Assembly (NCBI RefSeq): GCF_000378225.1
Contig: NZ_KB905143.1
Coordinates: 1-64,000 of the forward strand
Length of the DNA stretch: 64,000 nucleotides
Source of the DNA: Methylophilus methylotrophus DSM 46235 = ATCC 53528
GTDB lineage: Bacteria > Pseudomonadota > Gammaproteobacteria > Burkholderiales > Methylophilaceae
Direction of reading: 5' to 3'
The notes under the pieces are model-generated. The model was not told where the DNA came from, made no database searches, and saw nothing but the letters and a program-made list of their open reading frames with translations. Positions 1-64,000 of the stretch are shown piece by piece. A program made the position numbers and the translations under genes. Position 1 is the stretch's first letter, and every line of letters starts with the position of its first letter.

Positions 1-1172
<1,172 letters not shown>

Positions 1173-1296
1173 GATGTTTTTCCTTTATTAGTACTAAATA
1201 AAGCCAATAATATTGTTTTCACAAATTATGCGACGCGGATGACAGCACCCTTGCACGCGACTACTTATCAAGCCCCATATGCTTACAGAGCGAATC

Positions 1297-1371
<75 letters not shown>

Positions 1372-1391
1372 GTTATGCCTTTTGTTATTGT

Positions 1392-1467
1392 TGGAGCGGG
1401 CGACGAGGTTCGAACTCGCGACATCTTGCTTGGAAGGCAAGTGCTCTACCAACTGAGCTACACCCGC
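1392..1467 (-). tRNA. glyT: tRNA-Gly (anticodon TCC)
   Basis: A 76-nt minus-strand cloverleaf with acceptor arms GCGGGTG/CGCCCGC, anticodon loop CTTCCAA (TCC, reads GGA/GGG), T loop TTCGAAC and encoded CCA. It is the third tRNA of the tufB-type cluster. Confidence 0.97.
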
Positions 1468-1536
1468 ACTATGCAGAACACCCAAGGAAGGTTCTCACCG
1501 ACCCGCTTTACAGCAACACCTACAGGCAATCATTTT

Positions 1537-1621
1537 TGGTGGAGGGGGCTGGATTCGAACCAGCGTACTCAGAGAGAACGGATTTACAGTCCGTCGCCTT
1601 TAACCACTCGGCCACCCCTCC
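1537..1621 (-). tRNA. tyrU: tRNA-Tyr (anticodon GTA)
   Basis: An 85-nt class II tRNA with a long variable arm. The acceptor arms are GGAGGGG/CCCCTCC, the anticodon loop CTGTAAA gives anticodon GTA, and CCA is encoded. It is the second tRNA in the thr-tyr-gly-thr-tuf order. Confidence 0.97.
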
Positions 1622-1683
1622 AAAAAATCGACCGCGATTATCGCGGTTAATACTGCCGACGTCAATGTCAACATGCATTATTT

Positions 1684-1759
1684 TGGTGCCGGGTATCGGA
1701 ATCGAACTGATGACCTTCGCATTACAAGTGCGCTGCTCTACCAACTGAGCTAACCCGGC
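1684..1759 (-). tRNA. thrU: tRNA-Thr (anticodon TGT)
   Basis: A 76-nt minus-strand cloverleaf with acceptor arms GCCGGGT/ACCCGGC, anticodon loop CTTGTAA (TGT, reads ACA), and encoded CCA. It is the promoter-proximal tRNA of the operon; the mature 5' end lies about 17 nt after a candidate -10 box. Confidence 0.97.
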
Positions 1760-1775
1760 ATTTCAGGAAGGCGCA

Positions 1776-1802
1776 ACTATATCACTTTTTTCGGGAAGTG
1801 AT
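1776..1802 (-). promoter_or_regulatory. Candidate promoter of the tRNA-tuf operon with overlapping dyad
   Basis: On the minus strand a -10-like TATAGT (1776-1781) is followed by a GC-rich discriminator (TGCGCC) a few bases before the first tRNA, as is usual for stable-RNA promoters. No good -35 hexamer is seen 17 bp upstream. A 7-bp perfect inverted repeat (ATCACTT/AAGTGAT, 1781-1802) sits immediately upstream of and touching the -10. It could be an operator, or a weak terminator for sspB. Confidence 0.45.
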
Positions 1803-1898
1803 CCAGTGCTTTTAAGAATTTTTTTAATTTTTTGTTGAAAATATTGTCCAATTTGACGCTCCGCCATACCACCAACAGGACATTCTTATAACGCAGGC

Positions 1899-2312
1899 CT
1901 ATTTCACTACTTTAAGGTGCGACTTTTTGGCAGGCGACGGCTCTGGGGTTTCAATTGTCGGCAGAACATCGCGATCATTAGGTTCTGGCGCTTGCCCATC
2001 GGTCACCTCAAAGAACATGCCCTGACCATTCTCCCTGGCAAAAACACCTCCTACGCGATGGATGGGCACATAAATATGCTGTGCCACACCATTGAAGCGC
2101 GCAGAAAATACGACTGCATCGTTATCGATATGCAAGTCTTTCACTGCGGTGTAATTGACGTTGAGCACAATTTCACCATTCTTGACATAAGCCATGGGGA
2201 CACGCGTATGTGCATCGACCTTGACCAGCAAATGCGGGGTTAATCCATTATCAATACACCATTCATGAATGGCACGTATCAGGTAAGCAGTGGTTGGAAT
2301 CAATGAACTCAT
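1899..2312 (-). CDS. sspB: ClpXP protease specificity-enhancing factor SspB
   Basis: SspB is the cytosolic adaptor that delivers ssrA-tagged proteins from stalled ribosomes to ClpXP. The N-terminal SspB fold is recognisable (TTAYLIRAIHEW, GLTPHLLVKVDAHTRVP, VLNVNYTAVKDL, ARFNGVAQHIYVPIHRV). It is followed by a variable acidic/Pro-rich linker and the short C-terminal basic tail LKVVK, which in the family docks on the ClpX zinc domain. I chose the ATG at 2312 (137 residues) because AAGGAC then sits at a good distance and the protein aligns with the usual SspB start; an ATG two codons upstream (2318) is also possible. It follows sspA, the usual partner order. Confidence 0.9.
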   Translation of the reverse strand: MSSLIPTTAYLIRAIHEWCIDNGLTPHLLVKVDAHTRVPMAYVKNGEIVLNVNYTAVKDLHIDNDAVVFSARFNGVAQHIYVPIHRVGGVFARENGQGMFFEVTDGQAPEPNDRDVLPTIETPEPSPAKKSHLKVVK

Positions 2313-2324
2313 GGACATGTCCTT

Positions 2325-2354
2325 AAAAAAACAGCGCGAATATCATCCGCGCTG
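2325..2354 (-). terminator. Stem-loop with U-tract between sspA and sspB
   Basis: On the minus strand a CAGCGCG/CGCGCTG stem with a 9-nt loop is followed by seven T residues, an intrinsic-terminator layout. It lies inside the sspA-sspB gap, and the T-run leads directly into the AAGGAC ribosome binding site of sspB, so it is likely a partial terminator that lowers sspB relative to sspA. Confidence 0.65.
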
Positions 2355-2370
2355 CTTGTATGCCAAGGCG

Positions 2371-2970
2371 TTATTTACGCATCGCCTTTTCAGAAGGCGT
2401 CATCGCTTCTGCATACATCGGGCGGGAGAATAGTCTCTCTGCGTATTTCAACAATGGCGCTGCCTGGTTTGGCAACTCAATCCCATAATGTCCCAGGCGC
2501 CATAACAATGGCGTAATTGCCACATCAAGCATGGAGTACTCATCACCCATCAGGTAACTTTGTTTACCAAAAATCGGCACCAGTTGCGTCAAGTTATCAC
2601 GCACCACTTTACGCGCTTTGTCTGCAGTTTCCTCATCACTGGATTCAATATCCTTGATGTGGCTGAAGAGGTCTTTTTCAAAGTTGTAGAGGAACAGACG
2701 CGCACGTGCACGCATCACAGGATCCGCAGGCATCAATTGTGGATGCGGGAAACGCTCATCAATATACTCATTGATGATATTGGCTTCCGACAATACGAGG
2801 TCACGCTCAACCAGCACCGGCACTTCACCATATGGGTTCAAGATGGCAAGATCTTCGGTCTTATTGGTTAAGTCAACATCAATGACTTCAAAGTCCATCC
2901 CTTTTTCGAACAGTACGATACGGCAACGGTGACTGTAAGGATCTACGGTACCCGAATACAATCTCATCAT
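2371..2970 (-). CDS. sspA: Stringent starvation protein A (GST-fold, RNA polymerase-associated)
   Basis: SspA is a glutathione S-transferase-fold protein that binds RNA polymerase and helps acid and starvation responses in other proteobacteria. The 199 residues show the thioredoxin-like N-terminal domain (LYSGTVDPYSHRCRIVLFEK), the GEVPVL segment with the cis-Pro, then the all-helical GST-C domain (YSMLDVAITPLLWRL). The active-site pattern is not that of a classical transferase, as expected for SspA. A purine-rich GGGAA stretch lies 8 nt before the ATG at 2970. The gene is between petC and sspB, a common betaproteobacterial neighbourhood. Confidence 0.93.
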   Translation of the reverse strand: MMRLYSGTVDPYSHRCRIVLFEKGMDFEVIDVDLTNKTEDLAILNPYGEVPVLVERDLVLSEANIINEYIDERFPHPQLMPADPVMRARARLFLYNFEKDLFSHIKDIESSDEETADKARKVVRDNLTQLVPIFGKQSYLMGDEYSMLDVAITPLLWRLGHYGIELPNQAAPLLKYAERLFSRPMYAEAMTPSEKAMRK

Positions 2971-2986
2971 AATTTATTTTCCCTAT

Positions 2987-3020
2987 AAAAAAAGACACCA
3001 AGGCCTCACGCCTTGGTGTC
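2987..3020 (-). terminator. Rho-independent terminator after petC
   Basis: A perfect 10-bp stem GACACCAAGG/CCTTGGTGTC with a 7-nt loop, followed on the minus strand by seven T residues, 16 nt past the petC stop. It separates petABC from sspAB. Confidence 0.88.
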
Positions 3021-3035
3021 GGACTTGGGTTTCAA

Positions 3036-3746
3036 TTAGCGAATATCTTTCCAGTATTCCGCTTTAATTTTTTTAACCAAGACGAACAGCACAGACAGGA
3101 ACAGCAACACCACCACGCCAATCCACAAACGGGATTGTTTGGCTGGCTCAGCCATAAACGCCAAGAAGTTGGTCAAATCACCAACAAACTGGTCATACTC
3201 TTCAGGACTTAATTTACCAGCTTTCTCCAGTTTCAGTGTATGTGTTTCATGATCTAACACCTGGATGCCTTGCAACTCATACAACACGTGCGGCATGGCT
3301 ACCTTGTCAAATACCTGGTTGTTCCAGCCGGTAGGACGCGTGTCATCCTTGTAAAAACTACGCAGATAGGCATATACCCAATCGGCACCACGCGCACGCA
3401 CTTCAACGCTCAGGTCAGGTGGCGCAGCACCAAACCACTTTTTGGCATCTTTAGGATTCATGCTGACGCGCATGGTTTCCCCAACCTTTTCGCCGGCAAA
3501 CAGCAAGTTTTCCTTGATCTGTTTGTCGCTGAGGCCGATATCCTGCAAACGGTTATAACGCATGTAGTTTGCGCTATGGCAGTTTAAGCAGTAGTTTACG
3601 AAAATCTTAGCACCGCGCTGCAATGACGCCTTATCCGTCATTTTGATTGGCGCCTTGACGTCAATATGCACTTCGTTCGCCAAAGCAACGCCGGAGGCCA
3701 GCAATGCCAGGCTAGCAAATGCCTGAATAAACCATTTTTTCATCAT
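3036..3746 (-). CDS. petC: Ubiquinol-cytochrome c reductase, cytochrome c1
   Basis: Cytochrome c1 carries electrons from the Rieske protein of the bc1 complex to periplasmic cytochrome c. The 236-residue product begins MMKKWFIQAFASLALLASG, a cleavable signal peptide ending near ALA. The heme c site is CLNCH, and a C-terminal membrane anchor (LWIGVVVLLFLSVLFVLV) is followed by a basic tail. The start at 3746 overlaps the petB stop by four bases (ATGA), which indicates translational coupling. A longer open frame to 3881 exists, but it only overlaps petB in another frame and is not needed. Confidence 0.95.
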   Translation of the reverse strand: MMKKWFIQAFASLALLASGVALANEVHIDVKAPIKMTDKASLQRGAKIFVNYCLNCHSANYMRYNRLQDIGLSDKQIKENLLFAGEKVGETMRVSMNPKDAKKWFGAAPPDLSVEVRARGADWVYAYLRSFYKDDTRPTGWNNQVFDKVAMPHVLYELQGIQVLDHETHTLKLEKAGKLSPEEYDQFVGDLTNFLAFMAEPAKQSRLWIGVVVLLFLSVLFVLVKKIKAEYWKDIR

Positions 3747-5032
3747 TTGTATGTCACCCTTTCTGGCACTGGCTTGGTTTGGTCTTTTTTGGTGTACCAA
3801 GGCATCAACGCAAAGAATGCGAAGTACACAACGGCACAAATACGGGCAAGAACTGTCGCACGATCTGCGCGTCCCATCCACGGACCGAATTGTCCCCAGA
3901 CATCACCTGGCACTGTACCCAGGTAACCCAGAATGACAAAGCTAATCACAAATGCCGTTAACCAGCGCTTGTATAACTTGCCACGGTAACGGATAGATTT
4001 CACTGGGCTCTTGTCCAGCCATGGCAAGAAAGCAAACGCCACTACTGACAAGCCCATCGCGACTACTCCAGGGAACTGTGAAATACCGATAGGCGGTACT
4101 GCACGTAAGATGGAATAGTAAGGCGTGAAATACCAGACTGGCGCAATATGCGGTGGTGTTTTCAGCGGATCCGCCGGGATAAAGTTGTTCGCCTCAAGGA
4201 AATAACCACCCATTTCCGGCATAAAGAACACGATGGCAAAGAACACCATGAGGAAGGCCACCACACCCACCATATCTTTGACAGAGTAGTAAGGGTGGAA
4301 CGGAATACCATCTAATGGAATACCTGTTTCCTTGTCCTTATGCTTCTTGATTTCAACGCCATCAGGGTTGTTGGAACCCACCTCATGCAAGGCTACAATA
4401 TGCACTGCCACCAGACCCAACAAAACCAACGGCAAAGCAATCACGTGGAAAGCAAAGAAACGGTTCAATGTTGCATCCGACACCAGGTAGTCACCACGTA
4501 GCCATTCAGACAGATCAGGACCGATAAATGGCACGGTAGAGAACAGGTTCACAATCACCTGAGCACCCCAGTATGACATTTGGCCCCATGGCAGCAGGTA
4601 GCCGAAGAAAGCCTCGCCCATCAATACCAGGAAAATGCCTACGCCAAACAGCCAGATCAACTCACGCGGTGTACGGTATGACCCGTAAATCAGGCCACGG
4701 AACATATGCAGGTAGACCACCACAAAGAACATGGAAGCACCGGTAGAGTGCATATAACGGATAATGTTGCCACCAAATACATCACGCATAATGTATTCGA
4801 CCGAAGCAAACGCCAATTCGGCATCCGGCTTGTAGTTCATGGTCAGGAAAATGCCGGTGACAATCTGCAGCACCAGCACCAATAACGCCAACGAACCAAA
4901 GAAGTACCAGAAATTGAAGTTCTTAGGTGCGTAATACTCGGTAAGATGTCCTTTTATAGTACTGGTGAGTGGGAAACGGGAATCAATCCAGCCCAACAGA
5001 CCAGTCGTTTCTATTTTTCTTGTGTCCGCCAT
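3743..5032 (-). CDS. petB: Ubiquinol-cytochrome c reductase, cytochrome b
   Basis: Cytochrome b is the quinone-oxidising membrane subunit of the bc1 complex. The 429 residues give eight or more membrane helices. Heme-ligand histidine pairs are visible in RYMHSTGASMFFVVVYLHMF and in FFAFHVIALPLVLLGLVAVH. The Qo-site signature reads PVWYF rather than PEWY, so the Glu of the canonical motif is Val. To my knowledge this variant occurs in beta/gammaproteobacteria. GGGAG precedes the ATG at 5032, only two bases after the petA stop, so petABC is one operon. Confidence 0.96.
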   Translation of the reverse strand: MADTRKIETTGLLGWIDSRFPLTSTIKGHLTEYYAPKNFNFWYFFGSLALLVLVLQIVTGIFLTMNYKPDAELAFASVEYIMRDVFGGNIIRYMHSTGASMFFVVVYLHMFRGLIYGSYRTPRELIWLFGVGIFLVLMGEAFFGYLLPWGQMSYWGAQVIVNLFSTVPFIGPDLSEWLRGDYLVSDATLNRFFAFHVIALPLVLLGLVAVHIVALHEVGSNNPDGVEIKKHKDKETGIPLDGIPFHPYYSVKDMVGVVAFLMVFFAIVFFMPEMGGYFLEANNFIPADPLKTPPHIAPVWYFTPYYSILRAVPPIGISQFPGVVAMGLSVVAFAFLPWLDKSPVKSIRYRGKLYKRWLTAFVISFVILGYLGTVPGDVWGQFGPWMGRADRATVLARICAVVYFAFFALMPWYTKKDQTKPVPERVTYK

Positions 5033-5034
5033 GC

Positions 5035-5655
5035 TTAAGCTCCCGCTTTCTTGTCGTCGCCAACCAAAATAGTCGTTTCAGTGAGATATTGATGGGGTGG
5101 CACCACGAGATTGGTGGGCGCAGGAGATCCCTTCATGACGCGACCTGCCAAGTCAAACTTAGATCCATGACATGGACAGACAAAACCACCGTCCCAATCT
5201 GCCGTTATGGCAAAATTGTCATTCGGCGAGCAACCAAGATGGGTACAGGTCCCCAACATGATCGCAAATTCTGGTTTGATTGCCCGTGCGGGATTCTTGC
5301 AATATTCAGGCTGCTGCGGCACTTCTAGCTTAGGATCGGAAAGCTGATCATCATGCTTGGAAAGCTTGGCCAACATTTCCGGCGTGCGACGCACAATCCA
5401 TACCGGCTGACCGCGCCATTCGGCAGTCATTTTCTCGCCCGGCTTCAACTTGCTGATATCAATTTCTACTGGCGCACCTGCCGCTTTGGCACGCTCACTA
5501 GGCAGCATGCTACCTACAAACGGGACCGCTACAGCAGCAACACCCACAGCACCGGTGGCAGCCGTAGCCTTCACCAAAAAGTCGCGTTTTTGCAAATCCA
5601 CCTCAGATGGCTGGCAAAACGACAAACAGTTGTTGTCAATTTTGTTTTCTGACAT
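5035..5655 (-). CDS. petA: Ubiquinol-cytochrome c reductase, Rieske iron-sulfur subunit
   Basis: The Rieske 2Fe-2S protein of the bc1 complex. The cluster-binding motifs CTHLGC and CPCHGS hold the Cys and His ligands. The N-terminus has a Tat-like element (KRDFL) followed by a hydrophobic stretch ([17 protein letters not shown]), which acts as the membrane anchor in this family. I chose the ATG at 5655 (206 residues) because AAGGAAG lies just upstream and MSENKI fits the family; the frame is open to 5739, but that extension has no support. It is the first gene of petABC. Confidence 0.95.
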
Positions 5656-5771
5656 TGGCTTCCTTAATCTACCCTTTTGAGGTAACAGTGTGATCAAAAC
5701 TTCAGGCGCGATTATACATTTTTCGCATAAACAAGCCAAATATAATTCAATAAGTCATTGATATTTATCAA

Positions 5772-6518
5772 TTAAACTGGGTTATCCACCTCCACATAAA
5801 TATGCTCAATCCCATATTTCTCCGCCAGCCAATGTCCTAGCGCCTGCACTCCATAACGCTCAGTCGCGTGATGGCCTGCGCTGATATAAGCCGTATCCGT
5901 TTCACACACTGTGTGCCAGGTCTGCTCAGAGACTTCACCACTGACAAACAGATCCACGCCAGCATTGACTGCTTGTTGGATATACGACTGCGCCGCTCCT
6001 GTACACCAAGCCACTGTTTGTACCGGCTTTTGAGGATTGCCGAGTATTTGCGCTGAACGCCCAAGTTTCCGACTGACATGATCACCCACCTGGCTCAGCG
6101 CCATCGGTTGTGGGAACTCCGCTACTGGCAGCATATTTTTATCATCCAGGTAACGCACGATGGGCCACTCAAGCACTTTGCCGAGTTGTACGTTATTCCC
6201 AACTTCAGCATGCGCATCCAGCGGCAAATGGTAGGCAAGCAAGCTCAGATCATAGGTCAGCAAGCGCTTGAGACGATTGCGCTTGAGCCCAGTGACCTCA
6301 GGGGCTTCACCACGCCAGAAATAGCCATGATGCACAAGAACGGCATCCGCATCCGCCTCAATTGCCGCTTCAATCAGGGCCTGGCTGGCCGTCACACCAC
6401 TGACAATGCGCCGCACTTGCGGCCGACCTTCGACTTGCAATCCATTCGGGCAATAATCCTGAAATTTTCCAACTTGTAAAAAATTGGCCAATTCCGCGAC
6501 AAGAAGATTCAATTCCAT
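5772..6518 (-). CDS. Nif3-like dinuclear metal centre protein (DUF34)
   Basis: A 248-residue member of the conserved Nif3/YbgI family, which forms toroidal hexamers with a two-metal site. Annotation as GTP cyclohydrolase 1 type 2 homologue is common but the function is unsettled. Family features seen are CPNGLQVEGRP near the N-terminus, the metal-ligand motif VLVHHGYFW, the SLLAYHLPLDAH segment, and C-terminal SAGHHATERYGVQALG. It is divergent from the DegS-like protease gene (54 nt between starts) and is followed by petA in the same direction about 115 nt later. Only a weak ribosome binding site (GAG) is seen. Confidence 0.9.
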   Translation of the reverse strand: MELNLLVAELANFLQVGKFQDYCPNGLQVEGRPQVRRIVSGVTASQALIEAAIEADADAVLVHHGYFWRGEAPEVTGLKRNRLKRLLTYDLSLLAYHLPLDAHAEVGNNVQLGKVLEWPIVRYLDDKNMLPVAEFPQPMALSQVGDHVSRKLGRSAQILGNPQKPVQTVAWCTGAAQSYIQQAVNAGVDLFVSGEVSEQTWHTVCETDTAYISAGHHATERYGVQALGHWLAEKYGIEHIYVEVDNPV

Positions 6519-6573
6519 CTCAGACTCTCATATATACTAGTGATTTGTTAAGACTCATTTTACTTTTGCAATT

Positions 6574-7731
6574 ATGCGATACCTTTGGACTATCTTCTCA
6601 CAAGCCGTCACCGTTTGTTTGGGCGTTTTGTTTGTCTTAAAATTATTTTATCCAAACATTCTCACCCAACCCGGTAACAAAACACTGGTCATCAAGGAAA
6701 CGGCGGCCAACAATAGCACGGTAATCGCCAAAACCGGCTATCGCACCGCGGTGAGCAAAGCCATGCCTTCAGTGGTGAACATTTTCACGACAGCACGCAT
6801 CAGCCAGGATCCGCATCATGCTTTGAAAAGTGACCCGTTGTTTCGCCATTTTTTTGGTGACGAGATGGAAGAGGAGGATGAGCAACCTGAAAACAGCCTG
6901 GGAAGCGGCGTGATTGTCAGCGCCGACGGTCTGATTCTGACCAACAATCACGTCATCAGCTCAGCTGACCAGATCGAAGTGGCGCTTAGCGATGGCAGTA
7001 AATCCTCTGCCACGGTGGTAGGTACCGATCCGGATACCGATTTAGCGGTGCTTAAAATAAATCGCAAAAAACTGCCAGCCATCACCTTCAGCAACAGTGA
7101 CCAGATGAAGGTAGGTGATGTCGTTCTGGCGATTGGCAACCCGTTTGGTGTCGGCCAAACCGTGACTCAGGGCATCATCAGTGCATTGGGGCGCAATCAC
7201 CTTGGCATCAATACTTTTGAGAACTTCATTCAAACAGATGCCTCAATCAACCCCGGCAATTCCGGTGGCGCGCTCATAGACGTCAACGGCAACCTGATCG
7301 GCATCAACAGCGCCATTTATTCACGCAATGGAGGTAGTATGGGTATAGGCTTTGCCATCCCGGTCAGCATTGCCAAACAGGTCATGGAGCAAATTACATT
7401 TAATGGTTCGGTGACACGTGGCTGGATAGGGATCGAGGCCCAAGATATTACGCCAGAGCTGGCAGAGTCCTTTAACTTGAAAACAGCGAACGGGTCCCTG
7501 ATTGCCGGCGTCCTGTTGGATAGCCCGGCTGACAAGGCAGGTTTACGTCCAGGCGATATCTTGGTGGGCATTGACGACAAACCAGTGGCAGATAGTCAAT
7601 CTATGCTCAATATTATTGCCATGCTTAAACCAGGCGACAAAGCAACCTTGTCCATCATACGTGCGGGCAAAAAAGTCAATATTGCACTGGTAGTTGGCAA
7701 GCGCCCACTCCCAAGCAAACTACCGCAATAG
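6574..7731 (+). CDS. DegS/DegQ-type periplasmic serine protease with one PDZ domain
   Basis: A 385-residue HtrA-family serine protease. An uncleaved N-terminal membrane anchor (QAVTVCLGVLFVLKLF) is followed by the trypsin-like domain with catalytic His in TNNHVISS, Asp in DPDTDLAVLKI and Ser in NPGNSGGALIDVNG. A single PDZ domain follows (residues about 285-380, SPADKAGLRPGDILVGIDDK). One PDZ plus an N-anchor is the DegS/AlgW layout, whose members cut anti-sigma factors, but the target here is unknown. The stop abuts the tatC stop with no spacing (convergent genes), an arrangement often seen next to tatABC in betaproteobacteria. Confidence 0.92.
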   Translation: MRYLWTIFSQAVTVCLGVLFVLKLFYPNILTQPGNKTLVIKETAANNSTVIAKTGYRTAVSKAMPSVVNIFTTARISQDPHHALKSDPLFRHFFGDEMEEEDEQPENSLGSGVIVSADGLILTNNHVISSADQIEVALSDGSKSSATVVGTDPDTDLAVLKINRKKLPAITFSNSDQMKVGDVVLAIGNPFGVGQTVTQGIISALGRNHLGINTFENFIQTDASINPGNSGGALIDVNGNLIGINSAIYSRNGGSMGIGFAIPVSIAKQVMEQITFNGSVTRGWIGIEAQDITPELAESFNLKTANGSLIAGVLLDSPADKAGLRPGDILVGIDDKPVADSQSMLNIIAMLKPGDKATLSIIRAGKKVNIALVVGKRPLPSKLPQ

Positions 7732-8469
7732 TTAGCTTGTCGTAGAATCTCTGGCTGGCGTCTGCGGCAGCCAGCGCACCACCAGCAGGCCAAGCTCGTA
7801 AAGCAACCACAGCGGTACCGCCAGCATACATTGCGACACGATATCGGGTGGCGTGAAAATCGCCCCCAAGACAAAAGCGCCGACAATCACGTAAGAGCGT
7901 GACTCCTTTAATTGGTCCAAGGTCACCCACCCCATCAGCGCCATCAGCACAACGGCAACAGGCACTTCAAACGCAAAGCCAAAGGCAACAAACAAGCCAA
8001 TGACAAAATTCAGGTATTCTGCAATATCGGTCATGACAGCAACACCTTGCGGCGCACTGCCAACCAAGAAGCCGAATACGACAGGAAACACGACAAAATA
8101 GGCAAAAGCCATACCAACAAAAAACAAGACCATCGCCGCCGCCAGTAAAGGTCGGATCAGGCGTTTTTCATGCGCGTACAACCCTGGCGCAATAAAGGCC
8201 CAGCATTGGTAAATCATCCATGGTAATGCGACCAGAAAGGCCGTCAGCATGGTCACTTTCATGGGCACAAAAAAAGGCGTCGTCACTGCAGTGGCAATCA
8301 TTTGTGCACCTTGGGGCAACTTACTCAATAACGGCGCTGCCATCAGGCTATAAAGTTTGTCGGCAAACGGAAACAAGGCCACAAACACTACCAGCCAACC
8401 GATGATTGCACGTAGCAAGCGGTTGCGCAATTCAATCAGGTGTGAAATAAAACTTTCGGTAGGCGTCAT
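7732..8469 (-). CDS. tatC: Sec-independent protein translocase TatC
   Basis: TatC is the six-helix membrane receptor for twin-arginine signal peptides. The 245-residue product begins with the conserved cytoplasmic ESFISHLIELRNRLLRA and contains the conserved periplasmic and loop segments (FFVPMKVTMLTAFLVALP, YQCWAFIAPGLYAHEKR), with strongly hydrophobic stretches in between. It is the last gene of tatABC. Likely clients in the window are the Rieske protein (KRDFL) and the multicopper oxidase (RRGFFRLAG). Confidence 0.97.
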   Translation of the reverse strand: MTPTESFISHLIELRNRLLRAIIGWLVVFVALFPFADKLYSLMAAPLLSKLPQGAQMIATAVTTPFFVPMKVTMLTAFLVALPWMIYQCWAFIAPGLYAHEKRLIRPLLAAAMVLFFVGMAFAYFVVFPVVFGFLVGSAPQGVAVMTDIAEYLNFVIGLFVAFGFAFEVPVAVVLMALMGWVTLDQLKESRSYVIVGAFVLGAIFTPPDIVSQCMLAVPLWLLYELGLLVVRWLPQTPARDSTTS

Positions 8470-8492
8470 GATGAGCGGAATTTCGTAAACGC

Positions 8493-9014
8493 TTAAGCAA
8501 GCGGTTTTTGTTCAGAGTCAGAATCGGCTACATCTTCTCTTTTAACTGTTTTACGTGGTCGGCGCGGTTTCTTTTGCACAGGGATAGGTGCCGCTGAAAA
8601 CAGCTCAGCTTGTGGATCACCAGACTTGGCGATTGATTGTTTGGTAGAAATGGACTCTGCTTCAGAAGACTGCTCAACAACTGAATGCGTTTCACGTTGG
8701 CGCGGTTTACGCGGCTTTTTAACCTTCACAGGGTCTGCCACAACCTCATCTGCAGCCGGTGTTGTGGGAAAAATACTTTGTTCAATTTCCGTATAACCTT
8801 GATGCAAACTGGATTGCACTTCCTGCTGCAGTGTTTGCAATTCAGCAAAACGTGCTTCGCGGTTTACTTCGTCTTTCACTTGCGAGACAAAACGTTGCAA
8901 CCGGCCAAAAAAAGCGCCCGCGGTGCGGGCGACTTTTGGTAATTTTTCCGGCCCGATCACCACGAGAGCGATAAAAGCAATCACCATCAACTCTGAAAAT
9001 GAAATATCAAACAC
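8493..9014 (-). CDS. tatB: Sec-independent protein translocase TatB
   Basis: TatB helps TatC bind Tat substrates. The N-terminal MFDISFSELMVIAFIALVVI membrane helix, the GPEKLP hinge and an amphipathic helix (ARTAGAFFGRLQRFVSQVKD) are canonical. The C-terminal ~90 residues are charged and low-complexity (KPRKPRQR, KKPRRPRKTVKRED) and probably disordered. The 173 residues are in the normal range. It lies between tatA and tatC. Confidence 0.95.
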   Translation of the reverse strand: MFDISFSELMVIAFIALVVIGPEKLPKVARTAGAFFGRLQRFVSQVKDEVNREARFAELQTLQQEVQSSLHQGYTEIEQSIFPTTPAADEVVADPVKVKKPRKPRQRETHSVVEQSSEAESISTKQSIAKSGDPQAELFSAAPIPVQKKPRRPRKTVKREDVADSDSEQKPLA

Positions 9015-9027
9015 GGCGCGTCAGCGT

Positions 9028-9210
9028 TTACTTGCTTTTGTCAGAAATCTCTTCAGGCTTGGAGGCATCCTTACCTTCATTCATTGCCTTTTTGAACTCA
9101 TTAACCGCTCCGCCGACGTCGCCACCGATATTACGTAGCTTTTTGGTACCGAATACAAGTACCACAATCAGCAAGACAATCAGCCAATGCCACAAACTAA
9201 ATGAACCCAT
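9028..9210 (-). CDS. tatA: Sec-independent protein translocase TatA
   Basis: TatA oligomers form the twin-arginine transport pore. The 60-residue product [43 protein letters not shown] shows the single membrane helix, the FGTKKL hinge and the amphipathic helix, with an acidic/Lys tail. I chose the ATG at 9210 because AAAGGAG precedes it; the open frame extends 33 codons upstream into the hinT region without support. Confidence 0.95.
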
Positions 9211-9235
9211 TGCAATCTCCTTTATCTTGCTAGTA

Positions 9236-9565
9236 TCAGGCGGCAGGTCCGCCACCAAACACATGCAGATGAATATGAAACACTTCCTGGCCGCCTTCGC
9301 GACCAACATTCATGACGGTCTTGTAACCCGTCAAGCCTTGCTCAGCGGCTAACTGGGCAGCAAGCAACATCATTTTCCCCAACAAAGCCTGATGTTCAGC
9401 CGTGCAGTCTTTCAGCGTTTCTATATGCGCCTTGGGCACAATTAAAAAATGCACCTTGGCTAATGGACGGATGTCGTGAAACACGATGACATCGTCATCT
9501 TCATATAACGTTTTTGACGGAATGTTACCTGCAACGATTTTGCAAAAAATACAGTCTGCACTCAT
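9236..9565 (-). CDS. hinT: HIT-family nucleotide hydrolase (HinT-like)
   Basis: A 109-residue histidine-triad protein, an HINT-type purine nucleoside phosphoramidase. The start [14 protein letters not shown] includes two cysteines, [20 protein letters not shown] is the nucleotide-binding core, and HIHLHVFGG is the triad motif with the catalytic His. It overlaps the hisE stop by four bases, so it is co-translated at the end of the his operon, a common betaproteobacterial order (his-hit-tat). Confidence 0.94.
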
Positions 9566-9879
9566 TCTGTTCTGTTCGCTTTCTCTGCAATGCCAGACAA
9601 GCCTTCGCGGCGCGCCAATTCGTCAAGCACATCTTGAGCACTGAGTCCGGCATGACTCAACATCACCAGCGTATGAAACCATAAATCTGCTGTTTCATAA
9701 ATGATTTCGTCGGCCTTACCACCCTTGGCAGCAATCACAGTTTCAGTGGCTTCTTCACCGATCTTTTTGAGGATACTGTCCATACCTTTGGCATACAACT
9801 TCGCAACATAGGAAGAAGATGGATCAGCGGCCTTACGCTGTTCGAGCAACTCGGATAGCCTGTTTAATACATCACTCAT
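9562..9879 (-). CDS. hisE: Phosphoribosyl-ATP pyrophosphatase
   Basis: HisE removes pyrophosphate from phosphoribosyl-ATP, the second step of histidine synthesis. The 105-residue all-helical product has the MazG-like metal site [13 protein letters not shown] and the helix [20 protein letters not shown]. It is a separate gene from hisI, overlapping it by eight bases, rather than the hisIE fusion of enterobacteria. Confidence 0.96.
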
Positions 9880-10255
9880 GATAAATCGCTTTCGGGTCTT
9901 TGAGCACAGGCTCTACCGTCACCCACTCATCGCCTTGTAATTGCTGGAAAAAGCAATTGTGCCGACCAGTATGACACGCAATACCACCCAACTGTTCGAC
10001 CGTGATCATGACAACATCGTTATCACAGTCAAGGCGGATATCATGCACCATCTGCGTGTGCCCAGACTCTTCGCCTTTGTGCCACAACTTGTTTCGTGAG
10101 CGGGAGAAATAGACGGCATGCCCAGTCTCGCGTGTCAGCTGCAAAGCCTCGCGATTCATCCAGGCAAACATCAGGATTTTGCCAGTCTCTTTCTCCTGAG
10201 CAATGACGGGTACAAGGCCGTCCTCAGTCCAGGCCACTTGGTCCAGCCAGCTCAT
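9872..10255 (-). CDS. hisI: Phosphoribosyl-AMP cyclohydrolase
   Basis: HisI opens the purine ring of phosphoribosyl-AMP. The 127-residue zinc enzyme shows the characteristic [40 protein letters not shown] and [10 protein letters not shown] segments, which contain the zinc and magnesium ligands. Its start overlaps the hisF stop by four bases. Confidence 0.97.
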
Positions 10256-11016
10256 CGCATTTCCAATCCGTGTTCACGCATATAATCTTTGGCCTGCTGG
10301 ACTGTGAATTCGCCATAGTGAAAGATACTGGCAGCCAATACAGCATCTGCACCACCGATAGTCACGCCATCTACCAGGTGCTGCAAGTTGCCCACCCCGC
10401 CGGAAGCGATGAGAGGTACGTCTACTGCATCGCTGATCGCTTTGTTAAGCGGATTATTGAAACCAATCTTGGTCCCATCGCGGTCCATGCTCGTCACCAG
10501 CAATTCACCAGCACCCAGACTCACCATTTTCTGCGCCCATTTGACAGCGTCCAAACCAGTGGGATTACGACCGCCATGTGTGAAAACTTCCCATTCAAAT
10601 GGTTGGTTATCGACCTTTTTAGCATCAATCGCTACAACAATACATTGTGACCCGAAACGGCCAGCGGCATCCTCGACGACTTGCGGATTTAACACTGCAG
10701 TGGTGTTGATACTAACTTTGTCGGCACCAGCATTGAGCAAGCGTCGCACATCTTCAACTTTACGCACACCCCCACCGACTGTCAGTGGGATAAAAATCTG
10801 CTCGGCCACGCGTTCTATGATGTGCAGTATCAGGTCGCGGTTATCGGAGGTGGCAGTGATATCGAGAAAGGTGAGCTCGTCTGCGCCCTGATCGTTGTAA
10901 CGCTGGGCAATTTCCACTGGATCGCCAGCGTCGCGCAGCTCAAGGAAATTAATGCCCTTAACAACGCGGCCATCGGTCACATCAAGGCAAGGAATAATGC
11001 GTTTAGCACACCCCAT
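10252..11016 (-). CDS. hisF: Imidazole glycerol phosphate synthase, cyclase subunit
   Basis: HisF is the (beta/alpha)8 cyclase that makes imidazole glycerol phosphate and AICAR using ammonia from HisH. The 254 residues include the catalytic Asp in [15 protein letters not shown] and the second catalytic Asp in VVAIDAKK. The phosphate-binding segments VGGGVRK and ASGGVGN are present. It is a half-barrel duplication paralogue of HisA, whose gene is immediately upstream (one-base overlap). Confidence 0.98.
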
Positions 11017-11759
11017 TATTGACCGCTCAGCTGGTCAGCCAGCTGTTGCGCCGCAGCAAAGTCCAGTGTCCCTTCGTAGATGGCGCGGCCGGTAATGGTA
11101 CCCATAATGCCTTCATCCTGCACAGCACACAGGTTGCGCACGTCATCCAGATTGGTGACACCGCCACTGGCAATCACCGGGATGGTTAAGGCCTGCGCCA
11201 AGGCGACAGTGGCATCAATATTCACGCCGGTCAACATACCATCACGGCCAATGTCGGTATAGACAATACTCTCCACACCGTAGTCTTCAAACTTCTTGGC
11301 CAGGTCAATCACATCGTGCCCGGTCAGTTTTGACCAGCCATCCACGGCCACCTTGCCATCTTTAGCATCCAGGCCGACCATGATCTGGCCTGGGAACGCA
11401 TAGCAAGCCTCGTGCAGGAAACCTGGGTTTTTCACGGCAGCTGTCCCGATAATGACATAGCTAATACCGTCATCCAGATAACGCTCTATCGTATCCAAGT
11501 CACGGATACCGCCACCCAATTGAATAGGGATATCACCACCCAGGGCCGCGACAATAGATTTGATCGCATCTTCATTGACTGGCTTTCCGGCAAAAGCACC
11601 GTTCAAATCCACCAAGTGCAAACGTTTACCGCCTTTATCTACCCAATGTCTGGCCATGGCAGCCGGATCTTCGGAAAATACTGTGGATTCTTCCATCAGG
11701 CCCTGCTTCAAACGCACACAGTGACCATCTTTCAAATCAATTGCTGGAATAATTAACAT
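11016..11759 (-). CDS. hisA: ProFAR isomerase
   Basis: HisA performs the Amadori rearrangement of ProFAR to PRFAR. The 247-residue barrel starts [20 protein letters not shown] with the catalytic Asp, has VGLDAKDG with the second-half Asp, and the phosphate motifs LGGGIRD and ASGGVTN. It is followed by hisF with a one-base overlap. The 51-nt gap to hisH upstream contains nothing notable. Confidence 0.98.
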
Positions 11760-11810
11760 GTTGTTTTCAATGATAAATACGAGTAATGACTAAAACGACC
11801 GAAAACCCGC

Positions 11811-12455
11811 CTAAGGCTTCCAGTTTACAAAGTTTCGCAAAAGTTGCAAGCCTGCATTGGCACTCTTTTCCGGGTGAAACTGTACGGCAAATACGTTATC
11901 CCGCGCAATCGCACCCGTAAAATCAAATGGGTAAGCCGTCGTGGCTGCGGTCAGGCTGGCATCATCAGGGACTACATAGTAACTGTGTACATAGTAAAAA
12001 CGTGCCTGGTCAGGAATCTCAGCCCACATGGCATGGACCTGGGTTTGGTGTACCTGGCTCCAGCCCATGTGTGGCACTTTCAGCTTGGCGCCATGCACAT
12101 CGACCATCCGCTCGTGCGGAAAACGTTTCACTTCGCCAGGATATACGCCCAGGCCTGGCACATCACCTTCCTCAGAGTGCTCAAATAGCATCTGCAGGCC
12201 GATACAAATCCCAAAGAAAGGTTTTTGCTGTGTGGCATCCAGAACTGACTGACGCAGATGTCGCGCATCGAGTTCGCGGATGCAATCCGGCATAGCTCCT
12301 TGGCCTGGGAAGACGACACGCTCGGCTTGCGCAATCTGCTCGGCATCGCTGGTAACCGCAATAGAAATGGATGGGGCCACAGCTTTGAAAGCATTGGCCA
12401 CCGATCTTAAATTACCCATGCCATAATCAACAATGGCGACTTGCAAACGACTCAT
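11811..12455 (-). CDS. hisH: Imidazole glycerol phosphate synthase, glutaminase subunit
   Basis: HisH is a class I glutamine amidotransferase that feeds ammonia to HisF. The catalytic Cys is in FFGICIGLQMLF, and the His/Glu pair is in VFAVQFHPEKS. The N-terminus VAIVDYGMGNLRSVANAF is diagnostic. I chose the ATG at 12455 (214 residues); a TTG three codons upstream opens the frame but adds only MLI. No strong ribosome binding site is seen, so translation may be coupled to hisB, whose stop is 16 nt upstream. Confidence 0.97.
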   Translation of the reverse strand: MSRLQVAIVDYGMGNLRSVANAFKAVAPSISIAVTSDAEQIAQAERVVFPGQGAMPDCIRELDARHLRQSVLDATQQKPFFGICIGLQMLFEHSEEGDVPGLGVYPGEVKRFPHERMVDVHGAKLKVPHMGWSQVHQTQVHAMWAEIPDQARFYYVHSYYVVPDDASLTAATTAYPFDFTGAIARDNVFAVQFHPEKSANAGLQLLRNFVNWKP

Positions 12456-12471
12456 GATAAGCAATCAGGCG

Positions 12472-13062
12472 TTATAACGCACCCTTGGTAGATGGCATCA
12501 ATCCTGCCATACGTGGATCTGGGGTCGCCGCCATACGCAGCGCACGCCCGAAGGCTTTGAAGATGGTTTCTGCCTGATGGTGAGCATTATGTCCCTTGAG
12601 GTTATCAATATGCAACGTGACTAATGCATGATTGACGAAACCCTGAAAGAATTCATGAATCAGGTCCACATCAAACTCACCAATCATGGCACGCGTGAAG
12701 GTGCAATCAAATTCCAGGCCGGGACGACCGGACAAATCCAGCGCCACCCGGCTCAATGCTTCATCAAGCGGGACATAGCTATGACCATAGCGCGTCAAGC
12801 CTTTTTTGTCGCCTAATGCCTTGAAAAAAGCCTGACCCAACGTAATACCGATATCTTCCACCGTGTGGTGTCCATCAATATGCAAGTCGCCCTTGGCATG
12901 CACTTTCAAATCGATCATGCCGTGACGGGCAATTTGGTCCAGCATATGATCCAGAAAACCCAAACCGCTGTGCAACTCGGATTGGCCAGTGCCATCGAGG
13001 TTAATCGAGACAGTGATTTGTGTTTCTAACGTATTACGCGTGACTTCAGCTTGACGTGACAT
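12472..13062 (-). CDS. hisB: Imidazoleglycerol-phosphate dehydratase
   Basis: The Mn-dependent dehydratase of histidine synthesis, monofunctional (about 196 residues, no phosphatase domain). Metal-ligand motifs typical of the family are seen: [30 protein letters not shown] and [16 protein letters not shown] chose the internal ATG at 13062 ([15 protein letters not shown]) because family members begin with this segment; the frame opens earlier with a GTG at 13083, and neither start has a clear ribosome binding site. It is the first gene of the hisBHAFIE block, downstream of the hps terminator. Confidence 0.95.
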
Positions 13063-13154
13063 ATGAGATGGAAGGGTATTCACAGAGAATTAGCAATAGT
13101 TTGTCCATTTTACAGCAACTCTTGCCGGACTGGCAAAAAGCCGTCATGAAAAAC

Positions 13155-13183
13155 AAAAAAGCAGCCCGGTTGGGCTGCTTTTT
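13155..13183 (-). terminator. Strong intrinsic terminator after hps
   Basis: GCAGCCC/GGGCTGC with a 4-nt loop, flanked by an A-run and a T-run, so it can work in both directions. It lies 35 nt past the hps stop and before hisB, which isolates hps from the downstream his genes. Confidence 0.9.
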
Positions 13184-13217
13184 AGATCAGAAAGCTATCT
13201 GCGTGAATAGCGATTGA

Positions 13218-14099
13218 TTAGTTAGCACCTTCAGTTGCTGGCGCAGCTTCTTCAGCAGGCGCAGCTTCAGCAGGTGCAGCCTCTTCAGCCGCTGGTGCTT
13301 CTGCGGCAGGCGCAGCTTCAGCAGGTGCAGCTTCTTCAGCTGCTGGTGCCTCGGCAGCAGGAGCAGCTTCTTCAGATTTTTTACCCAACAGTGAAAATAC
13401 CAATACTGCAGCAACCGCAGCGATGATCCATGGCAGCAACTTGTTGCCACCTTTAGCAGCAGCGCCAGAACCGTGAGCAATTTTGGTGATTTCGTTTGCA
13501 GCCGCCGCTGGATCAGCAGCACCGTAGATCGCTGCACCAGCAACCACGATATCAGCACCTGCATCTACCACTTGCTTGGTTGTTGCCGCTTTAACACCGC
13601 CAGCAACAGATACTTTAGCGCCTGTTTTCAAACCGGATACCAGACCCAGGTCAGCAAAAGGTGTTTGACCAGCTGCTTGTTGGTCCAAACCAGTGTGAAC
13701 ACCGATAATGTGTGCACCCAGTTTTACCACTTCCAGGGTACGGGCTTTTTTGTCTTTCACGTTGATCAGGTCAATTTGCGCTTCTTTGCCATATTTATTG
13801 GCAGCGTCGATCACACCTTTGATCGTACCGATATCAGCTGTACCCAACACGGTACAAATGTCAGCACCTGCTTTGTAGAATGGCTCAGCTTCGTAGAAGC
13901 CAGCATCCATGGTTTTCAGGTCAACCAAAATCTTGTTGTTAGGGAATTTGGAACGCAATGCTTTCAACAGTTCGATACCGTTGTGCTTGATACAAGGTGT
14001 ACCAATTTCCAAGATATCTACGTGTGGCGCTACTTTAGCTGCCAAAGCGATCGTTGCGTCAAAATCCAATGAATCCAATGCCATCTGGGTTTGTGCCAT
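13218..14099 (-). CDS. hps: 3-hexulose-6-phosphate synthase with C-terminal membrane segment and repeat tail
   Basis: Residues 1-208 are a complete HPS/KGPDC-type (beta/alpha)8 enzyme, which condenses formaldehyde with ribulose 5-phosphate in the ribulose monophosphate cycle. The motifs DILEIGTPCIKHNG, ILVDLKTMDAGFYEAE, GADICTVLG, GVHTGLDQQA and VAGGVKAAT are typical. The protein then continues for about 85 residues: a Gly-rich linker, a predicted membrane helix at 221-238 (LLPWIIAAVAAVLVFSLLG), KK, and an acidic Ala/Glu/Pro tail with a 17-residue unit repeated exactly. Usual HPS proteins end near 210 residues. GGAGGAAG precedes the ATG. The gene sits between hisC and hisB with its own promoter and terminator. 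Confidence 0.93.
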   Translation of the reverse strand: MAQTQMALDSLDFDATIALAAKVAPHVDILEIGTPCIKHNGIELLKALRSKFPNNKILVDLKTMDAGFYEAEPFYKAGADICTVLGTADIGTIKGVIDAANKYGKEAQIDLINVKDKKARTLEVVKLGAHIIGVHTGLDQQAAGQTPFADLGLVSGLKTGAKVSVAGGVKAATTKQVVDAGADIVVAGAAIYGAADPAAAANEITKIAHGSGAAAKGGNKLLPWIIAAVAAVLVFSLLGKKSEEAAPAAEAPAAEEAAPAEAAPAAEAPAAEEAAPAEAAPAEEAAPATEGAN

Positions 14100-14198
14100 T
14101 TTTCTTCCTCCGAGTTTGCTCTATTTTCAATCCAATGAAACTATGCGCAGCAATTATGCAAACGCAACCCTCACTGCACATTATGTACAATAGCGTGC

Positions 14199-14228
14199 AT
14201 CATAACCGCATTTTGAAAAAAATGACAA
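14199..14228 (-). promoter_or_regulatory. Sigma-70-type promoter of hps
   Basis: On the minus strand TTGTCA (14223-14228) and TATGAT (14199-14204) are separated by 18 bp, each one mismatch from consensus. It lies 100 nt upstream of the hps ATG and downstream of the hisC stop, giving hps an independent promoter with a leader of roughly 90 nt. Confidence 0.6.
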
Positions 14229-14316
14229 TATTGCGACGACTTTTTTTGGGTCATAATGCAATCATTTGCGGGATGTTAGCGGTTATATTGCGGCAAATAG
14301 TTCGATTTTAGCGACA

Positions 14317-15381
14317 TCAAGCCTGAATTACTGACCGCAATGCCTGCATTAAGGCCTGGTGCTGGGCTTCATGACCTATTGTTATGCGCAAAAACTCAGC
14401 AATCCGGGCCGGTTTTTTAAAATGTCGCACGATCACCGCCTGTTCGCGCAAGCTTGTTGCCAATTGCTCACCAGAATAATTCTGATGCCGTGCAAAGATA
14501 AAATTAGCACCCGAAGGCAACACCTCAAAGCCTAATGATTGCAAACCAAGCACCAACTGGTCGCGCGCGGCGATGACTTGCTGGCGTGTTTGCTGAAAAT
14601 AGGCTTCATCTTGCAGGGCAGCCACGGCACCAGCCTCCGCAAAACGGTCAATCGGGTACGAATTAAAGCTATCCTTAACGCGAATCAACGCTTCAATCAG
14701 ACCTGCATCACCAACGGCATAGCCAACCCGCAATCCAGCCAAGGAGCGGGACTTGGAGTAGGTGTGGGTTACCAGCAAATTAGGGTATTGATTAACCAGC
14801 GATACCGCAGACTCAGTGCCAAAATCAACATAGGCTTCATCAATGACCACCACTGACTGGGTATTGGCTTTTAAAAGTCGTTCGATTTCACTCAAGGCCA
14901 GGGGAATGCCCGTGGGCGCATTGGGGTTAGGAAAGATAATGCCGCCATTGGGCCGCAAATAATCATCCACAGCGATTTCGAACTGCTCATTCAATGCAAC
15001 CGTTTCAAAAGTGATTCCATACAGCCCGCAATATACTGGATAAAAACTATAGGTAATATCGGGAAACAGTAAGGGCTGGTCGTGTTTAAGCAAGGCCTGA
15101 AACACATGTGCGAGCACTTCGTCTGAACCATTACCGACAAATACCTGATTGGAGTTTAAACCGTGATAGTCGGCAATGGCTGCTTTCAAGCGGCTGGAAT
15201 CCGGGTCAGGATATAAACGGAGGCTGTCGGCAGCCTCGGCTTGCAAGGCTGCAATCACCTTAGGACTGGGTCCATAAGGATTTTCATTGGTATTCAGCTT
15301 GACCAGATTTTGTAATTTTGGCTGCTCGCCTGGCACATAAGGCGTCAAGTGATGAACAATGTCGCTCCAGTATTGGCTCAT
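14317..15381 (-). CDS. hisC: Histidinol-phosphate aminotransferase
   Basis: A PLP-dependent fold-type I aminotransferase of histidine synthesis, 354 residues. The motifs are [16 protein letters not shown] at the N-terminus, [28 protein letters not shown] with the PLP-contacting Asp and Tyr, and [18 protein letters not shown] containing the Schiff-base Lys. Family members end with the conserved R-x-T/S-I-G, here [10 protein letters not shown]. The hisD stop is 10 nt upstream, so hisG-D-C is a tight unit. The next gene in the same direction is hps, not hisB. Confidence 0.96.
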
Positions 15382-15391
15382 TATCTACCTC

Positions 15392-16687
15392 TTACTTCAG
15401 GCGATACTCAGCACTGCGGGCATGGGCCTGCAAGCCTTCACCATAGGCCAGCGTCGCAGCAATCTTACCCAATGACTGTGCCCCGGCAGAGGAAACCATA
15501 ATCAGGCTGGAACGCTTCTGGAAGTCATACACACCCAACGGCGAACTAAACCGCGCCGTACGGGAAGTCGGCAATACGTGGTTAGGGCCAGCACAGTAAT
15601 CACCCAGCGCTTCACAGGTATCGCGACCCATAAAAATGGCACCGGCGTGCTTGATCTGCTTGCTGAATGTCAGCGCATCGTCCATGGATAACTCCAGGTG
15701 TTCAGGCGCAATGTAGTTACAAATCTCTGCCGCTTCAGCCAGGTCTTTTACCTGAATCAAGGCTCCACGATTTTGCAGGGAAGTGCGGATAATCTCCTGG
15801 CGCGGCATTTCGCCGACCTGGCGCTCAATACTTGCTTGTACTTGATCGAGGAATGCTGCACTCGGTGACAGCAAAATCGCTTGCGCCAATTCGTCGTGCT
15901 CGGCCTGACTGAACAAATCCATCGCCGTCCAGTCCGGGTTACTCTTGCCATCACTAATGACCAGAATCTCTGATGGACCAGCCACCATATCGATACCGAC
16001 TACGCCGAAGACTCGACGTTTGGCTGCAGCCACATAAGCATTGCCCGGGCCAACGACTTTATCAACCTGTGGTACGGTTTCAGTGCCATAAGCCAGCGCG
16101 CCAACGGCTTGGGCGCCGCCGATACAGAATACGCGGTCCACGCCGCAGACTGCAGCCGCTGCTAACACCAACGGATTCTTTTCACCGTTAGGCGTAGGGA
16201 CCACCATCACCAGCTCCTGCACGCCAGCCACTTTAGCCGGGATCGCATTCATGAGCACAGAGGACGGATACGCTGCTTTGCCGCCCGGCACATACAACCC
16301 AACGCGGTCCAGCGCAGTCACTTGCTGTCCCAGCAAAGTGCCGTCCGGCTCAGTATATTGCCACGATTGCATAATTTGTTTCTCGTGGTAGCTACGAACG
16401 CGCTCAGCTGCAGCTTGCAAAGCTTCGCGTTGCGCCGCTGGCAGACTATTCAATGCTGCATGCAATTCAGCATGAGGGATTTCCAATGCGGCCAGACTGT
16501 CCGCATTGGTTTTATCAAAACGGTTGGTATATTCGAGCACAGCCGCATCGCCGCGTGCCTTTACATCCTTGAGGATATTGGCGACCACTTGGTCAATGTT
16601 GTCGTCCTGCGCTGTTTCAAAAGCCAGCAAGGCTTTCAGTTCAGCCTCAAAACCTGCGTCCTGGGTATTTAAACGTTTAATCTTCAT
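15392..16687 (-). CDS. hisD: Histidinol dehydrogenase
   Basis: HisD is the zinc-dependent NAD enzyme that oxidises L-histidinol to L-histidine in two steps. The 431-residue product shows the signature block [17 protein letters not shown], the [17 protein letters not shown] segment, [17 protein letters not shown] and the zinc/substrate region [28 protein letters not shown] is near the C-terminus. It lies between hisG (33 nt upstream) and hisC. Confidence 0.97.
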
Positions 16688-16720
16688 AGATCTCAGTCAA
16701 TTAATCTTTATGAATTGCGG

Positions 16721-17362
16721 CTAGTCTTTACGGATGGCTCCGGCAAAGCTGTCAATAATTGGTTGCAGCAACGGACGGTTCACTTTATAAGACGCCTGAT
16801 TAACCACCAAGCGCGAACTGATGGCACCAATTTCTTCCACTGCTTTGAGTTTGTTTGCGCGCAAAGTTCCCCCGGTACTGACCAGATCGACAATCGCATC
16901 GGCCAACCCAACCAACGGCCCCAGTTCCATCGAACCATACAGCTTGATCAGGTCTACATGCATGCCTTTGGCGGCAAAATGTTCGCGCGCCGTTTTCACA
17001 TACTTGGTGACGACTTTGAGGCGTGCCCCCTGGCGTATGCTGGCTTCATAATCGAAGTCTTCCCGCACAGCCACCATCATTTTGCATCTGGCAATATTCA
17101 GGTCCAGTGGCTGGTACAAACCCTCGCCACCATGCTCATCCAACACATCCTTGCCAGCAATACCAATATCCGCTGCCCCGTATTGCACATAGGTCGGCAC
17201 ATCAGTGGCACGCACGATCACCAGGCGCACATCCTCACGATTCGTCGGCAGAATCAGTTTGCGTGAAGACTCGGGATCCTCCAAAGACTGAATGCCTGCC
17301 GCAGCCAGTAGCGGCGTCGTTTCCTCAAAAATGCGCCCTTTACTGAGAGCAATAGTAATCAT
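16721..17362 (-). CDS. hisG: ATP phosphoribosyltransferase, short form
   Basis: HisG starts histidine synthesis by joining ATP and PRPP. The 213 residues correspond to the short form, lacking the C-terminal His-binding regulatory domain. The motifs are [29 protein letters not shown] and the PRPP loop [18 protein letters not shown]. Short-form HisG normally needs the HisZ regulatory subunit, and no hisZ is in the window, so it should be encoded elsewhere. The gene begins two bases after the murA stop. Confidence 0.95.
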
Positions 17363-17364
17363 GA

Positions 17365-18941
<1,577 letters not shown>

Positions 18942-18975
18942 TTTCATTTACTCCACATATTCAGTCAAAAACGCC

Positions 18976-19221
18976 TCAGGCTTGCATCTGCTGCCATTGC
19001 GTCGGGGTATAGGTTTGCATAGACAGTGCGTGAATTTCGGCGCGCATACGGTCACCTAATGCGGCATACACCAATTGATGCTGTTGCACCATGCGCTTAC
19101 CTTCAAACGCCGGACTGACAATCACCGCATCAAAATGCGTGCCGTCATCGCCGTTCACTTTCAGGTATTCACATTCCAGGCCATTGCGGATATAAGCCTC
19201 AAGTTGCGCTGCTGTTAACAC
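18976..19221 (-). CDS. BolA-family protein (IbaG-like)
   Basis: An 81-residue BolA-like protein. The N-terminus ECEYLKVNGDDGTHFDAVIV and the core VSPAFEGKRMVQQHQLVYAAL with the conserved His are typical of the short BolA/IbaG group, which acts with monothiol glutaredoxins in iron-sulfur trafficking. It is located immediately upstream of grx4 and murA. IbaG is also found next to murA in E. coli, so the placement is well conserved. Confidence 0.93.
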   Translation of the reverse strand: MLTAAQLEAYIRNGLECEYLKVNGDDGTHFDAVIVSPAFEGKRMVQQHQLVYAALGDRMRAEIHALSMQTYTPTQWQQMQA

Positions 19222-19249
19222 AAAACCACCTATTCAAGAAAATGCAGGT

Positions 19250-19282
19250 GGAACTGGCAAGAAAATCATTCCTGCCAGTTCC
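19250..19282 (-). repeat. Inverted repeat between the ABC permease gene and bolA
   Basis: A perfect 10-bp dyad GGAACTGGCA/TGCCAGTTCC with a 13-nt loop, starting two bases past the permease stop. On the minus strand there is no clean T-run after it, so it could be an imperfect terminator or an RNA-stabilising stem. Confidence 0.55.
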
Positions 19283-19283
19283 G

Positions 19284-20090
19284 CTAACTGCGTAATTTAT
19301 AACCGGATTTTAACATCTTTAAGCATAGCCACGCTAATGCCAGCAAGAAGCCACCTACGACAGCCAGGCTCAACCATGGCGAAACATCGCCCTGACCAAA
19401 GAAGCCATAACGAAATCCATCTATCATGTAGAAAAACGGATTCAACTGCGACACGGCCTGCCAGAACGGGGGCAAAGAATGGATCGAGTAAAACACGCCA
19501 GACAAAAATGTCAGCGGCATGATGACAAAGTTCTGGAATGCGGCCATCTGATCAAACTTATCGGCCCAAATCCCGGCAATGACGCCAAAAGTGCCTAGCA
19601 AGGCACTTCCACAGAGTGCAAATGTGATAATCCACCACGGATGCTGAGTAGGTACATCGACGAAAAATAAGGCAACCAGATAAATACTTAGCCCAACCAG
19701 CAGACCCCGTATCATGGACGCTGCTAAAAACGCGACAAAGAATTCCAGGATCGTCAGCGGTGTTAGCAACAGGAACACTATATTACCCATGACTTTGGAC
19801 TGGATCAGACTAGATGAACTGTTGGCAAATGCATTTTGCAGCAAAGACATCATCATCAGGCCCGGTACTAGGAAAGCGGTATAACTGACCTGGTCATACA
19901 CCTTGACATGCGACTCCAATACATGCGAGAAAATCAGCAGGTACAACAGTGCCGTCAAGATGGGTGAGGCAATGGTCTGGAAGGCGACACGCCAGAAACG
20001 CAACAACTCCTTTTTAAACAAGGTATACATGCCACGCCGTTGTGGGCTGACCTTGTCATCCAGCCAGAAGAAAGGATTCAGCCACTTCAT
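19284..20090 (-). CDS. ABC-2 type transporter permease (YadH-like)
   Basis: A 268-residue ABC-2 family inner-membrane permease with about six hydrophobic segments, for example SPILTALLYLLIFSHVL, GLMMMSLLQNAFANSSSS and VVGGFLLALAWLCLKML. The family exports drugs, polysaccharides or lipids, and the substrate here is unknown. It overlaps the ATPase gene by four bases. In betaproteobacteria this pair is common between the mla operon and bolA-murA, which makes an envelope-related role plausible but unproven. Confidence 0.92.
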   Translation of the reverse strand: MKWLNPFFWLDDKVSPQRRGMYTLFKKELLRFWRVAFQTIASPILTALLYLLIFSHVLESHVKVYDQVSYTAFLVPGLMMMSLLQNAFANSSSSLIQSKVMGNIVFLLLTPLTILEFFVAFLAASMIRGLLVGLSIYLVALFFVDVPTQHPWWIITFALCGSALLGTFGVIAGIWADKFDQMAAFQNFVIMPLTFLSGVFYSIHSLPPFWQAVSQLNPFFYMIDGFRYGFFGQGDVSPWLSLAVVGGFLLALAWLCLKMLKSGYKLRS

Positions 20091-21001
20091 GCTTGCGCCC
20101 CTTTCTGATTACCAACCAGGTTCAAAAACACATCTTCCAAATCCACCTCTTGCAATTGCATATCCTGTACCACCACATTTGCTTCACGCAGCGTGCTTAA
20201 TACGGTTTCCACTTGGGACAATTCAGACAATGCCAACACGAACTCGTCACCATTCTGCTGCTTGAGTAAAGACTGCAACTGATTTGGCAGTATGCCCGCA
20301 AGCTTTAGTGACAGTTGCTTGGCAGCATGACTTTTGAGTAAGGCACGCGTAGTATCCAACGCCACAATCTTACCCTGCTTCATCATCGCCACCCGTTCGC
20401 ACAAAGTTTCCGCTTCTTCCAGATAATGCGTGGTCAGGATAATCGTATGCCCTTGCTGGTTGAGCTTCTGGATGAATGTCCACAGCATTTGACGCAATTC
20501 AACATCCACGCCAGCAGTCGGTTCATCCAACACAATCACCGGCGGCTTGTGCGCCAATGCTTGTGCTATCAAGGCGCGGCGTTTCATACCGCCGGAGAGT
20601 TTGCGCATATTGGTATAGGCTTTATCAGTCAGCCCCAGGCCTTCAATGACTTCATCGACCCAGGCATCATTTTCCGGACCAAGGCCAAAATAGCCCGCCT
20701 GAAAGCGCAACATTTCACGCACATTAAAAAACGGGTCAAATACCAGCTCTTGCGGGACAACACCCAGGGCACGACGCGCTTGCTGATAGTCGGTTTGTAC
20801 ATCATGCCCCATGATGCGAATGCTGCCGCTAGTCGGCTGCAACAATCCTGCCAACAAATTAATCAAGGTCGACTTACCCGCCCCGTTAGGACCCAGCAAG
20901 GCAAAGAATTCGCCTTGCTCAATGTGCAAATCAATGCCCCTGAGCGCCTCGAACGTTCCGAAACATTTGGTAATCCCTGTGATCTCTATGGCTGCAGCCA
21001 C
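20087..21001 (-). CDS. ABC transporter ATP-binding protein (YadG-like)
   Basis: A 304-residue ABC ATPase. Walker A is GPNGAGKS (in LLGPNGAGKSTLINLLAG), the signature is KLSGGMKRRALIAQAL, Walker B is VIVLDEPTAGVD and the switch His is in ILTTHYLEEAE. The C-terminal ~80 residues form the accessory domain typical of ABC-2 exporters. Its stop overlaps the permease start, so the two form one exporter. A terminator just upstream separates it from the mla operon. Confidence 0.95.
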   Translation of the reverse strand: MAAAIEITGITKCFGTFEALRGIDLHIEQGEFFALLGPNGAGKSTLINLLAGLLQPTSGSIRIMGHDVQTDYQQARRALGVVPQELVFDPFFNVREMLRFQAGYFGLGPENDAWVDEVIEGLGLTDKAYTNMRKLSGGMKRRALIAQALAHKPPVIVLDEPTAGVDVELRQMLWTFIQKLNQQGHTIILTTHYLEEAETLCERVAMMKQGKIVALDTTRALLKSHAAKQLSLKLAGILPNQLQSLLKQQNGDEFVLALSELSQVETVLSTLREANVVVQDMQLQEVDLEDVFLNLVGNQKGAQA

Positions 21002-21020
21002 GTATACCCTTTCGCTATCC

Positions 21021-21057
21021 CAAAAAAACGAAGCCCCACCTCGTCAGAGCTGGGGCT
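21021..21057 (-). terminator. Intrinsic terminator after mlaB
   Basis: AGCCCCA/TGGGGCT stem with a 12-nt loop, followed on the minus strand by TCG and seven T residues, about 20 nt past the mlaB stop. It ends the mlaFEDCB transcript. Confidence 0.75.
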
Positions 21058-21075
21058 GTTCGACTTGATTTTCAA

Positions 21076-21402
21076 CTAATTCAACAGAAATTCGTCAACA
21101 CCATAAAGCTGCATCAGACTTCGCAGATTGTCAGGCACCCCAATCACCGACACTTGACTGGCTTGCGCCTGCTGGTGGTTTAACTGCCGCTGAATTTCCA
21201 GGATCAGGCTAACAGCTACCGTATCAACCTCATCTACCTTGGAAAAATCCAGGGACAATGGTGACTCAAGCCGTATCGATTGCAACTGATTCAGAGTTTC
21301 ACTGATGTTACCAATCAGTAAATTACCACTAAAGTGCAATGTATTCTGATCTTGCTTGATTTGAGCCACGAACTTCTCCGGTGTTTTTGATGCCGCTAAC
21401 AT
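21076..21402 (-). CDS. mlaB: STAS-domain protein MlaB
   Basis: MlaB is the small STAS-fold subunit that stabilises the MlaF ATPase in the phospholipid transporter. The 108 residues end in a typical STAS arrangement (PLSLDFSKVDEVDTVAVSLI). In this family the Thr of the DTVA loop corresponds to a residue needed for activity. Its start shares one base with the mlaC stop. It is last in mlaFEDCB, as in E. coli. Confidence 0.9.
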   Translation of the reverse strand: MLAASKTPEKFVAQIKQDQNTLHFSGNLLIGNISETLNQLQSIRLESPLSLDFSKVDEVDTVAVSLILEIQRQLNHQQAQASQVSVIGVPDNLRSLMQLYGVDEFLLN

Positions 21403-22004
21403 TACTTGCCGGTTGCTGCTTTGTTTTTATCGGCCAGTTTCTTGGTCAAACTGTCCAAGCCATTCTGGCGAATTTCCTGTGCAAACTGGCTACGGTAGTT
21501 CGTTACGAGACTCACACCTTCAATGACGATATCATAGACTTTCCAGTCTTCACCTTTTTTACCCAAAGTGTAATCTACGGCAATCGGGTCACCGCCTGGT
21601 TGTTGAATCGCTGTTTTCACCGTGGCAGATTCTGCACTGGCCTCCATACGGAAAGGCTTGTATTCAATTACCTGGTTTTTATATTTGGACAGCGCAGTTG
21701 CATAGGTGCGCAGCAACAATGTCTTGAACTCTGCCTGAAATGCGGTTTTTTGCTCTGGTGTCGCATTGGTCCAGTTTTTACCCAATACTAACCGGGCAAC
21801 TTTTTCAAAGTCAAAGTTAGGCAGGATTTTTTCTTCTGCTAGGGCGAAAATCTTTTGCTGGTTGCCAGCCTGGATATCTTTGTCATTTTTAATGACTTCT
21901 ATCACATCGTCAGCTGTTTTTTTCACCAACTGATCTGGCGTCATACCCGCCATCGCCACACTGCTTACCAGCCACATGGCAACTGCCATCCACCATTTTT
22001 TCAT
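21402..22004 (-). CDS. mlaC: Phospholipid-binding protein MlaC
   Basis: MlaC is the periplasmic shuttle that carries phospholipids between the outer-membrane MlaA complex and MlaFEDB. A signal peptide (WWMAVAMWLVSSVAMAG) is followed by the family core PNFDFEKVARLVLGKNW, KTLLLRTYATALSKYKN and VDYTLGKKGEDWKVYDIVIEG, with the ending SLTKKLADKN. I chose the ATG at 22004 (200 residues) after GGGAAAGTG; a GTG one codon upstream is the alternative. Confidence 0.94.
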   Translation of the reverse strand: MKKWWMAVAMWLVSSVAMAGMTPDQLVKKTADDVIEVIKNDKDIQAGNQQKIFALAEEKILPNFDFEKVARLVLGKNWTNATPEQKTAFQAEFKTLLLRTYATALSKYKNQVIEYKPFRMEASAESATVKTAIQQPGGDPIAVDYTLGKKGEDWKVYDIVIEGVSLVTNYRSQFAQEIRQNGLDSLTKKLADKNKAATGK

Positions 22005-22030
22005 CACTTTCCCTTTACCAATTTGGTTAG

Positions 22031-22570
22031 TTATTTACCAATTTTGTCCAATGGACTGGCATCTAACGCATCAGCACCGGATTCGGTTGATGCTGTTTTA
22101 CTCGATTTATCGTCACCTTCAGTCGCCTTGCTGTAAAGGAACTGGCTAATCAGTTTTTCCAGCACTACGGCATCCTGAGTTTGAGAAATCTTGTCACCAT
22201 TTTTCAGGTTAGTCTCATCTCCACCAGCCTCCAGACCAATATATTGCTCACCCAACAGGCCTGCAGTATAAATATTGGCAAAGGTATCTTTTGGAAAGTT
22301 GTAACGCTTGTCTATATTCAGACTCACAACGGCCTCATAAGTTTTGGCATCAAAGCCAATATCTCCCACGCGGCCGACCACGACACCTGCACTTTTCACT
22401 GGTGCGCGAGGTTTAAGACCACCAATATTCTCAAAGTTCGCGGTGACCATATACGTGTCACCAAGATTGCTGGTAGTCAGGTTACCGACTTTCATCGCCA
22501 GCCCTAGTAAAGCGGCCAATCCCAAAGCGACAAAAATGCCCACCCATAAATCTATTGTTGTTCTTTCCAT
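22031..22570 (-). CDS. mlaD: MCE-domain protein MlaD
   Basis: MlaD is an inner-membrane-anchored MCE protein that forms a hexameric lipid channel. The N-terminal anchor (LWVGIFVALGLAALLGLAMK) is followed by the MCE domain (ENIGGLKPRAPVKSAGVVVG, LLGEQYIGLEAGGDE). The C-terminal tail is low-complexity. At 179 residues it is slightly longer than some orthologues because of that Ser/Asp tail. It sits between mlaE and mlaC. Confidence 0.95.
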   Translation of the reverse strand: MERTTIDLWVGIFVALGLAALLGLAMKVGNLTTSNLGDTYMVTANFENIGGLKPRAPVKSAGVVVGRVGDIGFDAKTYEAVVSLNIDKRYNFPKDTFANIYTAGLLGEQYIGLEAGGDETNLKNGDKISQTQDAVVLEKLISQFLYSKATEGDDKSSKTASTESGADALDASPLDKIGK

Positions 22571-22596
22571 TATTAATTCCCCGTAAATTCCTGATG

Positions 22597-23391
22597 CTAA
22601 ACCGCGATCATGAACGACGTTAATATAAAATCCAGCCCCAGCACAGCCAGCGAGGAAGTGACGACTGTGCGCGTTGTGGCACGACTCACACCTTCTGCCG
22701 TCGGTGGCGCATCATACCCTTCAAACAAGGCAATCATGGTACAGGCCACGCCAAATACCAAGCTTTTGAACACCCCATTCAAAATATCGTATTCCCAATC
22801 TACATTGGCCTGCATTTGCGACCAGAAGGCCCCGGCATCTACGCCGATCAAGGGCACTGCCACCAGGTAGCCGCCGAGTATCCCCACCATAGAGAACAAA
22901 GTAGCCAGCACGGGCATGGCAATCACCCCGGCCCAGAAACGTGGTGCAATCACACGTGCAATCGGGCTCACAGCCATCATTTCCATGGCCGACAATTGCT
23001 CGGTGGCTTTCATCAGGCCAATTTCTGCGGTAATTGCAGTACCCGCGCGGCCAGCAAACAACAGCGCAGTGACGACAGGACCCAGCTCACGCACCAGCGC
23101 CAACGCCACCAGCACGCCAATCGCTTCAGAAGAACCATATTTTTGTAGCGTATGGTAGCCCTGCAAAGCCAACACCATGCCGACAAAGAATGCTGATACA
23201 AGGATGATGATCAGTGACATTACGCCCGTGAAATATACTTCACGTATGGTTAACCGGAAGCGGCGGAAGCTTTCACCTGACGAGATCAGCGTGAGCCCAA
23301 ATAAACGGGCACCCGCGCCAAGACGCCAGATTTTATTGATACAACCTGCACCCAGCCTGGAAAACAGGCGCTTGAGTTTATGCAAAACCAT
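22597..23391 (-). CDS. mlaE: Phospholipid ABC transporter permease MlaE
   Basis: A 264-residue membrane permease of the Mla transporter. Multiple hydrophobic helices are seen, with the family-typical stretch [38 protein letters not shown], and [19 protein letters not shown]. The end [16 protein letters not shown]-type segment is also normal. Its start shares one base with the mlaF stop. Confidence 0.95.
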
Positions 23392-24194
23392 TAGCGTGCA
23401 CCCCGCAACAAACTGGCGTGGTATTCAGGCGCAGCATAATGAAATGGAACAGGTCCGTCTTTCTCACCGTGTACAAACTGGTGTATGAAAGGTAATTCTG
23501 ATTGGCGCAAGTCATCAGGCGTACCTTCTGCCGCGACCACCCCGTCAGCCACAAAGTAGACGTAGTCTGCAAACTGGAAGGTCTCTTCAACGTCATGCGT
23601 CACGATAATGGAGGTAGCGCCCAAGACATCATTCAAGCTACGGATTAAATCGCAAATCACGGCCATGGAAATGGGGTCCAGCCCAGCAAAGGGCTCGTCA
23701 TACATGATAATACTGGGGTCAAGTGCAATCGCGCGCGCCAGGGCTACGCGCCTGGCCATCCCACCGGACAACTCAGTTGGCATCAAGGCATGTGCGCCGC
23801 GCAAACCGACTGCGTTCAATTTCATCAGCACCAGATCACGGATCATGCTCTCAGGCAAACTGGTATGCTCGCGCATGGGGAAGGCCACGTTTTCGTATAC
23901 AGACAAATCGGTAAACAAGGCCCCATGCTGGAACAGCATCCCCATTTTACGGCGCAAGCGGTAAATACCTTCACGATCTTGCTCGTGGACGATTTCACCA
24001 CAGACATTTACCCGACCCTTGTTCGGTTTAAGTTGCCCGCCTATCAGGCGCAGCAAGGTGGTTTTGCCGCTACCACTCCCCCCCATAATGGCCACTACCT
24101 TGCCTTTAGGAAAGGTCATATTGATGCCTTTATGCAACAATCGGCCCTTGTACCCGAAAGACAGGTCCTGAATTTCTACAATTGCGTTTGCCAT
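23391..24194 (-). CDS. mlaF: Phospholipid ABC transporter ATPase MlaF
   Basis: A 267-residue ABC ATPase. Walker A is GGSGSGKTT, the signature [20 protein letters not shown], Walker [14 protein letters not shown] and the switch His in [29 protein letters not shown] is typical of the MlaF/MCE-linked branch. It is the first gene of mlaFEDCB, which maintains outer-membrane lipid asymmetry. Confidence 0.96.
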
Positions 24195-24271
24195 AAGAAA
24201 TGGTTGATTTAAAACGGCTCTTATTCTAAAGCAGAATGGAGTTAAATGAGTGTATGTATCTTTTATAAAAC

Positions 24272-24298
24272 AAAAAGCCTGAGAAACCAGGCCTTTTG
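24272..24298 (-). terminator. Intrinsic terminator after the prepilin gene
   Basis: GCCTG/CAGGC stem with flanking A/T runs (AAAAAGCCTG ... CAGGCCTTTTG), 26 nt beyond the prepilin stop on the minus strand. It separates the prepilin gene from mlaF. Confidence 0.7.
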
Positions 24299-24323
24299 TT
24301 ACAAATTTATGTTGTATTCTACA

Positions 24324-24965
24324 CTAAAAACTCATGCAAACTAAGTAAGGCGTCCCCGCAACAGGCGCTGCCTCTCCCACTCCCGGCGTGCCATTGACCA
24401 ATATGCGCATCGCGCCACTATTGCCTGCACCATCATCAAGCAGTGTATCAAGTTGTAGCGCATAGCGCCCTAGTATCCCGTCCGAACACATGGCGTGGGC
24501 ACTATTAAATGTATTGGCCGTCACAGCAGTCAGTGCAGTGGTGCTGGTAAGCCCGAGCTGCCCCCCTTCGCTATTGCGGGGAACATATTGTGCACTAGCA
24601 ACATCGGTCGCGCCTGTCGCTAAACCCGCTAAGCGCAAATGCTGCCACAACAAAAAAGATTCATCTGTATTGGTCGTAGAATTCCAATCACCTTGAACAA
24701 GACCGTTCTGAATATGATTATTAGTGGTAGCATTTGTGCCGCCTGTAAGATGTGTATTAGCTGCATGATCATCACCGGGTAACGCACGGAATCTGTCCTG
24801 ATATCCATAAAAATAGGCAGGAATATTCCGGAAATCACTCGCCAGACTTTTTACTTTTGCATTCGCAATCAACTCCTGACCACGCATCACACCAGCCAAC
24901 AGCAAGCCTGCAATCACCAGCACAATAGCCAATTCAATTAAACTAAATCCCAGCTCCTTTTTCAT
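24324..24965 (-). CDS. Orphan type IV-like prepilin / pseudopilin
   Basis: A 213-residue protein with a class III signal: the leader MKKELG is followed by FSLIELAIVLVIAGLLLAGV, with Glu at mature position 5. A prepilin peptidase should cut and methylate it. The remainder (for example NIPAYFYGYQDRFRALPGDD, and a Gly/Thr/Asn-rich middle) resembles secreted pseudopilin-like proteins with a PGDD element. It stands alone between mlaF and ccsB with terminators on both sides, and no pilus or secretion genes are nearby. The function is unknown; a minor pilin or surface subunit is likely. Confidence 0.85.
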   Translation of the reverse strand: MKKELGFSLIELAIVLVIAGLLLAGVMRGQELIANAKVKSLASDFRNIPAYFYGYQDRFRALPGDDHAANTHLTGGTNATTNNHIQNGLVQGDWNSTTNTDESFLLWQHLRLAGLATGATDVASAQYVPRNSEGGQLGLTSTTALTAVTANTFNSAHAMCSDGILGRYALQLDTLLDDGAGNSGAMRILVNGTPGVGEAAPVAGTPYLVCMSF

Positions 24966-25112
24966 ATCGAATTCCCCTTAGTATTTACGTAATAAAAATA
25001 TAACTTCCGCCCCCAGCTTCCAATTCAGGCGAAAGCCGCTGAACCAGCGCAAACAATATTAACACTAATTAATAAATATTAATATTTACAAAGACGGGAA
25101 GAGGGAACGAGA

Positions 25113-25150
25113 CGAAAAAAAACGGGCGGATACCTATGCATCCGCCCGTT
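25113..25150 (-). terminator. Strong intrinsic terminator after ccsB
   Basis: AACGGGCGGAT/ATCCGCCCGTT, an 11-bp perfect stem with an 8-nt loop, followed on the minus strand by eight T residues, 23 nt after the ccsB stop. Confidence 0.9.
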
Positions 25151-25173
25151 CAAGGAAAATATTTTTTTGTTAC

Positions 25174-26316
25174 TTACAAGGTGCCGTAAGAATGCAGCCC
25201 ACTCAGGAACATATTCACCCCCAAGAAAGCAAAAGTGGTGACTAGCAAACCAACCAGCGCCCACCAGGCCAACACCGAACCGCGCAAGCCCTTCATTAAA
25301 CGCAAATGCAACCAGGCAGCGTAGTTAAGCCACACAATCAGGGCCCAGGTTTCCTTGGGGTCCCAGGACCAGTAACCGCCCCAAGCCTCAGCCGCCCACA
25401 TCGCACCCAGGATGGTTGCGATGGTAAAGAAGGCAAAGCCGATGGCAATTGCCTTATACATTAGGTCATCCAGCACATGCAACGCTGGCAGACGGCTGGC
25501 CAGCACCCCACGCTTAGCCAGCAGATAAGCCCCCGCAACCATGGCTGCCAGCGAAAATGAGCCATAGCCAATGAAATTGGCCGGTACATGTATCTTCATC
25601 CAGTAACTTTGCAGGGCAGGCACCAATGGCTGGATTTCGTTGGCGTGCCGGTCGAAGGTATACCAGAGGATAAAACCCACTGCGGCATTGATCACCACCA
25701 GGACAAACCCGCCCAACTGACGTGTATTGAACAGTTTTTCATAATGCAGGTACAACAGGGATGTGATCAGGCAAAAAAGTATAAAGACTTCGTACAGATT
25801 GCTGATAGGGATATGGCCCACATCGGGTGCAATCAGGTAAGACTCATACCAGCGCACCATCAGCCCAACAAAACCGAACAAGGTCGCGGCCCACGTCAGG
25901 GCAGAAGCCACTTTCGCAGTAAAAGCGGACTTCTGAAACAATGCTAGCCAATAAGTGAGCATCGCCAATACAAACAGTACATTCATCCACATTACTGCAG
26001 ACTGACTGGCAAGCAAGAACTTAAGCAGGAAACGCTGACTACCATTGGCGAGATCCCCCTGATAGCTATATACCGCCAGCAAACTGAGTATCGCCACACC
26101 CAGCACCAATCGCGCAACCGCCGTCCAGCGCCAACCCATGTAGCTAAACAAAGCAACCGCACCAAACAGGAAGCTGACTTCATAGACGTCCATAAAGCTC
26201 GCGTACCGCTGGTAAGAGAATATCCCTCCCGCCAACAGTAACACTGCATATATCCAGTCAAACTTGCTCAATGATTGCCAAAACGATGTTGGCTTTACTG
26301 ATAAAGATGTATTCAT
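25174..26316 (-). CDS. ccsB: System II cytochrome c biogenesis protein CcsB/CcsA type
   Basis: The heme-handling membrane protein of the ResBC (system II) cytochrome c synthase. The 380 residues contain about eight membrane helices and the tryptophan-rich heme-binding WWD motif AEAWGGYWSWDPKETWAL, followed by the conserved WLNYAAWLHLRL. It is immediately downstream of resB (21 nt), giving the resB-ccsB pair that attaches heme to cytochromes such as PetC and the c4 protein in this window. Naming varies (CcsA, ResC, CcsB). Confidence 0.94.
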   Translation of the reverse strand: MNTSLSVKPTSFWQSLSKFDWIYAVLLLAGGIFSYQRYASFMDVYEVSFLFGAVALFSYMGWRWTAVARLVLGVAILSLLAVYSYQGDLANGSQRFLLKFLLASQSAVMWMNVLFVLAMLTYWLALFQKSAFTAKVASALTWAATLFGFVGLMVRWYESYLIAPDVGHIPISNLYEVFILFCLITSLLYLHYEKLFNTRQLGGFVLVVINAAVGFILWYTFDRHANEIQPLVPALQSYWMKIHVPANFIGYGSFSLAAMVAGAYLLAKRGVLASRLPALHVLDDLMYKAIAIGFAFFTIATILGAMWAAEAWGGYWSWDPKETWALIVWLNYAAWLHLRLMKGLRGSVLAWWALVGLLVTTFAFLGVNMFLSGLHSYGTL

Positions 26317-26337
26317 TACATTCCCCTCTTCATTCCG

Positions 26338-28311
26338 TCAGGCGGATGGTGTTGTTTGCAACACGCTAGCCAGTTGCTGCTGCATACGCGCAAAGTCCTG
26401 ATCCAGATCCATATTCTTACGGTTAGACGACATTGCCAGCAAGACTTCCTGCTGTGCAGGTTTGATCAATAACCAGACGCGACGTTCCTTAATGTAGAAC
26501 ATGGCGAAGATCCCCAGCACCAGCATGACCGAACCCAAATACACCCAATTTTGCCCAGGTGAACGGGTGAGCTGGAAGCCACTAGCCTGCTTCAAAGTGT
26601 AATCCTTTAACTGAAAATAATACGGTGTGCCATAAAAAAACAAATCATTCATGGCATTGAGACTATCCTGCACAAAGGCCACCGTTGCTTCATTCTCAGG
26701 AGCCGGGGGCAGTTGACGCTGGGCACGGCTCATCTGATAGCCCTGCAAGGCTGCCCGGTTGAGTAGTTTCAGGTAGGTTTGTGCTGCTTGTTCACGCTGA
26801 TCTTTTGGCACAGCGCTTTCAATAATGCGCGACAACTCACTGTAACCACCTTGCTTAAACGTCAGCAGCAAATGTTGCAGGCTTTGTTCAAACTGCGCCT
26901 TCAATGATGCATTATCACCTGGCATTTGCTTGGCTACCTGGCTGGCAATGTTGGCAATCTCCTGGTCATTCCGCAACATCTGGCGCAGGTGCATAAAACC
27001 CGTGATTTCCATTTCATCATCTGCCGGAATGCGTAGATACTTGAATTCATCTTGTACCGTCTCACGCATGCCTGAGACAAAATAGGCACGACCATCCAGT
27101 TGCAGTGGCTGCATATAATTCACATACTCACGTGCCTGACCGCTGGCATTACGCAATTTCAATGTCGTGTTAGGGCCAACATTATGTGGCTTGCCTTTAC
27201 CGTCGGGAGACAGGTTCAGGATGTTAAACTGGCGGAATTCGTTAAACTCCACCGTCATTTTCTGCGCACCGTCACCCAGGGAGCCTTTTTGCAGGATCAC
27301 GCCGTCAATATCAAATCCATCCGACTTAGCAGCGGATAAATCCCACAGTTTGAATTTGAGTTGCGAACCACCATCCTGAAAGTCAGACTGGTAAATGGCA
27401 ATACCTTTGTAAATGTATGGATGGTTAACCCGTATCGTCGCCGCAATCGGCTTAGTCAATTCAGGATCGGTAATTTCAATATCGCTCTCAAACGACTTTG
27501 GCATCCCGGTGGCATAATGCTCAATACGAAAATCCTTGAGCGCTACGGTGAAGGGCAGGTCTTGCACCAAATAGCCATCACGCACCCGCACAAAGGCCAC
27601 GTTATCCCGCTCACCTTCCGGCAAAGTCATATTGGCACGAAACGACAGGTTATTGACACCCAGACGGCTTTCAGCCGGTACTTTGCGCGAAGAAATATCG
27701 CGGGTTTCGACTTTCTTCAAGCCCAGTAGCTCCTGGACCTTGAATGGCAAATTGCCATCCAGCAAACCACCGAAACAGATCACAACAATAGCAACATGAG
27801 TAAAGATATACCCCAGGCGCTGATGGGTGCCCAGTTTTGCAGCGATCAGCATATCGCCATTGCCCTGCTGCTGGGTCTTGAAACGGTAGCGCTCTGAGGT
27901 TAAAAACGCGCCTAACTTCTCTTGCAAAATGGCAGGAGATTGCTGCGCAGGCACGCTGGCCTGATGGCTGAACAAACGCAGTGACTTTTCGGTGGCATTT
28001 TCTTTGTAGACTTGCCACTCCTTGATCATGAGCGGTGCATTACGGATCACACACAAGGTGGTCGAAATCACCAGGAACAACAAAATCACCAGGAACCAGG
28101 CCGCATGATAAACATCCAGCAAGCCCAGCATTTCAAACATCTCAAACCAGAACTGACCAAACTTGACGATGTAATTGGTATAGGGCTCGTTTTGCTTGAG
28201 CACCGTACCAATAATCGAAGCAATGCCCAACAGCGTTAACAGGCTGACTGCAAAGCGCATGGAACTCAGTAGCTCATAAACACGCTGCGACAAGGAAACG
28301 GGTGTTTTCAA
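26338..28311 (-). CDS. resB: System II cytochrome c biogenesis protein ResB
   Basis: ResB works with the WWD protein to hold apocytochrome c and deliver heme. The 657 residues begin with LLSSMRFAVSLLTLLGIASI and GTVLKQNEPYTNY, typical of proteobacterial ResB. Hydrophobic helices are at the N-terminus, near residue 170 and near the C-terminus, around a large periplasmic domain (RVNHPYIYKGIAIYQSDFQD). The reading frame starts with TTG at 28311 after AGAGAATGTT; an internal ATG 17 codons in is less likely because it would cut the conserved helix. Confidence 0.92.
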   Translation of the reverse strand: MKTPVSLSQRVYELLSSMRFAVSLLTLLGIASIIGTVLKQNEPYTNYIVKFGQFWFEMFEMLGLLDVYHAAWFLVILLFLVISTTLCVIRNAPLMIKEWQVYKENATEKSLRLFSHQASVPAQQSPAILQEKLGAFLTSERYRFKTQQQGNGDMLIAAKLGTHQRLGYIFTHVAIVVICFGGLLDGNLPFKVQELLGLKKVETRDISSRKVPAESRLGVNNLSFRANMTLPEGERDNVAFVRVRDGYLVQDLPFTVALKDFRIEHYATGMPKSFESDIEITDPELTKPIAATIRVNHPYIYKGIAIYQSDFQDGGSQLKFKLWDLSAAKSDGFDIDGVILQKGSLGDGAQKMTVEFNEFRQFNILNLSPDGKGKPHNVGPNTTLKLRNASGQAREYVNYMQPLQLDGRAYFVSGMRETVQDEFKYLRIPADDEMEITGFMHLRQMLRNDQEIANIASQVAKQMPGDNASLKAQFEQSLQHLLLTFKQGGYSELSRIIESAVPKDQREQAAQTYLKLLNRAALQGYQMSRAQRQLPPAPENEATVAFVQDSLNAMNDLFFYGTPYYFQLKDYTLKQASGFQLTRSPGQNWVYLGSVMLVLGIFAMFYIKERRVWLLIKPAQQEVLLAMSSNRKNMDLDQDFARMQQQLASVLQTTPSA

Positions 28312-28432
28312 AACATTCTCTTCAAAATGGATAGATAAGGTTAAACCAGTTTTTGTTAGCCTTGCATCACACTAACGCCAGGTGCGCACATGTGGACGAC
28401 ATCCGTAGCAAAAGGTTGCATGGCCAACCAGT

Positions 28433-28460
28433 AAAAAAGGTGGCCGCAGCCACCTTTTTT
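28433..28460 (-). terminator. Intrinsic terminator after the cytochrome c4 gene
   Basis: GGTGGC/GCCACC with loop CGCA flanked by six A and six T residues, 14 nt beyond the cytochrome c4 stop on the minus strand. Confidence 0.88.
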
Positions 28461-28473
28461 GCTTTCAACCGAA

Positions 28474-29106
28474 TTAACGAAGGCCTTGAATATAGTCTGC
28501 CACTGCCTGCATTTCAGCATCACTCATTTTTGCAGCAATGGTCATCATCATCGGCGCATTGGCACGCTCACCGGTGCGGAAGATTCTTAACTGTTGCAAG
28601 GTGTAATCGCTATGCTGACCAGCCAGGCGTGGAAACTGTTTTGGCAAACCGGCACCGGTTGCGCCATGACAAGCTGCACAAGCAGGCACTTGGGTAGCTG
28701 CTATGCCACCACGGTAAATTTTCTCACCCAGCGAACCTTTACCATTACTTTTCGCCTTGGCCAGTTTGATACTCTGGCTGGAGAAATATTTCGCCAAGCC
28801 TTCCATGTCTTCCTGGCTCAAGGCACCGGCAATCCCACCCATCACGGCGTTGGCTCGGGTGCCCTCTTTAAAATTGGTCAGCTGTTTGAGCAGATACTCG
28901 GGATGCTGACCGGCAAGTTTTGGATTGGTGGTAATCACACTGTTACCGTCTGCGCCATGACAGGCCGCACAGACATTTTGCACAATCTTCTCCGGACCAT
29001 TGACCACTGGCGCGGCTTCCGCTGAGGCAGCTTCCTCAGCAAATACTGGTTGCACACCCATGGCAAACAGTACAAACAATCCTGCTTTAAAACTATTCAA
29101 CATCAT
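28474..29106 (-). CDS. Diheme cytochrome c4
   Basis: A periplasmic class I diheme cytochrome of the c4 type, which carries electrons from bc1 to terminal oxidases. After a signal peptide (FKAGLFVLFAMGVQPVFA) there are two similar halves, each with CAACHGA. The ligand Met of each half is likely in NAVMGGIAG and NAPMMMTIAA, and KLAGQHPEYLLKQL / RLAGQHSDYTLQQL show the internal duplication. I chose the ATG pair at 29106/29103; the frame is open further upstream but without support. It precedes resB-ccsB, its maturation machinery. Confidence 0.93.
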   Translation of the reverse strand: MMLNSFKAGLFVLFAMGVQPVFAEEAASAEAAPVVNGPEKIVQNVCAACHGADGNSVITTNPKLAGQHPEYLLKQLTNFKEGTRANAVMGGIAGALSQEDMEGLAKYFSSQSIKLAKAKSNGKGSLGEKIYRGGIAATQVPACAACHGATGAGLPKQFPRLAGQHSDYTLQQLRIFRTGERANAPMMMTIAAKMSDAEMQAVADYIQGLR

Positions 29107-29216
29107 TCTCAATGCCCCAACATTTTTATTCGGCGTCATTTTATCAAACAAACCTTGTTCGTGATAGCATGCACAGCTGAATAGTCCATAAAACCTTGAG
29201 GCAACTCAACTCCATC

Positions 29217-29852
29217 ATGCCAGTTTTCCAAAACGCCCGCTTTCACTTATCGGCACACCACCTCAGAGATTTACCGCCAGCCAGCGGAATTGAAGTCGCA
29301 TTTGCCGGACGCTCAAATGCGGGTAAATCCAGTGCGTTGAACACTTTAGCCAATCACAACCGCCTGGCATTCGTCAGTAAACAGCCCGGCCGTACACAAT
29401 TGATTAACTTTTTCACGCTAGGGGATGACAGACACCTGGTGGACTTACCTGGGTATGGCTACGCAAAAGTCCCAGAAGCAATGCGCGCGCATTGGCAAAC
29501 CGTGCTTTCACGCTACCTGAGTGAGCGGCAAAGCCTTGCAGGATTGGTATTGGTCATGGACAGCCGCCACCCGCTGACACCTCTGGATAGGCAGATGCTG
29601 GACTGGTTTTGCCCCTCAGGCAAACCCGTGCATGTATTGCTGACCAAAAGTGACAAGCTTTCTCGCAGCGAATCGTCCATCACCCTCGGCAAAGTGCGCA
29701 AGGAACTCCATAGCGGCTGGGGGGATAAGATCACGGTGCAACTTTTCTCCAGCCTGAAGAAACAAGGTGTGGACGAAGCAGAAAAAGTCCTAGGCGAATG
29801 GTTTTTCGGTAATGAGGCCGGGATGCCAGACGAAACCGCTCTTACCGAATAA
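29217..29852 (+). CDS. engB: Ribosome biogenesis GTPase EngB/YsxC
   Basis: An essential GTPase for 50S subunit assembly. The 211-residue product shows G1 [10 protein letters not shown]2 region [11 protein letters not shown]3 DLPGYGYA, the conserved [14 protein letters not shown] and G4 LLTKSDKL. I chose the ATG at 29217 ([12 protein letters not shown]) because family members start just before this segment; a TTG seven codons upstream only extends the frame. It is divergent from the cytochrome c4 gene and convergent with trmB. Confidence 0.96.
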
Positions 29853-29878
29853 AAAAGCAGATCGAAGTCTGCTTTTTT
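29851..29878. terminator. Bidirectional terminator between engB and trmB
   Basis: AAAAAAGCAGA/TCTGCTTTTTT with a 6-nt loop, overlapping the engB stop and 19 nt from the trmB stop. The A and T runs on the two sides let it serve both convergent genes. Confidence 0.88.
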
Positions 29879-29896
29879 ATTTTTCAAAGTTCGCCA

Positions 29897-30607
29897 TCAA
29901 ACCCGCTTAAACACCAAATCCCAAACACCATGACCTAACTTCAGGCCACGGTTTTCAAACTTGGTCAGTGGGCGATAGGCAGGTTTTTCAGCGTAATCTA
30001 CAGCCGTATTTTGCAATTGCGGCTCACCTTGCAACACCTCCAACACCCATTCAGCATACTCCTGCCAGTCAGTTGCCACATGAATGTAAGCGCCCGCTCT
30101 CAACTTGGAGCATAACAGCTTCACAAACTCAGCCTGAATTAAGCGGCGCTTGTGATGCCGTTTTTTATGCCAAGGATCCGGGAAGAAAATATGTACGCCA
30201 TCAAGCGAGGCATCTGCCAGCATATTCTGCAGCACCTCGACGGCGTCGTGCTGGATGATGCGGATATTCCTGATACCACTTTCTTGCATCAATTTAAGCA
30301 AGCTACCGACGCCTGGCGTATGCACTTCTACAGCCAAAAAATCACAGTCCGGCAAAGTCTGTGCAATCTTTGCCGTAGCATCACCCATGCCAAACCCGAT
30401 TTCCAGGATTTTCTTGCTATCGCTACGGCCAAAAGCCTGATTCAAGTCCAGTGGCTGGTCAAGGTATTCGATACCGAAGCTTGGCCATGCCGTTTGCAAT
30501 GCACGTTCCTGGCCTTTGGTCAATCGTCCCTGACGCAATACGAAACTGCGGATGCGTCGTTGATAAGGTGCTTCAGAAGACTCTGAGTTGATATCTATTT
30601 CTGTCAT
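29897..30607 (-). CDS. trmB: tRNA (guanine-N7-)-methyltransferase
   Basis: TrmB methylates G46 in the variable loop of tRNAs. The 236-residue product has the SAM-binding [16 protein letters not shown], the [11 protein letters not shown] and [19 protein letters not shown] segments that define the family, and C-terminal [16 protein letters not shown] chose the ATG at 30607 (MTEIDINSE); an earlier frame extension to 30616 (GTG/ATG MRP) is possible but less likely. Confidence 0.95.
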
Positions 30608-30668
30608 GGGGCGCATTATACTTTAAGAGCACATAATTACTGTGTATCGGGTTGGACGCAGACTTTCT

Positions 30669-31285
30669 ATTTCGCCTCTAGGCGAGTTACTTTCTGTTGC
30701 TTGCCCCACAGAAAGTAACCACAACTAACGGAGTGTTGCGGCGTAGGCTAACCTTTAGGTTAAGCCACAAAGTGGCGGCCGTAGCCAAAGAAGAGGGCAC
30801 CCAGCCATCACGGCCTAAAGGCTCCCTTGATTTCATTACTCGTCAGTCGCGATTGCAGAACTCAACCTGGCAGCTTACACAAAACCTAAGCTGCTGCGGG
30901 ATTCAAACAAGCTGCAACCTTATTCCGCCTGCCAAGCAATAAAATCAAGCGTGATGGGATGGGATTTGTCTCGCCAAACTTACAGCGTGAAAGATTCGAC
31001 CGTTGAAAAACACTATTCTTTTATTCATTTCTAAGATAGTTGCAGTCGCATGGTCTTCGTGGGCCCCTATCTGCCGCGCCCAGTAGCACAGGCAAAATAA
31101 GATCAAGCGAGCGGCTGTCCGAATCCCGCGGTGGCCTGCGTCTTGTGCAGGCCACTAGGATGAGTTCTGCGAGCGCTTATTTTGACGAGCAACGCAGGAA
31201 ACAAGCGGAAGCTAGGGTGCACTTTCTTTTGGTTACTTTATCTTTGTGCAAGCAAAAAAAAGTGACTCGCAGAGGGGCGAAATAT
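30669..31285. repeat. Non-coding ~0.6-kb element bounded by diverged inverted repeats
   Basis: The left end (about 30669-30720: TTTCGCCTCTAGGCGAGTTA and onward) and the reverse complement of the right end (about 31220-31285: TTTCGCCCCTCTGCGAGTCA and onward) align over roughly 50 bases. The left arm itself folds into a perfect 12-bp stem (GTTACTTTCTGT/ACAGAAAGTAAC). The interior has no credible coding region; the ORFs present look spurious. Sequences of this type recur in intergenic regions of beta/gammaproteobacteria, though I cannot confirm copies here. The whole trmB-midA gap (30608-31459) consists of this element plus the next repeat and about 120 bases without features. Confidence 0.7.
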
Positions 31286-31306
31286 AAAAGTTGAGTATTA
31301 CTCGCC

Positions 31307-31334
31307 TGGATTCCTGCCTCCGCCGGAATGACGA
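31307..31334. repeat. Dispersed palindromic repeat (translates as IVIPAEAGIQ)
   Basis: TGGATTCCTGCCTCCGCCGG with the following AATGACGA matches a widespread intergenic repeat whose translation on the minus strand is the tell-tale VIPAEAGIQ. It has a short dyad TTCC/GGAA around a C/G-rich centre. It sits 20 bases right of the larger repeat element. Confidence 0.75.
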
Positions 31335-31459
31335 TAGTTAGTGCACACAGTAGCGGGCCAATCCTCCGCCAACCCTCGAAAAACAAGGTACTGTAAAATC
31401 CAATCCTCCCAAGCTAGCACCGAAAACAAAGAGTGCTCTTCCACCAGTTAAAACACCAA

Positions 31460-32629
31460 TTACAACAAATGCCGCTTATCCCCCTGCAAAAATCCAAGCA
31501 ACGGCAACGTTAGCCCCTTACTCAACGCCAGCACCTTAAACAACTCCCCCATCTCTGCTGGGGATAACAACTTTTGTACTGCCGCGACCATCGGCAAGTA
31601 ACGCCCACTATCCTCCGGAGAAACCTGTTGCAGTAATTGCAGAATGCCGCAGTTGATTAAAAATTGCGCCTGGTTGGTATAACCTGCACAGGTCAACCCA
31701 TGTGCCAACGCCGTTTCGGCCATGGCAGTGAAATCGACATGCGCAGTAATATCCTGCAAGCCGGGATAAACAAGCGGGTCATCATGCGCATAATGCTGGT
31801 AATGGCACATCAAAGTGCCTTGCGTACGCTGGGGATGGTAGTACTCACTCGCAGCAAAACCATAGTCCAGCATCAAAATCAACCCACGCCCTAACATCAC
31901 TGCAAGGCTGGCCATGAGACCTTGTGCTGCAGGACAAACTTCCGTGGTGTAGGCATCAGGTAACGGGGCGGCATCGATGGCCTGAACTAATGAGGCATCC
32001 TGTAATGGCCGTAGCTGCCAAACCAGGCCGGACTCAAAAGCAATGCCACGTTCTTGCCAAGCACCCTTCTGCCAGGTCAGCACATGTACCGGAATCGCAT
32101 CCAGCACCTCATTACCAATCACCACGCCATCAAAGTTAGCTGGCAACTCATCCAGCCATTGCAGACGTGAGAACAAAAATTCAGGTAACAGTTTTCTCAA
32201 GCTATCCTGTTGCCTTTGGCGCAAGTTAGCGCTTACATCAAGAATAAAATAATGGGTTGGCAATTGCCCTAACGCTTCAAGTTGGAGCAACAGCCCTGCT
32301 GCCAACTTGCCCGTCCCTGCCCCAAGCTCCAGCACATTTCCGGCAGTTTCTTGCAACCCTTGACCAACCTGATTGGCTAGCGCTTGCGCAAACAGGGGAG
32401 AAATCTCGGGCGCAGTGACAAAATCTCCGCCACGACCGAACTTATTCGCTTCTCCACTGTAATAGCCAAGGTGCGGCGTATAAAGGGCCATTTGCATATA
32501 CTCAGCAAACGAAATCCAGCCGCCCTGTTGCCTGATAGATTGTTGAATGTGGGCGAGTAACTTGTCGCTATGCTGTTGCGCTCCGGCATCCAGCGCGGGC
32601 AATCGTGTAGAAATCGGTTGAGCAGTCAT
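31460..32629 (-). CDS. MidA/NDUFAF7-family SAM-dependent methyltransferase
   Basis: A 389-residue protein of the DUF185/MidA family. It starts with a conserved WISFAEYMQMALYTPHLGYY segment, then GRGGDFVTAPEISPLFAQAL, the SAM-binding ELGAGTGKLAAGLL, and later IGNEVLDAIPVHV and GLILMLDYGF. Mitochondrial NDUFAF7 methylates an arginine of complex I NDUFS2; bacterial substrates are largely untested. It is divergent from the SDR gene with about 40 nt between starts. Confidence 0.92.
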   Translation of the reverse strand: MTAQPISTRLPALDAGAQQHSDKLLAHIQQSIRQQGGWISFAEYMQMALYTPHLGYYSGEANKFGRGGDFVTAPEISPLFAQALANQVGQGLQETAGNVLELGAGTGKLAAGLLLQLEALGQLPTHYFILDVSANLRQRQQDSLRKLLPEFLFSRLQWLDELPANFDGVVIGNEVLDAIPVHVLTWQKGAWQERGIAFESGLVWQLRPLQDASLVQAIDAAPLPDAYTTEVCPAAQGLMASLAVMLGRGLILMLDYGFAASEYYHPQRTQGTLMCHYQHYAHDDPLVYPGLQDITAHVDFTAMAETALAHGLTCAGYTNQAQFLINCGILQLLQQVSPEDSGRYLPMVAAVQKLLSPAEMGELFKVLALSKGLTLPLLGFLQGDKRHLL

Positions 32630-32671
32630 TCAACCATTATAATGTGAGCTGTCTAGAATAAAGAGACTAAT

Positions 32672-33424
32672 GTGAACGCTGATTCCTCGACCAAAGTTGT
32701 GTTGATTACCGGTGGTGCAAAACGTGTGGGCGCCTCCATTACACGCGAACTGCATCGCCAGGGTGCAAGCATCATGCTGCACTATCACACCAGCGAAACC
32801 GAAGCCCTTGCGCTACAAGCAGAACTCAACAACATCCGACCAAAAAGCGTCGCGATTACACAGTGCAATCTCCTCGAAACAGATTGTCTGCCAGCCTTGG
32901 TCACCGCCACGTTGCAGACATTCGGAAAACTGGATGCCCTGGTGAATAATGCTTCTAGCTACTACCCCACCGAGCTTGGCACCATACAACTTGAGCAATG
33001 GGAAGACCTGATGGGCAGCAATCTTAAAGCGCCCCTGTTTTTAAGCCAGGCGGCGGCGGACGCATTGCAAGCCAGTGAGGGTTGCATCGTGAACATTACG
33101 GATATGCATATCGAGCGGCCAAAAAAGAACTATATTGTGTATAGCGCGGCAAAAGCTGGCTTAGTGAGCCTGACAAAATCACTGGCTCAGGAACTGGCGC
33201 CCCAGGTGCGCGTCAATGCCGTCGCGCCAGGCCCTGTGTTATGGCCGGACAGTAATCATGAGTTTGATGCGCAATACCGCCAGCAAGTGATTAACCAGAC
33301 CTTGCTTAAACGCACTGGCGAGCCTAGTGATATCGCCAAAGCGGTAAAGTTTTTAATTTACGATGCGCCGTTTATTACTGGCCACGTACTTGCTGTCGAC
33401 GGCGGCCGCCATTTGAGTATTTAA
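32672..33424 (+). CDS. Pteridine reductase-like short-chain dehydrogenase (FolM type)
   Basis: A 250-residue NADPH-dependent SDR. The cofactor loop TGGAKRVGASITRELHRQG, the NNASSYYPTELG motif and the catalytic YSAAKAGLVSLTKSLAQEL (Tyr-x3-Lys) are present. The substitution pattern GGAKRVG and NNASSYYP is typical of pteridine reductases/FolM (dihydrofolate or dihydromonapterin reduction). It probably starts with GTG at 32672 (MNADSSTKVVLITGG). It is followed after 15 nt by a small Cys-rich protein gene. Confidence 0.85.
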   Translation: MNADSSTKVVLITGGAKRVGASITRELHRQGASIMLHYHTSETEALALQAELNNIRPKSVAITQCNLLETDCLPALVTATLQTFGKLDALVNNASSYYPTELGTIQLEQWEDLMGSNLKAPLFLSQAAADALQASEGCIVNITDMHIERPKKNYIVYSAAKAGLVSLTKSLAQELAPQVRVNAVAPGPVLWPDSNHEFDAQYRQQVINQTLLKRTGEPSDIAKAVKFLIYDAPFITGHVLAVDGGRHLSI

Positions 33425-33439
33425 TGATTGGGCAAGTGA

Positions 33440-33760
33440 ATGCAGGTACAACAAACCATTACCATTCACGCCAGCGCACCACGTAAACCTGCATTAGGCC
33501 AAGCTTGCAATGGCTGCGGCGTGTGCTGCGCGGCAGAGCCATGCCCGGTCAGCCTTGCCTTACTATGGCCGCATCAGACACCTTGCAAGGCACTGATCTG
33601 GAGTGAGACTAAGCAACGCTATCTATGTGGCATGGTTAGTAGTCCGGCGCAGTTTCTGCGCTGGCTGCCAGACCGCTTTAATGTTGCCGCAAGTCGTTTA
33701 TTTAAACGCTGGATTGCAGCGGACACTGTCTGCGATGCCGATGTGGAATTATCCGAATAA
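33440..33760 (+). CDS. YkgJ-type small cysteine-cluster protein
   Basis: A 106-residue protein with the pattern CNGCGVCCAAEPCPVS followed by a later Cys in CKALIW and CGM. This is the spacing of the YkgJ/UPF0153 cysteine cluster thought to bind a metal or Fe-S centre. No catalytic function is known. It lies close behind the SDR gene and before ttcA, so it could share the SDR transcript. Confidence 0.75.
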   Translation: MQVQQTITIHASAPRKPALGQACNGCGVCCAAEPCPVSLALLWPHQTPCKALIWSETKQRYLCGMVSSPAQFLRWLPDRFNVAASRLFKRWIAADTVCDADVELSE

Positions 33761-33788
33761 AATCAATTCGAATAATCAAAGACTTAGC

Positions 33789-33816
33789 GTGACTTTACCT
33801 TGCTTTCCGCTATAAT
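33789..33816 (+). promoter_or_regulatory. Promoter of ttcA placed almost at the start codon
   Basis: TATAAT (33811-33816, perfect -10) with GTGACT 16 bp upstream. Only eight bases separate the -10 from the ttcA ATG at 33825, so transcription would start at or next to the ATG. No ribosome binding site is seen. Confidence 0.6.
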
Positions 33817-33824
33817 GCGCGCCT

Positions 33825-34766
33825 ATGAAGATCAAACATTATCCAGATGACGTCAGTCAAAACTTCCTGAAATTGCGCAATCAGTTGATTAGCGCGACAG
33901 GCAAAGCCATTGGCGATTACAACATGATTGAAGAAGGCGACACCATACTCGTGTGCATGAGCGGCGGCAAGGATAGCCATGCCATGTTGATGATTTTGCT
34001 GGCCTTGCAAGAACGCGCACCGATCAACTTCAAATTGATCGCCATGAATCTGGACCAGAAGCAGCCCGGTTTCCCGGCTGATGTACTGCCCGCTTACCTT
34101 GAAAAACTGGGTGTGGAATACCGCATCGTGGAAGCAGACACTTATTCCATCGTCAAGGAAAAAATCCCTGAAGGTAAAACGACTTGCAGTCTGTGTTCAC
34201 GCCTGCGTCGTGGCATTATTTACACCACTGCACAGCAATTGGGAGCAAACAAAATTGCACTTGGTCACCACCGTGATGACATCGTGCAAACCTTATTCCT
34301 GAATATGTTTTACGGTGCCAAGATGAAGGCTATGCCACCTAAGCTGGCAACCAATCGAGGCGAGTTTATGGTGATCCGCCCGCTGGCTTACTGTGCCGAA
34401 AAAGACATCGCTTCGTATGCCCGTGGCATGCAATTTCCTATTATTCCGTGTGACTTGTGCGGCAGCCAGGAAAACCTGCAACGCCAGAAAGTCAAAGATA
34501 TGTTGAACAATTGGGAACGAGAACAGCCAGGACGGATCAATAATATTTTCCGTGCGATTGGCAACGTGGAGCCTTCGCACCTCGCTGACTTCGATTTGTA
34601 TGACTTCAAGCATTTGAGCCAAGCCAAAGAGGAAGATGAAGACCCGATGTTTGACCATGAAAAATTTTCGTCTAACGACATGGCGCTCACCATTGCCACC
34701 CAAGATGACAAGCGTATTGAATTTGCGCGCAAACCCTTTCCGGTTGCAGTCACCAGTGAGGAATAA
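33825..34766 (+). CDS. ttcA: tRNA 2-thiocytidine biosynthesis protein TtcA
   Basis: TtcA is the Fe-S dependent enzyme that thiolates cytidine 32 of some tRNAs. The PP-loop ATP site [12 protein letters not shown], the Cys pair in [12 protein letters not shown] and the third Cys region [12 protein letters not shown] are present, along with [20 protein letters not shown]. The 313 residues are normal length. The start ATG at 33825 lies only eight bases after a perfect TATAAT, and no Shine-Dalgarno is evident, so the message may be leaderless. Confidence 0.95.
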
Positions 34767-34876
34767 CACAACGTTTTGGTGCAGAAAGACTTTAATGTCA
34801 GACTTTCCGCACCGATATATTGTCTAGTCGTGAAAACGCTTGCTATTATCTAGCCAACTCTTATACAGACCGCGCA

Positions 34877-37447
34877 ATGTCAAAACTGCTGATCGTTGAA
34901 TCTCCTTCCAAGGCCAAAACCCTCAAAAAATATTTGGGCGGTGATTTTGAGGTCCTGGCGTCTTACGGGCATGTGCGCGACTTGATCCCCAAAAACGGCG
35001 CCGTTGACCCTGCACACCAGTTTGCGATGAAGTATGACATCATCGACCGTAACAGCAAACATGTAGATGCGATCGCCAAAGCGGTTAAAAGTGCCGACAG
35101 CATTTATCTGGCAACCGACCCGGACCGCGAAGGTGAGGCCATTTCCTGGCATATTGCCGAGATTCTCAATGAGAAAAAACTGATTAAAAACAAACTGCTT
35201 AAACGCGTGGAATTTAATGAAATCACGCAGACGGCTGTAAAACAGGCCATTGAAAACCCACGGGACATCTCGATGGACTTGGTCAATGCCCAGCAAGCGC
35301 GGCGCGCACTGGATTACCTGGTGGGCTTCAACCTGTCGCCGCTGTTGTGGAAGAAAATCCGCCGTGGCCTATCCGCTGGCCGTGTGCAAAGCCCGGCCCT
35401 GCGCCTGATTGTTGAGCGCGAACTCGAAATCGAAGCCTTTACCAGCCAGGAATACTGGAGCATTCATATGAGTGCGCTCAAACATGCGCACGGCTTCGAT
35501 GCCAAACTGGTCCAGCTGAATGGACAGAAAGTCGAACAATTCACGGTCACCAACCATGACCAACAAGCTGACATCGTAGGCAAGCTGTTACTGGCATCCG
35601 CTGGCAAAACCACGGTGACGCGCGTTGAGAAAAAACAACGCAGCCGTAGCCCGGCCGCACCATTTACCACTTCCACCTTGCAACAGGAGGCCGTACGAAA
35701 GTTGGGCTTCACCACCAGCCGTGCCATGCGTGTGGCCCAACAATTGTATGAAGGCATAGACGTCGGTAGTGGAACGGTGGGGTTGATTACCTATATGCGT
35801 ACCGACTCTTTCAGCCTGGCCACTGAAGCGGTGATGCAGATTCGCGATTACGTGAAAAAGCATTTTGATGCAGACTACCTGCCCAAAGCGCCCATCATGT
35901 ATAAAACCAAGGCGAAAAATGCCCAAGAGGCGCATGAGGCCATCCGTCCGACCGATATTACCCGTACGCCAGCCAGTGTCCGCCAGTACCTCAACGACGA
36001 ACAATTTAAATTATATGAAATGATCTGGAAGCGTACCCTGGCTTGCCAGATGACACAGGCAAAATATGATGCTGTCAGTGTAGACCTGGCGGTAGGGAGT
36101 GAAGCCAACCTGTTCCGCGCCAGTGGCCAGACCTTGATATTCCCTGGCTTTATTGCCGTGTATATGGAAGGCAAGGACGACGACAAGGACGACGAGGATG
36201 CGGAAGCCAAGTTACCGCATCTGGAAACTGGTGAAGTGCTGACGGTAGAAAAGATTTTTGGCGAACAGCATTTTACCGAACCACCGCCACGCTATTCTGA
36301 AGCCAGTCTGGTGAAAGCGCTCGAAGAATACGGTATTGGCCGCCCTTCGACGTATGCCAGTATTATTTCGACCCTGCAAGACCGCGAATATGTATTGCTC
36401 GATAAAAAGCGTTTTACACCTACCGATGTCGGCCGTGTTGTCAATAAATTCCTGACCGAGCACTTTACCCAATATGTCGACTATGACTTTACGGCTAAGC
36501 TCGAGAACGAGCTGGATGAGATTGCGGAAGGCAACCTGGAATGGGTGCCGGTCATGGACAAATTCTGGCAAGGCTTTAACCAGCAGATTCAGGTTAAGGC
36601 GGATGTCGAGCGTCCCGGTAATGAACTGATAGATGAACAATGCCCTAAATGTGGCCGCCAGTTGCAGAAACAACTGAGCCGCTATGGTAGTTTTATCGGC
36701 TGTACTGGCTACAATGCGACGCCAAAATGTGATTACAAACGCAATCTGGATGGTGAAGTCAATAATGCTACTGAGCCTACCGTCATTGGCCTGGATGCGG
36801 AGACGCAGAAGGAAATCTACCTGATGAACGGCCCTTATGGCCCATATCTACAGGTCGGACAACCAGTTGAAGGTGAAAAGAAAAAGCCCAAGCGCGTCAG
36901 CATCCCGAAAGAAATTCCGCTAAGCCAGGTGAATATAGATACGGCACATATGCTGCTGAGCCTGCCACGTGACCTGGGACAACATCCGGAGACGGGCAAA
37001 AAAATTGTTGCCAATATCGGCCGTTTTGGGCCTTATGTGAATCATGATGGCAAGTTTAAATCTATCCCAAAAACCGAAAGCGTCTTTAGCATAGACCTAG
37101 AAGGTGCGGTCAAATTGCTCGCGGCTGCGAATGGTCCGGCACCACTGGCAGACCTGGGTGAGCATCCATCAGGCGAAGGGCGGATTGAAGTATTTTCAGG
37201 ACGTTTTGGCCCCTACGTACAACACAATGGCATTCGCGCAACGCTGCCTAAAAGCGTGACACCAGAGGAGCTGACAGTAGAGCAGGCGCTGGAGCTCCTG
37301 GCCGAGAAAGCCGCTAAAGAGGGTGGTAAAACTGCTGGCAAAAAAACCACAGTCAAAAAATCAGTGTCCAAGAAACCAACAGCAGACAAAACAACGGCAA
37401 CCAAAAGCGCTGTGAACAAACGCTCTAAAAAGACAGCGGCAGAATAA
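34877..37447 (+). CDS. topA: DNA topoisomerase I
   Basis: Topoisomerase I (type IA) relaxes negative supercoils. The TOPRIM domain begins MSKLLIVESPSKAKTLKKYL with Glu in place and DPDREGEAISWHIAEIL. The catalytic Tyr is in GLITYMRTDSFSLA, and GRPSTYASIISTLQDREYV follows. The C-terminal part has one clear zinc finger (CPKCGRQLQKQLSRYGSFIGC), two RFGPYVNH/RFGPYVQH repeats and a Lys-rich tail (KKTTVKKSVSKKPTADK). I chose the ATG at 34877 (856 residues); an upstream GTG/ATG extension to 34820 lacks family support. Confidence 0.95.
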   Translation: MSKLLIVESPSKAKTLKKYLGGDFEVLASYGHVRDLIPKNGAVDPAHQFAMKYDIIDRNSKHVDAIAKAVKSADSIYLATDPDREGEAISWHIAEILNEKKLIKNKLLKRVEFNEITQTAVKQAIENPRDISMDLVNAQQARRALDYLVGFNLSPLLWKKIRRGLSAGRVQSPALRLIVERELEIEAFTSQEYWSIHMSALKHAHGFDAKLVQLNGQKVEQFTVTNHDQQADIVGKLLLASAGKTTVTRVEKKQRSRSPAAPFTTSTLQQEAVRKLGFTTSRAMRVAQQLYEGIDVGSGTVGLITYMRTDSFSLATEAVMQIRDYVKKHFDADYLPKAPIMYKTKAKNAQEAHEAIRPTDITRTPASVRQYLNDEQFKLYEMIWKRTLACQMTQAKYDAVSVDLAVGSEANLFRASGQTLIFPGFIAVYMEGKDDDKDDEDAEAKLPHLETGEVLTVEKIFGEQHFTEPPPRYSEASLVKALEEYGIGRPSTYASIISTLQDREYVLLDKKRFTPTDVGRVVNKFLTEHFTQYVDYDFTAKLENELDEIAEGNLEWVPVMDKFWQGFNQQIQVKADVERPGNELIDEQCPKCGRQLQKQLSRYGSFIGCTGYNATPKCDYKRNLDGEVNNATEPTVIGLDAETQKEIYLMNGPYGPYLQVGQPVEGEKKKPKRVSIPKEIPLSQVNIDTAHMLLSLPRDLGQHPETGKKIVANIGRFGPYVNHDGKFKSIPKTESVFSIDLEGAVKLLAAANGPAPLADLGEHPSGEGRIEVFSGRFGPYVQHNGIRATLPKSVTPEELTVEQALELLAEKAAKEGGKTAGKKTTVKKSVSKKPTADKTTATKSAVNKRSKKTAAE

Positions 37448-37500
37448 TTCTCCTTAAAGAACATTTCTCTTGAAGGAAGATTACTTAAATATGGCCCCAT

Positions 37501-38769
37501 TTAGTGGTTGGACCATAAGTGATCAATATTGCCTATCCCCCATGTTTCTACGGATTCATTTCCTACAATTTCATCCATCTGTTTTGACAAATCCAGCTCA
37601 ACCACAGGAATATGGATTTTGGATTTGGTCGAAAAGAACGCTTTCACCACCGGCTTGAGCAAGCTATCCGGGTTTTGTCTGACAACCACCGCCAAACGGC
37701 CAGACTTCAGGATCACTACCGTGCCTATCGGGTAGATGCCCAGGCTTTTCACAAATGCCTTGAATACCACAGGATCAAAATGCCCCTTCCAACTCGCCAT
37801 GCGCTTAAGCGCCATCCCCGGCTCCCAAGCCGGTTTGTAAGCGCGTGTGGAAGTAACTGCATCATAAACATCACAGATCGCTCCCATTTTGGCAAACAGG
37901 CTGATCTGATCTGAAGACAATTTTCCAGGATACCCGGAACCATCCATTTTTTCATGATGGTGCAAACACACATCTAATGTCACCGGGTCCGAAATATTTG
38001 CTTTTACCAGCATATCATACCCAATTTGCGGATGCTCGCGAATCACATTAAATTCATGGTCCGTCAAGGAACCTGGCTTATTCAGTATCTGCAAAGGGAT
38101 GCCTGCTTTACCCATGTCGTGCATCAACCCAGCCAGCCCGGCCTGCTTGACTTCCGTTTCCGATAGCTTGAGCTCTCTGGCAAGGGCTGTCATCAGTGCA
38201 CAGACGGCGACAGAATGCATATAGGTATAGTCGTCTGCCGTTTTGAGGCGCACCAAGCTAATCAAGGCATGTACATTGCGTGCGACAGAAGCAGAAATTT
38301 CCTCCACAATAGGCATCACCGCTTCGGTCTCAATCGCTTTTCCCATGCGCAAATCTTTAAACATGGAAGCAACCGCTTGACGTGATGAGGCAATGATTTT
38401 TGCAGCCTGTTCACGCTCAGCCTCAAGTGTCGCTGTTTGCAGTATTCCAGTATTTAGGGTAGGGATATCCATCGTAGAATTCTGCAATGAAGGACGATCA
38501 TCGGCTGGGCCATCCAGTTCGAGCATGGCCATTTCCTTGTCTGACATCTGACTTGATTCAGTATTTTCGTCTTCAGAGCTCTCGACATCCACCCCCCAGA
38601 GGGTATCAATCACCACCTCTTTAATGGGACTGGCCAGCAGCTTCTTCAAATCTTCGGGATCTGTCAGCACAAACTTACTAGTCCAAAAGGGATGATCTAT
38701 CCATGCACCTTTGAGCTCATGGATATACATCCCCATGCGTACATCTTTGATTGCGATTGTTTTTAACAT
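37501..38769 (-). CDS. HD-GYP domain phosphodiesterase with DUF3391 N-terminus
   Basis: A 422-residue signalling protein. Residues ~1-130 are a DUF3391-type domain (KDVRMGMYIHELKG...GAWIDHPFW). An HD-GYP phosphodiesterase domain follows, with HD in LMHDMGKAGIPLQILNKPG and the GYP signature HHEKMDGSGYPGKLS. Both metal motifs are complete, so c-di-GMP hydrolysis is likely. No response-regulator receiver domain is present. It is convergent with topA and has the same direction as metK upstream, with a terminator between them. Confidence 0.9.
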   Translation of the reverse strand: MLKTIAIKDVRMGMYIHELKGAWIDHPFWTSKFVLTDPEDLKKLLASPIKEVVIDTLWGVDVESSEDENTESSQMSDKEMAMLELDGPADDRPSLQNSTMDIPTLNTGILQTATLEAEREQAAKIIASSRQAVASMFKDLRMGKAIETEAVMPIVEEISASVARNVHALISLVRLKTADDYTYMHSVAVCALMTALARELKLSETEVKQAGLAGLMHDMGKAGIPLQILNKPGSLTDHEFNVIREHPQIGYDMLVKANISDPVTLDVCLHHHEKMDGSGYPGKLSSDQISLFAKMGAICDVYDAVTSTRAYKPAWEPGMALKRMASWKGHFDPVVFKAFVKSLGIYPIGTVVILKSGRLAVVVRQNPDSLLKPVVKAFFSTKSKIHIPVVELDLSKQMDEIVGNESVETWGIGNIDHLWSNH

Positions 38770-38825
38770 ACGTTTCGATGGCTAACACTGCTTAAATCTT
38801 ATACTTCTATTACGGAAAAAATTTG

Positions 38826-38851
38826 AAAAAAAAGAGGGCTAAAAGCCCTCT
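38826..38851 (-). terminator. Intrinsic terminator after metK
   Basis: AGAGGGCT/AGCCCTCT with loop AAA, followed on the minus strand by a run of eight T residues, about 50 nt beyond the metK stop. Confidence 0.88.
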
Positions 38852-38900
38852 TGCAAATTATTTTTACGCGAATGTTTTGACTGTAAGACAGCTTTTCTAA

Positions 38901-40064
38901 TTACAGTCCGGCAGCCGCACGTAAAGCTGCTGCTTTGTCTGTCGCTTCCCAGCTAAACTCTGGCTCATCGCGACCAAAATGTCCATAAGCAGCCGTTTTG
39001 GTATAAATCGGGCGCAACAGGTCCAGCATCTTGACGATGCCTTTTGGACGCAGGTCGAAATGCTCACGGACCAGCTGTGTCAGACGCTCATCGGAGACCT
39101 TACCTGTACCATAGGTTTCCACCATAATGGAGGTTGGCTGCGCCACACCGATGGCATAGCTCACTTGTACCAGGCACTTGTCGGCCAAACCAGCAGCAAC
39201 AATGTTTTTCGCCACATAACGGCCAGCGTACGCCGCTGAGCGATCCACTTTAGAAGGATCCTTGCCAGAGAATGCCCCACCGCCGTGAGGCGCTGCACCA
39301 CCATAAGTATCCACAATAATCTTACGGCCTGTCAGGCCGCAATCCCCTTGCGGGCCACCGATCACAAAACGGCCTGTCGGGTTCACAAGGTATTTGATCT
39401 CGCCTTTAATCAGTTCGGCCGGCAAAGTCGGCTTGATGATTTCTTCGATCACGGCTTCGCGGATGGCTTCCAGCGTCATGTCAGGCGCATGCTGGGTTGA
39501 AACCAGTACAGTGTCGATTTTGAACGGCTTGCCATCGACATACTGGATAGTCACTTGGGATTTTGCATCCGGGCGCAGCCATGGCAAACGGCCATCTTTA
39601 CGCAATTGTGACTGGCGTTCCATCACGCGGTGGCTCAGCCAGATCGGCAATGGCATCAATTGCGGCGTTTCATTCACGGCATAGCCAAACATCAGGCCCT
39701 GGTCACCAGCACCCTGGTCCAGAGGGTCGTCATTCGCGTTATCCACGCCCTGGGCAATGTCTGGAGACTGTTTGTCATAAGCCACCAATACCGCGCAGCC
39801 CTTGTAATCAATACCATAATCCGTATTGTCGTAACCAATGCGCTTGATCGCATCACGGGCAACCTTGATGTAATCCACATTGGCTGTTGTTGTAATTTCA
39901 CCGGCCAAAACCACCAGGCCAGTATTCGCCAGGGTTTCAGCAGCCACACGTGCGGTCGGGTCTTGGGCTAAAATTGCATCCAGAATGCTGTCGGAAACCT
40001 GGTCAGCCAGTTTATCGGGATGTCCTTCGGAAACGGATTCCGAAGTAAAAAGATATTCACTCAT
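38901..40064 (-). CDS. metK: S-adenosylmethionine synthetase
   Basis: MetK makes S-adenosylmethionine from methionine and ATP. The 387-residue product has [19 protein letters not shown] (ATP/Mg), the hexapeptide [12 protein letters not shown], the P-loop-like [19 protein letters not shown] and [11 protein letters not shown] at the C-terminus. It is divergent from dapF with a 167-nt gap containing two short dyads in the metK leader (40105-40140). Methylotrophs in general use much SAM, but nothing in the sequence shows how this gene is controlled. Confidence 0.97.
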
Positions 40065-40231
40065 GTTTGACGCCTTGAAAAGTAATTAAAGTTAATAAAT
40101 GGCACTGACTAAAGGCTGAAGCCAGCACCCAATTTGGGGAACGAAGATTCTACCTGAGATTATTGCAACCAAGGAATAAATCTTAGTCATATGGATGCCT
40201 TCAACGGCGCGATAGAGTATCATCTTGAGCT

Positions 40232-41062
40232 ATGAAATTACGATTTACCAAAATGCAGGGCGCAGGCAATGACTTTGTAGTGATTGATGCGACAAAAAGC
40301 CCTGTGCATCTTTCCCACGCGCAAATCCAGCACATTGCCAACCGCTACTTTGGTGTTGGTTGTGACCAGTTACTGATGGTGGAATCCACTGACACGCCCG
40401 GCGTTGATTTCCGTTACCGTATTTTTAACGCCGACGGTGGCGAAGTTGAACAATGCGGCAATGGCGCACGCTGTTTTGTACGCTTTGTGGTCGACAAAGG
40501 CCTGACTAGCAAACGTGACATCCGCGTAGAAACTGCCAGCGGCGTTATTACCCTGATGTTGCAAGATGATGGACAGGTCACCGTCAACATGGGTGCGCCT
40601 CGCTTTGCGCCGGCGCAGATCCCTTTTGAGGCTGAGCAACAAGCGACCACTTATGAATTACCGCTAGCTAGCGAAACCGTCACCGTGAGCGCAGTTTCCA
40701 TGGGCAACCCGCATGCTGTGATGCTGGTGGATAACGTACACACGGCGGAAGTAGCCAGCCTGGGGCCGCAAATCGAATCCCATACACGATTCCCGCAACG
40801 CGTGAATGCGGGCTTTATGCAGGTACTTAATGAGCATGAAATCAACCTGCGTGTGTATGAGCGTGGCAGCGGAGAAACCCTGGCTTGTGGCACAGGCGCC
40901 TGCGCGGCCGCCGTCAGTGGCATCCAGTTGGGGACTTTGCAAAGCCCGGTCAAAGTACATACCCGTGGCGGCATCCTGACCATACAATGGGCAGGCGGAG
41001 ACACGCCTGTCCTCATGACCGGCCCGGCAGAGATTGTATTTGACGGCGAAATTGAAATTTAA
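40232..41062 (+). CDS. dapF: Diaminopimelate epimerase
   Basis: DapF converts LL- to meso-diaminopimelate for lysine and peptidoglycan. The 276-residue product begins with [20 protein letters not shown]. It has the two catalytic cysteines in [14 protein letters not shown] and [12 protein letters not shown]. The start has only a GAG as a possible ribosome binding site. It leads the conserved dapF-DUF484-xerC cluster. Confidence 0.97.
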
Positions 41063-41082
41063 TTAGAAGAATCAGCAGTATC

Positions 41083-41736
41083 ATGGAAGAAAGCATCAAC
41101 GAAAACGACATCAAGCATTACCTCAAAGCGCATCCTGACTTCTTTGAGCGTCATGCCCATCTGCTGGCAGAGCTGTTCTTGCCCAGCCCGCATGGCAAAG
41201 GTACGATTTCACTGGCTGAACGCCAGCAAATCGCCCAGCGCGACAAAATCCGCGTGCTCGAATCACGCTTTACCGAGCTGATACTGACCGCTGAAGAAAA
41301 TGAAGCCACCGCAGGTAAAGTGCATGAGCTGACCTTGGGTTTATTGTATGCCAAGGATGTAGAGGCATTGCATACCCACTTGGTGGAGTTCCTCGCTGCA
41401 CATTTCCAGCTGCCCAATGCGCAACTTAAATTGTGGGTGAACGAGAGTCATGCCGCAGACCACCTGTTTATTGATGCCGAAGAGTCCCTTAAAAACTGGG
41501 CCAAGGATTTAAGCCAGCCTTATTGCGGCACTTTGCCTACCATGGATATCGCTGGGTGGTTTACCGACACACCTGCCTCACTGGCAGTGATCCCCATGCG
41601 TTACCAAGAGGTCACATTTGGACTGATGGCGATCCCCAGTGAGCAGCGCAGCCGCTTTTATGCCGGCATGGGCACCCTGTTCCTCAACCAGATCGGTGAA
41701 CTAGTGAGCGCTTCACTGGCCAGATATATCATATGA
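41083..41736 (+). CDS. DUF484 family protein
   Basis: A 217-residue GAF-like protein of the DUF484 family, conserved beside xerC. The opening NDIKHYLKAHPDFFERHAHLLAELFLPSPHGKGTISLAERQ is diagnostic, followed by a coiled segment (QRDKIRVLESRFTELILTAEENE) and a GAF-type core. Its function is unknown. It follows dapF after 20 nt; the stop overlaps a short ORF start (ATGA) and xerC lies 200 nt further on. Confidence 0.9.
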   Translation: MEESINENDIKHYLKAHPDFFERHAHLLAELFLPSPHGKGTISLAERQQIAQRDKIRVLESRFTELILTAEENEATAGKVHELTLGLLYAKDVEALHTHLVEFLAAHFQLPNAQLKLWVNESHAADHLFIDAEESLKNWAKDLSQPYCGTLPTMDIAGWFTDTPASLAVIPMRYQEVTFGLMAIPSEQRSRFYAGMGTLFLNQIGELVSASLARYII

Positions 41737-41945
41737 AAGCCCCCGCTGAGGTTTCCGCCAAGAGGGATATTCTTGCGGCAACTGTCAGCGTGAATCAAAC
41801 ATGGCTGCGCGGCCAAATTGCCGCGTTGCACGGTACTCGAAACCCTCATGTACTGTCATGTACATTCCGGTTCCTGCGTGCCGTGCGCCTTGCACTTCCT
41901 GCCACTCGTTCATGTTTACAATACCAAGTTTGTTGCCATGCATGA
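41733..41945 (+). CDS. Possible small ORF bridging DUF484 and xerC
   Basis: A 70-codon frame whose ATG overlaps the DUF484 stop (ATGA) and whose end overlaps the xerC ATG by eight bases. It fills the otherwise empty 200-nt gap. The translation (MKAPAEVSAKRDILAATVSV...) resembles nothing I recognise and has several Cys. It could be a coupling ORF, a degraded 5' extension of xerC, or chance. The existence of a protein is doubtful. Confidence 0.2.
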   Translation: MKAPAEVSAKRDILAATVSVNQTWLRGQIAALHGTRNPHVLSCTFRFLRAVRLALPATRSCLQYQVCCHA

Positions 41946-42819
41946 ACTGCTAGCCGACTACCTCGACTTCCTCCATTTTGAGCGCGGCCTGAGCGAGCAC
42001 ACACGCAACAACTACCAACGGGATATTGAGCGCTTGATAAAAAGTGCGACGCAAGATTTGCAGGCCCTCACGCCGCAGGATATCCGCCGCCAGATAGCCA
42101 GCCTGCATGGTCAAGGCATGCATGGGCGTAGCATCGCACGCATGCTGTCGAGCTGGCGTGGATTCTTCCGTTACCTGGTCCTGCACAAAGGCTTTCCGTC
42201 CAATCCAGTCACAGGCTTGCGCGCGCCTAAAGCAGCCAAATCCTTGCCACATGCAATGTCGATTGAGCAAACCAACAAGCTGATTGAAATCGACAGTGAT
42301 GAACCTATTGCCGTGCGTGACCGTGCGATTCTTGAGCTGTTCTATTCTTCTGGCCTGCGCCTAAGTGAGCTGGTAGGGCTGAACATAGATCGCCTGGACC
42401 TGCAAGAAGGCCTGGTGACAGTCATAGGCAAAGGGAACAAAACACGCATGGTTCCCTTGGGCAGCAAGGCAGTCATGGCAATGAAGGACTGGCTGGCTAT
42501 AAGGAACTTATGGCTGCTCAGACGGCCTTCTGAAACTGCCGTGTTTATCAGCAAGCAAGGGCGCCGCATCCATGCACGCACGGTGCAAACACGTATCAAC
42601 CATTGGGTCATCAAACAAGGCTTGCCTAATCACGTGCATCCGCATATGTTGCGCCACAGCTTTGCCAGCCATGTGCTGCAAAGCAGCGGGGATTTGCGCG
42701 CAGTACAGGAAATGCTGGGGCATGCCAATATCAGCACGACGCAAGTCTACACCCATCTAGACTTCCAGCACCTGAGCAAGATTTACGATGCCGCGCATCC
42801 GCGAGCACGCAAAAAATAG
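41938..42819 (+). CDS. xerC: Site-specific tyrosine recombinase XerC
   Basis: XerC resolves chromosome dimers at dif with XerD. The 293 residues show the N-terminal core-binding domain (LLADYLDFLHFERGLSEHTR) and the catalytic residues: Arg in SSGLRLSELVGL, Lys in VIGKGNKTRMVPL, His-x2-Arg in HPHMLRHSFASHVL, and the nucleophile Tyr in ISTTQVYTHLD. I chose the ATG at 41938; upstream extension to 41818 is not supported by the family. No XerD partner is in the window. Confidence 0.95.
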   Translation: MHELLADYLDFLHFERGLSEHTRNNYQRDIERLIKSATQDLQALTPQDIRRQIASLHGQGMHGRSIARMLSSWRGFFRYLVLHKGFPSNPVTGLRAPKAAKSLPHAMSIEQTNKLIEIDSDEPIAVRDRAILELFYSSGLRLSELVGLNIDRLDLQEGLVTVIGKGNKTRMVPLGSKAVMAMKDWLAIRNLWLLRRPSETAVFISKQGRRIHARTVQTRINHWVIKQGLPNHVHPHMLRHSFASHVLQSSGDLRAVQEMLGHANISTTQVYTHLDFQHLSKIYDAAHPRARKK

Positions 42820-43003
42820 TTTGTTTATCTTGGCAGTCACTACCCATCATTTTGCAAGACGAAGGTTTTGCAAGACAGAAAAATATGGCAAAATAACCCG
42901 ACTAAATTAGTAAACCTTTACCAGTCTCGTGACTCTAACGTCACATCGCCTACACATTAAAAATGCAGGCAATTATTTCAACAAACCAAAAAAGGAAACC
43001 TCC

Positions 43004-43585
43004 ATGGAACACGCCTTACCAGCTTTGCCATTTGCAAAAAACGCTTTGGCCCCACACATGTCAGAAGAAACTTTCGACTATCACTATAGCAAGCACCACC
43101 AAGCTTATGTCACCAATCTAAACAACCTGATCAAAGGCACCGAGTTTGAAAACGCCCCATTGGAAGATATCATTAAAAAGTCTTCTGGCGGCATTTATAA
43201 CAACTCCGCCCAAGTTTGGAACCACACCTTCTTCTGGAACTGCCTGTCACCCAACGGTGGCGGCGAACCAACAGGTGCGCTGGCTGCAGCCATCAACGCC
43301 AAATGGGGTTCTTACGAAGAGTTCAAAAAAGCCTTCCAAACCTCAGCAGTTGGCAACTTTGGCTCTGGCTGGACCTGGCTTGTTAAAAAGGCCGATGGCT
43401 CTGTTGATATCGTCAATATGGGCGCAGCCGGCACACCACTGACAACGGGTGACAAAGCGTTGCTGACCATAGACGTATGGGAACATGCCTACTACATCGA
43501 TCACCGCAATGCACGTCCTAAATTCGTTGAAACTTTCCTCAATCACCTGGTTAACTGGGAATTTGCAGCGAAGAATTTTGCTTAA
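43004..43585 (+). CDS. sodB: Superoxide dismutase (Fe type)
   Basis: A 193-residue cytosolic iron superoxide dismutase. Ligand regions are seen as [17 protein letters not shown] (His), [10 protein letters not shown] (His), and [20 protein letters not shown] (Asp and His). The motif FGSGWTWLV and the overall order fit Fe-SOD rather than Mn-SOD, but metal specificity cannot be proved by eye. AAAGGAAACCTCC precedes the ATG at 43004. It is the last core-type gene before the metal island; three direct repeats and a terminator follow. Confidence 0.94.
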
Positions 43586-43606
43586 GTAATTTTAATATAT
43601 TTTGCG

Positions 43607-43678
43607 TTAATTAATACGTAACTTTGATAATTAATACGTAGTTTTTATCAAACAGTGAATTAATTAATACGTAACTTT
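43607..43678. repeat. Three direct repeats TTAATTAATACGTAACTTT after sodB
   Basis: Two identical 19-bp copies (43607-43625 and 43660-43678) with a diverged copy between them (43629-43646, AATTAATACGTAGTTTTT). They lie between the sodB stop and its terminator, just where the sequence turns more A+T-rich. They could be protein-binding iterons or the scar of an insertion. Confidence 0.8.
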
Positions 43679-43680
43679 AA

Positions 43681-43713
43681 AAGGCCTCTAAATTAACTTT
43701 TAGAGGCCTTTTT
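43681..43713 (+). terminator. Intrinsic terminator after sodB
   Basis: AAGGCCTCTAAA/TTTAGAGGCCTT, a 12-bp perfect stem with a 6-nt loop, followed by TTT. It lies about 95 nt after the sodB stop, directly behind the three repeats. Positions 43714-43960 hold nothing else recognised. Confidence 0.85.
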
Positions 43714-43974
43714 CATATCAAAAATGGCATTATTCTTGATACTTTCTCTGAATAAAGGTATCAAAACATTCAAAATCAATGAGTTAGACGATTAAAACGA
43801 GGTGATTGACTAGAAACCGTTCTGATTTAGGATGATTTAGGTTTCTTACTATCTGACAATAGAGCGATAATAACTTATCCTGGACTCTGTTGGAGTGCTA
43901 CTTGAGGTATTCTTCGGATGGTCTCCAACGCCAACTCTCTTTCCGACTACTGATTTTTTGTGATGGAGCTTGCA

Positions 43975-44472
43975 ATGAATGCAGCGATTTGGGGATTAAT
44001 TGGAACTCTAGTAGGGGAATTGCGTGATTTAACGCTGTGGTGTGAAGGCATGGTGTGGTGTTCGCCTGAACGGCATGGTGCTATGACTGGGATTATGAAA
44101 TCACAGATCGATTGGATACCCTTAAGCATGGGAGCTATTCGACCGACACAAGGAAAAACACTTGCGGTGATGCAGGTGTCTGGTGGATCTCAATCATTTA
44201 ACGCTGTGAACCAAATGCGGATTTTAGGACGCTGGATGCGGATGATCACTATCCCAAATCAATCATCGGTGGCTAAAGCTTTCCAAGAATTTGATGAAGT
44301 TGGTCGAATGAAGCCTTCGGCATACTATGACCGAGTCGTGGATGTCATGGAAGAATTGGTTAAATTTACACTACTCACCCGGGATGTTTCTGAATTCCTG
44401 ATTAATAGATACAGTGAACGCAAGGAATCAGCCGAAGCACTTGGCAAACGTGTTAATCTAGGATCGATATAG
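43975..44472 (+). pseudogene. arsH: arsH 3' fragment fused to a foreign N-terminus
   Basis: From about residue 15 (44017) the product matches ArsH, an NADPH-dependent FMN reductase/organoarsenical oxidase: [38 protein letters not shown] and [17 protein letters not shown] follow each other, and the C-terminus [15 protein letters not shown] is intact. The N-terminal ~90 residues of ArsH, including the first FMN-phosphate loop, are missing and replaced by [14 protein letters not shown], which is unrelated. TGGAG lies six nt before the ATG at 43975. It is probably non-functional as ArsH; no other ars genes are nearby. Confidence 0.85.
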
Positions 44473-44803
44473 TTGCAATTACCAAAGGTATACGTTTGCA
44501 TAGTAGGATAGCTGAATAGAGCGAAGTAAGAAACACAGACAAGATAGTGTCACACCCTCAACAAAGTTGCTCAATGAAATTGTTAAATGCTCACGGAAGT
44601 AGAGATTGATTTACTACGGAAAAGTGAATGAGAGATTTCCGAACTGGTCCAAATATTTTTTAAAAAAAAGGAGCATTAGTCAGTCGCTAGCAGCTTGAAA
44701 GCCCTCAATTTAATTGAATGGATATTTCATAATTAAGAGCTTTACTGAAACCTGATGAAAGCTAGATTAACAACGTATGGCTTATTTGCAACCGCATTCA
44801 GCA

Positions 44804-44834
44804 GAGGTGCATCATTAGCGTACTAATGCACCTC
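44804..44834. repeat. Imperfect hairpin in the arsH-copZ gap
   Basis: GAGGTGC/GCACCTC outer stem and ATTAG/CTAAT inner stem around loop CGTA, with a 3-base bulge. There is no T-run on either side. Apart from this, the 44473-44976 gap shows no coding region or RNA gene I can recognise. Confidence 0.5.
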
Positions 44835-44976
44835 TAGTACAAATGCAACATATTCATGAATGCCCAAAATCCAACAATCGGATCCCTTTTAAAGAACAAA
44901 TCCTACGAATATGTAAGAGAAATCAATTAATGAATTCTCTTAGGGTCTCCAGGCAAGGGATGCCTTTCAGCTATAT

Positions 44977-45183
44977 CTAATCAAGAGTTCCCACCATAGG
45001 TTTATATCCTGCATTAGACATGGCTTGGATAATATCCTCTTCAGAATGGTCTGTACGCACAGTTACAGTTTTTGTGGGCAGATTAACCTCCACATTAGCA
45101 CTTTCGTCCACCCGTAGAATCGCGTTCTTGATTGCATTTACACAGCCACCACAGCTCATTTTTGGTATATTAAACGTATACAT
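44977..45183 (-). CDS. copZ: Copper chaperone with HMA domain (CopZ-like)
   Basis: A 68-residue heavy-metal-associated domain protein: MYTFNIPKMSCGGCVNAIKN has the MxCxxC copper-binding motif (here CGGC). The beta-alpha-beta-beta-alpha-beta pattern (EVNLPTKTVTVRTD, IIQAMSNAGYKP) is complete. It is a cytosolic Cu(I) carrier that delivers to CopA-type ATPases. It is divergent from copA, and each has its own MerR-type promoter with a 19-bp spacer, so CueR probably controls both. Confidence 0.93.
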   Translation of the reverse strand: MYTFNIPKMSCGGCVNAIKNAILRVDESANVEVNLPTKTVTVRTDHSEEDIIQAMSNAGYKPMVGTLD

Positions 45184-45213
45184 ATAGCATACCCTTTCAA
45201 TAGTAGAAGTATC

Positions 45214-45244
45214 ACTTTAGATCTTACCATCATGGTAAGGTCAA
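45214..45244 (-). promoter_or_regulatory. CueR-type promoter of copZ
   Basis: On the minus strand TTGACC (45239-45244), a 19-bp spacer, then TAAAGT (45214-45219). The spacer contains the perfect dyad CTTACCATGATGGTAAG. The overlong 19-bp spacer and dyad are the hallmark of MerR-family activation. Confidence 0.8.
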
Positions 45245-45266
45245 GCAATTTTGATCTGAATACTTC

Positions 45267-45297
45267 TTGACCTTCCAAGGGTGGGAATCTTTAGGAT
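45267..45297 (+). promoter_or_regulatory. CueR-type promoter of copA
   Basis: TTGACC (45267-45272), a 19-bp spacer, TAGGAT (45292-45297). The spacer carries an imperfect dyad (ACCTTCC...GGGAATCT), close to the CTTGACCTTCC type seen upstream of enterobacterial copA. The copA ATG follows 29 nt later after GGAGG. Confidence 0.8.
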
Positions 45298-45326
45298 GAT
45301 CACAATGACTACACTCGGAGGCAAAA

Positions 45327-47516
45327 ATGGACAATTCTGATCACTCTTTAGATATCGCCATCAGTGGTATGAGTTGCGCGTCCTGCGTCACAGCTGTAGA
45401 AAATGCTTTGCGCAAAATTCCTGAAATTAAATCGGCAAGCGTAAATCTAGCCACTGAAAAAGCCCATGTGGCGCTTAAAGAAGGCATGCCTTTTCAGCCG
45501 CAAACTATTTTAAAAGCTATTTTTGATGCCGGGTATGGCGCTGAATTACTGACGCACACTCACAGCCTAAAACATCATGACGACGAGTCAGCCAATGGCA
45601 TCCGCATTGTGATGGCAATCTTATTAAGTGTTCCTCTCATTATTCCGATGCTAATTAGTCTGGCAGGTGGGCAATGGAATTTACCTGTATGGGTTCAGTG
45701 GCTATTGGCAACACCGGTGCAGTTTTATCTAGGTGCAGGGTTCTATACTTCCGCTTGGAAGGCCATCAAGAACAGAACCGGCAATATGGATCTGCTGGTA
45801 GCCCTCGGTACTTCAGCTGCTTATTTACTGTCGATATACATGATGTTGCAAGGTCATGAGCACCTATATTTCGAGGCTTCGAGTGTGGTGATTACACTGG
45901 TGCTGTTAGGAAAATGGCTGGAGAAGCGAGCAAAAAGACAAACGACAGAGGCCATACGTGCCTTACAGAAATTAAGACCTGAGACTGCCCGAGTAAAGCG
46001 CTTAGATGCAGAGCTTGATATTCCCCTACAGGAAGTCATGATTGATGACATGGTGATCATTCGCCCAGGCGAGCGTATACCGGTAGATGCCGTGATTATC
46101 GAGGGAAGTAGCCACGTTGATGAATCTATGATGACGGGCGAAAGCGAGCCGGTTAGTAAAGTGGCAGGTAATAAAGTGATTGGCGGCGCAGTAAATATTG
46201 ATGGCATGCTGCTGGTTAAAACGATGGCGATAGGTGCTGAAAGCACGCTGTCTCGTATTATCCGTCTTGTTGAGGATGCACAAACGGCAAAGCCAGAAAT
46301 TCAGCGCCTGGTTGATAAAGTAAGCGCAGTTTTTGTGCCAGTGGTTATCGTTATTGCATTCATTACGTTACTTGCTTGGGGGCTATATTCAGCCAACTGG
46401 GAACAAGCAATTTTGAACGCTGTGGCCGTTTTGGTGATTGCTTGCCCATGTGCGCTCGGCTTAGCCACGCCAACTGCCATCATGGCAGGTACAGGGGTAG
46501 CCGCCCGCTACGGGATTTTAATTAAAGATGCAAAAGCATTAGAGCTTGCGCATAGCATCACCCAAGTGGTGTTTGATAAAACGGGTACCTTAACTGAAGG
46601 TAAACCAGTGCTGATGGCTTTTAAAGCAGTAGACGGTAACGATCAATCTTTATTAGAACTAGCTGCCAGCATTGAGCAAAACAGCTTACACCCATTAGCA
46701 AAAGCAGTTGTAGATCAACTTCAGTCATTAGGAAGTAGTCCAGCTATTGCCAGCGATGTCCGAGATGTGGCCGGACGTGGCTTAAACGGAAAAGTAAATG
46801 GTACTGTGATTTATGTGGGTAATCAACGTTGGATGGACGAACTCGGCGTATCTATTAACACTTTGAATGACCTGGCTTTAGGTTATAAAAATGCAGGTAA
46901 CACCATTTCTTGGGTGGCAAAAGGAAATATTGGGGCTGAACCGACGCTATTAGGTATGTTGGCTTTTGGGGATCAAATTAAAGTATCTTCTAGTAAAGCG
47001 ATTTCCGCATTGCATGATAAGGGTGTCAAAACGCTATTATTAACTGGCGACAACAGCATTAGTGCAGCCCGTGTTGCGGACATGATTGGGATTGATGAAG
47101 TATTAGCAGAACAAACGCCAGAATCAAAAGCTAGCAGCATTGCATCCTTGCGTAAGAAAGATACTGTGATTGCCATGGTGGGTGATGGGATCAATGATGC
47201 ACCGGCATTAGCTGCTGCCGATGTGAGTTTTGCCATGTCTTCAGGGACAGATGTAGCCATGCACACTGCTGATATCACCCTGATGCGTTCAGACCCAAGC
47301 TTGGTGGCAGATACTATTGATATTTCGCGTAGGACTTATAGCAAGATTAAACAAAACTTGTTCTGGGCATTTATCTACAATTTAATTGGCATTCCCCTGG
47401 CTGCAATGGGTTTACTAAGTCCAGTCATTGCAGGGGCTGCCATGGCGTTCAGCTCGGTCAGTGTCGTATTGAATGCCTTGATGTTAAGCAAATGGCGCCC
47501 CACAAACAAAAGATAA
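45327..47516 (+). CDS. copA: Cu(I)-exporting P1B-type ATPase CopA
   Basis: A 729-residue P1B-1 ATPase that pumps Cu(I) from cytosol to periplasm. One N-terminal HMA domain has GMSCASC; the membrane metal site is [10 protein letters not shown] (CPC in the sixth helix), followed by the phosphorylation site [15 protein letters not shown] in [10 protein letters not shown] in NSLHPLAKA, and the hinge [15 protein letters not shown]. Start and length are normal. GGAGG precedes the ATG. It is followed after 9 nt by cueR, in the same operon. Confidence 0.96.
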
Positions 47517-47525
47517 GGACGATAC

Positions 47526-47930
47526 ATGAACGGTGACTTATACAATATCGGACAGGCGGCAAAAGCTTCAGGAATCTCTGCAAAAATGATTCGTCATTAT
47601 GAAGAGGTTGGGCTGTTGCCAGCGGCATCAAGAACGTTTTCTAACTATAGGACGTATAACCATCAAGACGTGCATATGCTGCGCTTTATCCGGCATTCAC
47701 GCGATTTGGGCTTCTCGATTAAACAAATTGGCGACTTATTAAGCCTGTGGCGGGATAAGAACCGGCCAAGTAGTAAGGTTAAATCGTTGGCCGCTGATCA
47801 TATTGAAATGCTCAACAAAAAAATTGAAGAATTAAATACTATGAAATCAGAATTATCGCGTTTAGTCAGTTGCTGTCACGGCGATGATCGCCCCGACTGC
47901 CCAATCCTAGATAGCTTGTCCGCAGACTGA
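47526..47930 (+). CDS. cueR: MerR-family copper regulator CueR
   Basis: A 134-residue MerR-type activator. The winged helix-turn-helix (IGQAAKASGISAKMIRHYEEVGLLPA) is followed by the dimerisation coiled coil and the C-terminal metal loop CCHGDDRPDCPIL. The two Cys and the spacing are those of Cu(I)/Ag(I)/Au(I)-sensing CueR. It is encoded directly behind copA. The divergent copZ and copA promoters with 19-bp spacers are its expected targets, which makes an autoregulated copper circuit. Confidence 0.95.
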   Translation: MNGDLYNIGQAAKASGISAKMIRHYEEVGLLPAASRTFSNYRTYNHQDVHMLRFIRHSRDLGFSIKQIGDLLSLWRDKNRPSSKVKSLAADHIEMLNKKIEELNTMKSELSRLVSCCHGDDRPDCPILDSLSAD

Positions 47931-47955
47931 CCAAAGGCATAGAACATTCTTCTGC

Positions 47956-48894
47956 TCAACGCATTTGATTAATTTCAATGGATATATGCACTAACTCCTC
48001 ATGTATGTTTAATTGATTTTTAAAATAGGCAGGAGCCACCTCTGTATATGTGACAAGGCTAAGAATGCAAGCATATTTCCCTTTCCCAACTCGCCAAACA
48101 TGCAAGTCACTGATTTGGGCTTTTATCGGCGATTGTGCAATCACTTCGCGAATTTCTTCAACGACAGGCGCGGTCATCTCGGCGTCCAACAGCACGCGAC
48201 CAGTATCGCGTAGTAGACCATAGGCCCATATAGAAATTATGGCAGCACCAACTAGACCCATCATTGGGTCCATCCAATTTGCACCCCAAAGTTTGCCACC
48301 GAATAGCGCAATAATGGCTAGGACAGATGTGGCAGCATCAGCCACAACATGGATATAGGCTGACCTTAAATTCAGGTCGTGATGCCCATGATGATCATGC
48401 TCAGTATGTTCGTGACCATGCCCGTGGTCATGATGATGTCCATCTTTAAGTAACCAAGCAGAGACCAAATTGACCACCAGGCCCACGACTGCAATGCCAA
48501 TTGCTTGATTATAATGAATCGGACTAGGGGAAATTAACCGTTCAATAGATTGAAAGATCATTAGACCGGCGACCATGACTAAAAAAATAGCACTGGTATA
48601 ACCACCTAATACTTCTATTTTCCAGGTACCAAATGAAAAGCGAGGGTCATGTGCGTATTTCCGGGCCCAAAAATAAGCCAATACAGATAACCCTAAAGCC
48701 ACGGCATGTGAACTCATGTGCCAACCATCTGCAAGTAGTGCCATCGAGTTGTAATACCACCCCCCTGCAATCTCAACCACCATCATGACAGCAGTCAGAA
48801 TGGCAACACGCAAGGTATTCTTCTCAGCTAAGGGATTACCCTCATCAAATTTGTGCGAGTGCTTGAGGCTATCTAAGGAAATTGATTGTGTCAT
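47956..48894 (-). CDS. dmeF: Cation diffusion facilitator DmeF
   Basis: A 312-residue CDF-family antiporter for divalent cations. The first helices carry the metal-site pattern LLADGWHMSSHAVALG, and a His-rich cytoplasmic loop (HHHDHGHGHEHTEHDHHGHH) separates helices. It ends with the CDF cytoplasmic domain (AEMTAPVVEEIREVI, ISDLHVWRVGKG). The WHMxSH metal site and the pairing with a RcnR-like regulator point to DmeF, for Co(II)/Ni(II). Its gene is divergent from dmeR across a short operator-containing gap. Confidence 0.9.
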   Translation of the reverse strand: MTQSISLDSLKHSHKFDEGNPLAEKNTLRVAILTAVMMVVEIAGGWYYNSMALLADGWHMSSHAVALGLSVLAYFWARKYAHDPRFSFGTWKIEVLGGYTSAIFLVMVAGLMIFQSIERLISPSPIHYNQAIGIAVVGLVVNLVSAWLLKDGHHHDHGHGHEHTEHDHHGHHDLNLRSAYIHVVADAATSVLAIIALFGGKLWGANWMDPMMGLVGAAIISIWAYGLLRDTGRVLLDAEMTAPVVEEIREVIAQSPIKAQISDLHVWRVGKGKYACILSLVTYTEVAPAYFKNQLNIHEELVHISIEINQMR

Positions 48895-48919
48895 AATGGG
48901 TTCTCTATTTACAAAATAT

Positions 48920-48936
48920 AGTATACCCCAGTATAC
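48920..48936. promoter_or_regulatory. Candidate DmeR operator
   Basis: AGTATACCCCAGTATAC lies between the divergent dmeF and dmeR starts, inside a TATAG/ACG-flanked A+T tract. A C/G-run flanked by GTATAC sequences fits RcnR/DmeR-type operators (G-tract with flanking TATAC). Confidence 0.55.
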
Positions 48937-48962
48937 GTTTTACTCAAAAGAAAGGTTTTTTG

Positions 48963-49235
48963 ATGGCTCATTTAGCACAAGATAAAAAGAAACTATTGAC
49001 CCGCATTCGTCGCATTAAAGGACAAGCTGAAGCTATGGAGAAAGCTTTGAACGATGATATCGATTGTGCCGCCATTCTTCAGCAAGTTGCTTCAATTCGT
49101 GGTGCTGTGAATGGACTGATGTCAGAAATGCTTGTAAAGCACCTTCGCGAACATCTAGGGGAAAATGCGCCGCAAGAACTACGGCAGCAAGAACTAGAGC
49201 AAGTGGAGGATGTATTAAGATCTTATTTAAAATAA
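48963..49235 (+). CDS. dmeR: RcnR/FrmR-family repressor DmeR-like
   Basis: A 90-residue four-helix repressor of the CsoR/RcnR/FrmR family (DUF156). KKKLLTRIRRIKGQAEAMEKAL is the DNA-binding helix region. Possible metal ligands are His3 (MAH), Cys in DDIDC and His residues in VKHLREH. The core IRGAVNGLMSEML also resembles FrmR, so formaldehyde sensing cannot be excluded by sequence alone. The adjacent dmeF and the G-tract operator favour Ni/Co sensing. I chose the ATG at 48963; a TTG just upstream is the extended frame start. Confidence 0.85.
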   Translation: MAHLAQDKKKLLTRIRRIKGQAEAMEKALNDDIDCAAILQQVASIRGAVNGLMSEMLVKHLREHLGENAPQELRQQELEQVEDVLRSYLK

Positions 49236-49349
49236 ATACATTATTTCGATTGAAACGCTTGACCTTACCACTGTTGGAACCCTAATAATATTAACCATGC
49301 ACTAACAAATTTAGTACAACAACCAACAAAAAACATAAACCAAACACGA

Positions 49350-49736
49350 ATGAAACACTGGCTTAAATTACTGGTTTCAATAGCTCTCGCTATCAGCATC
49401 CCATTACAGGGTGTTGCTGCTGTAACCATGCCTATCTGTGAGGATGTATCAGCGCCAGCTTTGAGCATGAAAGTAGACAATGAGAGCTACGCATCGGTGA
49501 TGTCTACCTCGGTAGACTGTCATACTATGAGCACCAGTAATTGCTCAGATGAAAGCAATAAAGATTGTTCAAAAATGAAATGCTCATTTTGCCATGTGAG
49601 TGTTTATCAATTACCCGAAACAAATAAGATTGCCTTAATTTACGGTTATAGAACTGCATATCCAGATTTGACCATACCGCTTTATCAACATTTTTCCCCA
49701 CCTTTGTTACACCCTCCAAAGCATTCATTCTCCTAA
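49350..49736 (+). CDS. Small secreted Cys-rich protein, CzcI-like
   Basis: A 128-residue protein with a signal peptide (LVSIALAISIPLQGVAA) and mature part rich in Cys and Met (VDCHTMSTSNCSDESNKDCSKMKCSFCHV). The end SPPLLHPPKHSFS recalls the C-terminus of the CzcI-type small periplasmic proteins elsewhere in this island. A metal-binding or regulatory role is plausible but I recognise no defined family with certainty. It is preceded by a 114-nt gap after dmeR and followed by a 180-nt gap before the next gene. Confidence 0.6.
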   Translation: MKHWLKLLVSIALAISIPLQGVAAVTMPICEDVSAPALSMKVDNESYASVMSTSVDCHTMSTSNCSDESNKDCSKMKCSFCHVSVYQLPETNKIALIYGYRTAYPDLTIPLYQHFSPPLLHPPKHSFS

Positions 49737-49916
49737 GGCTGAGTGACTTGCGTCTGTGCTTTTAAAAACGGCTCTTACAGCTCAAATTAATTGCATTGCG
49801 CCTGCTCATTCAGCAAGTAAACATTGCGTAAAACCAAAATATTCAGGGTTAAGCAATGCTCTAACGAACGTAAAAATTGTCACCAACAAAGTGAAACCAA
49901 TATTAGGAGAATTACC

Positions 49917-50297
49917 ATGAGCAACAAAATGATGAACACAATTGTTACCACCGCATTGATTGCATGCCTAGGCTTTGCCTCGGCAAGCGCTGTGGCAGGT
50001 CGTGACTTCTTTCAAGAACAGCTAATTCAAAACCTACAAGTTACCAAGCAGAAGCTGGATAAAGCAAAAGCTTCACAAGGTGCAGAGCAGCAAAAACTAC
50101 TCTCTGAACATTCACAAATGCTAAATGACAACATGGCCGCTTGCCGTGAAATGAAACCTAAAGCGGGTATGACAGAAAAGGAGCGTGATGAGTGGTTCGC
50201 AGAACATCAGAAAATTATGGATAGTTTGATGGGACAAATGATGGAAGAGCATGCAGTAAAATCATCATCCATGCCTTGCGATCATCATATGAAGTAA
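49917..50297 (+). CDS. Small periplasmic protein with Met/His-rich C-terminus
   Basis: A 126-residue exported protein. A signal peptide (IVTTALIACLGFASASAVAG) is followed by a helical, charged mature part (QNLQVTKQKLDKAKASQGAEQ) and a Met/His-rich end (MDSLMGQMMEEHAV, CDHHMK). I chose the ATG at 49917 because AGGAG lies ideally upstream. The overall look is of a Spy/CpxP-like or copper-binding periplasmic helper, but no family is clear. It is located in the copper/cobalt block. Confidence 0.65.
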   Translation: MSNKMMNTIVTTALIACLGFASASAVAGRDFFQEQLIQNLQVTKQKLDKAKASQGAEQQKLLSEHSQMLNDNMAACREMKPKAGMTEKERDEWFAEHQKIMDSLMGQMMEEHAVKSSSMPCDHHMK

Positions 50298-50324
50298 CCA
50301 ATAGCTGCTTAGCTTAGAAAGGTG

Positions 50325-50349
50325 ATGGGCGGTGAAACCAACCGCCCAT
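50325..50349 (+). terminator. Stem-loop after the 49917 gene
   Basis: ATGGGCGGT/ACCGCCCAT, a 9-bp perfect stem with a 7-nt loop, 28 nt past the stop. There is no T-run after it, so it may be a weak or Rho-assisted terminator. Confidence 0.45.
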
Positions 50350-50505
50350 TGAATTACCACCTTAGCCATTAAACAATGGACTTAAATACCCAGATCAATC
50401 GTATGAATCCACTGACACGAATTTAGGTATATCCCTGATATTATTTCTAGTCACTCAAGGGTTGAATGACTTACTTAAATGGACTCGACATATTGGACAC
50501 TGATT

Positions 50506-50862
50506 ATGAAATCCCACCACTTAAAAATCTGTATTACCTCAGTCATTTTTACAACTTTAATAGGGGTTGTGCATGCTGATGACCATACCAGCATGAAGGG
50601 TTCTGACAGCCTGACACATTCCATGCAAGATGGTATGAAAAAAATGGATGCGATGAAAATGACCGGTGACGTCGATAAAGACTTCGCCATGATGATGAAG
50701 ATGCATCATCAACAAGCATTGGACATGGCGCAAATTGAGATTGACCAAGGCAAATCACCCGAAATGAAAGCCATGGCTAAAAACATCATATCAGCGCAAA
50801 AAAAGAAATTGCTGAATTCGATAGCTGGCTTTCAAAACAGAAGTAATGACTGCTTGATTTAA
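50506..50862 (+). pseudogene. DUF305 family protein, 3' end frameshifted at an A7 run
   Basis: The product has a signal peptide (ICITSVIFTTLIGVVHA) and a DUF305 core (FAMMMKMHHQQALDMAQIEI, SPEMKAMAKNIISAQK), a Met/His metal-binding type fold. In the given frame the end reads LLNSIAGFQNRSNDCLI. If one A is added to the A7 run at 50798-50804, the frame continues as KEIAEFDSWLSKQK and stops at 50846, the expected DUF305 C-terminus. Either a real mutation, a sequencing slip or a slippery site explains this. Start at 50506 is by fit; 50479 is an alternative. Confidence 0.7.
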
Positions 50863-50883
50863 GCGTACTTGGAGAAAAAAATC

Positions 50884-51351
50884 ATGAATGAAGCCATGCA
50901 CAAAGGTGCCTATCTCAAGCTTTTATACATGACTCTTTTATCATTTGCTGCCATGTATGTACTTATGTATGCCATGGTGAATCAGCTAGATAACGTGCTA
51001 CCGAACATCAATCAATTCTATATGGCGGGAATGATGAGCATGCCTATGGTATTGATTGAATTAGGTGTCATGAGCGCCATGTATATGGATAAAAATAGAA
51101 ACAAATGGATTTTCATTTTGTCAGCGATTGCGCTAGTTGTATTTTTCGTATTGATTCGATTTCAGGGTGGAGTATCAGACAGGCAATTTTTGAAATCGAT
51201 GATTCCCCACCATGCCTCAGCTATCCTGATGTGTGAAGAAACCAAATTATCAGATCCAAATATTAAGGCTTTATGCAGCGATATCATTACCAGCCAACAA
51301 CAGGAAATCGAGCAGATGAAGACTTTACTTAAAACTAACAATGCAGATTGA
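50884..51351 (+). CDS. Membrane-bound DUF305 protein
   Basis: A 155-residue protein with three N-terminal hydrophobic segments (LLYMTLLSFAAMYVLMYAMV, GMMSMPMVLIELGVMSAMYM, FILSAIALVVFFVLI) and a C-terminal DUF305 half (FLKSMIPHHASAILMCEETK, CSDIITSQQQEIEQMK). The SMIPHH motif is the hallmark of the family, which is common in copper-handling operons. I chose the ATG at 50884, after GGAG. It follows the frameshifted DUF305 gene within 22 nt, so they are probably co-transcribed. Confidence 0.82.
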   Translation: MNEAMHKGAYLKLLYMTLLSFAAMYVLMYAMVNQLDNVLPNINQFYMAGMMSMPMVLIELGVMSAMYMDKNRNKWIFILSAIALVVFFVLIRFQGGVSDRQFLKSMIPHHASAILMCEETKLSDPNIKALCSDIITSQQQEIEQMKTLLKTNNAD

Positions 51352-51381
51352 AATTTAATTTAATTGATATAGACTGTAACT

Positions 51382-51762
51382 ATGCAATTTAAGCAACTAC
51401 GATCATTTCGTTTATTTGTCTTTCTGCTGCTAACAATATTCTTCACAGATACTGTTTACGCTAGCGGAATGATGGTTGCTGACCAGCTTTGTGATAGTCA
51501 CACTGTAAGTATTGAAATCCTTCATGATCATGATGATCATGACATGGTTCAACATGCCCATCATCAGCCCGATGAAATTCAGAAACAATCCTCAAATGAC
51601 CATTGTTCCAAATGCGGTCATTGTATGGCTTGCTTCACAGTATTACCTCCAAGCCAAATAGAAAATATTCAGCTTCAGCATCAAACAGTCGAAGTCAGCC
51701 TGTTTCAACCAAGCTATAACTCGCACATTAGTGCTCAGCCTCACAGACCTCCCATTGCTTAA
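51382..51762 (+). CDS. Small secreted His/Cys-rich protein, CzcI-like
   Basis: A 126-residue exported protein. A signal peptide (FVFLLLTIFFTDTVYA) is followed by a His/Asp cluster (DHDDHDMVQHAHHQPD) and a Cys cluster (CSKCGHCMAC). The C-terminus HISAQPHRPPIA has the xRPP ending shared with the CzcI-like product at 59460. A periplasmic metal binder or efflux regulator is likely, without proof. It ends 77 nt before the DUF2231 gene, with a hairpin in the gap. Confidence 0.65.
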   Translation: MQFKQLRSFRLFVFLLLTIFFTDTVYASGMMVADQLCDSHTVSIEILHDHDDHDMVQHAHHQPDEIQKQSSNDHCSKCGHCMACFTVLPPSQIENIQLQHQTVEVSLFQPSYNSHISAQPHRPPIA

Positions 51763-51781
51763 ATAATTGTTGGATCTAACT

Positions 51782-51806
51782 CAGCAGCCGGTCATGCCGG
51801 TTGCTG
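51782..51806 (+). repeat. Stem-loop between the 51382 ORF and the DUF2231 operon
   Basis: CAGCAGCCGG pairs with CCGGTTGCTG (one G-T wobble) around a 5-nt loop. It is not followed by a T-run. It lies between a small secreted protein and an export operon, like the stem at 59845. Confidence 0.5.
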
Positions 51807-51839
51807 ATTCGCCACATTTATTTTTGAAATGAGATTTCG

Positions 51840-53093
51840 ATGAAACTATTCAACGTATGGTTGTTTATTTCTCTATGTATAGGAATGTCTACGCCTGGGT
51901 GGGCCGCAGATACATCCCAAGAGACCAATACCTACCAATCATCTTTCGGTGATTACAAACCCTTATCTGAAGATAACCTGTCAGATTGGAAGTCCATCAA
52001 CACACCGGCCAATAACGGCGGTCATGCCGGACATTCAATGGCGGGTATGCAACACAACATGACGCCGGAGCAAATGGCGAACATGTCTGACAAAAATATG
52101 CCCGATATGAAGGGAATGGACCATAGCAATATGGCCGGCATGGATCATAGCCAAATGAAACACGATCATGCTATGGCACCGATGGCTGAGATGGACCATT
52201 CTAAAATGGCAGGTATGGAGCATGACACTATGAAATCCATGCCTGATAAAAAGTCCACAGCGCAGCCCATGAAAAAAGAGGCCATGCAAGAGATGGATCA
52301 CAACGCCATGGCTGGGCATGACCACGGTGGGTCTGATATGAAGGCGATGGATCATTCGCAAATGACTGAAGCTAAGTCAGATGAAATGCTATCAAGTGAT
52401 GAAGCTGCCGAGGTAGATGAGTCCAAGCCACATGAGCACGGAACCAATCAGGCAGCAGAACATGCGGGCATGGCGATGCCATCAGCTTCCACACCACAAA
52501 CTTCTCCGTGGCAGATCATTCCTAACTTTCATCCAGTCGTAGTGCATTTTCCAATAGCCTTGACCATCATCGCATTTCTGCTCAGTCTTGCAGCATATGT
52601 AAGACCAAGTCACCCCAGTGCCATGCAACTGGCTGCTGCTGGTCGCTTCACGCTCTGGATTGCCGCGATAGGCGCTGCAACTGCGGTGCTGTTTGGCTGG
52701 TTGGCTTATAACTCTGTCAATCATGATGATGCAGGCCATGCCGCGATGTTATTACATCGTTCCTGGGCAGTGCCTACTGCTATTGGCTTGATTTTACTAG
52801 CTAGCTGGGATGCATGGAGGCATCGCATCAGTCAATTAATGCCTGTCCCTATGCTATTTGTACTTTTCTTGCTTGCGCAATCAATCGCAGTTACCGCATG
52901 GTTAGGTGGAGAAGTAGTTTATAGGCACGGTATTGGTGTGTTATCACTGCCTGCCAGTGAGGGTGCCGGCCATAGTCATCATCATGGCGGCACTGAAACG
53001 ACAGGTCATTCACATGTAGAAAAGGCCGCTGAGCCAGAAGCTGCTGATGGCCATCATCATGAGGCAGAAAAAGGAGAAACTCATGAACATTAA
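51840..53093 (+). CDS. Met/His-rich periplasmic domain fused to DUF2231 membrane domain
   Basis: A 417-residue protein of unusual layout. A signal peptide (FISLCIGMSTPGWA) is followed by ~170 residues dominated by MDHSxM-type repeats (GMDHSNMAGMDHSQM, EMDHSKMAGMEHDTM, AMDHSQM), a pattern of copper-resistance proteins such as PcoB/CopB. Residues ~225-360 match DUF2231: FHPVVVHFPIALTIIAFLLS opens four membrane helices. A His-rich tail ends it (HSHHHGG, GHHHEAE). It is encoded first in a three-gene unit with TolC and a multicopper oxidase. I infer a membrane copper-collecting role. Confidence 0.75.
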   Translation: MKLFNVWLFISLCIGMSTPGWAADTSQETNTYQSSFGDYKPLSEDNLSDWKSINTPANNGGHAGHSMAGMQHNMTPEQMANMSDKNMPDMKGMDHSNMAGMDHSQMKHDHAMAPMAEMDHSKMAGMEHDTMKSMPDKKSTAQPMKKEAMQEMDHNAMAGHDHGGSDMKAMDHSQMTEAKSDEMLSSDEAAEVDESKPHEHGTNQAAEHAGMAMPSASTPQTSPWQIIPNFHPVVVHFPIALTIIAFLLSLAAYVRPSHPSAMQLAAAGRFTLWIAAIGAATAVLFGWLAYNSVNHDDAGHAAMLLHRSWAVPTAIGLILLASWDAWRHRISQLMPVPMLFVLFLLAQSIAVTAWLGGEVVYRHGIGVLSLPASEGAGHSHHHGGTETTGHSHVEKAAEPEAADGHHHEAEKGETHEH

Positions 53094-54462
53094 CCAATTC
53101 CCTGTGCAATATCGCACAATGGCTGCCTTGGTAGGTGCCAGCTTGTTTTTAGGCGGATGCGCTACATTTTCCAAAGATGGTGGTTTTGGTAACGTGCAAC
53201 AAACCACGCAACAACATATCAAGCAAGAAATAGCTTGGCCTAAGACTAAAGATGAACAACACAAAGTTAATGATCAAATAAATGCTTTGCTTCAACACAA
53301 GTTGGATGTTGAATCTGCTGTACAAATTGCCTTGCTAAATAATAAGCGGTTGCAGGCTTCTTTTTATGAGTTGGGTATTAGTGAAGCAGACGTTGTACAG
53401 GCAGGTCGTTTACCTAACCCGCGATTCTCTATGTTGTATGCCAAGAACAATGGCGAATACAAGATAGAACAAGCATTCACTTTCAACATCTTTTCTTTGA
53501 TTACCATGCCTAAAGCGCTAGAAATCGAAAAACGGCGTTTTGAGCAGGTGCAAAAAGAGACGGCACTTGAAGTGTTGAAGCTGGCAAACCATACTCGTAT
53601 TGCCTACTTTAATGCCGTTGCCGCGACTGAATTAGCGCGTTATAGCGAACAAGTGAAAGAAAGCGCTGAGGCCAGTGCAGAACTGGCTAGACGCATGTAT
53701 AAGGCAGGTAACTGGAACAAATTAGAGCTAGCTAGAGAGCAAAGTTTTTATGCAGATGCAGCGTTAGATTATGCCAATGCTAAAAATAAGCAGGTGCGAT
53801 CATACGAAGCGCTATCGAGGCTATTGAGTGTTCCTGCTGACCAGATGGTGTTAGCAGAACGGATGCCAGACCTCCCTAAAGCCGTTGAGGATCTACAGCC
53901 ATTTGAAAAAGTTGCTTTTGAAAATCGTCTGGACTTACAAGCCACTCGCTTGCAAACAGAAGCTGTTGCCAAGCAATTAGGCCTTACTAAAACTACGCGT
54001 TTTATCAATGTGCTTGAAATAGGTCCTGCACGAGTGCTTGAAGGCAGAAGGAATGATCCATACAAAAAAGGCTTTGAAATTGGGTTTGAAATTCCTATTT
54101 TCGATTGGGGTACAGCCCGAGTAGCCAAGGCAGAAGCCATTTATATGCAGGCGGTCAATGAGACTGCCCAGGTAGCCATCAATGCGCAATCTGAAATCCG
54201 TGAAGCCTATAACATTTACCGTACCAACTACGATGTCACTAAGCATTTACGTGATGAAATCGTACCCATACGCAAAAAAATCTTGAGTGAAAACCAATTA
54301 CGTTACAACGGTATGCTCACCAGTCCGTTTGAACTATTTGGTGACGCAAGGGCACAGGTTGCCAGCGTGAAAAACTATATTGAAGCATTACGTGAATTTT
54401 GGGTGGCTGATAGCACATTAAAAATGTCGCTGATTGGCTCTAACTCTATGGAAGGACAATAA
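53083..54462 (+). CDS. TolC-family outer membrane lipoprotein
   Basis: A 459-residue outer-membrane efflux protein. A lipobox LGGC sits at the end of the signal region (MAALVGASLFLGGCATF). The body is two TolC/OEP repeats with long helices (SAVQIALLNNKRLQASFYEL; ALSRLLSVPADQMVLAE). I chose the ATG at 53083, after AGGAGAAACTC; it overlaps the DUF2231 stop by 11 bases and its stop shares a base with the oxidase start. TolC proteins usually pair with an RND or ABC pump and adaptor, which this operon lacks. Confidence 0.85.
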   Translation: MNINQFPVQYRTMAALVGASLFLGGCATFSKDGGFGNVQQTTQQHIKQEIAWPKTKDEQHKVNDQINALLQHKLDVESAVQIALLNNKRLQASFYELGISEADVVQAGRLPNPRFSMLYAKNNGEYKIEQAFTFNIFSLITMPKALEIEKRRFEQVQKETALEVLKLANHTRIAYFNAVAATELARYSEQVKESAEASAELARRMYKAGNWNKLELAREQSFYADAALDYANAKNKQVRSYEALSRLLSVPADQMVLAERMPDLPKAVEDLQPFEKVAFENRLDLQATRLQTEAVAKQLGLTKTTRFINVLEIGPARVLEGRRNDPYKKGFEIGFEIPIFDWGTARVAKAEAIYMQAVNETAQVAINAQSEIREAYNIYRTNYDVTKHLRDEIVPIRKKILSENQLRYNGMLTSPFELFGDARAQVASVKNYIEALREFWVADSTLKMSLIGSNSMEGQ

Positions 54463-55868
54463 TGATGAATTTACCGAATCAAAACAGACGCGGCTTCTTT
54501 AGACTGGCAGGACTTGGACTGGCAGGTGTGGCCGCATCCTCAGTAAGTAAAGTAGCTATGGCTGCAATCCCTGAAATCGTATCGTCCGAGGCTGCCAATA
54601 CTCAAGCACCCCTGCATCCCAATACTGGCAGACCGTATAACCCGGTTGTAACGCTGAATGGCTGGAGTTTACCTTGGCGCATGAATAAAGGCGTTAAAGA
54701 ATTTCATTTGGTAGCCGAGCCTGTGGTCCGTGAAATCGCACCAGGTATGAAGGCTAATTTGTGGGGCTATAACGGACAAAGCCCCGGCCCAACTATTGAA
54801 GTCGTAGAGGGTGACAAAGTTAGAATCTATGTTACCAATCGACTGCCCGAGAAGACCAGTATTCACTGGCACGGTCAACGCCTACCCAGCGGCATGGACG
54901 GCGTAAGCGGCTTGAGTCAACCACCGATAGAACCGGGTAAGACCTTTATGTACGAATTTGAGGCTAAGCGACCTGGTACATTCATGTATCACCCGCATGC
55001 CGATGAAATGCTACAAATGGCAATGGGAATGATGGGTAGTTGGGTAACGCACCCCAAAAACCCAAAGTTTATGCCAGTAGACCGCGACTTTATCTTTTTG
55101 CTAAACGCCTATGATATTGACCCTGGTAGTTATACGCCTAAAGTAAATACCATGCTGGACTTTAATCTATGGACTTGGAATAGCCGTGCCTTTCCAGGAA
55201 TTGATCCAATCGTAGTGCGCAAAAATGATCGCGTGCGTATCAGGATTGGCAATCTTACGATGACTAATCATCCGATTCATATACACGGGCATGAGTTTGA
55301 AATTACAGGCACAGATGGTGGATGGGTACCTGCGTCTGCGCGCTGGCCGGAAGTAACGACCGATGTTGCGGTTGGACAAATGCGTGCTCTAGAGTTTATC
55401 GCAAATGAACCTGGTGATTGGGCTTTCCATTGCCATAAAAGCCATCACACCATGAATGCTATGGGACATGATGTGCCAACTTTACTTGGTGTGAAGCAAA
55501 ACGATCTTATGAAAAAAATAGGTAACCTAGTGCCGAGCTATATGCCAATGGGAGAAACAGGCATGGCAGAAATGACAGATATGGCTGAAATGATGGCTAT
55601 GCCTCTACCAGATAATACGTTACCGATGATGGCAGGCAAAGATCAGTTCGGAGCCATAGAAATGGGTGGCATGTTTACTACTGTCAAAATACGCGAAGGT
55701 TTGGCACGGAATGATTATAAAGATCCTGGGTTTTACAAGCATCCAAAGGATACTGTGGCACATGAAGTGGAAAACGACTTGCCCCCAGTTAGTCGAAGAA
55801 CACCGTTAAACACAGAAGAAGGCATTGAAATGACCGTCAGAAAACCAACTGGTCATGCGGGTCATTAA
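54462..55868 (+). CDS. Multicopper oxidase (CopA/CueO type)
   Basis: A 468-residue Tat-exported multicopper oxidase that can oxidise Cu(I) to the less toxic Cu(II) in the periplasm. The twin-arginine signal is RRGFFRLAGLGLAGVAASS. The copper-ligand blocks are HWHGQRLPSGMDGV, FMYHPHADEM, HPIHIHGHEFEI and FHCHKSHHTMNAMGH. A Met-rich insert (MAEMTDMAEMMAMPLP) sits before the last quarter. It is co-translated with the TolC gene. Confidence 0.9.
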   Translation: MMNLPNQNRRGFFRLAGLGLAGVAASSVSKVAMAAIPEIVSSEAANTQAPLHPNTGRPYNPVVTLNGWSLPWRMNKGVKEFHLVAEPVVREIAPGMKANLWGYNGQSPGPTIEVVEGDKVRIYVTNRLPEKTSIHWHGQRLPSGMDGVSGLSQPPIEPGKTFMYEFEAKRPGTFMYHPHADEMLQMAMGMMGSWVTHPKNPKFMPVDRDFIFLLNAYDIDPGSYTPKVNTMLDFNLWTWNSRAFPGIDPIVVRKNDRVRIRIGNLTMTNHPIHIHGHEFEITGTDGGWVPASARWPEVTTDVAVGQMRALEFIANEPGDWAFHCHKSHHTMNAMGHDVPTLLGVKQNDLMKKIGNLVPSYMPMGETGMAEMTDMAEMMAMPLPDNTLPMMAGKDQFGAIEMGGMFTTVKIREGLARNDYKDPGFYKHPKDTVAHEVENDLPPVSRRTPLNTEEGIEMTVRKPTGHAGH

Positions 55869-55958
55869 TATAATAATGACCAACTCTTATTAAAAAACTG
55901 CCGATCATTAAATAGTTGGCAAACTTAGTGCGTTATGCCAGATATTGATCTGTTTATA

Positions 55959-55987
55959 CATCCATAAATTCCCATCATTTATGGATG
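55959..55987. repeat. Inverted repeat downstream of the oxidase gene
   Basis: CATCCATAAA/TTTATGGATG, a 10-bp perfect stem with a 9-nt loop, about 90 nt after the oxidase stop. There is no T-run, so it may be a weak terminator or a mobile-element scar. Confidence 0.45.
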
Positions 55988-56027
55988 CAGAGTCGTTGAA
56001 ATTCTGTGGAGAAATCTAGTAGCCCTG

Positions 56028-56053
56028 CACGCTGGCAATTTATCGCCAGCGTG
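56028..56053 (+). terminator. GC-rich hairpin before the LysR fragment
   Basis: CACGCTGGC/GCCAGCGTG with an 8-nt loop, followed by GGGTGAGTTTTACTTTT. It may terminate the oxidase operon. Confidence 0.5.
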
Positions 56054-56126
56054 GGGTGAGTTTTACTTTTAAATATTTTCCTGGCCTACAGATTGTGATG
56101 ACTCTAATAAAATTGAATCAGGATGA

Positions 56127-56507
56127 AGTTCCGAGCTGGAATATATCAATAAATTTGGCGCTCCTAGATTTCCAGAGGATCTTAATAAACACCGTCTATT
56201 TGCATACTGGGGGAGAGCAGGGACACGACGCTGGTCTGACAATGCCGAATCATTGATTCGTGCAGCAGAAGATGGCGCTGGTATTTTATTATTCCCGGAT
56301 TGGCAGTTAGGAGATGCATTACGAGCTGGAAAACTCATAACGCTTATGAATGACATTGAAGTGAATACAGGGGAAACTGATCAATCAATTTACCTATTGT
56401 ACCCAGTAAGTAAATTTTCTTCCCTTAATACACGTACAGTAATCGATTACTTTGTAGAGAAATTCGGCAGTCCTCCATACTGGCAATATATTTCCAGCAG
56501 TGAATGA
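56127..56507 (+). pseudogene. C-terminal fragment of a LysR-family regulator
   Basis: From an in-frame TGA (56124-56126) onward the frame codes FGAPRFPEDLNKHRLFAYWG, RWSDNAESLIRAAEDGAGIL and LFPDWQLGDALRAGKLITLM, ending FGSPPYWQYISSSE. This is the last part of a LysR substrate-binding domain, including the typical FGSPPYW end. The DNA-binding domain is absent and no start codon precedes the fragment. It is a relic of a transferred or deleted regulator gene. Confidence 0.75.
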
Positions 56508-56513
56508 TTTACC

Positions 56514-56729
56514 TTATTTCTTCGCATTAAACCTGTAATTCGTCCACCCATCCTGAATTGCGATTTCGATTTCTTTAAGGGTAGCTTTATATTGGGTTTT
56601 ATCGCTGAGTATGCCAATAAACCCCAAAATATCAGCATTATTTATCAGTGATTGTGAAGCAATGCTGCTACCAATAGAAATTTCTCTCTGACTCATTCGT
56701 AGAAGCTCTATCTCCTCATCGTTAAGCAT
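56514..56729 (-). CDS. Hypothetical protein (71 aa)
   Basis: A short charged ORF (LNDEEIELLRMSQREISIGS...) with no recognised domain. An AAAGG lies seven nt before its ATG at 56729, which speaks for translation. Its start codon overlaps the start of the next ORF on the other strand (56728), so at most one of the two starts is likely to be right. Confidence 0.35.
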   Translation of the reverse strand: MLNDEEIELLRMSQREISIGSSIASQSLINNADILGFIGILSDKTQYKATLKEIEIAIQDGWTNYRFNAKK

Positions 56730-57282
56730 GCCAGGGCCTTTATCCGAAATATCCAGAGTAGAAAATGCGCTGCGTGAAGATCAAAATGCGTATCGTCAAT
56801 TACTAATTGACCATAAGGAATCTGAGGCAGTTAGCTCTTCCAATTTACAGGCAAGAAAAGCTTATCTTCAGCAGTTGAAATTTGATCTTCAGACGATTGA
56901 TGGAACTTTGTTGTTGCACGACATTCCCATCAACCCAGAAATAATTGGGCCATTGAAAACTCAAACCTCCCCGAGGTTACTCCAATTTGGGGAGATGACT
57001 CGCCTTATATTTAGCTGCTTAAAATTCGCCGGTGGTGAATGTCGAGCTACTTCTGAGATATTTACTTTTATCACTACTAATTGCCGCCGAAAGCTTACAG
57101 CAGATGAACGCAAGCATTTACGCTTTACTCTTGGCAAAAGACTAGTAGCACTTCATGCCAAAGGGTTTATCAGGATAACCAATCAAGCAAAGTCGAATTT
57201 TGAAGGAAGGTGGGAGTTGGCAAATTGGACGACACTCAGCACGAGGGGGCGTCCAAGAAAGAATAAACTTAATGATGAGTAA
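56728..57282 (+). CDS. Hypothetical protein (184 aa)
   Basis: A basic, largely helical protein with a coil-prone N-terminus (VENALREDQNAYRQLLIDHKESEA) and a C-terminal half that looks like a small winged-helix or DNA-related domain (KLTADERKHLRFTLGKRLVAL, ending RGRPRKNK). No family is recognised. No ribosome binding site is seen before the ATG. After the TAA the same frame stays open for a further 46 codons (to 57420). Confidence 0.5.
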   Translation: MPGPLSEISRVENALREDQNAYRQLLIDHKESEAVSSSNLQARKAYLQQLKFDLQTIDGTLLLHDIPINPEIIGPLKTQTSPRLLQFGEMTRLIFSCLKFAGGECRATSEIFTFITTNCRRKLTADERKHLRFTLGKRLVALHAKGFIRITNQAKSNFEGRWELANWTTLSTRGRPRKNKLNDE

Positions 57283-57475
57283 GTGTCTCCAGGCGCATAC
57301 GTTGGTCGAAGCGGCCACTTTGTTCTTCCCCTTGGGGTGGGTAATTTATCCTTCCGGCTCACGGCCGAGGACGTTCAGCAGGTTATATACAAGAATAATG
57401 AAAAGACAATTGCGAGTTGAGTGGTAGATCTAGCTTGCAGTTTGCTTGACTTAAGAGTCATAGATTACACAATAT

Positions 57476-59167
57476 TTAGCTGGAGACTCCCTTATTATCC
57501 GCCGCAACTGCATCATGGTCTAATGAGTTATGTAGATGTCTGGCAGCGTCCACATACGGCGTGCACATACTGGAGCGGAAATCATACGCTACTAACAATG
57601 AGCAGAAGACATCATCATGGCTAAGCACAGCACTTTTATGTTGCCTTAAGTGATTTTCTGGAAAGGCAGATGAGTTGCCAGTCCAAACTATCAGTGGAAT
57701 TTTAGTTTGCTCTTTGGGTGCAATCATCACCGGTGCTGCATGCAGATACATCCCGTATTCTCCGAGCGACTCACCGTGGTCTGCGATATACATCATCCCA
57801 ACATCATAATTTTCTTCATAGGGTTTTAAAAACTTGATGACCTCTGACAAAAAGTAATCTGTATAGAGAATTGCATTATCGTAAGAATTGTCTATTTCCT
57901 GTTTGGTGCAATCTTTTAGCTCTTTGGATTTACAAACCGGGCTAAATTTCTCAAAGGCAGCGGGGTATCTTCTGAAGTACTCAGGACCATGGTTTCCCAT
58001 TTGATGCAGCACGATCAAAATGTCTTTATCACCCTTAGATTTAATGTGTTTATCAAGGCCGTCCAGCATACCAATGTCCCTGCATTCTGGATCGCAGACT
58101 GGATTCAATGTTGTGGACTGGAAATTCTGGTATTTAACCCTTAAGGCAACGCCTTTGGAGTCGGAGTTATTATCCCTCCACAATACATCGACGCCATTCC
58201 TGGCAAGTACATCAATGACATTCTCCTGCTTTAATGCTGCTTGTTTATCGTAATTTTTCTTACCAAGGGAAGAGAACATACACGGCACAGAAACGCTTGT
58301 AGACGTACCGCAGGAGGACACGTTCTCAAAACTAATCACATTGGCGCTTGCAAGGTTGGGATTAGTAATTCGCTGATATCCGTTGAGTGAGAACCTGTCA
58401 AAACGAGCCGTTTCGCCAACCACCATAATCATCAGTTTACGTTTGTTGCCTATCGAGGAGGTTTTTACTGCATCTCCAGCAATGGTTTTGAGCGCTGTAT
58501 TGCGTGCTTCGTAAACCTTGGCCTCTTGATTCAGGTAATTGTAGGCAGAGTAAATGGAGTAAGTGGGGTTCGCGTAAAACCTGACGATTTTATGCTCTCT
58601 AATGAATGAAGCGTAACCTGCAGTGAATGGTGCAACGACTACGATAGCAGTTAACACAAGAGCAGAAATCGCTTTGATTCGACCTTTGATTTCTTGTTTG
58701 AAGGCCAACCCTTTGGGAAAGAATTTGATGACCAAGTAGGCTGGTATGCAGCCTAACAGAACCAATCTGCTTAAAAGCTCAATGCTTATTAATCCTTGCA
58801 TTTCCTTAAGGTCAGTTTGCGCTATGTTATCCATCATGGTGTGATCGATGACCACACCAAAGCTATCCATAAAGTACGCATTGATAGAGGCAACGATCAG
58901 CAATATAGCTAATACCCACTTTGCTGTTGTTCTGCCAATACAAAGAATCTGAAAGACGATAGCAATCGTAGCAAAAAAGAAAATTATCAGAGAGGCCAGG
59001 AAAGGTAGGTTATGGAAACTTACTGGATATGTTTTCAGCAAGTTTTGGCAAAGGGAGAAGTTGCCAGTCACCATAATGAATAACGAAATTGCCAATATCC
59101 ACTTGGTTTGTGTTTCCGGTACAGAAAAGTATTTTGCAATCCCTGTTTTGAAAGTACTTGAAAGCAT
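57476..59167 (-). CDS. eptA: Lipid A phosphoethanolamine transferase EptA
   Basis: A 563-residue inner-membrane enzyme that adds phosphoethanolamine to lipid A, lowering the negative charge of LPS; homologues include the MCR colistin-resistance proteins. Five N-terminal helices are followed by the sulfatase-like periplasmic domain with VVGETARFDRFSLNGY, the nucleophile Thr in SSCGTSTSVSVPCMFSS, and metal ligands in YIADHGESLGEYGMYLH. I chose the ATG at 59167; a GTG two codons upstream is possible. The neighbouring czc operon suggests envelope adaptation to metals. The 57283-57475 gap to its 3' side holds only the open frame mentioned for the previous ORF. Confidence 0.93.
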   Translation of the reverse strand: MLSSTFKTGIAKYFSVPETQTKWILAISLFIMVTGNFSLCQNLLKTYPVSFHNLPFLASLIIFFFATIAIVFQILCIGRTTAKWVLAILLIVASINAYFMDSFGVVIDHTMMDNIAQTDLKEMQGLISIELLSRLVLLGCIPAYLVIKFFPKGLAFKQEIKGRIKAISALVLTAIVVVAPFTAGYASFIREHKIVRFYANPTYSIYSAYNYLNQEAKVYEARNTALKTIAGDAVKTSSIGNKRKLMIMVVGETARFDRFSLNGYQRITNPNLASANVISFENVSSCGTSTSVSVPCMFSSLGKKNYDKQAALKQENVIDVLARNGVDVLWRDNNSDSKGVALRVKYQNFQSTTLNPVCDPECRDIGMLDGLDKHIKSKGDKDILIVLHQMGNHGPEYFRRYPAAFEKFSPVCKSKELKDCTKQEIDNSYDNAILYTDYFLSEVIKFLKPYEENYDVGMMYIADHGESLGEYGMYLHAAPVMIAPKEQTKIPLIVWTGNSSAFPENHLRQHKSAVLSHDDVFCSLLVAYDFRSSMCTPYVDAARHLHNSLDHDAVAADNKGVSS

Positions 59168-59269
59168 CGTCACATCTTCTAATGATTATCATTCCTGATA
59201 AGCAATTCAGATGCCAATTCATAACCTATTGAATTTTATATGTTTAATCCAAGTTAATACTGATATTCA

Positions 59270-59315
59270 TGCATTTTTTGCAGAGTGAGAGGTTAAATGA
59301 TCTGCAAAAAATGCA
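59270..59315. repeat. Perfect 15-bp inverted repeat between eptA and czcI
   Basis: TGCATTTTTTGCAGA (59270-59284) and TCTGCAAAAAATGCA (59301-59315) are exact inverted copies with a 16-bp centre. It lies between the divergent eptA and czcI genes, about 100 nt from the eptA start. Outside it, the gap shows only a weak promoter for czcI. Confidence 0.85.
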
Positions 59316-59420
59316 GTTATAAATGATCGATCCTATTGATAGTTCACAGAAATAAAAAAGCAGATTCGAAAGTTTTATTTTGGGATTTAGGCTCTCGTAC
59401 ATTTAGTTACACTGAAATCA

Positions 59421-59449
59421 TTGACTCATCAATGAGTTATTGTTAGATT
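59421..59449 (+). promoter_or_regulatory. Candidate promoter of the czc operon
   Basis: TTGACT (59421-59426), 17-bp spacer, TAGATT (59444-59449), ending 10 nt before the czcI ATG. An ACTCAT/ATGAGT dyad lies across the -35 and spacer and may be an operator. The closeness to the ATG is a doubt. Confidence 0.35.
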
Positions 59450-59459
59450 TAAAAAAGGC

Positions 59460-59834
59460 ATGTATCAAATTTTCAAAAAATTCATGGTATTTCTTGCGCT
59501 GATCTCAGTGATGAGTTCATCGGCGTGGGCCTTTTCGCCTGAAGTTTTATTTGATGATGCGGTAACGTCTCAAGCAGTCATGCAAGATGTCCATTTGATT
59601 AATAAGTCACAAATCACTTCGGTCTCAGATAATCAAACTAATCAAACTGTCCCGATGCCTGAGCAGTTTTGTGATCATGCTTGCCACATTTCTGCGCATA
59701 TCACGGCTATTGAGACCAGTGAAGTTGTTAGTACACTTCCTCAATTAGATTCGATGACTTTCCAAATCGAACCTAAAAATCAGTTCACCAATCCTGTCTT
59801 GAAAAGTCTCTATAGACCTCCTGCACTCGTTTAG
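59460..59834 (+). CDS. czcI: CzcI-like small periplasmic protein
   Basis: A 124-residue exported protein: signal peptide (FMVFLALISVMSSSAWA) then a mature part with CDHACHISAHI as a His/Cys site and the C-terminus LKSLYRPPALV. Position directly before czcC-czcB-czcA is that of czcI in Cupriavidus, where it is linked with regulation of the operon. The role here is by analogy. An AAGG sits very close to the ATG. Confidence 0.75.
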   Translation: MYQIFKKFMVFLALISVMSSSAWAFSPEVLFDDAVTSQAVMQDVHLINKSQITSVSDNQTNQTVPMPEQFCDHACHISAHITAIETSEVVSTLPQLDSMTFQIEPKNQFTNPVLKSLYRPPALV

Positions 59835-59844
59835 TCAATTTTTC

Positions 59845-59870
59845 TAAGATGCTGACTCGATTCGGCATCT
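59845..59870 (+). repeat. Stem-loop between czcI and czcC
   Basis: AAGATGC/GCATCTT pair around a loop; no T-run follows. It lies within the 67-nt gap before czcC and could modulate read-through to czcCBA. Confidence 0.5.
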
Positions 59871-59901
59871 TGATCATTGATCTAACGAGAGAGGTCTTAC
59901 C

Positions 59902-61179
59902 GTGTTTGAATCATCTATTAGAAGATGGCTATTACTTTCAATAGCTTTCTTCATAGCCCCAGCTATACAAGCTGAACCATTAACATTGGATGTAGCTTGG
60001 AATATTGCTGCCCAGAATAACCCTGATCTGAAACGCTTGATCGCTAACCAAAGTATTCCGGCTGGCGAATTCCAGGATGCATCAGGGCCACTTTATTACA
60101 ACCCAACAGTCAACCTTGAGGCGAGAACGCGTCGTATTGCTCAAACTGGCGCATCGGACCCATATCGAGGCGAATATGGCATAGGCGTTTCTCAAACCTT
60201 TGAGATTGCCGGACAGCAAGGCTTCCGTAGGCAAGCAGCTGAGGAAAGCAAAACGGCAATTAGCCAGGACATTGCTGAAGAATACCGTGTCCTGCATGCA
60301 CAATTGGAAGAGCAGTTTATTACTGTGCTCGCAGTACAAAAGCGTATAGAAGTTGAGAAGCGCATTCTCAAACTCATAGAGCAAAATACCTCACTGTCTC
60401 GCAAGCGGGTAAGTGCCGGTGAAGATAGTTTGCTTGATGGCAATCTAGCCATCGTTGATGCTGAACGCGCAAGAAATCAGCTGATCTCTTTGAATGAGCA
60501 ATTGCTGCGTGCCAGAACCCAACTGGCTGCCACACTACAACTTAATGCCAATGACTTTCCCGAGGTCACGGGTCAGTTAACTCCAAATCAGACGCAATAT
60601 ACACTGCAAGATCTTTTCAACAAATTAGATTCCCGCCCAGGCATTCAGGCACTAACCAGTAAAGAAGCTTCTGCACGCTCACGTTTGGAGCTGCAAAAAA
60701 GCATGCGTTATCCAGATTTAACGGTGAGTCTGATCAATACCACCGAAGCCAGCTTGGCTGGTAGCGACAATATCTCCTCCATCGGTGTTTCTTTGCCGTT
60801 GCCTATCTTCCGCCGAAATGCTGCGGGTGTAGGTCGTGCGGCCGCTGAGCTTACTCAATCAGAAATCAACCGCACCTCTGGTACTCGCAATGCAAAAGCG
60901 ACTATAGAGGCAGCATGGTTACGTCGTGAAAATATCAAAGACCGTGTAAGACGGTTAGATAGCGAGGTATATCCGAGGTTGGAAGAAAACCTGACGCTTT
61001 CCAGGAAAGCCTTTGAAAACGGAGAAATTGGCTTACCTCAGTTGTTGATTGTGCAAAGGCAGGTTGTGGATGCGCAGCGCGACATTATTGATGCTCAAAA
61101 AGAACTGCGCCTCGTGCAGATCGAATTGGAATATATCTCTGGCTGGCTATCCCCTATAGCTGCAACTGATCAAAACTAG
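59902..61179 (+). CDS. czcC: TolC-family outer membrane factor CzcC
   Basis: The 425-residue outer-membrane channel of a heavy-metal RND efflux system. A signal peptide (WLLLSIAFFIAPAIQAEP) is followed by OEP repeats with FEIAGQQGFRRQAAEESK and ISSIGVSLPLPIFRRNAAGVG, both typical of the CzcC group. It starts with GTG at 59902 after GAGAGAGG. It is followed after nine nt by czcB. Confidence 0.9.
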   Translation: MFESSIRRWLLLSIAFFIAPAIQAEPLTLDVAWNIAAQNNPDLKRLIANQSIPAGEFQDASGPLYYNPTVNLEARTRRIAQTGASDPYRGEYGIGVSQTFEIAGQQGFRRQAAEESKTAISQDIAEEYRVLHAQLEEQFITVLAVQKRIEVEKRILKLIEQNTSLSRKRVSAGEDSLLDGNLAIVDAERARNQLISLNEQLLRARTQLAATLQLNANDFPEVTGQLTPNQTQYTLQDLFNKLDSRPGIQALTSKEASARSRLELQKSMRYPDLTVSLINTTEASLAGSDNISSIGVSLPLPIFRRNAAGVGRAAAELTQSEINRTSGTRNAKATIEAAWLRRENIKDRVRRLDSEVYPRLEENLTLSRKAFENGEIGLPQLLIVQRQVVDAQRDIIDAQKELRLVQIELEYISGWLSPIAATDQN

Positions 61180-61188
61180 GAAACTAAA

Positions 61189-62370
61189 ATGCTAAAGTTC
61201 TTCAGAAATTTATACGTGATTGCACTGGCATTTTCAGTCATCATTTTCCTCATGCTTTTAAGCGGGTGCAGTTCTGAGAACAACCAGTCTCAAGAGCCGA
61301 AAACAGAAACCTCAAGTACCCCAGCGGAGACAAAAGCTGATGAGGATTTAATTAAATTAAGTCCTGCCGAGATACAGCAAAGTGGTGTCACCGTCGCTAA
61401 GGTAACCAAGCAACCAATACAGGATCAGCTCAGTTTTACAGCGAACATTTTGGCCAATCAAAATAAACTGGCTCATGTCACGCCTCGTATTGAAGGGAAG
61501 CTGTCCAAAGTGATCGCCAATCTTGGAGATCATGTAAAAACAGGTCAAATCCTAGCTGAGATTGACAGTGTTCCGATGGGAGAGGCTCGTGCGCAATTTA
61601 GAAGCTCTAAGACCGATCTTGCGCTAGCTCAGGCGAACTTTGATCGCATATCCAAGCTGTATGAAGACAAGGTTGTGCCACAAAAGCAATTCATTGAATC
61701 TCAGTCTGCATTGGAGCGTGCTAAATCAGCGCTCTATGCAGATTCTGAAAGATTAAGAATGTATGGCGGTCTGGATCAGCAGAGTGGTTCTACCTACCTA
61801 TTGAAAGCACCATTCAACGGCATCGTGATAGAGAAAAATGCAGTGATTGGTGAATTAGCCAATCCAGCAGATACTATTTTCACGATCGCGGACATGTCCA
61901 CGGTGTGGATTGATGCCGATGTTCCAGAAAGGGATTTGCAATATCTGGAAGTCGGTAAAACAGCCAGCGTCACTGTCACCGCCTATCCCGATGAAGTATT
62001 TACCGGGAAAGTGAGCTACCTATCTAGCGTAGTGGATAAAACCACCCGTACGGTCAAGGCGCGTATCGAACTGCCTAATACCGAGCAAAAGCTTCGCATC
62101 GACATGTTTGCCAAGGTCGTTCTGAATCACTCTGGTACGAAGGATGTTCTGGTTGTACCTAATGCATCTGTCGTGATGGTACAAGGCATCCCCAACGTCT
62201 ACGTGAGCGAAGGTGGCGGATTTAAGTCAAGAGCAGTAGAGCTAGGTGCCCGATATAACGAGTATGTCGAAATTAAAACTGGATTAACTGAAGATGAAAG
62301 TATCGTTCAGACAGGGGTATACGCTCTAAAAGCTCGACAACTCAAATCACAAATCAGTGATGAGCACTAG
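61189..62370 (+). CDS. czcB: RND efflux periplasmic adaptor CzcB
   Basis: A 393-residue membrane fusion protein linking pump to outer-membrane channel. A lipobox LLSGCSS ends the signal region. Next come the lipoyl/hairpin segments (KVIANLGDHVKTGQILAEID) and the barrel domains (LKAPFNGIVIEKNAVIGELA, VWIDADVPERDLQYLEVGK). The long His-rich tail of Cupriavidus CzcB is absent, so its metal range may differ. It is 9 nt behind czcC and followed by czcA. Confidence 0.9.
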   Translation: MLKFFRNLYVIALAFSVIIFLMLLSGCSSENNQSQEPKTETSSTPAETKADEDLIKLSPAEIQQSGVTVAKVTKQPIQDQLSFTANILANQNKLAHVTPRIEGKLSKVIANLGDHVKTGQILAEIDSVPMGEARAQFRSSKTDLALAQANFDRISKLYEDKVVPQKQFIESQSALERAKSALYADSERLRMYGGLDQQSGSTYLLKAPFNGIVIEKNAVIGELANPADTIFTIADMSTVWIDADVPERDLQYLEVGKTASVTVTAYPDEVFTGKVSYLSSVVDKTTRTVKARIELPNTEQKLRIDMFAKVVLNHSGTKDVLVVPNASVVMVQGIPNVYVSEGGGFKSRAVELGARYNEYVEIKTGLTEDESIVQTGVYALKARQLKSQISDEH

Positions 62371-62379
62371 GAGAGCAGC

Positions 62380-64000
62380 ATGTTGAATTGGATATTAGAT
62401 GCTGCCCTCAAATACAAGCTTCTTGTCATTCTTGCATTTGTTGTCGTGGTTTTTTTCGGTGTCAAAGCATGGCAGGAAGTCCCTTTAGATGCCTTCCCAG
62501 ACGTGACTCCTGTGCAGGTAAACGTGTATACGGAGTCTCCTGGACTTGCTTCTGAGGATGTTGAAAAGCTAATTACCTTTCCAGTCGAGAGTTCTTTGGC
62601 TGGCCTGAAAGGTATTGAGGAGATTCGGTCAGTTTCATTGTTTGGTTTGTCTTATGTCAGTGTTTATTTTTCTGATACTACTGACATACAACAGGCTCGC
62701 TTTTTGGTGGGTGAAAAGCTAGCTGATGCTCGCTCCAGAATGCCGGCAGGTTATGGCGAACCAACACTTGGCCCCAACACATCAGGTTTAGGTCAGGTAC
62801 TTTGGTATACCTTGAAGTCCGATAAGCAAAGCACTATGGATCTTCGCACATTGCATGACTGGAATGTGCGCATGGTAATGCGTACCGTACCCGGAGTCGA
62901 TGACATCACATCCTGGGGAGGCAACGAGAAACAATTTCAGGTTCAAATCGACCCTCAAAAGCTATTCAAATATGGTCTGACTTTCTCTGAAGTCATCGAC
63001 AGGTTAGTGGCAAATAACCATCAGGTTGGTGGGCAATACGTCAATATTGGCCAAGAGCAGTTCTTGGTTCGCGGCTTAGGCCTGGTTAAAAATAGCCGCG
63101 ATATTCAACGTATCGTCGTCTCTGAGAATCAGGGTACGCCAGTTTATGTAGAAAACATTGCCAAAGTAGTTGAAGGGGCAGGCCCCCGTTTTGGTGCTGT
63201 TACGCAAGATGGCAAGGAAGTTGTGATGGGTATGGTACTTGCCAGGATTGGTGAAAATGCCCAGCAAGTGGTTGATGCTGCCAAAGAGAAGTTGGAGCTG
63301 GTGAAAGCCACCTTACCTAAGGGTGTGACACTGGAAACTGTTTATGATCGAACCGCGATCATTGACAAGGCTATACGTATGGCAGACCGCGCCATGATTG
63401 AGGGCGCATTGCTAGTCATTGCGGTGCTGTTCATGTTGCTTGGCGAAGTGCGTTCGGCTTTAGTCGTCGTTGTAGCAATCCCAATGGGCCGTCTGATCGC
63501 TTTTATCTTCATGGAGAAATATGGCATCTCAGCTAATCTGATGTCATTGGGTGGTTTGATTATTGGCCTAGGTATGACCATTGATGGCCCACTGGTTCTT
63601 GTTGAGAACTGCTTCCGTCGTTTGGCTCACTTCGCTGGTCAAAAGGTAGATAGATCCAAAATCGTACTCGATGCTTCACGAGAGGTGATCAATCCAATCA
63701 CTTTTGGTGTGTTGATCATCACCGTGGTTTTCCTGCCTATATTCTCCCTGACGGGGCTGGAAGGGAAGCTATTTAAGCCCTTGGCCATCAACATGACTTT
63801 TGCCATGATTGGCTCAATGATCCTGACGCTGACACTCATTCCAGTGTTGTGTTCTTTGGCATTGAAGCCAAAGGAAGAGAGAGACCCATGGCTGATTCGT
63901 TTAATCAAGCCTAAGTATGTATCTCTGCTGAAGTGGTGTTTGTCACATAAGAAGCTAGTTGTAGGCTCTACGGGTATTGCCTTCATTGCCGCCTTAGCGA
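62380..64000 (+). CDS. czcA: Heavy-metal efflux RND pump CzcA/CusA family (3' end outside window)
   Basis: The first 540 codons of an HME-type RND proton/metal antiporter; the frame runs off the right edge. The start MLNWILDAALKYKLLVILAF is the first helix, followed by the porter domain (VPLDAFPDVTPVQVNVYTES, SWGGNEKQFQVQIDPQKL). In TM4 (residues ~389-409, ending DGPLVLVEN) the Asp402 and Glu409 pair matches CzcA D408/E415, but the position of CzcA D402 is Gly. Metal specificity cannot be fixed; the TMIDGP form is unlike classic Cd/Zn/Co CzcA. Confidence 0.9.
   Translation, partial: MLNWILDAALKYKLLVILAFVVVVFFGVKAWQEVPLDAFPDVTPVQVNVYTESPGLASEDVEKLITFPVESSLAGLKGIEEIRSVSLFGLSYVSVYFSDTTDIQQARFLVGEKLADARSRMPAGYGEPTLGPNTSGLGQVLWYTLKSDKQSTMDLRTLHDWNVRMVMRTVPGVDDITSWGGNEKQFQVQIDPQKLFKYGLTFSEVIDRLVANNHQVGGQYVNIGQEQFLVRGLGLVKNSRDIQRIVVSENQGTPVYVENIAKVVEGAGPRFGAVTQDGKEVVMGMVLARIGENAQQVVDAAKEKLELVKATLPKGVTLETVYDRTAIIDKAIRMADRAMIEGALLVIAVLFMLLGEVRSALVVVVAIPMGRLIAFIFMEKYGISANLMSLGGLIIGLGMTIDGPLVLVENCFRRLAHFAGQKVDRSKIVLDASREVINPITFGVLIITVVFLPIFSLTGLEGKLFKPLAINMTFAMIGSMILTLTLIPVLCSLALKPKEERDPWLIRLIKPKYVSLLKWCLSHKKLVVGSTGIAFIAALA

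Follow-up and report, generated by a model that had tools for sequence, protein, structure and literature searches.

3-Hexulose-6-phosphate synthase (HPS) is usually regarded as soluble, in synthetic methylotrophy as well, and an ordinary soluble HPS ends near residue 210. The window, a 64,000-nucleotide stretch of contig NZ_KB905143.1 of Methylophilus methylotrophus DSM 46235 = ATCC 53528, contains an HPS gene that lies among histidine genes and encodes 293 residues, which raises the question of what the C-terminal addition is and whether it brings a normally soluble enzyme to the membrane. In the ORF listing, the gene runs on the minus strand from 14099 to 13218 (293 codons plus stop), and its product divides into four parts:

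13476..14099, minus strand: HPS catalytic barrel, residues 1-208 (TIGR03128, Pfam HUMPS, invariant residues, AlphaFold2)
13440..13475, minus strand: flexible Gly/Ser/Ala/Lys linker, residues 209-220 (pLDDT below 50 at 215-219; dN/dS 0.13 among 15 close relatives)
13386..13439, minus strand: predicted single membrane-spanning helix, residues 221-238, beginning at an LPW motif (hydrophobicity, model, dN/dS 0.000)
13221..13385, minus strand: acidic Ala/Glu/Pro tail, residues 239-293, predicted to be disordered and putatively periplasmic (pLDDT below 50 at 240-293)

The barrel scores 247.7 bits over residues 5-207 against a cut-off of 200 for the TIGR03128 profile, which places the protein in the HPS family. 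The Pfam OMPdecase/HUMPS profile matches the same protein, and its closest solved relative is 3ajx, a 3-hexulose-6-phosphate synthase. Residues D9, E31, D60, K62, D65 and H135, which we take to be the active-site residues of the HPS family, are invariant in 24 of 24 aligned sequences, and AlphaFold2, supplied with 24 sequences, predicts most of the barrel with confidence. The window HPS therefore has the whole barrel in common with soluble HPS (TIGR03128, HxlA; PDB 3ajx), to which it adds the linker, the helix and the acidic tail. HPS-HPI fusions (NF041755) likewise consist of an HPS barrel with a C-terminal addition, but there the addition is a second enzyme, whereas here it is a predicted anchor. 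Specifically, the window HPS reaches 296.6 bits against the cut-off of 500 for the fusion profile and covers it only to position 216 of 391, and the bifunctional enzyme was rejected. Other reading frames in the same DNA, some of them open, were likewise set aside, since the family match and the selection signal both sit in the HPS frame. The four-part architecture of the original prediction is thus borne out by profiles, hydropathy and AlphaFold2.

The helix has the hydrophobicity of a membrane segment. Its Kyte-Doolittle average over the 18-mer 221-238 is 2.63, and the same-window cytochrome b, TatC, TatA, MlaD, MlaE and ABC permease, which span 2.40-2.90, bracket this value; this scale separates the two kinds of protein less cleanly because the soluble HisD reaches 1.95. 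A second scale, which sums insertion values across 19 residues, was applied with 23 other window proteins, named by eye, for comparison; on it the HPS helix scores -0.65, slightly weaker than those membrane neighbours (-1.07 to -3.13). Single-span TatB is poorer still (+2.38), soluble proteins score at least +5.2, and the HPS barrel alone gives +8.2. AlphaFold2 predicts a helix at 222-238 with a pLDDT of about 70, followed by a tail below 50, and the hydrophobic moment of the helix is 0.08, i.e., it is uniformly hydrophobic. The helix thus has the length (about 18 residues or more) and the hydrophobicity that a single-span membrane protein requires. In a strict tail-anchored protein the membrane segment falls in roughly the final 30 residues; this class was rejected, since 55 residues follow the helix here and 32-111 in relatives.

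The 55-residue tail is 87% A/E/P/D with a net charge of -11. The N-terminus of the barrel carries no export signal as judged by eye and the sugar-phosphate substrate, ribulose 5-phosphate, is cytoplasmic, so that a spanning helix would place the tail outside. An arrangement with the catalytic domain inside and the acidic tail in the periplasm is therefore plausible. Across 50 helix-tail records the median charge is +2 for the linker and -10 for the tail, which accords with this orientation; the first six tail residues have a median charge of 0, and the charges beside the helix do not decide the topology. A search of the window genome with the tail found no second enzyme with the same tail and gave just two further matches, both weak (E 0.002 and 0.05) and both secretory by eye. 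One of the two is a tiny lipoprotein-like frame (L218, contig C4 near 44500; MTRSALLAALLALALTACGEKPAEEAPAAEAPAAEAAPAEEAK), nearly all of which is an HPS-like acidic tail after a signal sequence; the other is an ammonium-transporter-like protein (L219, contig C3 near 299400) whose signal-peptide-like start leads into an acidic A/E/P stretch resembling the HPS tail.

With the window HPS as query, matches at E 1e-40 were found in 141 of 150 sampled Methylophilaceae genomes, and HPS frames were read in 119 of these (169 records, 165 distinct after double fetches were dropped, two being contig-edge fragments). C-termini were assigned by a hydropathy threshold of 1.6 (helix-tail) or by motif (amphipathic), and the class 'other' stayed empty. 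An extended copy occurs in 104 of the 119 genomes. Each of the 101 distinct histidine-cluster copies carries an extension, which is a helix and tail in 50 and a short amphipathic ending in 51. Four extended copies lie outside the histidine cluster, all amphipathic (genera g9, g12 twice and g19); the g9 copy adjoins a formate-dehydrogenase-like gene, named by eye. On the other hand, none of the 60 unextended copies read (many further unextended ones were left out of this count) has a histidine gene in the fetched flank, and at the level of sequence the extension is restricted to one set of paralogues. Per genome, 50 have a helix-tail copy, 54 amphipathic copies only, and 15 no anchored copy seen; ten of the 15 come from genera g14 and g16 and have one HPS match each, unextended, and the rest include incomplete sets (G026 has a further HPS match outside the frames read). 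A separate scan of 39 loci in named genomes gave the same result, with all 24 loci that have a flanking histidine gene extended, the g9 case (L058) again being an amphipathic copy without histidine neighbours. The helix form occurs, for example, in Methylophilus sp. 42 and Methylotenera MAGs, and the amphipathic form in Methylobacillus flagellatus L1B. Conservation of the extension across the family rules out a chance or one-genome artefact. The acidic tail is thus present in many other Methylophilaceae HPS proteins, on helices that score as membrane segments, so that neither of the sequence findings that would have contradicted the original prediction turned up, and the claimed membrane tethering, as a prediction from sequence comparison, is well supported.

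In G021 (L073) the histidine cluster holds two HPS genes in tandem, of which one has a membrane helix and the other an amphipathic ending. Six genomes of g6, g12 and g19 have three HPS matches (L155/L172, L174, L175, L176, L178 and L188): two neighbouring genes, one canonical and the other a diverged, unextended copy, and, elsewhere in the genome, a third copy that is also diverged. The third copy is amphipathic in the five read, two of which lie in the histidine cluster.

The two endings are alternative predicted anchors on the same kind of barrel, and a Gly-rich linker precedes both. A PW or PY pair occurs in 50 of 50 helix-type extensions, at the helix start in the sequences inspected; their 18-mer hydropathy is 1.91-2.86, and their tails of 32-111 residues are negative in all 50 (net charge -3 to -21). 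The amphipathic ending (GGLFGWLKKLFS type; e.g., SGGLFGWLKKLFS) terminates the protein and follows the consensus GG-L/V-FGW-L/I/V-KKLFS. Among 17 listed variants of this class, which was preset by motif, the hydrophobic moment is 0.59-0.75 and the charge +1 or +2, compared with a mean moment of 0.26 and a maximum of 0.60 for barrel 11-mers. In the M. flagellatus model the short ending is predicted as a helix with a pLDDT below 50. The short endings are thus C-terminal, amphipathic and positively charged, which is the form of MinD/FtsA-type membrane-targeting sequences, and are predicted to bind lipid; the likeness is one of form, read from the sequence. MinD membrane binding is switched by ATP, and we know of no counterpart of this switch in HPS. 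Because the HPS enzyme family is dimeric, two weak amphipathic helices could act together. The C-terminal amphipathic helix of MinD is weak alone and works when at least two copies are present, according to PMC6803595. The amphipathic form also occurs on an HPS lineage just 61-64% identical to the window barrel (L196-L200), which suggests that the amphipathic ending is the older anchor. Accepting this, the amphipathic anchor probably preceded the membrane-spanning helix, and the anchored isoform was probably first peripheral and later integral.

Selection acts strongly on the predicted helix. In 15 close relatives its dN/dS is 0.000 at a pS of 0.381, i.e., there is no amino-acid change while synonymous sites differ by 38%; the barrel, linker and tail have values of 0.010, 0.130 and 0.113, respectively. 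For all 21 genes of the genus, the values are 0.147 (helix), 0.040 (barrel), 0.258 (linker) and 0.175 (tail), and for all 50 helix-type genes 0.200, 0.050, 0.361 and 0.334 in the same order, the last set being rough because synonymous sites are near saturation. In both wider sets the helix is under weaker constraint than the barrel. The predicted helix is conserved letter by letter in close relatives and as a hydrophobic helix across genera, and the tail is conserved more in composition than in sequence. A barrel tree built by a quick method, with 69 of 143 inner branches open, groups copies with and without an anchor together by genus (starred clades: g2 with g17; g9). This mixing suggests homogenisation between paralogues, apparently by gene conversion that spares the C-terminus, and it blurs the number of origins of the helix form: six changes are counted on the tree, and a single one is possible.

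The gene order at the locus is conserved. By eye, the gene order around the window HPS is hisG-D-C-[HPS]-B-H-A-F-I-E, with the following features next to the gene:

14317..15381, minus strand: hisC, upstream neighbour, named by eye from sequence
14199..14228, minus strand: promoter-like site 5' of HPS, weak evidence (TTGTCA-18-TATGAT, 10/12 matches; 2 found against 1.5 by chance)
13183-13156, minus strand: terminator-like hairpin and T run 3' of the HPS stop (12-pair stem; 2 sites against 1.9 expected in shuffles)
12472..13083, minus strand: hisB, downstream neighbour, named by eye from sequence

Judged by similarity to the window genes, the order hisC-HPS-hisB recurs in 97 of 103 histidine-cluster records, and in the other six one neighbour was not found. 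By a loose test, 91 of 103 histidine-cluster records have a hairpin and T run behind the gene, but so do 41 of 62 unextended ones; a terminator as a mark of the anchored gene was rejected, this test being unspecific. Since a terminator-like hairpin often lies 3' of the anchored gene, HPS may be its own transcription unit there. The second HPS of the window genome is 82% identical over residues 1-211, stops after 210 residues without extension, and is located some 120 bases upstream of the one gene that passes the hpi-family cut-off. That hpi frame encodes 179 aa with no room for an extension, and a tethered HPI was not found in the window genome. The same two kinds of place are on record: Beck et al. 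2014 (PMC4109929) report that the histidine cluster holds one HPS gene and that a second, linked to HPI and transaldolase, belongs to the H4MPT cluster. The histidine-cluster copy is therefore already published, and the available part of that paper, which treats the two-copy HPS, mentions no C-terminal extension, anchor or membrane link. Searches of open-access literature yielded neither localisation data for an anchored HPS nor an earlier mention of one.

We propose that two paralogues share the HPS reaction, one unextended and presumably soluble (at the hpi locus in the window genome) and one encoded in the histidine cluster and very probably anchored to the membrane, presumably at the cytoplasmic side of the inner one. 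The short amphipathic helix of many genera would be embedded in the surface of the bilayer; for Methylophilus and some lineages related to it, a membrane-spanning helix, with the N-terminus inside, would send the acidic A/E/P tail into the periplasm. That the extension is a tolerated low-complexity addition without function accords with tail and linker changing faster than the barrel and with the variable tail length, but the strong purifying selection on the helix in close relatives and the extension of every histidine-cluster copy read largely refute this reading for the helix and make it highly improbable as a whole. The C-terminal helices might alternatively be protein-protein assembly segments that gather HPS into a cytosolic cluster, as an encapsulation-peptide-like signal would, rather than anchors. 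Short amphipathic helices on Gly-rich linkers do also serve as cargo peptides, and the model confidence, about 70 for the long helix and below 50 for the short one, leaves room for such a role; yet the same locus alternatively bears a long helix that scores as transmembrane and is uniformly hydrophobic, and is thus unlikely to be soluble, so that we consider assembly segments improbable.

What membrane anchoring would be for is a separate matter. In the proposed mechanism, formaldehyde would be fixed where it crosses from periplasmic methanol dehydrogenases, close to a putative membrane partner, and we slightly favour a formaldehyde-related purpose for the membrane-anchored isoform. Of 64 genomes searched, 58 have a match to the PQQ methanol/ethanol dehydrogenase family, which makes a periplasmic source of formaldehyde likely in nearly all. 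These 58 include 8 of 9 genomes from g14 and g16, genera in which the ten genomes read show unextended HPS only, and the anchored form is thus dispensable. A free-diffusion estimate with assumed inputs (radius 0.3 µm, 20 mmol g⁻¹ h⁻¹, 2.5 ml g⁻¹) gives a membrane-to-centre formaldehyde difference of at most about 0.1 µM and reaction-diffusion lengths of 0.7-12 µm, larger than the cell radius. With so flat a profile, membrane placement alone gives no concentration or kinetic benefit, and clustering, direct contact with a partner or another reason would be needed; on this free-diffusion basis, the case for capture of formaldehyde as it enters the cell is weak and the purpose unproven. HPS could instead be membrane-bound for a reason to which formaldehyde entry is irrelevant, either as part of a membrane-surface complex or as a separately regulated isoform (e.g., for stress or the oxidative cycle). 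Besides the absent gradient, the hairpins that may set the gene apart as its own transcription unit, though they are shared by many unextended copies, speak for such a role, as does the lack of a link between anchor type and MxaI. MxaI matches occur in 17 of the 30 helix-tail genomes, in 17 of the 41 with amphipathic copies, in 0 of 8 without an anchor seen and in 1 of 80 unclassified. However, no candidate partner gene adjoins the anchored HPS, its neighbours being histidine enzymes, and we regard this role as possible but the less probable one. A bolder version of the formaldehyde-related purpose is a trans-membrane relay, in which anchored HPS would gather beneath methanol dehydrogenase. 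In species of the Methylophilus type its acidic tail, on the periplasmic side, would directly bind the dehydrogenase, which is basic in character, so that formaldehyde would be handed over at one spot from its periplasmic producer to its cytoplasmic consumer. As 13 of 30 helix-tail genomes have no MxaI match, the relay would there need another dehydrogenase, and we think it unlikely. The tail form does not need MxaI, and the idea that the helix form exists because its tail binds MxaI is unsupported (17/30 against 17/41).

What is new here is a variant of a known enzyme with a predicted anchor, and it is no new kind of system. Pyruvate oxidase PoxB of E. coli, which feeds the respiratory chain, is likewise a metabolic enzyme with a C-terminal helix, membrane-binding in PoxB and predicted to be so in HPS, although the enzyme is a different one. 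A probable locus-bound membrane isoform with two alternative predicted anchors, present across much of the family, points to a role of enzyme location in handling a toxic intermediate that arises outside the cytoplasm, and a normally soluble reaction may run partly on the cell membrane in many methanol-using Methylophilaceae. Engineered Mdh-Hps-Phi complexes, which place HPS at the formaldehyde source, as proposed here, are reported to raise product formation (PMC7241084); those complexes are artificial and use an NAD-linked dehydrogenase, whereas any source enzyme in the window system would be periplasmic. The barrel with and without its anchor is a simple testable design for natural and engineered methanol users.

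Among the groups surveyed, only Methylophilaceae show the predicted anchor. A class-wide sample of 369 genomes gave HPS matches at E 1e-30 in 7, one of them the window genome. For the two other orders, which were sampled by way of G309 and G398, HPS at E 1e-40 occurs in 48 of 63 and 92 of 121 genomes, respectively. Neither anchor was seen in 68 HPS frames (67 loci) from these orders: 53 stop close to the end of the barrel, within a few residues, which leaves no room for helix and tail, and the other 15 are long, read by eye like HPS-HPI fusions and were judged for the amphipathic motif only, which occurs in 0 of 68; three loci whose matches are weak or partial (L207, L213, L215) do not enter this set. 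The order of G398 presumably comprises methanotrophs. A particulate HPS has reportedly been described in Methylococcus capsulatus; since the frames read from that order show no anchor, such a particulate enzyme, if real, needs another cause. Additionally, a contig labelled as a Truepera MAG (L068) carries an HPS 75% identical to the window HPS, and its label or the contig may be mixed.
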